From positions 1-38,129 of IMG/VR virus record IMGVR_UViG_3300017708_002371: 38,129 nucleotides of DNA. One strand, written 5' to 3'. The notes under the pieces are model-generated. The model worked only from the letters and a program-made list of their open reading frames with translations. It had not been told where the DNA came from and ran no database searches. Source of the stretch: a virus. Positions 1 through 38,129 of the stretch are shown here, piece by piece; position 1 is the first letter of the stretch; each line of letters opens with the position of its first letter. The translations under genes were made by a program, and so were the position numbers.

Positions 1-79
1 CTCGAACCCACAACCGCGCACTAATCTGGTGCATACAGAAGGTATAAGCTTCTCGCTCTGCCAATTGAGCTACACTTCC
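1..79 (-). tRNA. partial tRNA with an extra hairpin (anticodon UAU, or GAU)
   Basis: Read on the minus strand from 79 towards 1, the sequence gives acceptor GGAAGTG, TA, a perfect D-stem GCTC/GAGC around a loop with the conserved GG, and at the left edge T-stem GTGGG followed by TTCGAG. The 3' half of the T-arm and the acceptor lie outside the window. Between D-arm and T-arm there are two consecutive hairpins with 5-bp stems and 7-nt loops. The first (AGAAG, loop CTTATAC, CTTCT) has U33 and anticodon UAU. The second (TGCAC, loop CAGATTA, GTGCG) would give GAU but has A at position 33. Read the usual way, the first is the anticodon arm and the second is a long variable arm, which is unusual with this D-arm type. 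Both readings decode isoleucine. Identity is uncertain; that it is a tRNA gene is fairly sure. Confidence 0.75.
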
Positions 80-84
80 GAAAT

Positions 85-642
85 TTATTTGAACCGTGGT
101 CCACCCATCCAACCAACTAAAGAAAATCTATTTCCACTTTTTATTTTCCTAACTCTATGTTGTATTATTGATGGAAACACCAACACATCACCACAATCAA
201 GTTTAAATGAATCTTTGAATTCAGATGCTGGATAAAATATTTCAAGTTCACCACCTTCATAATCATCCTTTGATGATAAGCACATTACAACACTCAATTT
301 TCTAGTGAATTCTTGAGATAAAATCTCAATGTCTGCATCTATGTGCCAGTTGTAAAAATCACCTTCGTTATATTGAGTAAATTGTATTTTCTTTCGATAC
401 CCATCAATGTCAAAGTTAAAATAATGTTTATTTGCACTAAGTACAAAATGTGACATCATTCCAGCAATCCAACTATCATTATCAATCCAATTAACTTTAG
501 ACTTCCTATGTTTTGGATTTACATTACCGTCACCAAGTCCAACATAAGCATCTTCTAAATCAATTCGATATTCTTTGATAATTTCATCACAAATACTTTT
601 AGGAATTTGTGATGGGATTTGGTAGTAATTGAGGAGTGTCAT
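85..642 (-). CDS. 2OG-Fe(II) oxygenase (prolyl 4-hydroxylase-like)
   Basis: A 185-aa protein with the double-stranded beta-helix signature of Fe(II)/2-oxoglutarate dioxygenases. The metal site is the H-x-D pair H100/D102 (NWHIDAD) and the distal H162, with R172 ten residues later as the 2-oxoglutarate carboxylate anchor (QHRV...NRFSL). The motif GGELEIF before the distal histidine is typical of the P4Hc type. Such oxygenases are common in T4-like cyanophages; their substrates (protein, small molecule or nucleic acid) are mostly unknown. The ATG start at 642 lies 44 nt inside the preceding gene (599-793). It is the last protein gene before the tRNA. All catalytic residues are present, so an active enzyme is likely; the substrate cannot be inferred. 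Confidence 0.88.
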   Translation of the reverse strand: MTLLNYYQIPSQIPKSICDEIIKEYRIDLEDAYVGLGDGNVNPKHRKSKVNWIDNDSWIAGMMSHFVLSANKHYFNFDIDGYRKKIQFTQYNEGDFYNWHIDADIEILSQEFTRKLSVVMCLSSKDDYEGGELEIFYPASEFKDSFKLDCGDVLVFPSIIQHRVRKIKSGNRFSLVGWMGGPRFK

Positions 643-793
643 CTATTTTCCAAGTGGGTGGGTGAAAAACACAGTATTCATTAAATGTTATTTTCATTTC
701 CTTTTCTGTTAATCCACAATTTTTTGCTGCTTTTGGAAGATTCCATTTTGCCGAAAATAGCATTTCCATTGACTCTCTTGTTTCTGGTCTCAT
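599..793 (-). CDS. small conserved cyanophage protein, HTH-like
   Basis: A 64-aa protein starting MRPETRESMEMLFSAKW. The segment LPKAAKNCGLTEKEMKITF resembles a helix-turn-helix (AA..CGLTE..M), so DNA binding is possible, but this is inferred from a short pattern only. Proteins of this look recur in cyanomyoviruses without assigned function. Its start lies 23 nt downstream of a 55-bp intergenic repeat (816-870) that also precedes the gp59 gene at nearly the same distance, which suggests shared regulation. It overlaps the oxygenase gene by 44 nt. Confidence 0.65.
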   Translation of the reverse strand: MRPETRESMEMLFSAKWNLPKAAKNCGLTEKEMKITFNEYCVFHPPTWKIDDTPQLLPNPITNS

Positions 794-815
794 AATTTTG
801 AAAACCTCTCATATG

Positions 816-870
816 AAAAAATTGTGGGGATTTTTTTGCCCCGATTTTTGGATTTAAAACCCGTTTTCCT
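816..870 (-). repeat. 55-bp intergenic repeat, copy 1
   Basis: Aligned without gaps to 19926-19980, 43 of 55 positions are identical by hand count. On the minus strand the core is an A-run followed by TCCCCA, one variable base and AATTTTTT. This copy also has GGGG seven to nine bases before CCCC, so it could form a short hairpin followed by a T-run (a weak terminator). It begins inside the last codons of the CpeT gene and ends 23 nt before the ATG of the 64-aa gene. The other copy ends 22 nt before the gp59 start. The constant spacing argues for a promoter-like or leader function; the function is unknown. Confidence 0.6.
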
Positions 871-1312
871 TTTGGAGTTCATAATATGTTGGTGAACCCC
901 ACTCAAGTTTACTGCCTTTCCATCCTTGATCCATACTACGATAAGTATATCCATCAAATTCTACGAAACTTTTAAGTGTTGTTTCACGAATGCTTGGATC
1001 TGGATTAATCAATTCACCTTTATAGAACGTATCTGTAAGTATGAACTTCATATCGAATATAGGATTATGAGTCCAAGAGATTCCCCAGTTCTCAACAATG
1101 ATAGAATCATCTTTTGCCACGATCTTATGGCATCGAGAACGATAGGGTCTTGATTCTCCCTCATGATCATACCATTGTTTAATGGTCATCCTACCTCCTT
1201 CACGAAGGTCTGTCCACTCAATATGAACATGAGAGTGATCTCTGGGACTTGATTGTGCTTGTCTTAAATTATTATACTTTCCTGCTAATTTTGATATGAA
1301 CTCTTCAATCAT
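854..1312 (-). CDS. cpeT: CpeT-like phycobiliprotein lyase
   Basis: A 152-aa protein matching the CpeT/CpcT chromophore lyase family. The N-terminus has the family pattern of an aromatic/Asn-rich helix followed by QAQSSPRDHSHVHIEW, then KQWYDHEGESRPYRSR and IVENW, which line the bilin pocket in T-type lyases. These enzymes help attach phycoerythrobilin to phycobiliprotein cysteines; a cyanophage CpeT has been shown to bind bilins. At 152 aa it is shorter than host CpeT (roughly 200 aa), as phage versions are. The start ATG at 1312 overlaps the preceding small gene by ATGA, so the two are probably co-transcribed from the consensus promoter at 1521-1549. It is an auxiliary metabolic gene for light harvesting. 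Confidence 0.8.
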   Translation of the reverse strand: MIEEFISKLAGKYNNLRQAQSSPRDHSHVHIEWTDLREGGRMTIKQWYDHEGESRPYRSRCHKIVAKDDSIIVENWGISWTHNPIFDMKFILTDTFYKGELINPDPSIRETTLKSFVEFDGYTYRSMDQGWKGSKLEWGSPTYYELQKENGF

Positions 1313-1497
1313 GCTGCTACATTTGGTTTGGTGTAGAAAATCATTTCTTCGTCAACCTTATCACGGACAACCTTGAAAACATTCATAAACTCATCATATG
1401 TATTACACTCAATAACTTTCTCATTGCCTTGGGTTGAGAACAAAGTGAAATGCCTCTTACTCATATCGATGAGGACTGAATTGATGTACTCTTCCAT
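1309..1497 (-). CDS. small conserved cyanophage protein
   Basis: A 62-aa protein starting MEEYINSVLIDMSKRHF; function unknown. The ATG at 1497 is preferred over an upstream in-frame GTG because AGGG lies 7 nt before it and the sigma70-like promoter (1521-1549) sits directly upstream. The sequence alternates beta-like segments (HFTLFSTQGNEKVIEC) and a helix (YDEFMNVFKVVRDKVDEE), which suggests a small alpha/beta fold. It is the first gene of a short early-type operon and overlaps cpeT by ATGA. Similar proteins are common in cyanomyoviruses. Confidence 0.7.
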   Translation of the reverse strand: MEEYINSVLIDMSKRHFTLFSTQGNEKVIECNTYDEFMNVFKVVRDKVDEEMIFYTKPNVAA

Positions 1498-1520
1498 GGT
1501 GTTCCCTGGTTTACCCACGT

Positions 1521-1549
1521 ATTATAGCAGGATCAGGGATCCGTGTCAA
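1521..1549 (-). promoter_or_regulatory. consensus sigma70-like (early) promoter
   Basis: Minus strand: -35 TTGACA (1544-1549), 17-bp spacer, -10 TATAAT (1521-1526), with TG one base before the -10 (extended -10). It starts 24 nt before the ATG of the small gene at 1497 and partly overlaps the 3' end of the preceding virion gene, so it separates the late virion operon from an early-type small-gene/cpeT operon. Confidence 0.85.
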
Positions 1550-2156
1550 CCTCTGCTTGCTCGATGACTAGTGAATCGATATCCTTACGTTCTCCGTAGA
1601 TATGATAGAAACAGTCTATTGGCATACCACCTTGTGCTTGAAGATGTACTTTTTCGGCATCAAGTCTTTTTATAATAACATTTTGATGAGCACCAATGGG
1701 TGTTAGTAAAACAGTCATTGTCCTAACATCTACAAGATCTTTCCAATATGCAGGGAGACTAATTTCTTTCTGATTGGTTACTCGACCACGAACATATACA
1801 CCATATTCTGGTCCTTCAAGGCATCCGTGCCATAACCGAACACCTTCTTTATTAGGTGATGGGTGTGGAATATTGAATGCTTTCGAGTTTGAACTGAATG
1901 ATCCAGCAGACACTAAACCAGAAAATGTTGCAGTTGTTCCTGTTAAAGGACCAGCAAGAGTTAGTGATGTAGTAACTGTAAAATTATCAATCTTTGCAGT
2001 GGAATAATATCTATTTGGACAAGCCTCTGTTGGATAATCCTCTTCTGCAAGTAGAAACTGTTTAGTAATGTACTGATCAAGAGCAGATGGAACTCCATAT
2101 GCTGCTCTATCTGCACAATCGGGACCATCAGGTCTGCTTCCTGGTGTAAATGTCAT
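1533..2156 (-). CDS. virion structural (fibre-like) protein, paralog of the next gene
   Basis: A 207-aa protein. The N-terminal half has repetitive Thr/Gly/Leu-rich beta segments (VTTSLTLAGPLTGTTATF), typical of fibre shafts. From about residue 95 it carries a C-terminal domain with HPSPNKEGVRLWHGCLEGPE, VYVRGRV, ISLPAYWKDLV and LLTPIGAHQ. The same domain, with the same spacing, is in the adjacent 277-aa protein. This domain recurs in cyanophage tail or head fibre-like proteins; its function is not established. The start overlaps the previous stop by one base (TAATG). It is the last gene of the minus-strand virion operon. The host-contact role is inference. Confidence 0.65.
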   Translation of the reverse strand: MTFTPGSRPDGPDCADRAAYGVPSALDQYITKQFLLAEEDYPTEACPNRYYSTAKIDNFTVTTSLTLAGPLTGTTATFSGLVSAGSFSSNSKAFNIPHPSPNKEGVRLWHGCLEGPEYGVYVRGRVTNQKEISLPAYWKDLVDVRTMTVLLTPIGAHQNVIIKRLDAEKVHLQAQGGMPIDCFYHIYGERKDIDSLVIEQAEVDTDP

Positions 2157-2989
2157 TATTTTTCCTCAATGTTGTTTAAATTTTCTTTAACCATGTCTTT
2201 AATCAATCCTTCAACATAGTTATGTTCAAAGTTGAATGAGTATCCTTCGTTTCCTCCAGGATAATCTTCATGTGATTCACCCTCATATTCTACTATAAGA
2301 TCGTCATCAAGTCTACGGGCAACAATGTGGTAATCACCACTGATAGGTCCACCAAGATTATTTCTTACAACAACTTGCCTTCCCCATCTAATTTCTTGAA
2401 CGAATAGTTCTTGCCAAGTTCCAAACGGTGTTAAATTAATGGACATATCTTCTTTATTGACGAGACCATCCCAGAAAGATGGAAGTTCAATAACACCATT
2501 TGGTGGAATCTTTCCTCTACAATATACAGCAATCTCTGGACCTTCTATACAAACGTGCCTCAATCTCCACCCATCTTTATTTGGATGAGGCATATCAAAT
2601 GGCAAATCCTTCTTAAGTGCAAGAACATGTCTTCCACAACTACCTATAACCATTCCTTGTGCTAAAACGTTAGCACCTACGACTGCATTGGTGGCAACAT
2701 TAAGATCACCCAGAATACCAACACTACCCAAGACTGCTAATGAGAATGGGTTTGCGGGTGGTCCATAGCAGAACCCACCAGGAATGAATGGTGGTGGTGA
2801 ATCGGGATTGATTAGAGGACCAATATTGACTGTACCAAAACAAAGAGGGAATGGTGTGCCAACATTCATTGGTCCTTCAATGAATGCGGAACCTCGAACT
2901 CGTGCAGGTCCAAGTCCAAAAAATGGAACGACACCTAGACCAACGTTGAGTTGATGTTGAATAGTTAAATCATCGACTGACCATGCCAT
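2156..2989 (-). CDS. virion structural (fibre-like) protein
   Basis: A 277-aa protein with a Gly/Pro-rich N-terminal half (repeated GPxNVG, GPLINPDSPPPFIPGG and short beta repeats such as LGDLNVATNAVVGANV). About residues 130-215 form the domain shared with the 207-aa neighbour: MPHPNKDGWRLRHVCIEGPE, VYCRGKIPPNGVIELPSFW, LTPFGTWQ. The C-terminus is acidic and unique. It is probably part of a tail fibre or baseplate-associated appendage, since it directly follows the gp5/needle genes. No enzymatic motif is seen. Confidence 0.65.
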   Translation of the reverse strand: MAWSVDDLTIQHQLNVGLGVVPFFGLGPARVRGSAFIEGPMNVGTPFPLCFGTVNIGPLINPDSPPPFIPGGFCYGPPANPFSLAVLGSVGILGDLNVATNAVVGANVLAQGMVIGSCGRHVLALKKDLPFDMPHPNKDGWRLRHVCIEGPEIAVYCRGKIPPNGVIELPSFWDGLVNKEDMSINLTPFGTWQELFVQEIRWGRQVVVRNNLGGPISGDYHIVARRLDDDLIVEYEGESHEDYPGGNEGYSFNFEHNYVEGLIKDMVKENLNNIEEK

Positions 2990-2995
2990 AATTAT

Positions 2996-3586
2996 TTAAA
3001 CGTAAGATGATAGTGTTGTGAAATCTGCGACATTCAACGGATCTGTTTTACCGATTAGTTTGGAAGAGGCACATGTTAATCCTTTAATAAAGTTTGATAC
3101 TATTTTCATTTCAGTATTTGCTACAATTTTTGCAACGTTTGGTGTAAAAAGTCTATATCCTACTTCTGCTTTTAAATCAAAAGATCCATCACATTTGAGT
3201 TTGATATCTTGGTTTGCTTCTATTTTAACATGACCTCTTCCAGTGGTCTCACCATTTGCTAGAATATCAATATCCCTAGCAACCAGTCTAATACGACCAT
3301 TGTCTGCTGTCAAGTTTATGTCACCATTAAGGCAATGAATATCTATTCCAGGTTCTGTACCATTTACAGTGTCACCACACTTTATCTGAAAAACACCAGG
3401 ATTTCTTAAAGAAGTCCATCCTGCTCTATTTCCATCATTATCCATATGTAGATAGTGTAATGGATGGAAAGCTTCTAATCCAGCACCAGTAACTACACCG
3501 TCACCGCACTGAGTTCCAAGTAACAAATCACCTTGAGGGTTAGTTTTCTTTACCTGAACATGCCTTAATGCTTTTGAATCTGACAT
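2996..3586 (-). CDS. beta-helical needle-like baseplate protein
   Basis: A 196-aa protein. From about residue 75 it is made of short alternating beta repeats (DINLTADNGRIRLVARDIDI, GHVKIEANQDIKLKCDG) like the triple-stranded beta-helix of the T4 gp5 C-terminal domain and VgrG/gpV spikes. In T4 this helix is fused to gp5; here the gp5-like protein is encoded just upstream and ends in a disordered Pro/Thr/Gly tail, so this protein could be a separately encoded needle. A late-type motif CTAAATA lies at 3603-3609, 17 nt before the ATG. The spike role is inferred from repeat pattern and position. Confidence 0.6.
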   Translation of the reverse strand: MSDSKALRHVQVKKTNPQGDLLLGTQCGDGVVTGAGLEAFHPLHYLHMDNDGNRAGWTSLRNPGVFQIKCGDTVNGTEPGIDIHCLNGDINLTADNGRIRLVARDIDILANGETTGRGHVKIEANQDIKLKCDGSFDLKAEVGYRLFTPNVAKIVANTEMKIVSNFIKGLTCASSKLIGKTDPLNVADFTTLSSYV

Positions 3587-3602
3587 ACTATGTTTTTATC
3601 TG

Positions 3603-3609
3603 TATTTAG
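3603..3609 (-). promoter_or_regulatory. putative late promoter motif CTAAATA
   Basis: CTAAATA on the minus strand, 17 nt upstream of the 196-aa gene start and overlapping the gp5 stop. It resembles the T4 late promoter element TATAAATA. The leader would be very short. Confidence 0.45.
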
Positions 3610-6455
3610 TATCCACCTCCACCACTTCCACTACTATATCCACCACTAGATGGTGGTGGTGTGGGTGTTGGTGCAGGAGGTGGTGTAGGTGCTGGTGTTG
3701 GTTGAGGAACCGTAGTAGTAGTCGTTGTTGCAGTTGGTGTAGGTATTGGATCTACAACCACACCTTCTGCAGATTCTTGTTCTTCATCAGCAGGAATTGG
3801 TTGAATAGCATTTCCAACTTTTGGAGTTGGTTTTGCGTATGGATCTCTCAAACTTTCTTCTGGAGTATCATAGATGTAGGAATGATTTATCGGACTATGA
3901 AGTCTTCCAACCATCTTTCTTCCTTTATGTTTATGGTATGGTCCATAATATGGTTGTCCATTCACATAACCAATAACCAATCTACCAATACAATCATCAA
4001 CAGTAATAATTCTGTCACCAGAAAGAGTTTTTGCATTATCATCAGGATTTTCATCAATTCTCTTCTTAAATATTGGTAAGATTATTGCATTAATACCTGT
4101 ATTTGATCTTATGTAGATATCTGGATATGAACTAAACGTAGAACCAGGATCTTGAATTACAACTTCAATAAGTTGACCAATATCATTGAAAACTGGAACT
4201 AATTTTAAACCAGTATCTGATCCTCGTTTTTCTCCACCACCATCAACTACAATTACATCACCCTGCTTATAATTAAATCCAGGATTGTAAATATACACTG
4301 CATCTAGTATAATATCTGCCCTCTCACCACCACTGATAGGTCTATTATCACGTGGTCCTTTTATAAGTCTCCATTTGCCACCATCCCAAATTGATTTATC
4401 TCCTTCTCTAACATCTTCACCAACAAATCCTTCCCAGTTACCAGTACCGTTTGTAACATTAGTATATGGAGAATTGATTTGAGGATCTGTAGGTGCAGTT
4501 CCAGTAAAATCTGCAGGACCTAGTTCATTCTTAAATGTATTTGTAGGAGTTGGAACTGTAAGTGACCCACCATTACACATTAAAATAGGACTTGTTGGTC
4601 CTTGACCACTAATAACTTGAATTACATTCCCATCTGGATCAAATACTTCAACTTCTGTATCTACTGGTAATGTAATACTGGGACAACGATCATATCCTTC
4701 TGCCTTATAAGGTATTTCAATTGCATCATCAGGTTTCTTTACTTCCCATTTACCAGTTTGATCTCTAAGAATTGCTTCTTCTGGTTTACTAATATTTGTA
4801 GAACCATCTGGTTCATCTAGATAACCATTGCCAGGTTGAACTACGAGAGCACCAACAATTTGAATATCATCACCTTGTTTTAGTGATGTATCTGCTGGAC
4901 TATCTGGATTATTCGCATCATTAGTAATAAGTTCAATTTTATAACCACCACCATTTCCGCAAGCATCTGTGATACTAATTGTTGGTGTGTAAGTATACCC
5001 ACTACCAAAACTACTAAAGTCAACACCCATGATCTGACCACCAAAGGTAATTAGATCAGCAGCAAGACCTTGACCACCTCCACCACTGAAAGAAATACTA
5101 GGAGGACCACAAGGTAATTGTGATGTATTACATTCTGGACCGACTTCACCAGGGATTGCTTTGGAAATGTCATCCATAATGCCCGCAATTCCCTCAGACA
5201 CATCTGCTGATAAACTAGATCCGTCCCAGAAACTCCACTGATCTTTATACTCACAGTTTGGAGTAGAATCACATTTTAAGAAATTAAGAAGACCTTGAAT
5301 AATTTCAAGAACAGAGAATGCCTGACTAACTATTCCTGCTCCCTGTCCAACTAAACCAGCAATACCACTTACTGCACTATTAACAGCACCAGTAATCTCA
5401 CCAAGAATATTACCAAGCATATCACCGACCATCTTCTCGGCAGCACACATTGGTGCCATCACATAATTATCAACCAACTGCTCGAACATACCCTTTGCCA
5501 TCTGAAAGAGTGTATCCATAATTTTTTGGAATACACAAGCAAGAGTATCGGTAGTGGTTGATGCACCACCAGAGAATATCTGTCTCAAGTTTGGTGGTAA
5601 CAACTCTCCAACATCTTTAAGACCAGCATTGATTTTGTTGAGGATAAATCCTCTCATCTTACCAACAATCATCTTAAAGAGACTTGCAACTGCACCAGCA
5701 ACTTGATTTGTAATGTTCTGTATGTTTGCTAGGATACTATTTGCAGTCTCAATCGCAGTTGATGCGAATAGTTTTATTCTTTTAATAGTTGCAAGAGCTC
5801 TTTGGATAAATCCTTGAACACCTTTTACTGGTCCAGCACCACCTTCACACTCAATATTTCTTTTTCTAGGTGATCCTTCCTTACCATCTGCCGTTTGTAT
5901 AAGTTCCTTTTTTGTTTTTTGGGAAGAATCTGCACTGAATGATTCAATGATTTGCTTGTCTCCAGCTGCTGGTGCAGTGGGGATGGATGGTTCTTTTATG
6001 GATTTCGGTCCAGTCTTACCATCATAACCAGTTCTACCAACATATCCTTCTTCAGGATCTCCACCAAACAGTGCAGTATTTGGGTCGTTAGGAAGAGCTC
6101 CTAAAATGACTGGTTGTCTACCTTCAACCCCATCCCAGAACCAACCTACAACCCAGGATCCTTGAGCCAGACAAATAGTTTCACTATAACCACCATGACC
6201 AGTACCTGCAGTTACAGGGAGAATGACATCCGCCATATCCAGTTGTTGATCTGGGACAACTTTTACCTCAGAATCTCTACCGAATATTCTTACACGATAT
6301 CTTGTACCATGACCTTTTTTATCTTGGCGATCATGGTTTTCTAGGACTTGATTTCCAATCCAAGTAGACTCGTCAACAATTTGACCAGTCCACCAGTACA
6401 TTTGGTTTTTTGAAAGTCCAGTTGAATTATACTGGTTTGTTAACTGTCTGACCAT
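3606..6455 (-). CDS. 5: gp5-like baseplate hub/spike protein without lysozyme domain
   Basis: A 949-aa protein. Residues about 45-130 form the gp5/VgrG OB-fold: GTRYRVRIFGRD, then QGSWVVGWFWDGVEGRQPVI, ending LGALPND. Residues about 200-400 are helical and Ala/Gly-rich (AVASLFKMIVGKM, ILGEITGAVNSAVSGIAGLV). The rest is beta-rich with repeated G-x-Y-x-x-P-x-I modules (YTYTPTISI, FSSYPDIYI), then a low-complexity Pro/Thr and Gly tail. In T4, gp5 is OB-fold, lysozyme, beta-helix; here no lysozyme motif is visible, and murein hydrolase domains are instead in the two large tail proteins upstream. It should be the central baseplate spike that contacts the gp27-like hub encoded two genes upstream. 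Confidence 0.82.
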   Translation of the reverse strand: MVRQLTNQYNSTGLSKNQMYWWTGQIVDESTWIGNQVLENHDRQDKKGHGTRYRVRIFGRDSEVKVVPDQQLDMADVILPVTAGTGHGGYSETICLAQGSWVVGWFWDGVEGRQPVILGALPNDPNTALFGGDPEEGYVGRTGYDGKTGPKSIKEPSIPTAPAAGDKQIIESFSADSSQKTKKELIQTADGKEGSPRKRNIECEGGAGPVKGVQGFIQRALATIKRIKLFASTAIETANSILANIQNITNQVAGAVASLFKMIVGKMRGFILNKINAGLKDVGELLPPNLRQIFSGGASTTTDTLACVFQKIMDTLFQMAKGMFEQLVDNYVMAPMCAAEKMVGDMLGNILGEITGAVNSAVSGIAGLVGQGAGIVSQAFSVLEIIQGLLNFLKCDSTPNCEYKDQWSFWDGSSLSADVSEGIAGIMDDISKAIPGEVGPECNTSQLPCGPPSISFSGGGGQGLAADLITFGGQIMGVDFSSFGSGYTYTPTISITDACGNGGGYKIELITNDANNPDSPADTSLKQGDDIQIVGALVVQPGNGYLDEPDGSTNISKPEEAILRDQTGKWEVKKPDDAIEIPYKAEGYDRCPSITLPVDTEVEVFDPDGNVIQVISGQGPTSPILMCNGGSLTVPTPTNTFKNELGPADFTGTAPTDPQINSPYTNVTNGTGNWEGFVGEDVREGDKSIWDGGKWRLIKGPRDNRPISGGERADIILDAVYIYNPGFNYKQGDVIVVDGGGEKRGSDTGLKLVPVFNDIGQLIEVVIQDPGSTFSSYPDIYIRSNTGINAIILPIFKKRIDENPDDNAKTLSGDRIITVDDCIGRLVIGYVNGQPYYGPYHKHKGRKMVGRLHSPINHSYIYDTPEESLRDPYAKPTPKVGNAIQPIPADEEQESAEGVVVDPIPTPTATTTTTTVPQPTPAPTPPPAPTPTPPPSSGGYSSGSGGGGY

Positions 6456-6462
6456 GAGTTAC

Positions 6463-6690
6463 TCAGTCCTCATATACTAGGCATTCTGGTTCTGATGGGT
6501 TAGCATCACAATACAGTTCTAGTGGTGATGGATCATGATGATCACCTGCTTCAATTTCTTTCTTGTGATGCTCTGCATAATCTTCCAACTCGTGCAACTC
6601 ACCTTCAATATGACGACGTTGTTGTGGTGAGATGGTAGGATTCTCAAGAATCTTTTTATCTGTTTCGATGTGCGTTTCTATGTTTTCCAT
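6463..6690 (-). CDS. small conserved cyanophage protein
   Basis: A 75-aa acidic, helical protein; function unknown. An in-frame TTG lies 18 nt upstream, but the ATG at 6690 (MENIETHIETDKK) is the better start and follows the gp27 stop. The middle is a likely coiled coil (QQRRHIEGELHELEDYAEHHKKEIE), and the C-terminus is conserved-looking with two cysteines (LYCDANPSEPEC). Its position between the hub genes gp27 and gp5 in every sense of the operon suggests a baseplate assembly or chaperone role, which is inference. Confidence 0.65.
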   Translation of the reverse strand: MENIETHIETDKKILENPTISPQQRRHIEGELHELEDYAEHHKKEIEAGDHHDPSPLELYCDANPSEPECLVYED

Positions 6691-6697
6691 GTTTAAA

Positions 6698-7993
6698 TTA
6701 TTCGACAATAGAGTCTCTGATAATATTTAGCTTGGTGTAGCAACCTTCTGCAGCAATTAAATGTGCAACGTCTGCTACTAAGTATTTTCCAGATTTTTTC
6801 TTAGATATATCTTTTCTTTTTTGATTGGCAGAAATTTCTGGAAAGTCACAATATACTACATCACCAGGGAAAATGCCAAAATCACCATCTATCTTAAGAT
6901 TTACATGAAATAAATTAGACTGATAGTATCTTTTTGCTGCAATCTGAGGTATTTCGTCATGGTTGAATGATGGTTCTTGTGCTGCATTAAGTTGTTTATC
7001 AAGAGTTGGTCCTGTTGGTTGAACACCAGTGTCTCTAAATTTGTGAGAAATATTCCCAGTAACTTTATCGGGTAATCCTAAATGTGTACCAACTTGTGGT
7101 TTATCAGCACTTAAATTATTATCTCCTTGATACGAATCATCACTCGCATGTGAGGTTTGTGTGTATAAATGTGAATATGGATCTATTGTTCTTGTTTTAG
7201 TATTTTGCAATGCACCAAGATGTAAAGTATCAATTATGTTTGTGTTGTTTGAAAATTCAACACTCAAAATTTTATTACTATATCCAGGAGGAAGTTTGGT
7301 AGTTTCTGTTAACAACATTCTTCTCTTTGGTTCCTGACTAAACATGACATCAATAGATCTAAAGTTTAATCCATTGTAAGTATCAAATAAAAAGTAACCA
7401 GCAGATTTAGGAAACTTTTCTGGTTGTGCTTTGTTGCATAGTGTAGTAACAAAATCTAAAGGTCTTTCAGTACAACACTTAACTGGTAATTCAGTTACAG
7501 TTGGATCAATGGCAATTGGTCTCTGAGTAATTTTAGAAAGAACTTGATTTACAGTATCACTTATCTTCTGGTCGAACCTAGAAACAACATAGTTTTCTTC
7601 TAACTCATTTAATATAAAATCATCCATACACAAATCAATTCTGTGCATTTCTTTCATGGTATTTGTTGCCGATGATATCACTTCAGCAATAGTAAACTCA
7701 GATGCTCCAGTGAATACTAATTCAACTTGATTTTCATCTACAACAGTTAGATCAACTTTTTCTCCCGTGATAAGATTTATTTCTCCAGATTGATCGGCAG
7801 ATATTGTACCATCTTTTCCATCTATTCTTATTCCACTATCAAACATTTCAAAAGTAGCACGGACGGAATGATCAAAAATACTTTGAAAGATTAAAATATG
7901 TGAAAATGCACCTTCCCCCAACAAACTAAGATCACTACCGTAGTTTGATGTAATCGTAAATTTCTTTACGTTATGTACTAAGGGTTTTGTCAT
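6698..7993 (-). CDS. 27: gp27-like baseplate hub subunit
   Basis: A 431-aa protein beginning MTKPLVHNVKKFTITSNYG. The order of segments matches T4 gp27: an N-terminal tube-like beta domain (LSLLGEGAFSHILIFQSIFD), a central helical part, an internal beta domain with GYFLFDTYNGLNFRSID, and a C-terminal barrel with GDFGIFPGDVVYCDFPEI and SGKYLVADVAHL, which is typical of gp27/gpD hub proteins. T4 gp27 is 391 aa. In the virion it would form the trimeric ring joining the gp5 spike to the tail tube. Neighbours (gp5 downstream, tape-measure-like protein directly upstream with adjacent stop/start) agree. Confidence 0.78.
   Translation of the reverse strand: MTKPLVHNVKKFTITSNYGSDLSLLGEGAFSHILIFQSIFDHSVRATFEMFDSGIRIDGKDGTISADQSGEINLITGEKVDLTVVDENQVELVFTGASEFTIAEVISSATNTMKEMHRIDLCMDDFILNELEENYVVSRFDQKISDTVNQVLSKITQRPIAIDPTVTELPVKCCTERPLDFVTTLCNKAQPEKFPKSAGYFLFDTYNGLNFRSIDVMFSQEPKRRMLLTETTKLPPGYSNKILSVEFSNNTNIIDTLHLGALQNTKTRTIDPYSHLYTQTSHASDDSYQGDNNLSADKPQVGTHLGLPDKVTGNISHKFRDTGVQPTGPTLDKQLNAAQEPSFNHDEIPQIAAKRYYQSNLFHVNLKIDGDFGIFPGDVVYCDFPEISANQKRKDISKKKSGKYLVADVAHLIAAEGCYTKLNIIRDSIVE
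6724..6730 (-). promoter_or_regulatory. putative late promoter motif CTAAATA
   Basis: CTAAATA on the minus strand inside the last codons of gp27, 33 nt before the start of the 75-aa gene. It could start a gp5-proximal late transcript. Support is the motif and spacing only. Confidence 0.35.
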
Positions 7994-10900
7994 TTATGTA
8001 TAGTATTTGCTACCTGAGGTGCTTACTTTTTGACTGTTATTTGTATTACTATCAATTATATATGGTTGATTTATAAGAACTATCTTAGTACCATCTTCTT
8101 CATAATCAGCATGACTTCTTAATTTATCATCACTATTTAGATTGACTGGAGTAATATTACTGGGACTTACAGAATTTGAACTTGGTTTATTGAAAAATTG
8201 TGATTGTTGGCCAGCAGAAGTTGCTGCATGTTCTCTTGCACCCGCAAATATATCAGTGAATCCACTGGTTCCTTGTAGTGATGAGAAGTTTGCTTGCTGA
8301 CTATCCTCATTTTGAGTAGTTTCTTTTTCTTTCTTTGAGGGAATTATAGGTGGTCCTTTAGTAATTGTTGGAGTTTTAACTGGTTTTGCATCAACTCCAT
8401 ACTTACTAGAAAGTAATGCACTCACCTTTTCTGCATCAAATTTAGGTTTTTCTCCAGCTGGTGCCAGTGACTCTGGACCATCAGCATCACTGATCCCTCT
8501 TATAGAATCAGTTTCGGAAGTTTTATTTGCTAATTCTGCTTTGAAGTTTCTAAAATGTTTTTTAACCATATCACGAATAATTGGACCACCACTTCCAGGT
8601 TTTCCACCTTGCTTGATCATCCATAAATCCCATCTTGCACCAAGACCTCCCCATGCCGTAGGACCATAATTATCAGGTTGTCCATCTCCATCCGAATCAG
8701 CATGACCTGCCAATCCTCTTGGATCATAACCAGAACCTGCCTCAGCATGAGTCCAAATATTTTTATCAATATCACCTTCACCCCATCCCCATTTAATTGC
8801 AAGTCTTGCCGCTTCAGCAGACATTTGATTTAACTGTTCATGTGTAACTGGTTTGCTGCCAAAATTATTCGGTGTGGCACCAGCCATTGCAGCAAGTGAT
8901 AGTCCTACAGAATTACCATTCTTACCTTCAGTGTGCTTTCCTGTCACATCATAATCTTTATTTCTATAAACACTACCATCACCTCCAAATATTGTATGGT
9001 ATCCATAACTTTTACTTGCATCATTATAATTTCCAGCAGTCCAATGTAAGTAAATTTGAGTATCCTTACCTCTTGTTTTTCCTGGAGTAAAGTTTGGATC
9101 ACCAAATTTAACTGGAGTAATTGTTCCAGTTCCAGATGGAAGGCTACGTCTACCACTACCTTGACTTACTGTCGGTCCACTTCCTCCAGGACTTTGAGAT
9201 TCATCACCTTCAGAATCGTTGGTTCCTCGTTTATCAGTGGCAATAGATTTACTATAAACTGAACCTTCATTATTTGGATCCGATTCGGAGAAGAATGCTG
9301 TTCTTAAAACATTAAACTTTTTAACTAGATTATACTCTAAAGGATTTAATAAAGTAGCCCAACCACCAAGTTTTATCTTACCAAGATTTAAGAAGGGAAC
9401 CCATGATAAATCAATTTGTGGTCCATCTTGTTTTTGGATATTACTAATACCCTTCATCATCCATTCAGAAAATAATTTAGCACCATTTACAACTTTTAAA
9501 ATATCATTTTTCAGTCTCTTTCCAACCGCAGATGCACCTCCACCATTCAATAGTTCATACATCAGATCACCGACATATTCACCAGCAAGTGTTCCAATGA
9601 TTGTTCCTAAGAATGGAATTGGGATAAATGAACCAAGGAATCCACCAAGTGCAGAACCACCTACCTTAAACAATGCTCTATCAAGTTTACCATCTTCCAT
9701 ATAGGAAGCAATACCAATCATAAGTGGACCAATAATTGGTATTCTACCTAGAGGTCCAGAACTAACTTTGGCAAATTTACTTGCAAGTCTTGCTCCTGAT
9801 CTATTCAAACCAAGTCTTGCACCACGACCCATAATTCTGGTCTGAAGACGACTTCCAGATTTTGCAAGTCCTCTTCTAAAAACACCACCCGCTCTTCCAG
9901 ATGCTGGTCTTCCTCCAGCACCTGTTCCAAGACCAGGACCTGATGGTTTAGGAACAAACTTTTTGTTCCTAATCATCTTATCCACATTTGCTTTTGCTCT
10001 CCTTGCTGCTTGAGTTGGAGTCTTACCAGATTTTATAGCATCATCATATGCATTCTGATATGCTCTAGCAGCATCATTACCATACTTTCTTTCAAATAAT
10101 TTTGCCTGCCGACCACGATTCATATATTCCGAAGTCTTACTTGCTCCTGATGCTGGTTTTCCACCAGGTGATAGTTTAGTTTGAGGTTGTACTCCAGGTT
10201 TTGCTCCAGGAGTCATACCATTAAGAGGAACTCCAGACATTGCCAAGATCATTGCAATGTTGATAAACTTGTTGAATTTTCCTAAGAACTTAGTATATTC
10301 TTTTTCAGCATCCTCACCACCAACACCTTCAATTTCTCTTCCTATTGCATCTGTAACATCATAGGCACCATCAACTACAGATATAATTCCATTTAGAATT
10401 TTTCCTCCTAGATTTACAATAAATTCTGTTGCAGCAGCAAGATTTTTTACAATATTAAATACTGTCTCCCTATTCTCAAATAAAAATATTAATATTTTAC
10501 CAGCAATGACACTGAATATAAAGTTTTGGATGGCATCAATAATTCCACCTTTAGGAAGAATTTTTGAAAGTGCTGCTCCACCAAGTCCAGCACCAATTTT
10601 AGATTTATTTTCTAGTTTTGTCTCTTTAGACTGTCTTTGTTCCTTTTCAAATAATTTTTTCTTAGTAGTTACATCTTTTTTCTCTTCTTTTATTGACTTA
10701 CCAAGTAAATTTCTAATGTCAAGAACTTCCTTGTCGATACGTTCAAGTGTTCCTGGACCAGACTTTGGTGATCCAGATACTTGAGTTTTGTTATTTCTTG
10801 CTGGAATAGATGTTGAAGGTATAAGTGCAGTCTTTGGGTTTATTGTAATCGCATTACTTTTTCCTTGTTCTTGCCCTTGAGTCTGACGTTTAACAATTTG

Positions 10901-10996
10901 AGTATTTTTACCACCACTAAATGCTTTTTTTGCAGCACGTTTTGCTAGTTGACCACCAACTGCTCTTGAAATTGAACCTCCTAGCAATCCAATCAC
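7994..10996 (-). CDS. tape-measure-like tail protein with amidase domain
   Basis: A 1000-aa protein. GTG start at 10996, supported by a strong Shine-Dalgarno (AGGAGGTGA) and GTGA overlap with the previous stop. The N-terminus is basic and coiled-coil (to about 130), followed by hydrophobic segments (FIFSVIAGKILIFLF) and a Gly-rich membrane-like stretch (about 380-480). About residues 630-800 are a peptidoglycan-recognition/Amidase_2 domain: IYLHWTAG with H651, GYHTIFGGDGSVY, NSVGLSLAAM, WTHAEAG with H750 and RWDLW with D790, plausible zinc ligands. The C-terminus has FSSLQGTSGFTDIFAGAR, also present in the adjacent 816-aa protein. It probably lies in the tail lumen or hub and cuts murein during DNA entry. 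It may correspond in position to T4 gp29, but it is much larger. Confidence 0.75.
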   Translation of the reverse strand: MIGLLGGSISRAVGGQLAKRAAKKAFSGGKNTQIVKRQTQGQEQGKSNAITINPKTALIPSTSIPARNNKTQVSGSPKSGPGTLERIDKEVLDIRNLLGKSIKEEKKDVTTKKKLFEKEQRQSKETKLENKSKIGAGLGGAALSKILPKGGIIDAIQNFIFSVIAGKILIFLFENRETVFNIVKNLAAATEFIVNLGGKILNGIISVVDGAYDVTDAIGREIEGVGGEDAEKEYTKFLGKFNKFINIAMILAMSGVPLNGMTPGAKPGVQPQTKLSPGGKPASGASKTSEYMNRGRQAKLFERKYGNDAARAYQNAYDDAIKSGKTPTQAARRAKANVDKMIRNKKFVPKPSGPGLGTGAGGRPASGRAGGVFRRGLAKSGSRLQTRIMGRGARLGLNRSGARLASKFAKVSSGPLGRIPIIGPLMIGIASYMEDGKLDRALFKVGGSALGGFLGSFIPIPFLGTIIGTLAGEYVGDLMYELLNGGGASAVGKRLKNDILKVVNGAKLFSEWMMKGISNIQKQDGPQIDLSWVPFLNLGKIKLGGWATLLNPLEYNLVKKFNVLRTAFFSESDPNNEGSVYSKSIATDKRGTNDSEGDESQSPGGSGPTVSQGSGRRSLPSGTGTITPVKFGDPNFTPGKTRGKDTQIYLHWTAGNYNDASKSYGYHTIFGGDGSVYRNKDYDVTGKHTEGKNGNSVGLSLAAMAGATPNNFGSKPVTHEQLNQMSAEAARLAIKWGWGEGDIDKNIWTHAEAGSGYDPRGLAGHADSDGDGQPDNYGPTAWGGLGARWDLWMIKQGGKPGSGGPIIRDMVKKHFRNFKAELANKTSETDSIRGISDADGPESLAPAGEKPKFDAEKVSALLSSKYGVDAKPVKTPTITKGPPIIPSKKEKETTQNEDSQQANFSSLQGTSGFTDIFAGAREHAATSAGQQSQFFNKPSSNSVSPSNITPVNLNSDDKLRSHADYEEDGTKIVLINQPYIIDSNTNNSQKVSTSGSKYYT

Positions 10997-13443
10997 TGGA
11001 AGTCACCTCCTAATGTATTTGCAATCATGGTCTTTCTTACTTCAGCTGCAAGTTTTGATGGTGATGTTGTTGGGAAATCTGGATCAGTTGGTACATTCCC
11101 AGTTTCAGAATCGTTGGCAGGAAATCCTGCAATTGGAGGCATAGTTATAGCATCAGTAGAATTTTTGGGGACATGCTTCAATCTCTCTGTAGGAGAAATT
11201 TTTTCTATCGGTAATGGAGTAAGTTGTGAATTTTCTTTTGGTAAGATTTTTGATGATATTTGCCCAGAAGGTTTTGCTAATTTTGCTCTTGCACCTGCAA
11301 AAATATCAGAGAACGCACTAGTTCCTTTTAATGATGAGAAGTCTATATCATCATTGGGATTATCTATACGAATATTGTTATAACTATTCTCAGTAATACC
11401 AGTTTGAGTACTAATTACGTTACCTTGAGAAGTTGCCCCAAATGATTTTACTGGATCTGACCATCCAAATCCTTCAAACATAGAAATTGTGTTAGGAGGA
11501 TCTCCAGGTCTTCCTTTTACATAATCACCTGCAACATATCCTTTAGTATTGGGATTTCCATCATTAGTAAAGGTTTCTTTTTCTTGTGTCCATGCTGGTA
11601 CTTTATCCAAAGATGGAATCATAGATTTTGCTACAGTTGCTTTAGAATTTCTAAGTGCATCCATAGTTTCACTTACAGTATGACGTGCTGCATTACCACC
11701 TTTACCTTCATAATAACTTTGTCCCGCACTTACTTGTTGTACATGACCTCTCATATTTTTGGGAACAGGAATTGATGCAAATTCCATGGCAAGATCAATT
11801 TGTGCTGCCTCAATATCATTACTTTTACCCATCAAATACGAGGAAAGTCTTTCTCTTCCAGGTTTATTCAATAGAAGATTTGTGCCCATCTTATCCTGGT
11901 TTGACCTATTGAACATGTCATCATCTTTCAAACCAGTTCCATTTAATGCATTAGGCATAGTTTGTGGAGTTATTTGATAACGACCAGCAGCATATAATTT
12001 ACCAGAATTCTGATGTCTCCTTACTTCCCCAATAGTCATATCAAATAGATTCTTACCCAGTATTGTAGAAGCATTATTGGTGCTTCCCACGATTCTATTA
12101 CCACTACTACCTTGATTCATGGAGTTATAATTACCCTCACCTTTAGAAACAAAATCTAGTAGTGGTTTAACTGCTCCAACATATCCACCACCTGATGCAT
12201 ATGTGGTTCCACTTACCATTCTTGGTTTATTTGTACCACCACCAGCAGCATTGATAGATTCCATAAAACCACTACCAAACTTATCAACAGCACCACGACT
12301 CATTACAAACTCACCTGGAGTAAGCATGGCAGGAACAGTGTCAGTTCCACGAGCCATACCACCACCAGAAAATCCTTCTCGTTCATTCAAAGAAGGTAGT
12401 ATACCTCTAGTAAATGTTTCCATAATACTACCAGGTTTTGATAGTTCATCTGCTTGCTTCTTTGGAGTAGCATCAGTCAGACCTTTACTTTCTAGTTGTT
12501 GTTCAGTGCTATCCTTAGCCCTGAATGCTAAAGCACCAGCACCGATGGCAGTGGCAATCGCAGCAGCTGCAAGTGGATTCTTTGCTGCAAAACCTATTAA
12601 CGCAGGTATTGCTCTTGTTACTAAGAACGCAGTAAGTCTTGCCATTCCACTTACTACGGTTCTAATAAAACTACCTAGTGGAGTAGCAAATAATACGAAT
12701 GCAGCAGTAAGTGCTGGCCACCAATCTTTTAAGAACCTACCAAGAGTATCAAGTTTTTTCTTATTCTTTGGATCTGACATCCATTCAATAATATTGACAA
12801 GAATTTTACCCAGAACTACATTCTTTATCCAATTAAATATTGTATCAAATATACTTAGTTGAGGTAAAGCACCTTTTAATTTTTTAAGGAAACCTTTTCC
12901 TTTCTTATCTTTTTCTAAAGATTCTTCTTTTGCTTTTCTTTTTTTCTTCTGAAGGTTCTTTCTTTCAATGTCTCTAATACTCTTAGTTACATTAAGTCTT
13001 TCCTTAATCAGACCTTTTATTGCAATAATATTTTTTAGAATACTAGAGAGAAGTTTATCACTCTTATCTACTTTTACATTCTTCTTCTCAATCTTAGATT
13101 CTTCTACAGATTCTTCTGTAGGTTTCTGATATGGAACAAGAGCAGAACTTGGAAGTGCCCTTACTTCAGATACTTTTGCTTTGGATTTAAAAGAACTCTT
13201 GGATATTTTTGCCGTTTTTGCCTTGAACTTTGGATCTGCTGCTTTTCTTTTCTTTCTTACTGCTATAATTTCTTTTCTTAATGCTTCAGATCTATCATCC
13301 CCAGCACCTTTTGTTTGGAACTCAATGGTTGCTGCTGCTTCCATCAAGGCACTAAGATAATCTTCCTCACCAGAGAGGTTATCTAGGTCTACACCCATCT
13401 CTAAGAGTATTTCTATTGGATCGGTAGTAGTCCTAGATGCCAT
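10993..13443 (-). CDS. tape-measure-like tail protein with lysozyme/transglycosylase-like domain
   Basis: An 816-aa protein. Residues 1-190 are highly basic coiled coil, then an amphipathic/hydrophobic region (IFNWIKNVVLGKILVNIIEW; Ala-rich about 275-310). About 355-400 is the tape-measure signature ARGTDTVPAMLTPGEFVMS followed by INAAGGG. About 425-560 is a lysozyme-fold murein hydrolase: FVSKGEGNYNSMN with candidate catalytic E436, and YAAGRYQITPQTM. The C-terminal part contains FSSLKGTSAFSDIFAGAR, matching the downstream 1000-aa protein, so the two are diverged paralogs with different hydrolase inserts. The start ATG at 13443 overlaps gp51. It is expected to be an ejected or lumenal tail protein; tape-measure assignment is inference from motif and from the preceding gp26/gp51. 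Confidence 0.75.
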   Translation of the reverse strand: MASRTTTDPIEILLEMGVDLDNLSGEEDYLSALMEAAATIEFQTKGAGDDRSEALRKEIIAVRKKRKAADPKFKAKTAKISKSSFKSKAKVSEVRALPSSALVPYQKPTEESVEESKIEKKNVKVDKSDKLLSSILKNIIAIKGLIKERLNVTKSIRDIERKNLQKKKRKAKEESLEKDKKGKGFLKKLKGALPQLSIFDTIFNWIKNVVLGKILVNIIEWMSDPKNKKKLDTLGRFLKDWWPALTAAFVLFATPLGSFIRTVVSGMARLTAFLVTRAIPALIGFAAKNPLAAAAIATAIGAGALAFRAKDSTEQQLESKGLTDATPKKQADELSKPGSIMETFTRGILPSLNEREGFSGGGMARGTDTVPAMLTPGEFVMSRGAVDKFGSGFMESINAAGGGTNKPRMVSGTTYASGGGYVGAVKPLLDFVSKGEGNYNSMNQGSSGNRIVGSTNNASTILGKNLFDMTIGEVRRHQNSGKLYAAGRYQITPQTMPNALNGTGLKDDDMFNRSNQDKMGTNLLLNKPGRERLSSYLMGKSNDIEAAQIDLAMEFASIPVPKNMRGHVQQVSAGQSYYEGKGGNAARHTVSETMDALRNSKATVAKSMIPSLDKVPAWTQEKETFTNDGNPNTKGYVAGDYVKGRPGDPPNTISMFEGFGWSDPVKSFGATSQGNVISTQTGITENSYNNIRIDNPNDDIDFSSLKGTSAFSDIFAGARAKLAKPSGQISSKILPKENSQLTPLPIEKISPTERLKHVPKNSTDAITMPPIAGFPANDSETGNVPTDPDFPTTSPSKLAAEVRKTMIANTLGGDFQ

Positions 13444-13612
13444 TTGCTGTTTGTTGTTTTAACTTCTCTTCATCAAGATGTTGTTGAAGTAGCATAACGT
13501 AGATATCACGTTCGATCGGAATCATATTCTCGATCTCTGTTAATGAGTATTTATGGTACTGCATCAAGGCAAAATTGAGACGGAAATAGTTCTCAAGATC
13601 CATATGGATCAT
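13433..13612 (-). CDS. 51: gp51-like baseplate hub assembly protein
   Basis: A 59-aa protein: starts MIHMDLENYFRLNFALMQYH, contains LTEIENMIPIERDIYVMLL, ends KQQTANGI. It fits the short cyanophage protein annotated as baseplate hub assembly catalyst gp51 (T4 gp51 itself is far longer). The pattern MIPxERDxYVxLL is also typical of tail assembly chaperones. ATG at 13612 follows the gp26 stop by 2 nt, and the stop lies 11 nt inside the next gene. A second ATG at 13603 is possible. Position directly before the tape-measure-like gene supports a tail assembly role. Confidence 0.72.
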   Translation of the reverse strand: MIHMDLENYFRLNFALMQYHKYSLTEIENMIPIERDIYVMLLQQHLDEEKLKQQTANGI

Positions 13613-13614
13613 GC

Positions 13615-14328
13615 CTATGCGAAAAAAGACGCTAGACCCTCAAGTACAACTTCACTTTCAACTTTAGTATTTGGATTTGTAATCTTTACTGTATGAGTTA
13701 GTTTGGGCATACTAGTAAAGAAATCTTCAATCTTTTTAAATTGTGTTGAATTCATTTGCTCAACAAACTCCATAAGTTCTTTCTTAGTGCAGTTTGCAGC
13801 CTCCCAGACTTCATCTTCAGTATAAACTTTGTCAATACATGTTGTAATTAAATCAAAGGATCTATCTGCTTCACTTTCAGTATCAAAGTTTTCTTTAACA
13901 AACTGTGCTAGAGACGGATATGCCATCTCAATCATAATATTATCATCCAATTTAATCTGAGTATCATGTCCCTTTTCTTTATGGACTTCAATTTCTTCAA
14001 CATTAATTTGAACAGTGACAGTACTCTGACCATCATCGGGACAAATTAGGTTAACCTCAATATCTTCTCCAACAGACTTTCCACGAATATTTAAAAATAG
14101 ATATTCAATATCAAAAGTTGGAAGTTTTTCAACCTTAATACCTTTCGTTTTGATGCAGTTCTTAATGACAGTCTTCACTGCATTACTAATCTGCTTTTGA
14201 CTTTCAGTTTCCAATGCGTATAGGAGAACCTTTTCTTCTTTAACTAGAAATGGTCTATACTCAATCGTTTGTCCTGTTGAAGGTAGTTCCAACTCAAATG
14301 TTGGTGTAGCAATTGTTGGTAAAGGCAT
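13615..14328 (-). CDS. 26: gp26-like baseplate hub assembly protein
   Basis: A 237-aa protein of the T4 baseplate gp26 family (T4 gp26 is 208 aa). Family features seen: an N-terminal LPSTGQTIEYRPFLVKEEK followed by LLYALET, a central KLPTFDIEYLFLNIRGKSVG and a cysteine/aspartate-containing beta segment INLICPDDG-like (VNLICPDDGQSTVTV), and a C-terminal helix with FVEQMNSTQFKKIEDFF. It is needed for central hub assembly in T4. A late-promoter-type ATAAATAAATA lies 27 nt upstream (14355-14365). gp51 follows after 2 nt. Confidence 0.85.
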   Translation of the reverse strand: MPLPTIATPTFELELPSTGQTIEYRPFLVKEEKVLLYALETESQKQISNAVKTVIKNCIKTKGIKVEKLPTFDIEYLFLNIRGKSVGEDIEVNLICPDDGQSTVTVQINVEEIEVHKEKGHDTQIKLDDNIMIEMAYPSLAQFVKENFDTESEADRSFDLITTCIDKVYTEDEVWEAANCTKKELMEFVEQMNSTQFKKIEDFFTSMPKLTHTVKITNPNTKVESEVVLEGLASFFA

Positions 14329-14354
14329 AATAATCCAATAAAAAATTCAGGTTG

Positions 14355-14365
14355 TATTTATTTAT
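14355..14365 (-). promoter_or_regulatory. late promoter motif (ATAAATAAATA)
   Basis: Minus-strand ATAAATAAATA, two overlapping copies of the T4-type late element, 27 nt before the gp26 ATG and in the only gap between the tail-tube-fold gene and gp26. It is a good candidate promoter for the gp26-gp51-tape measure-gp27-gp5 transcript. Confidence 0.65.
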
Positions 14366-14379
14366 TCTAGTTCTACGAA

Positions 14380-15009
14380 TCATGTAGTAGAAGAATAATA
14401 TTTTTGATAATCCATTGTCACAGTCATCGTTAGTAAATCAGTTGCTCCCTGAGAAATTGGCATACTATTAATAGATGATGGAAATGCATTTATAAATTTA
14501 TAGTTTAATGTTTTCTTCTTTGATGGGGTTGAAGAAAAAGTATCTTTTTCATACTTAATAATGTTTAAATTTGACATATATTCATCTGTAAAGGGAACTC
14601 TATAACTTTGCCTTGCTTCCTCTCTATTATATTCTTCACTACTCTCTCCACCAATATATCCCATCCATCCCTCAAACATTCTTAAGAGAGTATACTCCCT
14701 ATCAATAGCAAAAGTAAAATCAATTTTACCGTCAAATTGTCTACGGTATGCGTGCCTCTCAGTAATTCCAGAATAATCATTTGTAATTTCATGAGTTGCA
14801 AGACTAGATCCTGGCAATGTGGTATCTATACAAGCAATTTCTATTAAATTTTGAACTTGTGATGAAGTAACCCCGTATTTATTTCTTACATGATCTCCTA
14901 TTCTGCTGGGTAGTGTAAAAAATACTTGATAAAAATTAGTGGATGCATAATTACCCATCCTGGCTTTAACATCAGCCATACTAAATTTCTTTGGTCCAGT
15001 GTCTGCCAT
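14380..15009 (-). CDS. tail-tube-fold protein (gp19/gp54-like)
   Basis: A 209-aa protein with the T4 gp19 tube fold: FYQVFFTLPSRIG, ACIDTTLPGSSLATHEI, RRQFDGKIDFTFAIDREY followed by LLRMFEGWMGYI, and a C-terminal strand pair with LNYKFINAFPSSI and TMTVTMDYQKYY. The tail tube gp19 of cyanophages normally sits next to gp18; this one is instead beside baseplate hub genes and gp48, so it may be the tube initiator that does the job of T4 gp54, itself a gp19 homolog. It is transcribed divergently from gp4. Confidence 0.75.
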   Translation of the reverse strand: MADTGPKKFSMADVKARMGNYASTNFYQVFFTLPSRIGDHVRNKYGVTSSQVQNLIEIACIDTTLPGSSLATHEITNDYSGITERHAYRRQFDGKIDFTFAIDREYTLLRMFEGWMGYIGGESSEEYNREEARQSYRVPFTDEYMSNLNIIKYEKDTFSSTPSKKKTLNYKFINAFPSSINSMPISQGATDLLTMTVTMDYQKYYSSTT

Positions 15010-15014
15010 TACAC

Positions 15015-15022
15015 TATAAATA
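15015..15022 (+). promoter_or_regulatory. late promoter TATAAATA for gp4 operon
   Basis: Exact T4-type late element TATAAATA on the plus strand, 29 nt before the gp4 ATG, in the divergent intergenic region. It would serve the gp4-gp48-gp53 operon. Confidence 0.75.
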
Positions 15023-15033
15023 AAGATACTTTG

Positions 15034-15048
15034 TTATACTATGTATAA
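15034..15048. promoter_or_regulatory. perfect palindrome in divergent promoter region
   Basis: TTATAC TAT GTATAA is a perfect 15-bp inverted repeat between the divergent tail-tube-fold gene and gp4. It could be an operator or simply overlapping -10-like elements for both directions; no clear late motif for the minus-strand gene is seen here. Confidence 0.35.
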
Positions 15049-15051
15049 GAG

Positions 15052-15501
15052 ATGTCGAAAAGCATCAAGAGTAGATTTAAACCTTCAAACACTCAAAAGT
15101 ATGTGGGTGATGTAAATAATATAATTTGTAGAAGTTCATGGGAAAGGAGATTCTGCAATTGGTGTGATACTAATGAAAGTATTTTAGAATGGGGTAGTGA
15201 AGAGTTTTGGATACCATATCGTTCTCCCGTTGATAATCGAGTTCATAAATACTTTCCAGATTTTTTCGTTAAGGTTCGTGAAAAAAATGGAATAGTTAAA
15301 AAGTATGTCATTGAAGTAAAACCACATAAGCAAACACAACAACCTAATCCAAAACCAAAACGTAAAACTAAATCATGGTTGTATGAAGTAAAAACATACG
15401 CAGTAAACCAAGCAAAATGGAGAGCAGCAACAGAATTTTGTGCTGATCGTTTACTTGAATTTAAAATCATAACAGAAAACGAACTTGGCATTAAGAGATG
15501 A
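15052..15501 (+). CDS. 4: gp4 head completion protein (TnsA-like nuclease fold)
   Basis: A 149-aa protein, the same length as T4 gp4 (gp50/4, 150 aa). It has a PD-(D/E)XK arrangement: E31 in SSWERRF, D70 in HKYFPDFFV, and E88-x-K90 in YVIEVKP. T4 gp4 is required to complete DNA-filled heads for tail joining. The intact nuclease residues suggest activity on packaged DNA ends, which is inference. It is the first gene of the plus-strand island, 29 nt after TATAAATA. It overlaps the next gene by ATGA. Confidence 0.88.
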   Translation: MSKSIKSRFKPSNTQKYVGDVNNIICRSSWERRFCNWCDTNESILEWGSEEFWIPYRSPVDNRVHKYFPDFFVKVREKNGIVKKYVIEVKPHKQTQQPNPKPKRKTKSWLYEVKTYAVNQAKWRAATEFCADRLLEFKIITENELGIKR

Positions 15502-15845
15502 ACCGCACTGCAGAATTAGGAGAACTAATCGATACCTTTTCTGATCCCGATGATTACATGACTGCGATTCTTGAAGTGTTTACTGAGTCTGATTATATTC
15601 CAGAAGCAGGAAATTACTATACATTTGTTTATCTTGCAAAAACCCCCAAAATTATTTACGATCAACATCCATTGATTGCATGTACTTCTATTCAGTCTTG
15701 GGGATTTACTGGTTTGAACTTTCATTTAAGTATGCCAAGACGATATACTTGGCAAGAAGTTATTGGTAAAGTTCATCGAGTATATAATGAAGAGATTGAA
15801 TATATGAAATCTATACCGTATCAAAAAACGATCCTAAATAGCTAG
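15498..15845 (+). CDS. conserved cyanophage protein in the gp4-gp48 operon
   Basis: A 115-aa protein; function not recognised. It has an N-terminal helix (ELGELIDTFSDPDDYMTAILEVF), a beta-rich centre (YYTFVYLAKTPKIIYDQHPL, then IQSWGFTGLNFHLSMPRRY) and a final helix. Conserved aromatic residues and the YDQHPL and GFTGLNFH motifs suggest a structural or assembly role. It overlaps gp4 by ATGA and precedes gp48 by 17 nt, so it is expressed late with head and baseplate genes. Confidence 0.7.
   Translation: MNRTAELGELIDTFSDPDDYMTAILEVFTESDYIPEAGNYYTFVYLAKTPKIIYDQHPLIACTSIQSWGFTGLNFHLSMPRRYTWQEVIGKVHRVYNEEIEYMKSIPYQKTILNS
15834..15840 (+). promoter_or_regulatory. putative late promoter motif CTAAATA before gp48
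   Basis: Plus-strand CTAAATA in the last codons of the 115-aa gene, 22 nt before the gp48 ATG. It may add a second late start inside the operon. Confidence 0.5.
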
Positions 15846-15862
15846 ATAATAGCATCTACTAG

Positions 15863-17308
15863 ATGGCATACAAAGATAAAAAAGAACATACTCTTGAACT
15901 TAAAATCGATGTGTCCAAGGGTAGTAAAGTTCAAAATAAAATCTATAAAGTACCAGTTATCTACAAGTTTCCTTCTACGGAAGAAGAACTTGTAAAGAAT
16001 GGTGGTGGGTATGATATTTTTACTCTTGTTGATGGAGTAGAGACGAAAATTGGTGAGGGTGGTGCAATTAATAATGATGGAAAAGTTAGTATTACTGATC
16101 AAGATTCATTTCTAAAGTCTGTAAAGGCATTGCCTGGTGGTAATAGTGTAACCGATACAAACTTAAATTTTTCTATGGCAAATGGTGGATCTGATAATCT
16201 TAAGAAGAATGGTCAAGAAAAAAGAAATAGTAATCTAAGTCCAAAAAGCCAAGGAGAGTTGGCAACGACTTTTAATATGACTCCCAAGCAACAGGAAGCA
16301 CAAGGATTATCCAATAATGTTAGTGATTTAAATACTCCACAAACTGAACCCAGTGCTGTGGATGCAGCAAGTACATCTACATCAGCAGAAGAAACAACAC
16401 CCACACCTCTCAGCACTTCTGCTTTGAAATTTAAGACAAAATCTCAGCAATTTGGAACTGCATTAGTTTTTCCACAAAATTTATTGGACTTAAAGGCACA
16501 AGATTATATTAAATTTAGAACTTATCGTTACATCCCACAAACATTTAAGAAGTCAGAATTTGGATTCACTGAACAGACTACAAAGACCCTAGGAACACCA
16601 GAAGGAACTTGCTACTTACCAGTATCTAACGGTCCAAAAGATGCTAATAGTGTAAGTTGGAGTGACAATAAAGTAAATCCATTACAATCAGCAGCATTTG
16701 AAGCAGCTTACACTGCCATTGCTAGTAATAATCTAAATGAGCTCGGTGGTGTATTCAATAAAGCAAGAAATACTCTTGCTGGTAAAAATGAAGAGATCAA
16801 GAAGTTTGTTGCGACACAGATGGCTCAAAAAGCAGCTGGTGTCCAAGGTATGTTAAGCAGAACCAGTGGTGCTATCCTAAATCCAAATATGGTTCTGCTA
16901 TTTTCAAATCCAGAGTTAAGGAATTTTTCATTCAATTTTGAATTACGTGCAAGAACCAGAGATGAAGGGCAAACGATTAAAAGAATAATTAGATTGTTTA
17001 AACAATCAATGACAGTAAGAAAGGAAAACACAAATCTCTTCTTGCTAGCACCTAATGTCTTTTCAATTTCTTATCATCATGGTACAGTTGATGGTAATAC
17101 AGATGATCATCATAAATCAATTGGAAAAATAAAAATTTGTGCTCTTACGAATATTGGTATTGATTATGCTCCTGATGGGAGTTATATGACTTTTGATGAC
17201 CCCGAAGCAACAATGACAGCATATTCTATGCAATTACAATTTAGTGAACTTGAACCAGTTTACTATGATGATTATGCAGAAATTCCCGCAGACGAAATAG
17301 GATTCTAA
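15863..17308 (+). CDS. 48: gp48-like baseplate tail-tube cap
   Basis: A 481-aa protein. Residues 1-200 are hydrophilic, Thr/Ser-rich and probably disordered. The C-terminal half carries the gp48 fold: NPNMVLLFSNPELRNFSF, RARTRDEGQTIKRIIRLFK, APNVFSISYHH and IKICALTNIGIDYAPDG followed by YSMQLQFSELEPVYYDDY. T4 gp48 (364 aa) caps the baseplate and starts tube assembly together with gp54. It is longer here because of the N-terminal extension. It is followed after 2 nt by gp53, another baseplate gene. Confidence 0.82.
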   Translation: MAYKDKKEHTLELKIDVSKGSKVQNKIYKVPVIYKFPSTEEELVKNGGGYDIFTLVDGVETKIGEGGAINNDGKVSITDQDSFLKSVKALPGGNSVTDTNLNFSMANGGSDNLKKNGQEKRNSNLSPKSQGELATTFNMTPKQQEAQGLSNNVSDLNTPQTEPSAVDAASTSTSAEETTPTPLSTSALKFKTKSQQFGTALVFPQNLLDLKAQDYIKFRTYRYIPQTFKKSEFGFTEQTTKTLGTPEGTCYLPVSNGPKDANSVSWSDNKVNPLQSAAFEAAYTAIASNNLNELGGVFNKARNTLAGKNEEIKKFVATQMAQKAAGVQGMLSRTSGAILNPNMVLLFSNPELRNFSFNFELRARTRDEGQTIKRIIRLFKQSMTVRKENTNLFLLAPNVFSISYHHGTVDGNTDDHHKSIGKIKICALTNIGIDYAPDGSYMTFDDPEATMTAYSMQLQFSELEPVYYDDYAEIPADEIGF

Positions 17309-17310
17309 TT

Positions 17311-17964
17311 ATGTCAAACTATTTTAAGAGACTACCAAACATAAATTATCAAAATCTTTTGGAGTTAAATTCTCCTGGATTGCAGAACGAAAACAAAAAT
17401 CTTTTTAGGAGAGCAAAACTTAGAGAAGATATTGCAGATAAAGCAATCTTCTTTGAGGATTACTTTATTATTGGTGATGAAAGACCAGATAATGTTGCAT
17501 TTAAAGTCTATGATGATTCTGACTTAGATTGGGTTATTTTAATTAGCAATAATATACTAAACATCCAGGAAGAATGGCCATTGAGTACGGCAGTATATAA
17601 TGAATATCTATTGGAAAAGTATGGAACTTATGAGGCAATCTATGAAATACATCATTACGAGTCTAAACTAATAAAAAATACTGATGGAGTAACAGTTTTA
17701 CCAAAGGGACTTATTATAGATGAAAACTATAAAGTTGAATATTATGATGAAAGTTTAGATCAACATGTAACTCTAGAGGATTGTTCTTCAGAAGTAACGA
17801 ATTTTATGTATGAAGAGAGAATTCAAGAACAAAAAAGAACAATTAAAATCTTAAAACCAAAATACTTAAACGTCGTATTTGAAGACATTCAAGAAATTAT
17901 GACATATAAAAAAGGTTCCACTGGTTTTATCAGTGAAACCCTTAAAAATACAGAATCTATTTAA
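17311..17964 (+). CDS. 53: gp53 baseplate wedge protein
   Basis: A 217-aa protein (T4 gp53: 196 aa). The diagnostic segment is FFEDYFIIGDERPDNVAFKV followed by DDSDLDWVILISNNI and EEWPLS, matching the T4 pattern of Y-x-I-x-G-x-x-RP...A...Y...L-x-W-V-L-L. gp53 joins wedges around the hub. The last about 20 codons contain, on the opposite strand, a rho-independent terminator for the convergent gp32 gene, so the coding sequence here serves two purposes. Confidence 0.85.
   Translation: MSNYFKRLPNINYQNLLELNSPGLQNENKNLFRRAKLREDIADKAIFFEDYFIIGDERPDNVAFKVYDDSDLDWVILISNNILNIQEEWPLSTAVYNEYLLEKYGTYEAIYEIHHYESKLIKNTDGVTVLPKGLIIDENYKVEYYDESLDQHVTLEDCSSEVTNFMYEERIQEQKRTIKILKPKYLNVVFEDIQEIMTYKKGSTGFISETLKNTESI
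17908..17940 (-). terminator. gp32 terminator inside the gp53 coding sequence
   Basis: On the minus strand GGTTTCACTG, loop ATAAAAC, CAGTGGAACC (10-bp stem, one mismatch) is followed by TTTTTT. It lies 33 nt past the gp32 stop, antisense to the end of gp53. On the plus strand there is no T-run, so it acts towards gp32 only. Confidence 0.75.
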
Positions 17965-17972
17965 GTATTAGA

Positions 17973-18902
17973 TTACTCTTCTTCAGCAAGTTTTTGGAAG
18001 AATGAGAGTGCATCATCCTCTTCTGTGGTTGTTTCCAGAGAAGGTTCAGGTGCAGGAGTTGGAGCAGAATTGAACTTGGGGGTGAAAGAAGTTTCTTCAC
18101 CACGATTCTGACGACGGAACTCTTCTTCTTCCTCTACAGTTTCTTGATCTTGGAAACGAGGAGTGCCTTTGTTACCTAGAACATAGTCAAGACGCTTCTT
18201 TAGATCCTCATAAGTCTTGAACTGGTCTGCTGCAACTAATGCGGAGAGTGAATACTCTCTTTTCCAGAGTGCTTCTAGTGCATCGTCGTCATCAAGAAGA
18301 GGACTGACACGATCAAACTCAGAAGAATCATAGTTCCAGTAACCTGCAACCTTCTTGATCTTCAGTTTGAAGTTAGCACCCTGCCAGAAATCGAAGGGAT
18401 TGATGGGTTGCTCGTCTTCAAATTCTGGTTGCATTGCTGCCATGATCTTATCAAAGATCTTCTTACCAAACTTATAGAGGAAGACTTGACCTTCGTTAGA
18501 AGGATTTGCAGTATCTTTTACAACATAGATGTTGGCATAATATGACAGTTTACGTTTTTGCTTACGAACAGTTTCCTTATCTGCTTCATTACCACTGTTC
18601 CAGAGTTCACGATTATACTCTGATACAGGATCTTTACCACCATTTGTAGTCAGTGAGTTCTCAATAAACCAACCACCAGGACCTTGGAAGGCATGGGAAT
18701 ACATCTTTGCCCATGGGAGTTCTTCTCCATCTGGTGCAGGCAAGAAACGGATTACAGCATAACCATTACCAGACTTATCTAGTTCTGGTTTCCAGAGACG
18801 GTCATCTCCACCACTCTTGGTGCTCATTTTTTCTACTTCCCTGACCAGTTTAGATGTCAGAGAACCAAGAGATGATTGCTTTTTAAGATTTGAAAAGGAC
18901 AT
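17973..18902 (-). CDS. 32: gp32 single-stranded DNA-binding protein
   Basis: A 309-aa protein (T4: 301). The N-terminal basic arm is MSFSNLKKQSSLGSLTSKL (cooperativity domain). The OB-fold core has WKPELDKSGNGYAVIRFLPA, KRKLSYYANIYVVKD followed by NEGQVFLYKFGKKIFDKI, and WQGANFKLKIKKVAGYWNYD. The acidic C-terminus is EEDDALSFFQKLAEEE, for contacts with gp59 and other partners. It coats ssDNA during replication and recombination. The cysteines that bind zinc in T4 gp32 (C77, C87, C90) are absent. It is driven by a consensus promoter (18948-18976) and closed by the terminator inside gp53. Confidence 0.95.
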   Translation of the reverse strand: MSFSNLKKQSSLGSLTSKLVREVEKMSTKSGGDDRLWKPELDKSGNGYAVIRFLPAPDGEELPWAKMYSHAFQGPGGWFIENSLTTNGGKDPVSEYNRELWNSGNEADKETVRKQKRKLSYYANIYVVKDTANPSNEGQVFLYKFGKKIFDKIMAAMQPEFEDEQPINPFDFWQGANFKLKIKKVAGYWNYDSSEFDRVSPLLDDDDALEALWKREYSLSALVAADQFKTYEDLKKRLDYVLGNKGTPRFQDQETVEEEEEFRRQNRGEETSFTPKFNSAPTPAPEPSLETTTEEDDALSFFQKLAEEE

Positions 18903-18947
18903 TCGGATTACCTCGGTTTGTTTGTATTGTGGCTTGTGTGCTCTGCC

Positions 18948-18976
18948 ATTATAGCAGGCATTTTATTTAGTGTCAA
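18948..18976 (-). promoter_or_regulatory. consensus early promoter of gp32, joined to a CTAAATA motif
   Basis: Minus strand: -35 TTGACA (18971-18976), 17-bp spacer, -10 TATAAT (18948-18953) with TG before it. CTAAATA (18964-18970) abuts the -35, so early and late initiation could share the site. The gp32 ATG is 46 nt downstream of the -10. Confidence 0.85.
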
Positions 18977-19311
18977 TCGATTTCCCTGAGTAATTCCTCT
19001 TTGAGATTACCAACCAACGTAGTCATATTAGCAAAGAGTGCGTTCATGTCAACATCTTCGGGAAGACCCATCATTGTTGCAGAATCCTGAATTCTTAATT
19101 TCATATTCAGTGCATCTGGATCATCTGATAACGCAAGTCTCATATAAAGAATCTTTTGCTTCTCCATAAGCATCTCAAGATCACTAATATGCTTAAGTTT
19201 ACCATCTCTATCTAAACTTGGAAAGACGAACACATTTGAATAAACTTTTTCCTGTAATTTAGAGATTTCATCCATCTCACTCTGTACAAGTTCAGATTCA
19301 AAGAAAGTCAT
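18973..19311 (-). CDS. conserved protein between gp59 and gp32
   Basis: A 112-aa, mostly helical acidic protein (MTFFESELVQSEMDEISKLQ; DLEMLMEKQKILYMRLALS; VDMNALFANMTTLVGNLKEE). Function unknown. It overlaps gp59 by ATGA and its stop lies within the gp32 promoter -35, so it belongs to the gp59 transcript. A replication or regulatory accessory role is suggested by location only. Confidence 0.7.
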   Translation of the reverse strand: MTFFESELVQSEMDEISKLQEKVYSNVFVFPSLDRDGKLKHISDLEMLMEKQKILYMRLALSDDPDALNMKLRIQDSATMMGLPEDVDMNALFANMTTLVGNLKEELLREID

Positions 19312-19904
19312 AAAACTATCTCCTTTAAGATTTTTTTGTATTTAAAGACATCGATATTTAGAAAGGGAATATACTTTTTGATTCGTAGACTGGTCAATTC
19401 CCATACTGGATCCTTCAGAGACTTATCAAAGTGCTTCTTGTAACCTAAGATTTTTTCCAAAATTACTAGTGATTCGATAGAAATGTCACCACACAAATGC
19501 TTCTTTAGGATGATTGGATGACCTTTCTCTACGGAAAATAATGAATCAAAGTCTTTATTCTCAAGAAGACTTTGAACTTCCTCTCGGAAAACGTATGATA
19601 GAGATTGATTCCTCTTCTGCCACTTAGTATAGTTTGTTTGACCAGAACGAATAATTTCACCTATCCATAGAGTTTGTGGATCATCACAAGAAATGAAGTT
19701 AGAAACAAAAAAGTCTCTAACTTCATTATCATCTTTCTGTCTAGAAATTTTTTCAAACCAATATCTATCTTTCCTCTTGTAAAAGGAATTTAGAGTTGCT
19801 CTAGTCTTTCCACAATATTTGTGATAATCGAAACTATCTTTTGTGAAATGATTCTTTAGAGCAACATAAGTTTTATAACAATCAAATGGAGTCATCTTTA
19901 TCAT
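19308..19904 (-). CDS. 59: gp59 helicase loader
   Basis: A 198-aa protein resembling T4 gp59 (217 aa): an N-terminal HMG-like part with CYKTYVALKNHFT and KYCGKTRATLNSFYKRKDRY followed by WFEKIS, then FVSNFISC, WIGEII, and the C-terminal helices SLVILEKILGYKKHF and YIPFLNIDVFKYKKILKEIV. gp59 loads gp41 helicase onto gp32-coated forks. It is encoded near gp32, as in T4. The start at 19904 is chosen; a second ATG at 19895 is possible. A 55-bp repeat sits 22 nt upstream. Confidence 0.85.
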   Translation of the reverse strand: MIKMTPFDCYKTYVALKNHFTKDSFDYHKYCGKTRATLNSFYKRKDRYWFEKISRQKDDNEVRDFFVSNFISCDDPQTLWIGEIIRSGQTNYTKWQKRNQSLSYVFREEVQSLLENKDFDSLFSVEKGHPIILKKHLCGDISIESLVILEKILGYKKHFDKSLKDPVWELTSLRIKKYIPFLNIDVFKYKKILKEIVL

Positions 19905-19925
19905 TTTATAAAAAACCCTACGCGT

Positions 19926-19980
19926 AAAAAATTCTGGGGATTTTTTTTCGACCTTTTTTGGAATTAAAAGTCGATTTTCA
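19926..19980 (-). repeat. 55-bp intergenic repeat, copy 2
   Basis: Ungapped match to 816-870 at 43 of 55 positions. The minus-strand core is an A-run, TCCCCAGAATTTTTT. It ends 22 nt before the gp59 ATG and begins at the gp33 stop. Unlike copy 1, the G-tract partner of CCCC is broken (GGTCG), so a hairpin terminator is unlikely here and a sequence-specific element is more plausible. Confidence 0.6.
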
Positions 19981-20271
19981 AATTGAGAGTTTAGCTCTAC
20001 TAGTTCTCTTTAGGAAGTTAAGTTCCATTGCTTCGTATTTAATTTTTTCTTTTAACGGTTTCGAGATTAGTTTGGGAATAGATTCAACATCTATCTTATT
20101 AAGTTCGCAAAAATGCATTACACTATCAATGTAACTCATATCAGAATTCTTGGTGTAGATTTCTTCAATATCCTGTGACACTTTTGCCTGAGAATAGAAT
20201 TTATTTTCTAGTTCCTTATTTAACTCTTCGTTTTCTTTCTTCGGCATAACATCGGAAAAGATCGATAACAT
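19978..20271 (-). CDS. 33: gp33 late transcription co-activator
   Basis: A 97-aa protein with the conserved C-terminal part of gp33: DSVMHFCELNKIDVESIPKL, LISKPLKEKIKYEAMELNFL. T4 gp33 (112 aa) bridges RNA polymerase, the gp45 clamp and gp55 for late transcription. This agrees with the TATAAATA-type promoters in the window. Starts possible at 20271 (MLSIFSDV) or 20247 (MPKKENEE); neither has a clear ribosome binding site. The promoter at 20296-20324 lies just upstream. Confidence 0.75.
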   Translation of the reverse strand: MLSIFSDVMPKKENEELNKELENKFYSQAKVSQDIEEIYTKNSDMSYIDSVMHFCELNKIDVESIPKLISKPLKEKIKYEAMELNFLKRTSRAKLSI

Positions 20272-20295
20272 ATAATAAAATTAGTTCATTTGTAA

Positions 20296-20324
20296 ATTAT
20301 AACATTAGACGCACTAAAGGTCAA
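20296..20324 (-). promoter_or_regulatory. sigma70-like early promoter of gp33
   Basis: Minus strand: -35 TTGACC (20319-20324), 17-bp spacer, -10 TATAAT (20296-20301), TG in the extended position. The -10 is 25 nt upstream of the gp33 ATG; the -35 overlaps the stop region of the exonuclease gene. Confidence 0.75.
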
Positions 20325-20992
20325 GAAAGTTTATCTTCGACAAACTTTTTAATATACTTAGCTAATAGACGAATATATTTTTCTTTATTGTACTCTTCGT
20401 ATACTTCCACTTCACCGTTCTCACATGACATAATGATTACGAATTTTTTGACTGATAGACCAGTCAACTCATGAAGCATACATGCATATGCACAGCACTG
20501 CACAAAGTAGTTTTCGATCCAATCTCTAGGTTTGGGTTTCTTAGATGTCTTGAAGTCTATAATCGAAAGCTCACCGTCAAACTCTGCAATACAATCGACG
20601 GTTCCTGCAATACCTAAGTACTGACTATATAGGGACCTTTCAAGAGCGTAAATATTATTTATTCTCTTAAGATCATTCTTTGCAAGTAGATATAGAAACT
20701 CTGATAATGGTTGTACGGAACCAGAAGGCATCTCTTCATTGCGAAGGAAGTTCTCTACAAGTGTGTGCATGTCAGTACCACGACTTGTAGATTGTTTGGT
20801 TACTTTATTAGCTTCTGCTTCACCAACTCTCTTCCTCCACTTTACAAAAATTTCACGATTGAAGTGACTGGTGATTGAGGTGACAGATACTAACTTGAGT
20901 GGACCTTCATGAGATGGTACAGTATAATACCTAACACCGTCAATGGTTTCTCTACTTAGTTCTGGTAGATCAATATCGATGTGATTAAACAT
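20321..20992 (-). CDS. PD-(D/E)XK family exonuclease
   Basis: A 223-aa protein if started at MFNHIDIDLPEL (20992); in-frame ATG (21019) and TTG (21028) starts would lengthen it and increase overlap with the previous gene. RecB/MGME1-like nuclease motifs are in order: RGTDMHTLVE (helix with H76), E118 (ALERSLY), LGIAGTVDCIAEF with D133, and D146-F-K148 in IIDFKTSKK, then QCCAYACML. These residues form the metal site of single-strand exonucleases. In cyanophages this gene is typical beside PhoH and gp33, and it probably degrades host DNA or processes replication ends. Confidence 0.8.
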   Translation of the reverse strand: MFNHIDIDLPELSRETIDGVRYYTVPSHEGPLKLVSVTSITSHFNREIFVKWRKRVGEAEANKVTKQSTSRGTDMHTLVENFLRNEEMPSGSVQPLSEFLYLLAKNDLKRINNIYALERSLYSQYLGIAGTVDCIAEFDGELSIIDFKTSKKPKPRDWIENYFVQCCAYACMLHELTGLSVKKFVIIMSCENGEVEVYEEYNKEKYIRLLAKYIKKFVEDKLS

Positions 20993-21722
20993 TGTGGAAA
21001 GGGCATTTTTTTCTGGCATCTTTATCAAATAAAATTGTATTCATAAACTTACGATCACTAACAAGTATGTCTCTTCGATTATCAAATGAATCTAAAAATT
21101 CTTCTGATGCTTTTTTCTTTTCGAGTGTGAATTTATCGTTCATATTTTCACTATAAAATCTAATCCTAAAAAGAGGATCTCCTTTTTCAATATAAAGATC
21201 TTCACAACCATCCTGCAACTTAATTGCAAGAGATATAATTCTAGGATGACTTCCCAGATTCCACCATCCACCAATAGCAATAAAGTTATTGTTTAGTGCA
21301 GTCTCTGGATGATCTAACATCTCAAACCAAACATATTCATTATCAAAGTCTGTCCAGAAATGAGAATTAGGAAACTTTAACTGAAGTACAGGTTGATCTT
21401 GATCTTGAATATCACTAAGAACACAATAGATATTATCATCGATGAAATCATCTTCTTCATTACCTAAAGAATCTAATCCAGCATTGAAATCTTCCATATC
21501 GATTTCAACAACATCCTCATCATCAAGTTTATATTGAAGTATATTCTCATCCAAACCCATTCTAAATGTACATGGTGAATATCCAACGAATGTCCTATTA
21601 TGTCTATGTTTCCAAACAGGACATTCACTATAAGTATAGTTACTGTGTACTGATGAATTTTCTAAGTTAATAGTTGCTTCTTCAAAAAAGTTTTCTGGAC
21701 AATAATATACTTTATAACTCAT
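20985..21722 (-). CDS. unknown conserved protein between PhoH and exonuclease
   Basis: A 245-aa acidic protein, not recognised. It has several conserved-looking aromatic and glycine positions (NRTFVGYSPCTFRMG, FWTDFDNEYVWFEML, IAIGGWWNLGSHPRI) followed by beta segments (GDPLFRIRFYSEN) and a helical C-terminus ending KKCPFHNV. The pattern suggests a compact beta fold, possibly of an uncharacterised domain family in cyanophages. It overlaps PhoH by ATGA and the exonuclease gene by a few bases, so it is co-expressed with them. Confidence 0.7.
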   Translation of the reverse strand: MSYKVYYCPENFFEEATINLENSSVHSNYTYSECPVWKHRHNRTFVGYSPCTFRMGLDENILQYKLDDEDVVEIDMEDFNAGLDSLGNEEDDFIDDNIYCVLSDIQDQDQPVLQLKFPNSHFWTDFDNEYVWFEMLDHPETALNNNFIAIGGWWNLGSHPRIISLAIKLQDGCEDLYIEKGDPLFRIRFYSENMNDKFTLEKKKASEEFLDSFDNRRDILVSDRKFMNTILFDKDARKKCPFHNV

Positions 21723-22480
21723 AGAATACCTAATTCATTCTTAGCAATGATGTATTCTCTACACAGACCAGATCTTACAATATCATCAGCATCAAACTCA
21801 ACGATATCTACTGAAGGCATTTGCTCTAGGATTTTCATAAAGTCAACAATACCATTCTTCTCGTTAGTCTTTACCAAATCACTTTGACTTGCATCACCGC
21901 AGAACATAATCTTACAGTTGTCACCAACTCGTGTAATAATACTATCGAGTTCATGATAGTTCAAGTTTTGAAATTCGTCAATGACAAGAATAGAATTGTC
22001 AAATGTAGTACCACGAATGAATGATGTACTCCAAAAACTAACTGTTCCCTGAATCTTTAGATTGCCATAGAGCATTTCAAACTCAGCATCAGAAGGCATT
22101 TGGAACATGTACTTAACCATATTCTTATACGGAATCTGATAAAGATTAGATTTGTCATCATGATCTCCTGGAAGAAAACCAATCTCTCTAGTTGCCACAA
22201 GAGATCTAATCACATACACCTTTTCGTATGGTGTAAATTGATCTAAAGCTTCTTTGATTGCATGATATAAGGTAATGAATGTTTTACCTGTACCAGCAGT
22301 TCCATAGGCAACAATGTGCTTCCCTTCCTTATAAGATTCAAACAACTTCTTCTGATTTTCAGTGAGTGGTTCGATATTTAAAAGGTGATCTGTATTGATT
22401 GGCTTCTTACCTTTAAGTGCTTGACGATGATACTCCGAATTAATACCAACGTTATTGTTGTTTCTTTTTCTTCTAGCCAT
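21719..22480 (-). CDS. phoH: PhoH-like P-loop ATPase
   Basis: A 253-aa protein. Walker A is G60-TAGTGKT-67; Walker B is ILVIDEFQN; YVIRSLVATREIGFLPGD and MFCGDASQSDL are the characteristic PhoH motifs. PhoH-like proteins are near universal in marine T4-like phages. Despite the name, a role in phosphate stress is not proven for phage; ATP-dependent RNA or nucleic acid work is likely. It is complete and stands first in the PhoH-unknown-exonuclease set. Confidence 0.92.
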   Translation of the reverse strand: MARRKRNNNNVGINSEYHRQALKGKKPINTDHLLNIEPLTENQKKLFESYKEGKHIVAYGTAGTGKTFITLYHAIKEALDQFTPYEKVYVIRSLVATREIGFLPGDHDDKSNLYQIPYKNMVKYMFQMPSDAEFEMLYGNLKIQGTVSFWSTSFIRGTTFDNSILVIDEFQNLNYHELDSIITRVGDNCKIMFCGDASQSDLVKTNEKNGIVDFMKILEQMPSVDIVEFDADDIVRSGLCREYIIAKNELGIL

Positions 22481-22481
22481 A

Positions 22482-22733
22482 TCAGATCTTTAGATTTTGT
22501 GCTCCAGGTTGTTGTGATGCTTTATCAAGGATTTCATTCCAACCTGGTTTTGATTTAACAAGTTTGTCTTTCCACTCACCAATTGGTTCTAGTCCCAATC
22601 CAGGTGAATTTTCTGGAGTAAAAAATCGTTCCCAATTTGGATTATCAATTTTCCATTGGTCCCATTCATGAATACTCATTTTCACTTCTTTGGTTTCACC
22701 AGTTTGTTTATTCTTAACAGGGTATGTTGCCAT
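22482..22733 (-). CDS. small conserved cyanophage protein upstream of phoH
   Basis: An 83-aa protein with start ATG at 22733 (MATYPVKNKQTGETKEV); an upstream GTG is in frame but less likely. The N-terminus resembles FmdB-type small domains (xTYxVKxKxTGE) but has no zinc cysteines. It is rich in Trp (EWDQWKIDNPNWERFF) and ends with a helix GWNEILDKASQQ. Function unknown. CTAAATA lies 21 nt before the start. Confidence 0.7.
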   Translation of the reverse strand: MATYPVKNKQTGETKEVKMSIHEWDQWKIDNPNWERFFTPENSPGLGLEPIGEWKDKLVKSKPGWNEILDKASQQPGAQNLKI

Positions 22734-22753
22734 AATTATCACTGAGTGTAGTT

Positions 22754-22760
22754 TATTTAG
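22754..22760 (-). promoter_or_regulatory. putative late promoter motif CTAAATA
   Basis: Minus-strand CTAAATA overlapping the end of the dehydratase gene, 21 nt upstream of the 83-aa gene ATG. The spacing is like the other late-type motifs in this window. Confidence 0.5.
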
Positions 22761-23773
22761 ATCTTAATCCAACGTTCATTTGCAAGTGTCCATTGAACAA
22801 CCTCCTTAACACGATCACGGATATCTTTTGGTTGCCATCCCATTGCCTTCATCTTTTCACCAGATAATGCATAACGTAAGTCATGACCAGGACGTGCAGA
22901 GTGGAAGTCAACCATCTCATACTTAAGTTCTTTGCCCTGAGCATCAGCAATCATCTGTGCAAGTTGAAGATTGTTGAGTTCTTCTGCACCAACGATGTTG
23001 AACTTGGGACACCTTGCACCACCCCAAGTGTAAGACTCTACGTTCTTACCAAGAAGAAACAAAAGTGCATCTGCGACATCTTCAGCATGAATGTAATGCC
23101 GTGACCCAGGAATTTCCTTAGTTGGATCACTGTGAATCGTGATTGTCTCACCATCACGGGCACGTTTAATGCACATGGGAATGAACTTTTCTGGGTGTTG
23201 ACGTTGCCCAAAGACATTCATTGTGTGAGTAATGTATACGGGTACTCCGTAAGTGTTGTGGAAAGCAACTGCTAGTTCCTCACCACCTGCCTTAGTTGCA
23301 CTGTATGGGTTTGTAGAATTATAACGATCGTTCTCTTCATACAGAATACCATCTGGTGCAGGACCAAAGACTTCATCAGTACCAAAGTAAACAAATCTTT
23401 CTAGATGATCTAGACTACGGGCATAGTCAAGGATGTTGCAGGTTGCTACAACGTTATCCATGACAAATTCCATAGGATATTCGATGCTGCGGTCAACATG
23501 AGAACCAGCAGCAAGGTGAAGAATGTAGTCAATCTTACCAATGTCTGCAGCAATCAGTGGATTCACTGCTGCTTTTAGATCATGGAATACAATCCTCACC
23601 CGAGAACGATCCTCAGCAGAAAAATCTTTTAAAACGTCTTGAAGACGGTTAAGATTTCCACTAAAGTCCAGACGATCTAGCGTAACTACTTCCCAGTCTG
23701 TATTTCTCAGAATCTGTGAAATTAAATGGTGTGCAATAAAACCTGCACCACCAGTAATTAACGCTCTTTTCAT
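22757..23773 (-). CDS. NAD-dependent sugar-nucleotide 4,6-dehydratase (RfbB-like)
   Basis: A 338-aa extended short-chain dehydrogenase. The N-terminal Rossmann motif is GGAGFIAHHL (8-17). SHVDRSIEYP and the T132-D133-E134 triad in FGTDEVFG, with Y157/K161 in PYSATKA, are the hallmarks of dTDP-glucose 4,6-dehydratase. The C-terminal substrate region (NVFGQRQHPEKFIPMCIKRA, GSRHYIHAEDVADALLF) also fits. The product would be a 4-keto-6-deoxy sugar nucleotide; glucose as substrate is inference. ATG at 23773 is preferred to an upstream TTG. A sigma70-like promoter (23796-23824) precedes it, yet it follows the carbamoyltransferase genes directly, suggesting a shared glycan or nucleotide modification role. 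Confidence 0.85.
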   Translation of the reverse strand: MKRALITGGAGFIAHHLISQILRNTDWEVVTLDRLDFSGNLNRLQDVLKDFSAEDRSRVRIVFHDLKAAVNPLIAADIGKIDYILHLAAGSHVDRSIEYPMEFVMDNVVATCNILDYARSLDHLERFVYFGTDEVFGPAPDGILYEENDRYNSTNPYSATKAGGEELAVAFHNTYGVPVYITHTMNVFGQRQHPEKFIPMCIKRARDGETITIHSDPTKEIPGSRHYIHAEDVADALLFLLGKNVESYTWGGARCPKFNIVGAEELNNLQLAQMIADAQGKELKYEMVDFHSARPGHDLRYALSGEKMKAMGWQPKDIRDRVKEVVQWTLANERWIKI

Positions 23774-23792
23774 GTCTTTTCTCAAATACTTT

Positions 23793-25016
23793 TCAATTAT
23801 AACCTATATTGTTCTGTCTTGCAACCTCCAATTCAATCTGCTTTTTTAAAATACTATTTGGTAGTTGCTTTGATCCATGGTAAATATTTTTAAATGGATA
23901 CTTCTCCGTTGATTTTGTTTCATTATAGTAAAATAATTTTGCTGCTCCAAGAGACTGACAAGCATCACCTGCAATAGGATCAATAAAGAAGTTAATGTCA
24001 GGGAATTTTTCTTGGATGACTGAGTTTGCACAAATGTTCAATGCACAACCCCCAGAGAATACAATGTTCTTTGTGTCTGGTCTTAAATCAAGAACTTGCT
24101 GAACTCTCATGACTAAAACTTTCTCCATACAATCTTGTATTTCCCATGCAAGATCTGCTTTCTTTTGGAAATCGTCATGATGTCTAAGTTGAGGGAAGTT
24201 TGTTGTGTTGAATAGTCTATTACTATAAAACACATTCATGTTTGCCATTCCATTATCAAGAATGAATGATGGTAAGTCATCATTATGTTCACCATATGCA
24301 GCAAGACCCATCGTCTTTCCACACTCATCCCTAATCCATCCAAGGTGATATGTAACAGTTCCATACATCACACCAATGTCGTAACATGAATTGACATCAA
24401 TGATATCATTATCTGTCAACATCTCAAAGAAATTGTTTGGGAAATTGACTTGAATGAATCCTCTTGGTGATGGTGCAGGAACAATCAGATTTTTATAGAG
24501 TAATTTAAAATCGTTTGGATACTCTGCATAATACAATGAAGTACTCTCCAGGAACATGATGTCACTCCACTTCTCAGCATTTTCTTTGTCTTGATCAGAG
24601 AGTTCAATCTCTGCCAATTCCATAAGAGCATTAATTCTATAATCAGCACCCCAACCATCAATCACAATGACAGCAGCTTCATCAAATCCAGATGCATAAA
24701 AACCAGAAGCAGCATGGTAAAGATGATGTTCATCAACTTCAATGGTTGTTGTAATTTTATCCAGTTTGAATTTCCTTAAGATCTCTTCAATATCTCCAAT
24801 ATCTTTATCATCACCATTAGTAATTACAAACTCATCTATACCATATTGCTCATGAAACTTTAGAACAGGATCAAAAACACAAAGAAGTGAATTGTCATGC
24901 TTCTTACCAGAGAGTCTTTCTTCTAGAATAATTTCATGAACTTCTCCATTACGGAGCATGGTGACACCTGCTTCATGTCCACTAATTGAAAAACATACTA
25001 CATTATATTTTTTCAT
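23793..25016 (-). CDS. carbamoyltransferase N-terminal (Kae1-like) domain protein, pair B
   Basis: A 407-aa protein matching the N-terminal domain of NodU/TobZ/CmcH O-carbamoyltransferases. The ASKHA ATPase fold has FSISGHEAGVTML near the start, the iron motif H97-xxx-H101 in DEHHLYHAA, D120 in VIVIDGWG, GKTMGLAAYG, and IVFSGGCALNICANS. The domain transfers the carbamoyl group to a hydroxyl acceptor. The C-terminal YrdC-like domain is missing here and is encoded by the gene immediately upstream (25013-25570), overlapping by ATGA. So the enzyme is split and in reversed gene order relative to fused homologs. It is followed by the RfbB-like gene after 19 nt. Confidence 0.85.
   Translation of the reverse strand: MKKYNVVCFSISGHEAGVTMLRNGEVHEIILEERLSGKKHDNSLLCVFDPVLKFHEQYGIDEFVITNGDDKDIGDIEEILRKFKLDKITTTIEVDEHHLYHAASGFYASGFDEAAVIVIDGWGADYRINALMELAEIELSDQDKENAEKWSDIMFLESTSLYYAEYPNDFKLLYKNLIVPAPSPRGFIQVNFPNNFFEMLTDNDIIDVNSCYDIGVMYGTVTYHLGWIRDECGKTMGLAAYGEHNDDLPSFILDNGMANMNVFYSNRLFNTTNFPQLRHHDDFQKKADLAWEIQDCMEKVLVMRVQQVLDLRPDTKNIVFSGGCALNICANSVIQEKFPDINFFIDPIAGDACQSLGAAKLFYYNETKSTEKYPFKNIYHGSKQLPNSILKKQIELEVARQNNIGYN
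23796..23824 (-). promoter_or_regulatory. sigma70-like promoter of the dehydratase gene
   Basis: Minus strand: -35 TTGCAA (23819-23824), 17-bp spacer, -10 TATAAT (23796-23801). It lies inside the last codons of the carbamoyltransferase gene, 23 nt before the dehydratase ATG. Confidence 0.55.
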
Positions 25017-25570
25017 TTGACTACCAACATACCAGTATCAGGAAAATAAACATAATATAGATCTGATTTATTCAGAGATGCAATTGCTTGCTTTACAGTT
25101 TCAACTATCGGATCCCCAGCAAGATTAAATGATGTATTCAATAAGATTGGAACCTGTGTATTGATATAGAAAGTTTTAATTAGATTGTAGTAGTGAAGAT
25201 TTTCTTGTTCATTAACTGTCTGTATCCTACAAGTTCCATCTACATGAGTAATAGCAGGGATATATTCCTGCATAGTTTCTCTTACTCTAAGATTGAATGT
25301 CATATAAGGAGAACTCTTCATCCCAATCATATCAAACCATTTATCTGCATGTTCCTCCAATACAGAACCAGCAAATGGTCTAAAACTTTCTCGGTTTTTT
25401 ACAGTATTAACAATATCTTTTCCGTTAGAAATTCTAGGATCAAAAATAATAGACCTATTGCCCAATGCCCTAGGTCCGACTTCTGATCTTCCTTGATGTA
25501 TTGCTCCTATCTTTTTATCTAAGATTAATTCAACAACATCATCATATGTAACATCATATCTAATCTTCAT
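25013..25570 (-). CDS. carbamoyltransferase C-terminal (YrdC-like) domain protein, pair B
   Basis: A 185-aa protein equal to the C-terminal domain of NodU/TobZ enzymes: AIHQGRSEVGPRALGNRSII (signature GPRALGNRS), FRPFAGSVLEEHADKWF, SPYMTFNLRV, PAITHVDGTCRIQTV and LLNTSFNLAGDPIVET. In TobZ this domain makes carbamoyl-adenylate from carbamoyl phosphate and ATP, which is passed to the Kae1-like domain. Here it is a free-standing gene, with ATGA overlaps to both neighbours. It is roughly 45% identical by eye to its counterpart at 26809-27378. Confidence 0.85.
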   Translation of the reverse strand: MKIRYDVTYDDVVELILDKKIGAIHQGRSEVGPRALGNRSIIFDPRISNGKDIVNTVKNRESFRPFAGSVLEEHADKWFDMIGMKSSPYMTFNLRVRETMQEYIPAITHVDGTCRIQTVNEQENLHYYNLIKTFYINTQVPILLNTSFNLAGDPIVETVKQAIASLNKSDLYYVYFPDTGMLVVK

Positions 25571-26805
25571 ACACTGGGTCCAAAATAAACATGATCAAAT
25601 GGAAACTTTTCTTTACTCTTTGTCAATCCATACCATAAGTATTTTGCCGCACCAATTGCAGTTCCACCATCATGAGCAATAGGGTCAACAAAAAATTCTA
25701 CTTCTGGGAATTCCTTTGTATATTTATAGTTGTTAACGCAATTTAAAAAGTAACCACCAGACAACACAATCTTATTCTTACCAGTCATATCAATTGTTTT
25801 TTGTATCATTCTACAAGTATGTTTATATGTTTCTTCTTGTAGTTTATGTGCAAGAGATGCACACAAATAAGTATCTAAATCTGGCAATTCAATTTCAGAT
25901 TTGATATCATTATCATCCATAAAGTTTTCCATTGCCGATTGGATATTATCAATCGTTACCCAAACACCTTCATGCTCATAGAACCAATCACATACAAAAA
26001 TGAATTTATCTTTCTCATAGTTGTTTAGAATATGATAGTTCTGTTTGTATGAATCGGATGCAAGTCTATGTCCAGATAGACCCATCAATTTACCTGCTGC
26101 ATTTCCACTGTCCTCAAGTCCAAATACACCACACATTATATTGAATAGATCTCCACAACTTTTTGTTCTGGAGTAGATTTCATTCTTATTTCTTTTCCAA
26201 AATAATTCTCTTTCAGTATCAGGATCTTCATCATCCTCATCATCGTCTAACATAGAACAATGCTTAAACTTTGTAGAGAAAAGATTATCATAAGAACAAT
26301 CGAAGATACTTTCAATTTCTCTAAAAGGATATTCTGAATGTTTGGATGTTTCATTCTCTCTATATTCTACATCATAAGCACCACCACCATCTAGAACGAG
26401 TGCAGCTGCATCATCAAATCCAGATGCAAAGAATGCATTCGCAGCATGATATATGTGATGATTATTAGCATATATCATAGAGGTATTAAAAGAAATACCG
26501 TCTTTCTGAAGTGCTCTAATGATATTTGTCCTAAGAAAGTCATCGTCTCCAATTTCATCTCTACCATAAGAGGTAAAAATAATATAATCAATCCATGATG
26601 TATATTTTTTAATCACATCTGAATGACAATAAGTCTCAGGGAATTCACCACTTTCTTCATACTCGTCAAGCATTTCTGATACATCGTAACAACTCTCTAT
26701 CTTTTCACCGCACAGTCGTTCATCTTCAGCAAAATATACAATCTCACCATCCTTTAAAAGGCAGGTAGATCGGTCATGAGAGATATTGATTCCTAGAATA
26801 TACAT
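25567..26805 (-). CDS. carbamoyltransferase N-terminal (Kae1-like) domain protein, pair A
   Basis: A 412-aa paralog of the 407-aa protein. Motifs: GINISHDRSTCLL at the start, H116-xxx-H120 in ANNHHIYHAANAFFASGFDD, D139 in LVLDGGG, KLMGLSGH, and IVLSGGYFLNCVNN, ending DPIAHDGGTAIGAAKYLWYG. It differs from pair B by an acidic insertion around residues 190-200 (DDDEDDEDPD) and by GGG instead of GWG after D139, so acceptor specificity may differ. It begins 3 nt after its partner C-domain gene and overlaps the pair B C-domain gene by ATGA. Confidence 0.85.
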   Translation of the reverse strand: MYILGINISHDRSTCLLKDGEIVYFAEDERLCGEKIESCYDVSEMLDEYEESGEFPETYCHSDVIKKYTSWIDYIIFTSYGRDEIGDDDFLRTNIIRALQKDGISFNTSMIYANNHHIYHAANAFFASGFDDAAALVLDGGGAYDVEYRENETSKHSEYPFREIESIFDCSYDNLFSTKFKHCSMLDDDEDDEDPDTERELFWKRNKNEIYSRTKSCGDLFNIMCGVFGLEDSGNAAGKLMGLSGHRLASDSYKQNYHILNNYEKDKFIFVCDWFYEHEGVWVTIDNIQSAMENFMDDNDIKSEIELPDLDTYLCASLAHKLQEETYKHTCRMIQKTIDMTGKNKIVLSGGYFLNCVNNYKYTKEFPEVEFFVDPIAHDGGTAIGAAKYLWYGLTKSKEKFPFDHVYFGPSV

Positions 26806-26808
26806 TTA

Positions 26809-27378
26809 TTATACCTCGTTCTTTGCGTAAATTAGAGTTTCTTTTTCTGGAAGATAAAGATATTCAAATGATGATCTCTCTAGTGTAGATAATGCCTGCT
26901 TCATAGTATGAACAATTGGTTCTCCAGCAAGATTAAAAGATGTGTTTCCAACTATAGGAATTCCAGTTAGATTCTTATATGCTTTGATCAAATTATAGTA
27001 GTGAGGATTGTTCTTTTCACTTACAGTTTGAACTCTGCAAGTTTTATTTTTATGAATGATTGCTGGAATTTTCTTCAATTTATCTGGTCTTACATCAATA
27101 GCATAAGTCATGAATGGAGATTCTTCTATGGTTCCGTTATCAAACCACTCGGAAAAATCTTCCAACAAAATAGATCCAGCAACAGGTCTATACCACTCTC
27201 TCCTCTTTAGGATATTGACATGCTGCCACATCTCGTAAATACGTGGATTGAATAGGAATGATCTATTTCCTAGAGCACGTGGTCCTCCCTCATCAGAACC
27301 CTGATAAATGGCAACAACATGACCATCATCAATAAATTTAGCAATGGTAGAATATTTTACCTTTGGGATTACTTTCAT
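26809..27378 (-). CDS. carbamoyltransferase C-terminal (YrdC-like) domain protein, pair A
   Basis: A 189-aa protein, first of the four-gene carbamoyltransferase operon. It contains AIYQGSDEGGPRALGNRSFL, YRPVAGSILLEDFSEWF, PAIIHKNKTCRVQTVSE and VGNTSFNLAGEPIVHT, all hallmarks of the carbamoyl-adenylate-forming C-domain. Its partner N-domain gene follows after 3 nt. It is preceded by an ATAAATA late motif 21 nt upstream, at the ThyX stop, so the whole locus may be expressed late. Confidence 0.85.
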   Translation of the reverse strand: MKVIPKVKYSTIAKFIDDGHVVAIYQGSDEGGPRALGNRSFLFNPRIYEMWQHVNILKRREWYRPVAGSILLEDFSEWFDNGTIEESPFMTYAIDVRPDKLKKIPAIIHKNKTCRVQTVSEKNNPHYYNLIKAYKNLTGIPIVGNTSFNLAGEPIVHTMKQALSTLERSSFEYLYLPEKETLIYAKNEV

Positions 27379-27398
27379 CTGAAGAACTACTATATGTT

Positions 27399-28046
27399 TT
27401 ATTTATTATGCTCAGTCCACCCAAGTGCTTCAGCAATCACTGGAAACTGTCCAGCAAAGACACACTTACACTCATTGGCAATATCCATATGTTCTTTCTG
27501 TGTTCCATGAGCAGAACGCAGATCGATATAATGTATCCATGACCGCACTGAACCGCTCATGTAAATTTTTGTGGGAACTGCTAAAGGAAGCACAAAGCGA
27601 GCACACTCCTTTGCCACACCATGATCAAGCATGGTTTGATATAGATCCATAGCAGAAGCAAAATGCCTCTCGATAGCAATCTCAAACTCTTGCTTATGGA
27701 AAGCATCCAAATCATCAGTAGAGTTTTGACGATTCTTTGTATCTTGACGACGCAAGTCTGGAAGAGGAATCTTAGTTGCTAACATAGAACTATCAGCATA
27801 CCGTTGAGAAAACTCTTGGAATGTAAAAGATCTATGACGAAGGATCTGAGCTGCCAATCCTCTCGTGGTCTCAATCTCAAGAGTCATGAATGCCATCTCA
27901 AAAATACTCCAATGCTGATGATTGATGCAGTATTTAAGGAGACCAGCAATCTTTTCATTCTCCTGATTATTTGGATTACTTACACGGGCACAATATGCAA
28001 TATTCTTCTCAGCATCAGGTGTGACAGAGATCAGTTTAACGTTCAT
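27399..28046 (-). CDS. thyX: flavin-dependent thymidylate synthase
   Basis: A 215-aa ThyX (start MNVKLISVTPDAEKN; the longer ORF start would overlap the upstream gene far more). It has the ThyX motif RHR-x7-S (R70 H71 R72 ... S80 Q R82: RHRSFTFQEFSQR), plus HWSIFEMAFMTLEIETTRGL and the C-terminal SGSVRSWIHYIDLR. It converts dUMP to dTMP using methylene-tetrahydrofolate, FADH2 and NADPH. Common in cyanophages to sustain DNA synthesis. It overlaps the upstream small gene by 11 nt. Confidence 0.93.
   Translation of the reverse strand: MNVKLISVTPDAEKNIAYCARVSNPNNQENEKIAGLLKYCINHQHWSIFEMAFMTLEIETTRGLAAQILRHRSFTFQEFSQRYADSSMLATKIPLPDLRRQDTKNRQNSTDDLDAFHKQEFEIAIERHFASAMDLYQTMLDHGVAKECARFVLPLAVPTKIYMSGSVRSWIHYIDLRSAHGTQKEHMDIANECKCVFAGQFPVIAEALGWTEHNK
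27400..27406 (-). promoter_or_regulatory. late promoter motif ATAAATA before the carbamoyltransferase operon
   Basis: Minus-strand AATAAATA overlapping the ThyX stop codon, 21 nt before the first carbamoyltransferase ATG. This is the T4-type late element. Confidence 0.6.
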
Positions 28047-28215
28047 CTTTTTTAAATTGCTTACGACATTTCTTAACATCTTTGAGTTCTTCTTTAATCA
28101 TCTGATATGCATCTTCAGGTGACAACTTCTTTGCCATTTCCATAGCAGTGATGATCTCAACTCTTGTTCCGAAGTGCTTGAGTGCCTCTTCAAAACAGTT
28201 TAATTCTTCATACAT
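28036..28215 (-). CDS. small conserved cyanophage protein upstream of thyX
   Basis: A 59-aa protein from ATG at 28215 (MYEELNCFEEALKHFGTR); an in-frame GTG further up lies inside the previous gene. Helical, with the repeat-like ITAMEMAKKLSPEDAYQMI and a basic tail KKCRKQFKKDER. Function unknown. It is 2 nt downstream of the previous gene and overlaps thyX by 11 nt. Confidence 0.65.
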   Translation of the reverse strand: MYEELNCFEEALKHFGTRVEIITAMEMAKKLSPEDAYQMIKEELKDVKKCRKQFKKDER

Positions 28216-28217
28216 GA

Positions 28218-28406
28218 TTAAGCAGTCCACTCATCATCAGTGTACACCTCATCAAAATCTGAGACTGGAGCATAATAAGATTCTGGGTCATCAAAGTTCT
28301 CCTGCTTCGTTTGATATGCATTTACATCTGAGTATACTTCCGATTCCAGAGCATCGACCAGCAGTTTTAAATTCCTTACTATCAGTTTCAAATTGTCCTT
28401 TTCCAT
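28218..28406 (-). CDS. small conserved cyanophage protein, first gene of the thyX transcript
   Basis: A 62-aa acidic protein starting MEKDNLKLIVRNLKLLVDAL (helix), then Tyr-rich (YSDVNAYQ, SYYAPVSDFDEVY). Function unknown; similar proteins occur in many cyanomyoviruses. It is the first gene after the promoter at 28428-28457, 22 nt from the -10. Confidence 0.65.
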   Translation of the reverse strand: MEKDNLKLIVRNLKLLVDALESEVYSDVNAYQTKQENFDDPESYYAPVSDFDEVYTDDEWTA

Positions 28407-28427
28407 AGCACAAAATCTACTGTACTA

Positions 28428-28457
28428 ATTATACTCATAAAAAAAGGACCTGTCAAG
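28428..28457 (-). promoter_or_regulatory. early promoter with -35 inside a terminator hairpin
   Basis: Minus strand: -35 TTGACA (28452-28457), 18-bp spacer, -10 TATAAT (28428-28433). The -35 consists of the loop and first 3'-stem bases of the terminator at 28439-28466, and the T-run is the spacer. Confidence 0.75.
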
Positions 28458-28466
28458 CAGGTCCTG
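28439..28466 (-). terminator. rho-independent terminator after the DUF4278-like gene
   Basis: Minus strand AGGACCTG, loop CTTGA, CAGGTCCT (perfect 8 bp) followed by a T-run of seven or more. It starts 20 nt after the stop at 28486. Confidence 0.88.
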
Positions 28467-28485
28467 ATAGTCTAATACAAGTAAC

Positions 28486-28653
28486 TCACTTGCTGTAAGT
28501 ACGTCCACGATAGCAGAATGTACCGTGTGTTTCCTTACTCTCTACACAACGTGTCGAGTACTTAACACCACGATATGAGGTGTGAAGAACTTGTGCGTCG
28601 TGAAGTGCAGATGCCTTGTTGATCTGCTTTCTGATCATGTTTAGTGTATTCAT
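28486..28653 (-). CDS. DUF4278-like small protein
   Basis: A 55-aa protein starting MNTLNMIRKQINKASALHDA. The start at 28653 is set by AGGAGT 8 nt upstream; a much longer reading frame open above it overlaps the preceding gene and is not needed. The C-terminal part has the YRGVKY...YRGRTY repeat (TSYRGVKYSTRC, TFCYRGRTYSK) typical of the cyanobacterial DUF4278 family. Function unknown. It ends at a strong terminator. Confidence 0.7.
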   Translation of the reverse strand: MNTLNMIRKQINKASALHDAQVLHTSYRGVKYSTRCVESKETHGTFCYRGRTYSK

Positions 28654-28724
28654 TGTAGGTACTCCTGAAGTTGGGTGAAAATTAACCTTCTCATCTTTCG
28701 ATGGATCCGTTTTTTCCCGTTCCT

Positions 28725-28892
28725 TCAGTCGTTTGCGTCCCAATACCACTCACATTCTGGTGATGATTCCTTAAGGGTCTCAACCAACTCTACCTTCAAT
28801 ACAGAAGATAGATTCGCATTGTTCTCAATCTTCAGCATGATAGCATCAGTTTGAGTACAAGTGAGTGTTGTATAGAATAATAGTTCTAGCAT
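28725..28892 (-). CDS. small conserved cyanophage protein
   Basis: A 55-aa protein, starting MLELLFYTTLTCTQTDAIML and ending ECEWYWDAND. Helical with a hydrophobic N-terminus that could be a secretion signal or a short membrane segment. GGAG lies 10 nt before the ATG at 28892, and a strong promoter (28954-28982) with a structured leader is upstream. Its ending WYWDAND looks conserved in cyanophages (from memory of the family, not checked). Confidence 0.68.
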   Translation of the reverse strand: MLELLFYTTLTCTQTDAIMLKIENNANLSSVLKVELVETLKESSPECEWYWDAND

Positions 28893-28925
28893 GGGATGAA
28901 CGCTCCGTTCCGCGACTTACTTGCG

Positions 28926-28939
28926 TCTCCCTAAGGAGA
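28926..28939 (-). other. inverted repeat in the 5' leader
   Basis: TCTCC, loop TTAG, GGAGA on the minus strand, a perfect 5-bp hairpin about 15 nt after the -10 of the promoter at 28954-28982 and about 35 nt before the 55-aa gene start. It could stabilise the leader or hide a GGAG sequence; no known riboswitch pattern is seen. Confidence 0.35.
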
Positions 28940-28953
28940 TGAACGACAGGTCT

Positions 28954-28982
28954 ATTATAGACCGTATAATCTATTTAGTCAA
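28954..28982 (-). promoter_or_regulatory. early promoter with overlapping CTAAATA
   Basis: Minus strand: -35 TTGACT (28977-28982), 17-bp spacer, -10 TATAAT (28954-28959). CTAAATA (28972-28978) overlaps the -35 by two bases, as at the gp32 promoter. The ATG of the 55-aa gene is 62 nt downstream of the -10. Confidence 0.78.
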
Positions 28983-29010
28983 GTGTGTTTGTATCCCCAC
29001 AAACTATAAG

Positions 29011-29250
29011 TTAATGAATGAGTTCGTTGCGTCTCATATAATGAAGTGTGTCATGCATATTACCAAGATGCTTGGCACCAATAGAAACCTGAGGGTATGT
29101 TGCATCAGATCCAAACTCTGATTCAAATGCTCTTTGAGTAAAGTGTTCATTGAGTCTATACTCTAGGAACTCTCCACCTATTGACTTCAGTAGTGATGCA
29201 ACACGATCACACTCTTGACTACCGTTACTGTAGATTACTGCTGTCTTCAT
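29011..29250 (-). CDS. glutaredoxin-like protein lacking the CxxC motif
   Basis: A 79-aa thioredoxin-fold protein: MKTAVIYSNGSQECDRVASL, then FLEYRLNEHFTQRAFESEF and the cis-proline segment ATYPQVSIG, and a C-terminal HLGNMHDTLHYMR helix. At the place of CPFC in the other glutaredoxin (31564-31812) it has SQEC, so only the second cysteine (C14) remains. It could be a monothiol-like or non-catalytic, regulatory protein. Its stop lies 28 nt before the promoter region at 28954-28982. Confidence 0.72.
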   Translation of the reverse strand: MKTAVIYSNGSQECDRVASLLKSIGGEFLEYRLNEHFTQRAFESEFGSDATYPQVSIGAKHLGNMHDTLHYMRRNELIH

Positions 29251-29565
29251 TTAATCTCTTTGCCTCCAGTCATCGGGTTTGTCTCGTTGAAACCAATCTT
29301 TAATATCATCAGCACTGTTGAACCCCGTTTTATGATTGGATGGATCGGGGTCTCCTAGTCCCATCCTATTCAGAAAATCGTCTGTACTACCTTCTTCAAT
29401 GTCTTGTGCTGCTTGGCGTCGTGCTTGCTTTAACCAATCTCTTGCAAGAGTATGGGACTTAGCAAGTTTCTCTGCCCAGATCATGTCATCTAATGGGACA
29501 CTTTCTTTATTTGCGATACATCTACAGATAGACTCTAATCTAAGTCGGTAAGCAGTAGAAAGCAT
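29251..29565 (-). CDS. conserved cyanophage protein
   Basis: A 104-aa protein with start MLSTAYRLRLESICRCIANK at 29565, 1 nt after the previous stop; the longer open frame would overlap that gene. Helical N-terminal half (WAEKLAKSHTLARDWLKQARRQ), acidic C-terminal half (DDFLNRMGLGDPDPSNH, IKDWFQRDKPDDW). Function unknown. Directly adjacent to the glutaredoxin-like gene. Confidence 0.65.
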   Translation of the reverse strand: MLSTAYRLRLESICRCIANKESVPLDDMIWAEKLAKSHTLARDWLKQARRQAAQDIEEGSTDDFLNRMGLGDPDPSNHKTGFNSADDIKDWFQRDKPDDWRQRD

Positions 29566-29566
29566 G

Positions 29567-29761
29567 TTAATCTCGTAGTTTTTGTTGTAGATCTGAAACA
29601 CGTTGATACTCATCAAGAGCACTTTCCGAACGATATTTAAGAATAGATTGAATATCTTCTAAGATAATCTCTGCATCAACATAGTCATCAAGATATTTAT
29701 CAATCGCATCTTTAAGATAACGTAATCTATGCCACTCTGGACTGTAAGGTTTGTATTCCAT
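29567..29761 (-). CDS. small conserved cyanophage protein
   Basis: A 64-aa charged helical protein starting MEYKPYSPEWHRLRYLKDAI, with a likely coiled coil (DIQSILKYRSESALDEYQRV, SDLQQKLRD). Function unknown. It is the first gene after the consensus promoter at 29785-29813. Confidence 0.65.
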   Translation of the reverse strand: MEYKPYSPEWHRLRYLKDAIDKYLDDYVDAEIILEDIQSILKYRSESALDEYQRVSDLQQKLRD

Positions 29762-29784
29762 AATAATGCGTTTGATATTTTTGA

Positions 29785-29813
29785 ATTATATAGGTATCTT
29801 GACCAATTGTCAA
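29785..29813 (-). promoter_or_regulatory. consensus sigma70-like (early) promoter
   Basis: Minus strand: -35 TTGACA (29808-29813), 17-bp spacer, -10 TATAAT (29785-29790). It lies in the gap between the genes at 29826 and 29761, 24 nt before the latter's ATG. Confidence 0.85.
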
Positions 29814-29825
29814 TAAACACTTAAC

Positions 29826-30047
29826 TTAAATTTCAAAATCCTTAGATTCTTCAATCAGTGAGTTAATATATGTTTCGGTTCCATCAAGTTTCTTGACTTC
29901 AAATAAAGGAGATCTCATGTATTTTTTAATACCTTTGTACTCCTTCATAAGTTTATCGACTTCACGTTGATTAAGAGTGATCTTTGCTTTTCCATTATAA
30001 GAATCGTCTATGTTATTATTAGAAAATCCACCAAATCCTTTACTCAT
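29826..30047 (-). CDS. small hypothetical protein
   Basis: A 73-aa protein starting MSKGFGGFSNNNIDDSYNGK, followed by a helical part (LNQREVDKLMKEYKGIKKYM) and acidic C-terminus. Function unknown. It overlaps the upstream gene by ATGA and is the last gene of the operon that starts at the promoter 31834-31861. Confidence 0.6.
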   Translation of the reverse strand: MSKGFGGFSNNNIDDSYNGKAKITLNQREVDKLMKEYKGIKKYMRSPLFEVKKLDGTETYINSLIEESKDFEI

Positions 30048-30304
30048 TTCTTTTTCTTTTCTACTGGTGCTTTATATCCATACAAGTTAGGTCTGATTCT
30101 TCCTTCAGTTTGATTGAAGTTCAATAGATCATAACGATACAAATCATAATAATGATCAAAGATATCCACCTTTTTACTTGCCATTACAATATCGTAATGT
30201 ATTTTTTTGTCAAGAACATACTCTACCATATATGAATTTGTTGGTAGAGATTTATCTTCTGCTAGTTTAGGATCGCAATCCTCATGAATGATAATAAATT
30301 TCAA
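30044..30304 (-). CDS. small hypothetical protein
   Basis: An 86-aa protein starting MKFIIIHEDCDPKLAEDK; a central DKKIHYDIVMASKKVDIFDH and Tyr-rich DHYYDLYRYDLLNF, ending with a basic run EKKKK. Function unknown. ATGA overlaps with both neighbours show co-translation. Confidence 0.6.
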   Translation of the reverse strand: MKFIIIHEDCDPKLAEDKSLPTNSYMVEYVLDKKIHYDIVMASKKVDIFDHYYDLYRYDLLNFNQTEGRIRPNLYGYKAPVEKKKK

Positions 30305-30864
30305 CTACGTCCTCCCCATGTGATATCTGGGTATGCTTCTTTTACATTATCTAAAGAAATCTTATACTTAGTGGATAATTTTTTATCCTTTACAAGAACT
30401 AAAATTTCTGCTTCTTCGGGATGTAGACCTTCAAGAATATTGATGAACATCACTTCTCTTCGGATGGAAGATAAAGAGTTGTTACCACCCTGAACAAAGT
30501 TGTAAAACTTCTCCGATTCTTTTCGGATAGATGTCTTCTTTGCTCTCTGAGATTCTTCAGCAACACTATTTTTTACTTGACTCGATGCTTTAATCTTATC
30601 AGAAAGATTGCCAGATGCTGTTACATCTTCCTTAAGATTGCCATAGGGTACATCACCTGGAGGAAGCAATGAACGAACTGTTTCATCAAAATTCCAAATA
30701 AGAATTGATTTTAATGGAAGGCAGTTATTCTTTTTAAGAACTTCTACCTTTTTTGCATTACTCCTTTGCTTTGAAACCAATTCAAGAATTTCATGCATAA
30801 AAGCATTTGTTGGAAGTTCAGGAAGAGGGTTCGTCGTCTTCTTCTTTTTCGTAGTAGTCGTCAT
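30301..30864 (-). CDS. conserved cyanophage protein (DUF6433-like)
   Basis: A 187-aa protein with ATG at 30864 (MTTTTKKKKTTNPLPELPTN), preferred to an upstream TTG. Characteristic segments: NAFMHEILELVSKQRSNAKK, LKSILIWNFDETVRSLLPPG, FYNFVQGGNNSLSSIRREVM, INILEGLHPEEAEILVLVKD, EAYPDITWGGRS. These match a family widely conserved in cyanomyoviruses that I believe is catalogued as DUF6433; its function is unknown. It overlaps the upstream membrane protein gene by 47 nt. Confidence 0.72.
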   Translation of the reverse strand: MTTTTKKKKTTNPLPELPTNAFMHEILELVSKQRSNAKKVEVLKKNNCLPLKSILIWNFDETVRSLLPPGDVPYGNLKEDVTASGNLSDKIKASSQVKNSVAEESQRAKKTSIRKESEKFYNFVQGGNNSLSSIRREVMFINILEGLHPEEAEILVLVKDKKLSTKYKISLDNVKEAYPDITWGGRS

Positions 30865-31051
30865 AACTGTTTTCAAATCGTACTGCTATAATTTCGTCTG
30901 GTAAGATGTTACCGTTTTGGTCAAACATCTCTGGGTGTGTATATCCCTTATAGGAATATAGATTCTCTTTCACTAAAAATCCAATTACTAAACCAAGTGC
31001 TAGTAAACATATCCCTAACACAATGCTGATTGCTATGATTGCTGCTTGCAT
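30818..31051 (-). CDS. small single-pass membrane protein
   Basis: A 77-aa protein with one N-terminal membrane helix (AIIAISIVLGICLLALGLVI) and a hydrophilic acidic tail (HPEMFDQNGNILPDEIIAV). GGGAGA 8 nt before the ATG at 31051 is a good ribosome binding site. The HPEMFDxNGNxxPDE motif recurs in cyanophage small membrane proteins. Function unknown; N-out or N-in orientation cannot be told. Confidence 0.65.
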   Translation of the reverse strand: MQAAIIAISIVLGICLLALGLVIGFLVKENLYSYKGYTHPEMFDQNGNILPDEIIAVRFENSYDDYYEKEEDDEPSS

Positions 31052-31242
31052 GGATCGTCTCCCTGAGAACGTTTCTTAATTTCCAAAGTCACTTCAAACT
31101 TAAACAACTTAATTTTAAATTGAAATACTTCTTCTTTTGATTTTACGATCTCCCTCCCAGATTCTAACATAAGTTCTAATCCACGGTCAACGCGGATGTC
31201 ATTATTATTTAGATCTCTTTCTGATCCTTTTGCTTTTGTCAT
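31033..31242 (-). CDS. small hypothetical protein
   Basis: A 69-aa charged protein (DIRVDRGLELMLESGREIVK; FQFKIKLFKFEVTLEIKKRS). It overlaps the upstream gene by 38 nt and the downstream gene by 19 nt, which is heavy but typical of this operon. Function unknown. Confidence 0.5.
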   Translation of the reverse strand: MTKAKGSERDLNNNDIRVDRGLELMLESGREIVKSKEEVFQFKIKLFKFEVTLEIKKRSQGDDPCKQQS

Positions 31243-31564
31243 TTTTGTACCGCATTACATCATCTAACATTCCATCAAGATATATTTTCACTTTTCTTGC
31301 AAGTGGTTTTGATAGATATCCATATGCTTCACGAAGTTGCTTATGCTCATTATCAGAACCACCTTCAATGTAATCACTAAGTTCGGAACTTATAGATGAA
31401 ATACTATTAGCACTTGAACTATGTAGTATCTCACCCAAATCATCTTTAGTAAAATTATTTTGTTTTAAATAATCATATAACTTTAGATTTAAGTTCTGTT
31501 TCAAAAACGCATCATCTACGGCACCCTCAATAAGGTTATAGAAGTCTGCTAGTTTTTGTTTCAT
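31205..31564 (-). CDS. conserved cyanophage protein
   Basis: A 119-aa helical protein: MKQKLADFYNLIEGAVDDAF, a Ser-rich middle (ILHSSSANSISSISSELSDY) and a basic C-terminus (KNDKSKRIRKRSK). Function unknown. Its start overlaps the glutaredoxin stop by one base (TAATG). Confidence 0.6.
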   Translation of the reverse strand: MKQKLADFYNLIEGAVDDAFLKQNLNLKLYDYLKQNNFTKDDLGEILHSSSANSISSISSELSDYIEGGSDNEHKQLREAYGYLSKPLARKVKIYLDGMLDDVMRYKNDKSKRIRKRSK

Positions 31565-31812
31565 TAGATTACTTTCTGTTCCTTTAGATATGCAACTGTT
31601 TCAGTACAACCACCGAGTTTGACTGAATCATTCGCACCAGCATTAAGAATTACTTGTGGGAAAGTAGATCCATTTCCAAACTCTTCATAAAACTCTTCTC
31701 TAGTATAGTCAGTTCCAAGATCATAGACAACATGCTTCTGATCTGAAAGTTGCATAATGTTTTTGATTTTGTCACAAAAAGGACAACCATACTTTGAATA
31801 GATTGTGTACAT
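31564..31812 (-). CDS. glutaredoxin
   Basis: An 82-aa glutaredoxin with the dithiol active site C10-P-F-C13 (YGCPFCDKI), cis-proline segment STFPQVILN and the GG motif KLGGCTETVAYL. It probably supplies electrons to phage ribonucleotide reductase or other reductases, as T4 NrdC does. GGAGG ribosome binding site before ATG at 31812 and a promoter at 31834-31861 make it the first gene of the operon. Confidence 0.9.
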   Translation of the reverse strand: MYTIYSKYGCPFCDKIKNIMQLSDQKHVVYDLGTDYTREEFYEEFGNGSTFPQVILNAGANDSVKLGGCTETVAYLKEQKVI

Positions 31813-31833
31813 AGAATTCCTCCAAACGGTATA

Positions 31834-31861
31834 ATTATACCAGATATTTTCTAATATGCAA
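31834..31861 (-). promoter_or_regulatory. sigma70-like promoter of the glutaredoxin operon
   Basis: Minus strand: -35 TTGCAT (31856-31861), 16-bp spacer, extended -10 TGGTATAAT (hexamer 31834-31839). The -35 starts one base after the T-run of the preceding terminator. Confidence 0.75.
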
Positions 31862-31862
31862 C

Positions 31863-31888
31863 AAAAAAGAGCCTACATTATAGACTCT
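31863..31888 (-). terminator. terminator after the HNH gene
   Basis: Minus strand AGAGTCTA, loop TAATG, TAGGCTCT (8 bp, one G-U) followed by TTTTT. It stops HNH-gene transcripts before the glutaredoxin promoter. Confidence 0.83.
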
Positions 31889-31916
31889 TGATTACATATT
31901 CAATTTTTATATAGGA

Positions 31917-32303
31917 TTATGCAACTCCTGGGATAAAATTTCTCCTAGGTTTATACCGATATAACTTGACTTTACCGTCCTCATGATGTCCTATCCAATC
32001 CTGAATTTTTCGTTTGTTTATTTCCTGAAAAAATTCCTGATTTAAATACCACTCTTGCCATTCTGTGTTTGCTTTAGATCCATTACATGATAAACAAGAG
32101 CAAACAACATTAGTTGTATAGTTAGTTCCTCCTTTTGATTTTGGAACTACATGGTCAATGGTCAGATTCTCTGTTGAACCACAGTAGGCACATTGATTGT
32201 CCCACTGTTCTTTGATTCTTCTTCTCCACATTTTCCTAGCTTCCTTTCTATTTACGGTGTGCAAGTTATAGAGATATCCTTGAGGAGATGCGTAAAGTTC
32301 CAT
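31917..32303 (-). CDS. HNH endonuclease
   Basis: A 128-aa protein starting MELYASPQGYLYNLHTVNRK at 32303. Motifs: zinc knuckle C-x2-C (CAYCGS), TIDHVVPKSKGG with the catalytic DH, and NVVCSCLSCNGSKA with the second CxxC and Asn. It is a standard HNH nuclease, either free-standing mobile or with a packaging or regulatory role. An open frame extends further upstream but runs through a terminator hairpin, so the shorter start is chosen. The gene sits alone between two terminators and has no clear promoter. Confidence 0.85.
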   Translation of the reverse strand: MELYASPQGYLYNLHTVNRKEARKMWRRRIKEQWDNQCAYCGSTENLTIDHVVPKSKGGTNYTTNVVCSCLSCNGSKANTEWQEWYLNQEFFQEINKRKIQDWIGHHEDGKVKLYRYKPRRNFIPGVA

Positions 32304-32321
32304 ACGATACGAATAAAGTAC

Positions 32322-32352
32322 AAAAAAAGACAGTCCCGTAATGGGAACTGTC
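32322..32352 (-). terminator. terminator of the purine/talC operon
   Basis: Minus strand GACAGTTCCC, loop ATTAC, GGGACTGTC (one bulged T), then TTTTTTT. It is located 67 nt after the stop of the 74-aa gene and 19 nt before the HNH start. Confidence 0.85.
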
Positions 32353-32411
32353 CAGAGAGATTTAAAAATAATTTTGACTTTGCATATAGAGTGTTTCAAC
32401 TCTCACGATTT

Positions 32412-32418
32412 TATTTAG
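32412..32418 (-). promoter_or_regulatory. CTAAATA motif fused to TTGACT
   Basis: Minus-strand TTGACTAAATA overlapping the stop of the 74-aa gene. It resembles the composite elements at 18964-18976 and 28972-28982, but no TATAAT follows at the right distance, so only the late-type element is complete. A transcript from it would hit the terminator at 32322-32352, so its role is unclear. Confidence 0.3.
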
Positions 32419-32643
32419 TCAACCAAATCCTTTATTAGTACTCTTTGTTGCATCTAATACTTCTATGGTACAACCCTTAAAGTTTCTACATTGCTCAAAC
32501 CATACTGCTCGAAGGATTTCATAGTCTTCGATTACAACTGATTTATATCCAGGAACATTCAACCTATAGGTATGACGATCATAGGTATCATCTGAGGTTT
32601 GTGTGAAGTATTGAGGATCTGTAGGATCAATTAGTTGAGTCAT
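32419..32643 (-). CDS. conserved cyanophage protein downstream of talC
   Basis: A 74-aa protein starting MTQLIDPTDPQYFTQTSDDT; beta segments TYRLNVPGYKSVVIEDYE and helix ILRAVWFEQCRN, then CTIEVLD. Function unknown. It overlaps talC by ATGA and is last in the operon before a terminator. The same kind of protein accompanies talC in related phages (from memory). Confidence 0.65.
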   Translation of the reverse strand: MTQLIDPTDPQYFTQTSDDTYDRHTYRLNVPGYKSVVIEDYEILRAVWFEQCRNFKGCTIEVLDATKSTNKGFG

Positions 32644-33287
32644 TCTTTTACAATTTTAGCAGCATCACGATCAAAGATCTCAAGACCAGCATCAGTGAGG
32701 ATGTGATCATACATTCCATCAAATACTTTTGGTGGCATTGTACAGATCTCTGCGCCATTATACCAGGAACGAATTGCACGTTGAACATTGCGGATCGAAG
32801 CAGCAAGAACCTGAGTTTCCATACGATGGATCCGATAGAGTTCGGAGATAGATCGTATAACCTCCAGACCTGCCACTGACTGGTCGTCTAAACGTCCTAC
32901 GAAGGGTGAGACATAAGTTGCACCAGCCTTTGCTGCTAGGACTGCCTGAGCAGCACAGAAGATAAGAGTGACATTGGTACGGATCTTCTCTTTAGAGAGT
33001 TCTTTACAAACTTTTAAACCATCACGAGTCATAGGAAGTTTGATTGTGCTTACACTACCAAACTTATCAACCAGTCGGATTGCTTCATTCAGCATAGTCT
33101 GAGCATCACCCATGACTTCCATACTGATATCTTGTACACCAATATCTTTGATCTCTTGGTATACAACTTCAGGATCTCGTCCTGACTTCATAATCAATGA
33201 CGGGTTAGTTGTGACACCATCAACTAGTCCAGTGTCAAAGTAATTACGAATAAGTTCTGTGTCTGCTGTGTCTAGGAAAATTTTCAT
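32640..33287 (-). CDS. talC: transaldolase
   Basis: A 215-aa TalC-type transaldolase (fructose-6-phosphate aldolase family), the length typical of this short class. Motifs: MKIFLDTADTELIRN, DGVTTNPSLI, Schiff-base lysine K83 in STIKLPMT, NVTLIFCAAQAVLAAKAGA, YVSPFVGRLDD and VLAASIRN. Cyanophage TalC is a known auxiliary enzyme that pushes host carbon through the pentose phosphate pathway, giving NADPH and ribose phosphate. It is co-transcribed with purS, purC and purM, which fits ribose supply for purine synthesis. Confidence 0.95.
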   Translation of the reverse strand: MKIFLDTADTELIRNYFDTGLVDGVTTNPSLIMKSGRDPEVVYQEIKDIGVQDISMEVMGDAQTMLNEAIRLVDKFGSVSTIKLPMTRDGLKVCKELSKEKIRTNVTLIFCAAQAVLAAKAGATYVSPFVGRLDDQSVAGLEVIRSISELYRIHRMETQVLAASIRNVQRAIRSWYNGAEICTMPPKVFDGMYDHILTDAGLEIFDRDAAKIVKE

Positions 33288-33481
33288 TTATTGTTTAAGT
33301 ACTCCCGTTCTGATTTATACAAGAAATCCATTCTTTTGTCAAGGTATATTTGAGCACCTTGATAAAGATCTGGTAGTAACCACTCATGAATAGGAAGACA
33401 TGCTTGCCAGTTCACTGGTTGGATGCAGTTCATTACCACAACAGAGAAAAATGCGGATAAGTGATTAATAATAGTAGTCAT
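33284..33481 (-). CDS. small hypothetical protein between purM and talC
   Basis: A 65-aa protein starting MTTIINHLSAFFSVVVMNCI at 33481, with GGAG 7 nt upstream; a longer TTG start is not needed. The N-terminus is hydrophobic, the rest contains PIHEWLLPDLYQGAQIYLDK. Function unknown. It overlaps purM by ATGA and talC by ATGA. Confidence 0.62.
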   Translation of the reverse strand: MTTIINHLSAFFSVVVMNCIQPVNWQACLPIHEWLLPDLYQGAQIYLDKRMDFLYKSEREYLNNK

Positions 33482-34407
33482 TTTACTTCTCCAATAATCC
33501 AAGACTGCATACCAAAAGGTGTGTCGGCAATCAAAGTTTGAGTATGTTCTGCTACTTCTTTTGGCACCACTAAACAGAATCCAATACCAAGATTGAATAC
33601 ATTACGCATCTCTTCCTCAGCAATCTCTCCTGCCTCCTGGATCTTGTTAAAGAGTTCTGGTCTCTCCCAAGCATCGTAGTCAAAGTCCACACCCAAACCC
33701 TTAGGAATACACCTAGGAAGATTCTCAGGCAGTCCTCCTCCTGTGATGTGTGCCATACCTAAGATAGGAATCTCATCTAATAGGTATTGAATAAGACGAG
33801 CATAGATGGTGGTTGGCACCAACAACTCAGGCATATCTTTGTAAAAGATTTTATTTCTCCATAGCATATCATTGACCAGTGTGTATCCATTACTATGAAG
33901 ACCACTACTCTCAATACCAATGACTACATCACCTGGTTGGATGTTACTACCATCAACAATCTCATTCTTCTCTACAATACCAGTACAAAAACCAGCAAGG
34001 TCATAATCATTTGCTCTGTAATGCTCGGCAGTCTCTCCTCCTAGAAGTTCCATTCCAGCAATCTCACATCCTTTGACAACTCCATACACAATGTCACTTA
34101 CATTGGCATCAAGTGTTTTAGTAGAAACATAATCTAAAAAATATAGTGGTTTAGCACCAGAACATATAACGTCATTGACGCACATAGCAACAAGATCCTG
34201 ACCAATAGTGGTGTAATCATCAGCAATCCTACAAATATTAATTTTAGTTCCTACACCATCAGCACCAGATACCAAAACAGGTTTCTCATATCCTGGTGAG
34301 ATCTCCATCATTCCATTGAACCCACCAATGTTAGGTGCCATTACCTTAAGATATTCCACAAAGGATCTACCCTTTTCAATATCAACACCAGAAGTTTTGT
34401 AGTCCAT
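33478..34407 (-). CDS. purM: phosphoribosylaminoimidazole synthetase (PurM)
   Basis: A 309-aa AIR synthetase, somewhat shorter than bacterial PurM (about 345 aa). Motifs: VSGADGVGTKINIC, DLVAMCVNDVICSGAKPLYF followed by LDY, GGETAEH, GLHSNGYTLV, and GGGLPENLPRCIPKGLGVDF. It converts FGAM to AIR with ATP in de novo purine synthesis. It lies in the operon with purS and purC. All recognised motifs are present, so it is probably functional. Confidence 0.93.
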   Translation of the reverse strand: MDYKTSGVDIEKGRSFVEYLKVMAPNIGGFNGMMEISPGYEKPVLVSGADGVGTKINICRIADDYTTIGQDLVAMCVNDVICSGAKPLYFLDYVSTKTLDANVSDIVYGVVKGCEIAGMELLGGETAEHYRANDYDLAGFCTGIVEKNEIVDGSNIQPGDVVIGIESSGLHSNGYTLVNDMLWRNKIFYKDMPELLVPTTIYARLIQYLLDEIPILGMAHITGGGLPENLPRCIPKGLGVDFDYDAWERPELFNKIQEAGEIAEEEMRNVFNLGIGFCLVVPKEVAEHTQTLIADTPFGMQSWIIGEVK

Positions 34408-34676
34408 TAGTGAATTTCTCCTTTCACAATTTGTTCACGACGTTTTAGTTTCCATACAATATAGTCCATGGTCGGTACACACTGAGGATTCCATCCAGCA
34501 AAGGTGGAGTGTTCTCCACTTGGAATCTGCCAACAGGGAGCATCATCGTTTTCAAGATCTAGTGACTCACGATATGCTTCGTCACCGAGTAGAACACATG
34601 CTCTCTCTGCTTGATTCAAACTACCGAAGCAAGCAAATCCATTCTTCTTAATCTCCTCAGGGATTTCGTGTTTCAT
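34407..34676 (-). CDS. conserved protein between purC and purM
   Basis: An 89-aa protein: MKHEIPEEIKKNGFACFGSL, then LLGDEAYRESLDLENDDAPC, GEHSTFAGWNPQCVPTMDYI. Three cysteines and several aromatics; function unknown. It overlaps both purC (ATGA) and purM (one base), so translation is coupled with purine enzymes. A regulatory or moonlighting role in purine synthesis is possible but only inferred. Confidence 0.65.
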   Translation of the reverse strand: MKHEIPEEIKKNGFACFGSLNQAERACVLLGDEAYRESLDLENDDAPCWQIPSGEHSTFAGWNPQCVPTMDYIVWKLKRREQIVKGEIH

Positions 34677-35371
34677 TGAATAGCAAGTGGTTGTAGTCTA
34701 TCTAGAATCTCACGATAGGCAGGAACAATATCACCTTCATCATTCCTGAATAGATCTTTATCAAATCTCTCATCACTACCGATCTTCCATAGTCTCATAC
34801 TGTCAGGACTGATCTCATCGGCAAGATACAAATCACCATGAGCATCATAACCATACTCAACCTTAAAATCTACAAGATCAATACCTAAGATGTAGAACAT
34901 CTGACGAAGGTAGTCATTGATTCGTAATGTCATCTCAATGAAAGGTTCAGGATTATATCCCATCAGACGCACACGATCTGGTGTGAGTAGAGGATCATGC
35001 TTGCTATCATCCTTCAAGAAAAACTCAACAATCGGTTGCGGTAATGGAGCACCTTCTACAAGAGTTGTCTCACGAACAATAGATCCAGCAGCACGATTGC
35101 GACAGATAACTTCTAGAGGAACAATTTCTACCTTCTTACAGATCATCTTATTCGCACCAACCATATTGATGTAGTGATTGGGGATAAGTTCTTTAGAAAG
35201 TTTCTCAAAGATAAGAGATGAGATACTACAACAAAGAGAACCTTTACCTAAAGGATGATCTTCCTTCTCTCCGTTGCCAGCAGTCACCTTATCATGATAC
35301 TCAATGATCACACGATCAGCATCGTCTCCCTGATAAACAGTTTTGACTTTACCTTCAATAATTACTTCCAT
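34673..35371 (-). CDS. purC: SAICAR synthetase (PurC)
   Basis: A 232-aa PurC of usual length. Motifs: EGKVKTVYQ, HPLGKGSLCCSISS, PLEVICRNRAAGSIV followed by RE, KDDSKHDPLLT, YGYDAHGDLYLADEISPDS with the substrate-binding acidic residues, and MRLWKI. It joins aspartate to CAIR. Commonly found in cyanophages. It overlaps both neighbours by 1-4 bases. Confidence 0.95.
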   Translation of the reverse strand: MEVIIEGKVKTVYQGDDADRVIIEYHDKVTAGNGEKEDHPLGKGSLCCSISSLIFEKLSKELIPNHYINMVGANKMICKKVEIVPLEVICRNRAAGSIVRETTLVEGAPLPQPIVEFFLKDDSKHDPLLTPDRVRLMGYNPEPFIEMTLRINDYLRQMFYILGIDLVDFKVEYGYDAHGDLYLADEISPDSMRLWKIGSDERFDKDLFRNDEGDIVPAYREILDRLQPLAIQ

Positions 35372-35565
35372 TAATCCTCCTGCTTGTATGTAATAGTAAT
35401 TTGTTTGTATACTTCATCTCTATTGTCACTGTTGTATACATTACAACGTTCGATCTTAGCATTTAAGATTTTCACTACATTATCGAGTTGTAAATTAACT
35501 ACAAAATCTGTAAATACAGGAGTGATTCCTATTTTATTAGATCCTGGTGCGTTAAAATCAGTCAT
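35371..35565 (-). CDS. small conserved protein between purS and purC
   Basis: A 64-aa protein: MTDFNAPGSNKIGITPVFTD, FVVNLQLDNVVKILNAKIER, YKQITITYKQED. Mostly beta/alpha; function unknown. ATGA overlap with purS and one-base overlap with purC. Confidence 0.6.
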   Translation of the reverse strand: MTDFNAPGSNKIGITPVFTDFVVNLQLDNVVKILNAKIERCNVYNSDNRDEVYKQITITYKQED

Positions 35566-35840
35566 GCTTCAATACCTTTAGGGAATGTTTCAATCTCAGT
35601 CAGTTCATAGTCCCAGTCTTCCATGACTGTATTGGCAAGAAATCTATCAGATAACATTTCAAGTTCCTTCTCAGCATACTCTCTGCTCTCTGCTTCCAAC
35701 CAAACATCAATGACCTTACCCAATCTAAGTTTCTTGATATCTAACTCGGACAATCTCTTACAGGCATCTCTCACAGCATTACCTGCTGAGTCATCAACCT
35801 GTGATCGTAGTCGGATGAATACTAATGCTTTAAACTTCAT
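35562..35840 (-). CDS. purS: FGAM synthetase subunit PurS
   Basis: A 92-aa PurS starting MKFKALVFIRLRSQVDDSAG at 35840. The family pattern is clear: VDDSAGNAVRDACKRL (in the family D-P-Q-G-x-A-V), KKLRLGKVIDVWLEAESREY and LLAN-like FLANTVMEDWDYEL. PurS helps PurL and PurQ make FGAM; a PurL is not in this window, so host or another phage gene must supply it. Overlaps the small gene upstream by 11 nt. Confidence 0.88.
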   Translation of the reverse strand: MKFKALVFIRLRSQVDDSAGNAVRDACKRLSELDIKKLRLGKVIDVWLEAESREYAEKELEMLSDRFLANTVMEDWDYELTEIETFPKGIEA

Positions 35841-36003
35841 TATTATAATATGCGATAGTTGCATGAAACTTATCTATGGGATCAATTGTCTCTCCCAATG
35901 CACTCCGTATTCTTACCTTCACTTCTTCATTACTAATCTCTTTCAAGATCTGTCGTAGTTCATCATCATCAAACTTGACGTAATAGTTATCACGATGCTT
36001 CAT
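35830..36003 (-). CDS. small protein overlapping purS
   Basis: A 57-aa protein starting MKHRDNYYVKFDDDELRQIL and ending DKFHATIAYYNNEV. Helical and acidic; function unknown. ATG at 36003 overlaps the previous stop by ATGA, and its own stop is 11 nt inside purS. The coupled overlaps and good coding pattern support a real gene. Confidence 0.65.
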   Translation of the reverse strand: MKHRDNYYVKFDDDELRQILKEISNEEVKVRIRSALGETIDPIDKFHATIAYYNNEV

Positions 36004-36164
36004 GCTTTCTCCCTTTCGTCAAGTGCTTCATTGATGATTTGCTTCAACTCGACACGTTCTTGTGGTGTAAAGATTGTACGAATTTTTACTGGCATCGGTT
36101 CATAACTACTTGGTTTCTTTGATTTACCAGGAAAACTCATACCCTGTGTGTCAATTTTATCCAT
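36000..36164 (-). CDS. small conserved cyanophage protein, first gene of the purS operon
   Basis: A 54-aa protein if started at 36164 (MDKIDTQGMSFPGKSKKPSS); ATG at 36140 (MSFPGK) is an alternative. Neither has a good ribosome binding site: the first touches the terminator T-run, the second has AGGG only 1-2 nt away. A basic N-terminus is followed by PMPVKIRTIFTPQERVELKQ and a helix IINEALDEREKA. Function unknown. A longer frame through the terminator is rejected. Confidence 0.6.
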   Translation of the reverse strand: MDKIDTQGMSFPGKSKKPSSYEPMPVKIRTIFTPQERVELKQIINEALDEREKA

Positions 36165-36189
36165 AAAAAAAGAGGGTTGTTTGACCCTC
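36165..36189 (-). terminator. terminator after the psbD operon
   Basis: Minus strand GAGGGT, loop CAAACA, ACCCTC followed by TTTTTTT. It is 16 nt after the stop of the 25-aa Cys-rich gene and directly before the next ATG. Confidence 0.85.
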
Positions 36190-36204
36190 GTAGTATACCA
36201 TAGA

Positions 36205-36282
36205 TTATTTGTTGTGTCTAGGAGGTGGTCTGAATGGACAATCTGGACATCCAGCACCACAACATCCTCTATTCTTTATCAT
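36205..36282 (-). CDS. 25-aa cysteine-rich micro-protein
   Basis: A 25-aa reading frame from ATG at 36282 starting MIKNRGCCGAGCPDCPFRPP. The CCGxGCxxCP pattern is that of the small oxidoreductase-like/DUF5522 family, four Cys that could bind a metal. It overlaps the upstream gene by 14 nt and lies directly before the terminator. Very short, so coding status rests on the motif. Function unknown. Confidence 0.6.
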   Translation of the reverse strand: MIKNRGCCGAGCPDCPFRPPPRHNK

Positions 36283-36481
36283 ACAATTTCTCTAGTTTTT
36301 CTCTAGAGAGATCTACATACATCACTTCCTCACCAGGAGCAGGTGCTTCAGGATGCTTTGGTTTAGGAGGTGTACTCATCTCTATGTTAATAGATTGAAT
36401 ATTACTCCACATCATTGCAAACGCAGCACCTCCAATGATAGAGAAGCATACAAAATAAAGAAAGACTTCAAAGTTATTCAT
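36269..36481 (-). CDS. small membrane-anchored protein
   Basis: A 70-aa protein with an N-terminal membrane helix (FLYFVCFSIIGGAAFAMMW), then a Pro-rich linker (STPPKPKHPEAPAPGEE) and a helical tail. Function unknown. It follows the 40-aa membrane gene by 1 nt in the psbD operon. Confidence 0.68.
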   Translation of the reverse strand: MNNFEVFLYFVCFSIIGGAAFAMMWSNIQSINIEMSTPPKPKHPEAPAPGEEVMYVDLSREKLEKLYDKE

Positions 36482-36482
36482 A

Positions 36483-36605
36483 TTAGTTTCCTTGGTAAGA
36501 TGGGACCATCATACCACCATCTTGATCATCGTCATCGTCAGGATTCTGAGCAACAAAGAACAAGATTAGTAGTGCAATCCAAATTAAAACATATTCAAAG
36601 TGCAT
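36483..36605 (-). CDS. 40-aa membrane micro-protein
   Basis: A 40-aa frame from ATG at 36605: MHFEYVLIWIALLILFFVAQ (one membrane helix) followed by NPDDDDDQDG and GGMMVPSYQGN at the end. Gaps of 2 and 1 nt to its neighbours. Small photosystem-like single-helix proteins are common beside cyanophage photosynthesis genes, but no specific identity can be assigned. Confidence 0.65.
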   Translation of the reverse strand: MHFEYVLIWIALLILFFVAQNPDDDDDQDGGMMVPSYQGN

Positions 36606-36607
36606 AG

Positions 36608-36853
36608 TTATGCCTCTTGAAGGGACTGGACTGTATCATGTAATTCTCCAATATCAAGGAGACCTTCAGCACTGAACCATGGAGCATTTGCCCAACTAAA
36701 TCCTTCACCGAAAGTATTATCTGGTGCAGTAATGTACCAATGACATGCTGTGTCTGGTACATCAACCGCACACTTAGACCAATCATCCTGCCACTGTGGG
36801 ACTTGCACCCACATCACCGCAGCAAATATAAAACTAAACAGTGATTTAATCAT
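36608..36853 (-). CDS. conserved exported or anchored cyanophage protein
   Basis: An 81-aa protein with an N-terminal hydrophobic signal ([20 protein letters not shown]) and a Trp-rich body (WSKCAVDVPDTACHWYITAP, GFSWANAPWFSAEGLLDIGE). Two cysteines could form a disulphide if exported. Function unknown. It overlaps the DoxX-like gene by 8 nt. Confidence 0.68.
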   Translation of the reverse strand: MIKSLFSFIFAAVMWVQVPQWQDDWSKCAVDVPDTACHWYITAPDNTFGEGFSWANAPWFSAEGLLDIGELHDTVQSLQEA

Positions 36854-37244
36854 TTGTAAGTTTCCGTTTTATGAGATGGTCTATTGAGAAATTACCAGGA
36901 CCACTGAGAACGATACATGCTGCACCTCCCCAGTAAAGAACTAAGAGTTCTAACAAATAGATGTTGAAACCAGATGTAAACAGAGCATGATAAATTGCAA
37001 ATGATATTGTACCTAAGATTGCTAAGGCACCCAGACGAGTGCCTAGTCCACAGATAACCATCCAACTCCCCACAACCTCAGCAAATGCTGCGAAGTATGA
37101 GGAGACGATTGGGAATGGGAGATGCAATGGTCGTACAAATGCATCAGCAAAGTTTTCAATGTTCTCTAGTTTCTCATAACCATGATGGATAAGCATGGTG
37201 CCTAACGCTATACGAAGTAGTAAGAATCCTAGAGATTGAATCAC
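36846..37244 (-). CDS. DoxX-like membrane protein
   Basis: A 132-aa four-helix membrane protein of the DoxX/DoxD type: [20 protein letters not shown] followed by HGYEKL (the conserved R and HG-x-x-K), [40 protein letters not shown], and [20 protein letters not shown]. DoxX proteins associate with quinone or redox systems in membranes. It overlaps psbD by ATGA, so it is co-expressed with D2; a role in protecting photosynthetic membranes is only a suggestion. Confidence 0.82.
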
Positions 37245-38129
37245 AATGCATTACCTCTTGGTAGAACTTCTTCTGGGAATACGAATGACTCATGTGGTTG
37301 ATCAACTGGTGCCAACCATGCACGTAGTCCTTCATTCAGAAGAATATTTTTTGTGTAGAAGGTCTCAAATTCTGGATCTTCTGCTGCTCTGATCTCTTGA
37401 CTCACGAAATCGTAAGCACGAAGATTGAGAGCAAGACCAATAATGCCAATACTGGATGTCCATAGACCCATAACAGGCACAAACAACATGAAGAAATGAA
37501 GCCAGCGCTTGTTAGAAAATGCAATACCGAAGATCTGCGACCAGAAGCGGTTTGCAGTGACCATAGAGTAAGTCTCCTCCTCTTGCGTTGAATCAAACGC
37601 CTTAAAGGTGTTTGCTTGTTCTCCATCTTCATATAGAGTGTTTTCAACTGTGACTCCGTGAATTGCTGATAATAGTGCTCCACCTAGGATACCTGCAACT
37701 CCCATCATATGGAATGGGTTGAGCGTCCAGTTATGGAAGCCCTGTAGGAAGAGTAGGAACCTAAAGATCGCTGCAACACCAAACGACGGCGCAAAGAACC
37801 AACTGGACTGTCCGAGAGGATAGATGAGAAACACACTGACAAAAACAGCAATAGGCCCAGAGAACGCAATAGCATTATACGGACGGATTCCAATTAACCT
37901 AGCCAACTCGAATTGACGAAGCATGAAACCAATGAGGGCAAATGCTCCGTGGAGTGCCACAAAATTCCAGAGTCCCCCAAGTTGGATCCACCTGACGAAA
38001 TCTCCCTGAGCCTCAGGACCCCAGAGAAGAAGAAGAGAATGACCCATAGCGTCAGCTGGAGTGCTAACTGCCGCTGTAAGAAAGTTTGCACCCTCAAGAT
38101 AGGAACTAGCGAGACCATGGGTATACCAG
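37241..38129 (-). CDS. psbD: photosystem II D2 protein, 5' end outside the window
   Basis: About 295 C-terminal residues of D2 (full length 352); the frame stays open to the right edge ([13 protein letters not shown]...). Key residues seen: the redox tyrosine in [11 protein letters not shown], chlorophyll/iron histidines in [20 protein letters not shown] and [12 protein letters not shown], and the family end [11 protein letters not shown]2 holds P680 with D1; phage copies keep photosynthesis going during infection. The local GC content is visibly above that of the tail genes (about 42-52% in sampled 60-base lines), consistent with host origin. First visible gene of an operon with DoxX-like and small membrane proteins. 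Confidence 0.97.

Follow-up and report, generated by a model that had tools for sequence, protein, structure and literature searches.

Split carbamoyltransferase genes in reversed order in cyanophages: a predicted two-subunit relative of the CmcH/NodU/TobZ family

In known O-carbamoyltransferases, the labile carbamoyl-AMP intermediate moves through a channel within one polypeptide chain. The window analyzed here, a 38,129-nt stretch of viral DNA (IMG/VR record IMGVR_UViG_3300017708_002371), raises the question of whether such an enzyme can be assembled from separately encoded proteins and, if so, which of them belong together. It carries four intact minus-strand ORFs, transcribed in the order C1-N1-C2-N2 (Table 1), and, as the initial annotation had proposed, the YrdC-like (C) and Kae1-like (N) domains occupy separate genes. 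In the profile search suggested there, all four proteins score above the curated Pfam cut-offs for Carbam_trans_C or Carbam_trans_N, and no second domain is found above cut-off on C1, N1, C2, or N2 in Pfam. The junctions (one 3-nt gap and two ATGA overlaps) and the motifs, GPRALGNRS in the C genes and HHxxH in the N genes, are also as described. C1 and C2 are 48% identical and N1 and N2 35% identical. No RNA element was found at the array in an Rfam search, and promoter and terminator counts around it are near chance.

Table 1. Features of the carbamoyltransferase array and its borders in the window, with predicted functions.
Feature	Position	Strand	Evidence or detail
thyX, conserved left border of insertion site	27399..28079	-	PF02511
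C1, stand-alone YrdC-like carbamoyl-adenylate-forming subunit (Carbam_trans_C), 189 aa	26809..27378	-	PF16861, E 3e-55
C1-N1 junction, TAA TAA ATG	26803..26811	-	3-nt gap, two in-frame stops ahead of N1 start
N1, stand-alone Kae1-like carbamoyl-transfer subunit (Carbam_trans_N), 412 aa	25567..26805	-	PF02543, E 2e-15
N1-C2 junction, ATGA overlap	25567..25570	-	
C2, second YrdC-like subunit (Carbam_trans_C), 185 aa	25013..25570	-	PF16861, E 1e-58
C2-N2 junction, ATGA overlap	25013..25016	-	
N2, second Kae1-like subunit (Carbam_trans_N), 407 aa	23793..25016	-	PF02543, E 7e-25
RmlB-like NAD-dependent sugar-nucleotide dehydratase/epimerase, next gene, same direction	22757..23785	-	TIGR01181, E 3e-70, below its cut-off
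rbpA-like transcriptional regulator, right border	22482..22742	-	phrog_385 and phrog_170, synteny
phoH, after rbpA-like gene	21719-22480		synteny

The isolated phage S-SCSM1 possesses the same four genes at 83% nucleotide identity, arrays lie between thyX and rbpA-phoH in 31 IMG/VR contigs, and one IMG/VR contig, 3300017721_001026, differs from the window by a single mismatch in 13 kb. Sequencing error, assembly artefact, and chance are ruled out as the source of the splits by S-SCSM1 and some 30 contigs. The initial annotation had raised the possibility that close relatives are fused in the same region, and none of the 31 array contigs encodes a fused gene at the thyX/rbpA-phoH site. The C-before-N order is likewise real according to a survey of gene order: the isolated phages S-RIM44 and Sf-CH3, both with complete genomes, encode one C-then-N pair and no other C or N genes. 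This single pair represents their sole carbamoyltransferase genes, so the way in which an array is read cannot have produced the reversed order. Most homologs carried by other phages and by cellular organisms are a single N-C chain, and fused copies in other places lie within sugar/LPS-type clusters. The split form recurs elsewhere, including in phages with an N-then-C split. S-SSM7-like phages encode a fused enzyme plus a lone N protein, and the N:C ratio exceeds one in several cyanophage arrays (for example C-N-N-C-N-N), some of which hold two C and three to four N genes.

A fused enzyme that splits may be entering decay, and the genes could be functionless fragments. Such a reading is very improbable given that dN/dS is 0.14-0.20 in all four genes, indicating purifying selection, that the frames are intact in some 30 contigs, and that the catalytic residues are near-invariant. 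At the level of sequence, the split and order-reversed putative carbamoyltransferase of these marine cyanophages is a genuine variant within a well-known enzyme family and is kept by selection.

The two pairs have diverged and retain their key residues, as first noted. C1 conserves GPRALGNRS at position 32, K58, H109, and NTSFN at 145, and alignment places K58 and S147 of both C1 and C2 as the counterparts of TobZ K443 and S530. The Fe ligands of N1 are H116, H120, D139, and D379, with H10 as the histidine base; those of N2 are H97, H101, D120, and D351, with H14 as the base. HHxxH, the second and third acidic ligands, and GKxMG are near-invariant in all N copies, the extra N copies included, as are GPRALGNRS, KxRE, HxxxTCRxQT, and NTSFN in all C copies. 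The catalytic columns of the N copies correspond to the Fe ligands of GdmN (H133/H137/D156/D333; PMC9633730) and those of the C copies to TobZ K443 and S530. The predicted fold of C1 matches TobZ and VtdB at 1.5-1.8 A over 188 columns, that of N1 has a Z of about 28 to TobZ and GdmN, and a fused relative matches the entire TobZ with a TM of 0.80. The C-N pair was modeled as a single-chain proxy, C1-GG-N1, in which the two TAA codons were read as G, from an alignment without rows from phage records. Each domain of the predicted chain (pTM 0.74) is well folded. The domain arrangement in this proxy shows no joint match to TobZ or HypF, with an rmsd of about 25 A to HypF across both domains, although the artificial covalent order may prevent such a placement.

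The reading that we consider probable is that C1-N1 and C2-N2 are two O-carbamoyltransferases of the CmcH/NodU/TobZ class, each built from two subunits made in trans, with differing acceptors. The C protein would convert carbamoyl phosphate and ATP to carbamoyl-AMP, the Kae1-like N protein would dock on it in a TobZ-like arrangement, the labile carbamoyl-AMP would reach N via a shared channel, and N would use its Fe site and a histidine as base to move the carbamoyl group onto a hydroxyl. We infer complex formation, reaction, partner choice, and acceptor from homology and context. The gene neighborhood suggests that the acceptor is most likely a nucleotide sugar or a surface glycan; the RmlB-like enzyme is a possible source of a sugar acceptor, and its gene is absent in the single-pair phages.

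A different acceptor would be a modified base, the proteins making 5-carbamoyloxymethylcytosine in phage DNA. A fused metagenomic phage carbamoyltransferase does make this base, and the phage-type enzyme is associated with thymidylate-synthase-family genes (PMC8670742); here thyX adjoins the array. However, that association concerns PF00303, ThyA/dCMP hydroxymethylase (PMC8670742), and a PF00303 gene is present in none of four sequences, namely the complete S-SCSM1, S-RIM44, and Sf-CH3 genomes and a 153.8-kb near-identical contig. The thyX gene belongs to PF02511, not PF00303, and is found in the same place in S-T4, where the thyX-rbpA spacing of 20 nt is empty. We regard a DNA base acceptor as quite unlikely. 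Stop read-through would yield a HypF-like chain with C1 ahead of N1, an idea that draws on the frame shared by the two genes in the window, in S-SCSM1, and in a few other cases. In the window, however, two TAA codons in a row lie between C1 and N1, relatives (for example L012, L074, and L130) no longer keep the two genes in one frame, and the remaining array junctions are overlaps. Read-through is extremely improbable, and we rejected it on the tandem stops and the loss of frame in relatives.

It is less straightforward to decide which C protein works with which N protein. N1 groups with the N proteins of the single-pair phages (98/82), and a grouping of N2 with them is rejected (p 1e-4). N2 and C2 each form a clade (100/99 and 99/92, respectively). 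A recent tandem duplication of one pair was rejected, as a forced N1+N2 clade gives a p-AU of 9e-5. N1 and N2 belong to deep lineages that are not sisters, and the two pairs therefore did not arise by duplication inside the array. The C-domain tree, with 182 columns, has too little signal to assign either C to either N. C1-N1 is probably the older unit at the site, with C2-N2 a separate lineage added alongside it whose N protein would have a different acceptor specificity. The functional units could instead be otherwise composed: N1-C2 would be a natural pair, a fused N-C enzyme broken at its linker, with C1 and N2 as the flanking halves of another, so that the array would be a remnant of head-to-tail fused genes whose partners may be exchanged. 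The C-terminal end of N1 is the beginning of the fused linker (VYFGPSV), and its ATGA overlap with C2, in the usual N-to-C order, falls at the linker position of the fused enzyme. N2 retains a linker-like tail with no C gene downstream, C2 groups weakly with the C proteins of N-then-C split phages (95/60), and N1 is near the N proteins of those phages. Against these units, the single-pair phages have an N1-type N protein with its C gene in front; a tree that joins their C protein to C1 scores marginally better than the unconstrained tree, and one that joins it to C2 falls 11 lnL short without being rejected; and none of the array loci has an intact fused gene at the site. We consider the alternative units unlikely, and it is possible that the array derives from different head-to-tail fused genes cut at their linkers. 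What stands of the initial annotation is the split, the C-before-N order, which the single-pair phages share, and the key residues; the pairing of the genes is less obvious than was claimed, with N1 and C2 adjoining N-to-C at the linker position.

Because some arrays hold more N than C genes, the suggestion of two acceptors or of hetero-complexes becomes more plausible. A tentative extension, doubtful at present, is a modular kit in which C subunits make carbamoyl-adenylate for a set of exchangeable N subunits, each specific for an acceptor, and the acceptor range would grow by duplication of N alone.

The class III O-carbamoyltransferases of the CmcH/NodU family, TobZ, GdmN, VtdB, and NovN, resemble the cyanophage set in domains, folds, Fe ligands, and carbamoyl-adenylate residues. 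They are single chains with the Kae1-like unit before the YrdC-like unit, whereas the cyanophage set consists of separate genes with the YrdC-like unit first. Since the genes are separate and C precedes N in the single-pair phages, the C and N proteins are best classified by sequence as split relatives, not as canonical CmcH/NodU/TobZ members. The fused Nol-like carbamoyltransferases of cyanophages (phrog_1601; P-SSM2, S-SSM7, and S-CAM1) are near homologs of both halves in the same PHROG, but they are fused N-C and lie at genomic sites other than thyX/rbpA-phoH. The stand-alone C-domain family phrog_20469 and the genes of S-SCSM1, S-RIM44, and Sf-CH3 represent the same split proteins with no essential difference. 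HypF has its YrdC-like unit ahead of its Kae1-like unit (PMC6022934), as in the C-N pairs, but it is one chain with additional acylphosphatase and Zn-finger domains and carbamoylates cysteine, whereas C1 and C2 consist of Carbam_trans_C alone on separate chains. TsaC (YrdC) and TsaD (Kae1) of tRNA t6A synthesis likewise place the adenylate-forming unit and the Kae1 unit on separate proteins, but belong to other sequence families and differ in their t6A substrate; the TIGR00329 (TsaD/Kae1 family) score of N2, the one protein of the four with such a score, is 17.4 bits versus a cut-off of 207.8.

We found no account of the split, its order, or its copy number in the papers that we searched: none names Carbam_trans_N and Carbam_trans_C together, a search that combined carbamoyltransferase and split genes with phage and cyanobacteria returned none, and "carbamoyl" is missing from the main text of the S-SCSM1 paper. 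Each of the split genes of S-SCSM1, S-RIM44, and Sf-CH3 already carries the label "Nol-like carbamoyltransferase" by itself, a gene-by-gene annotation that recognition of the split corrects. YrdC and Kae1 units have repeatedly been fused, separated, and reordered, as in TobZ, HypF, and TsaC/TsaD, and the cyanophage genes add an example from phages. With a putative two-protein version as the sole carbamoyltransferase of two isolated phages, inter-subunit channeling, partner specificity, and the swapping of N to alter the acceptor become directly testable.

The window is a piece of a T4-like cyanophage genome carrying psbA, transaldolase, purM and purC as well as genes for tail and replication proteins of T4-like type, with one mismatch in 13 kb to the 153.8-kb IMG/VR contig 3300017721_001026. 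Its four carbamoyltransferase genes lie in the order C1, N1, C2, N2, flanked by thyX on one side and, on the other, by an RmlB-like gene, after which come rbpA and phoH. Above the Pfam cut-off, the YrdC-like C1 and C2 match Carbam_trans_C alone and the Kae1-like N1 and N2 match Carbam_trans_N alone; sub-threshold Kae1- and YrdC-type matches are also present. The junctions in array order are TAA TAA ATG, ATGA and ATGA. Open reading frames, profile search and junctions together confirm the two pairs of separately encoded domains described in the initial annotation. The genes are known one by one, having been annotated singly as Nol-like carbamoyltransferases, and the stand-alone C family is already in PHROGs. 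The main text of the S-SCSM1 description paper does not mention its carbamoyltransferase genes, and the split itself is without an account in the openly accessible literature that was searched.

Coordinates of the carbamoyltransferase genes and associated features
Feature	Sequence	Position	Strand
C1	window	26809-27378	minus
N1	window	25567-26805	minus
C2	window	25013-25570	minus
N2	window	23793-25016	minus
thyX	window	27399-28079	
Hexamer pair	window	28428-28465	minus
Fused carbamoyltransferase	S-SCSM1, NC_070962.1	105322-106872	
C-then-N split	L240	3896-5538	
Fused-plus-lone-N locus	L174	5986-7095	
Fused-plus-lone-N locus	L178	7476-8633	
Fused-plus-lone-N locus	L039		
Fused-plus-lone-N locus	L040		
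Fused-plus-lone-N locus	L049		

The four split genes are real and maintained. The isolated phage S-SCSM1 has the same four, which contradicts sequencing error as the cause of the splits, and dN/dS between it and the window phage is 0.137 for C1, 0.179 for N1, 0.144 for C2 and 0.202 for N2 (0.10 for thyX). The key residues are retained in both pairs, as first proposed: catalytic columns are near-invariant across 97 N and 86 C representatives, supernumerary N proteins included. N1 and N2 keep equivalents of the GdmN Fe ligands H133, H137, D156 and D333 (PMC9633730), with the same 19-residue spacing from second His to first Asp, and C1 and C2 keep those of TobZ K443 and S530.

The C-before-N order is genuine and not merely a way of reading the array, because phages S-RIM44 and Sf-CH3 have a lone C-then-N pair at the same site, and each of their whole genomes yields a single C match and a single N match. 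A lone pair of this kind also occurs in IMG/VR contigs L136 and L137. In S-T4, thyX and rbpA are separated by 20 nt with nothing in between, and the array site is therefore an insertion site. None of the 31 IMG/VR contigs with an array at the thyX/rbpA-phoH site has a fused gene there, so that fused homologs are lacking from this region in close relatives; the types found are C-N, C-N-C-N, C-N-C-N-N, C-N-N-C-N and C-N-N-C-N-N.

C1 and C2 fall in separate clades of the C tree (96/87 and 99/92). In the N tree, N2 forms one clade (100/99) and N1 another with the single-pair N proteins (98/82). Grouping N2 with the single-pair N proteins was rejected (p-AU 1e-4), as was grouping N1 with N2 (p-AU 9e-5), so the array did not arise by doubling of one pair. 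C1-N1 appears to continue the single-pair type; N2 is a different lineage, to which C2 presumably belongs. The C tree (p-AU 0.09-0.55 for the alternatives tested) carries too little signal to establish the partnership from the side of the C genes. The genes are split within the fused enzyme's linker. N2 retains a linker-like tail, N1 the linker's first residues, and C1 and C2 begin at the domain itself. Given these breakpoints, the N1-C2 junction, too, resembles a fused gene that broke where it stood. The array may thus be a head-to-tail series of different fused genes cut at their linkers, a variant of the earlier proposal of fused genes cut between domains.

Other phage loci are mostly fused N-C (~50). 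In a further pelagic phage group the genes are split N-then-C; the domain matches lie 10-25 nt apart and the C domains form a single clade (99/95). The best 80 cellular or MAG loci are mostly (~70) fused N-C as well, but an N-then-C split occurs at one and a C-then-N split at three (L189, L191, L240), so the reversed order extends beyond cyanophages. L189, a 16.6-kb phage contig in a MAG filed as Rhodospirillaceae, is cyanophage-like: its C-N pair lies beside thyX and phoH-like genes, and its place in the bin is apparently due to contamination. L240 is from a Lachnospiraceae MAG, possibly from a bacterial natural-product cluster; a nearby gene has a radical-SAM-looking N terminus. At the fused-plus-lone-N phage loci in the table, a fused carbamoyltransferase is followed by one or two Kae1-like N genes that stand alone. 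These lack a C domain of their own and have intact residues, which makes such phages natural candidates for sharing of the C domain.

In this enzyme family the YrdC-like unit makes carbamoyl-AMP, a labile intermediate channelled over ~20 Å, and the Kae1-like unit transfers it (PMC6022934). Because of this lability and channelling, the split C and N subunits should form a complex, in which C would produce carbamoyl-AMP and the docked N would pass the carbamoyl group to the acceptor. A modelled C1-GG-N1 chain, with both TAA codons read as Gly, had pLDDT 90 and pTM 0.74. Its N1 part aligned with TobZ and GdmN (Z ~28, 2.8 Å, ~310 residues) and its C1 part with TobZ and VtdB (1.5-1.8 Å); jointly they did not superpose on TobZ or on HypF, in which the YrdC-like domain comes first, such a covalent proxy being a poor test of subunit docking. 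A fused phage relative superposed on TobZ over the whole chain (TM 0.80; model pTM 0.91).

A sugar hydroxyl is the likeliest acceptor, given that fused cyanophage copies sit among heptose, epimerase and kinase genes and that an RmlB-like gene adjoins the window array. A DNA base, the alternative of PMC8670742, is disfavoured, since a PF00303 hydroxymethylase was looked for and not found in the complete S-SCSM1, S-RIM44 and Sf-CH3 genomes or in the 153.8-kb contig, and thyX occupies the same place in S-T4, where nothing is inserted. Besides its array, S-SCSM1 encodes one fused carbamoyltransferase, adjoining a mannose-6-phosphate isomerase gene, with a wcaG RNA near. About 350 bases upstream of thyX in the window is a perfect sigma-70-type hexamer pair (TTGACA, 17, TATAAT), overlapped by an 8-pair hairpin with a T run, in a region where overall site counts are near chance. 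The ThyX motif is usually RHRxxSxxxxSxRY; the window protein has RHRSFTFQEFSQRY, with Thr for the first Ser.
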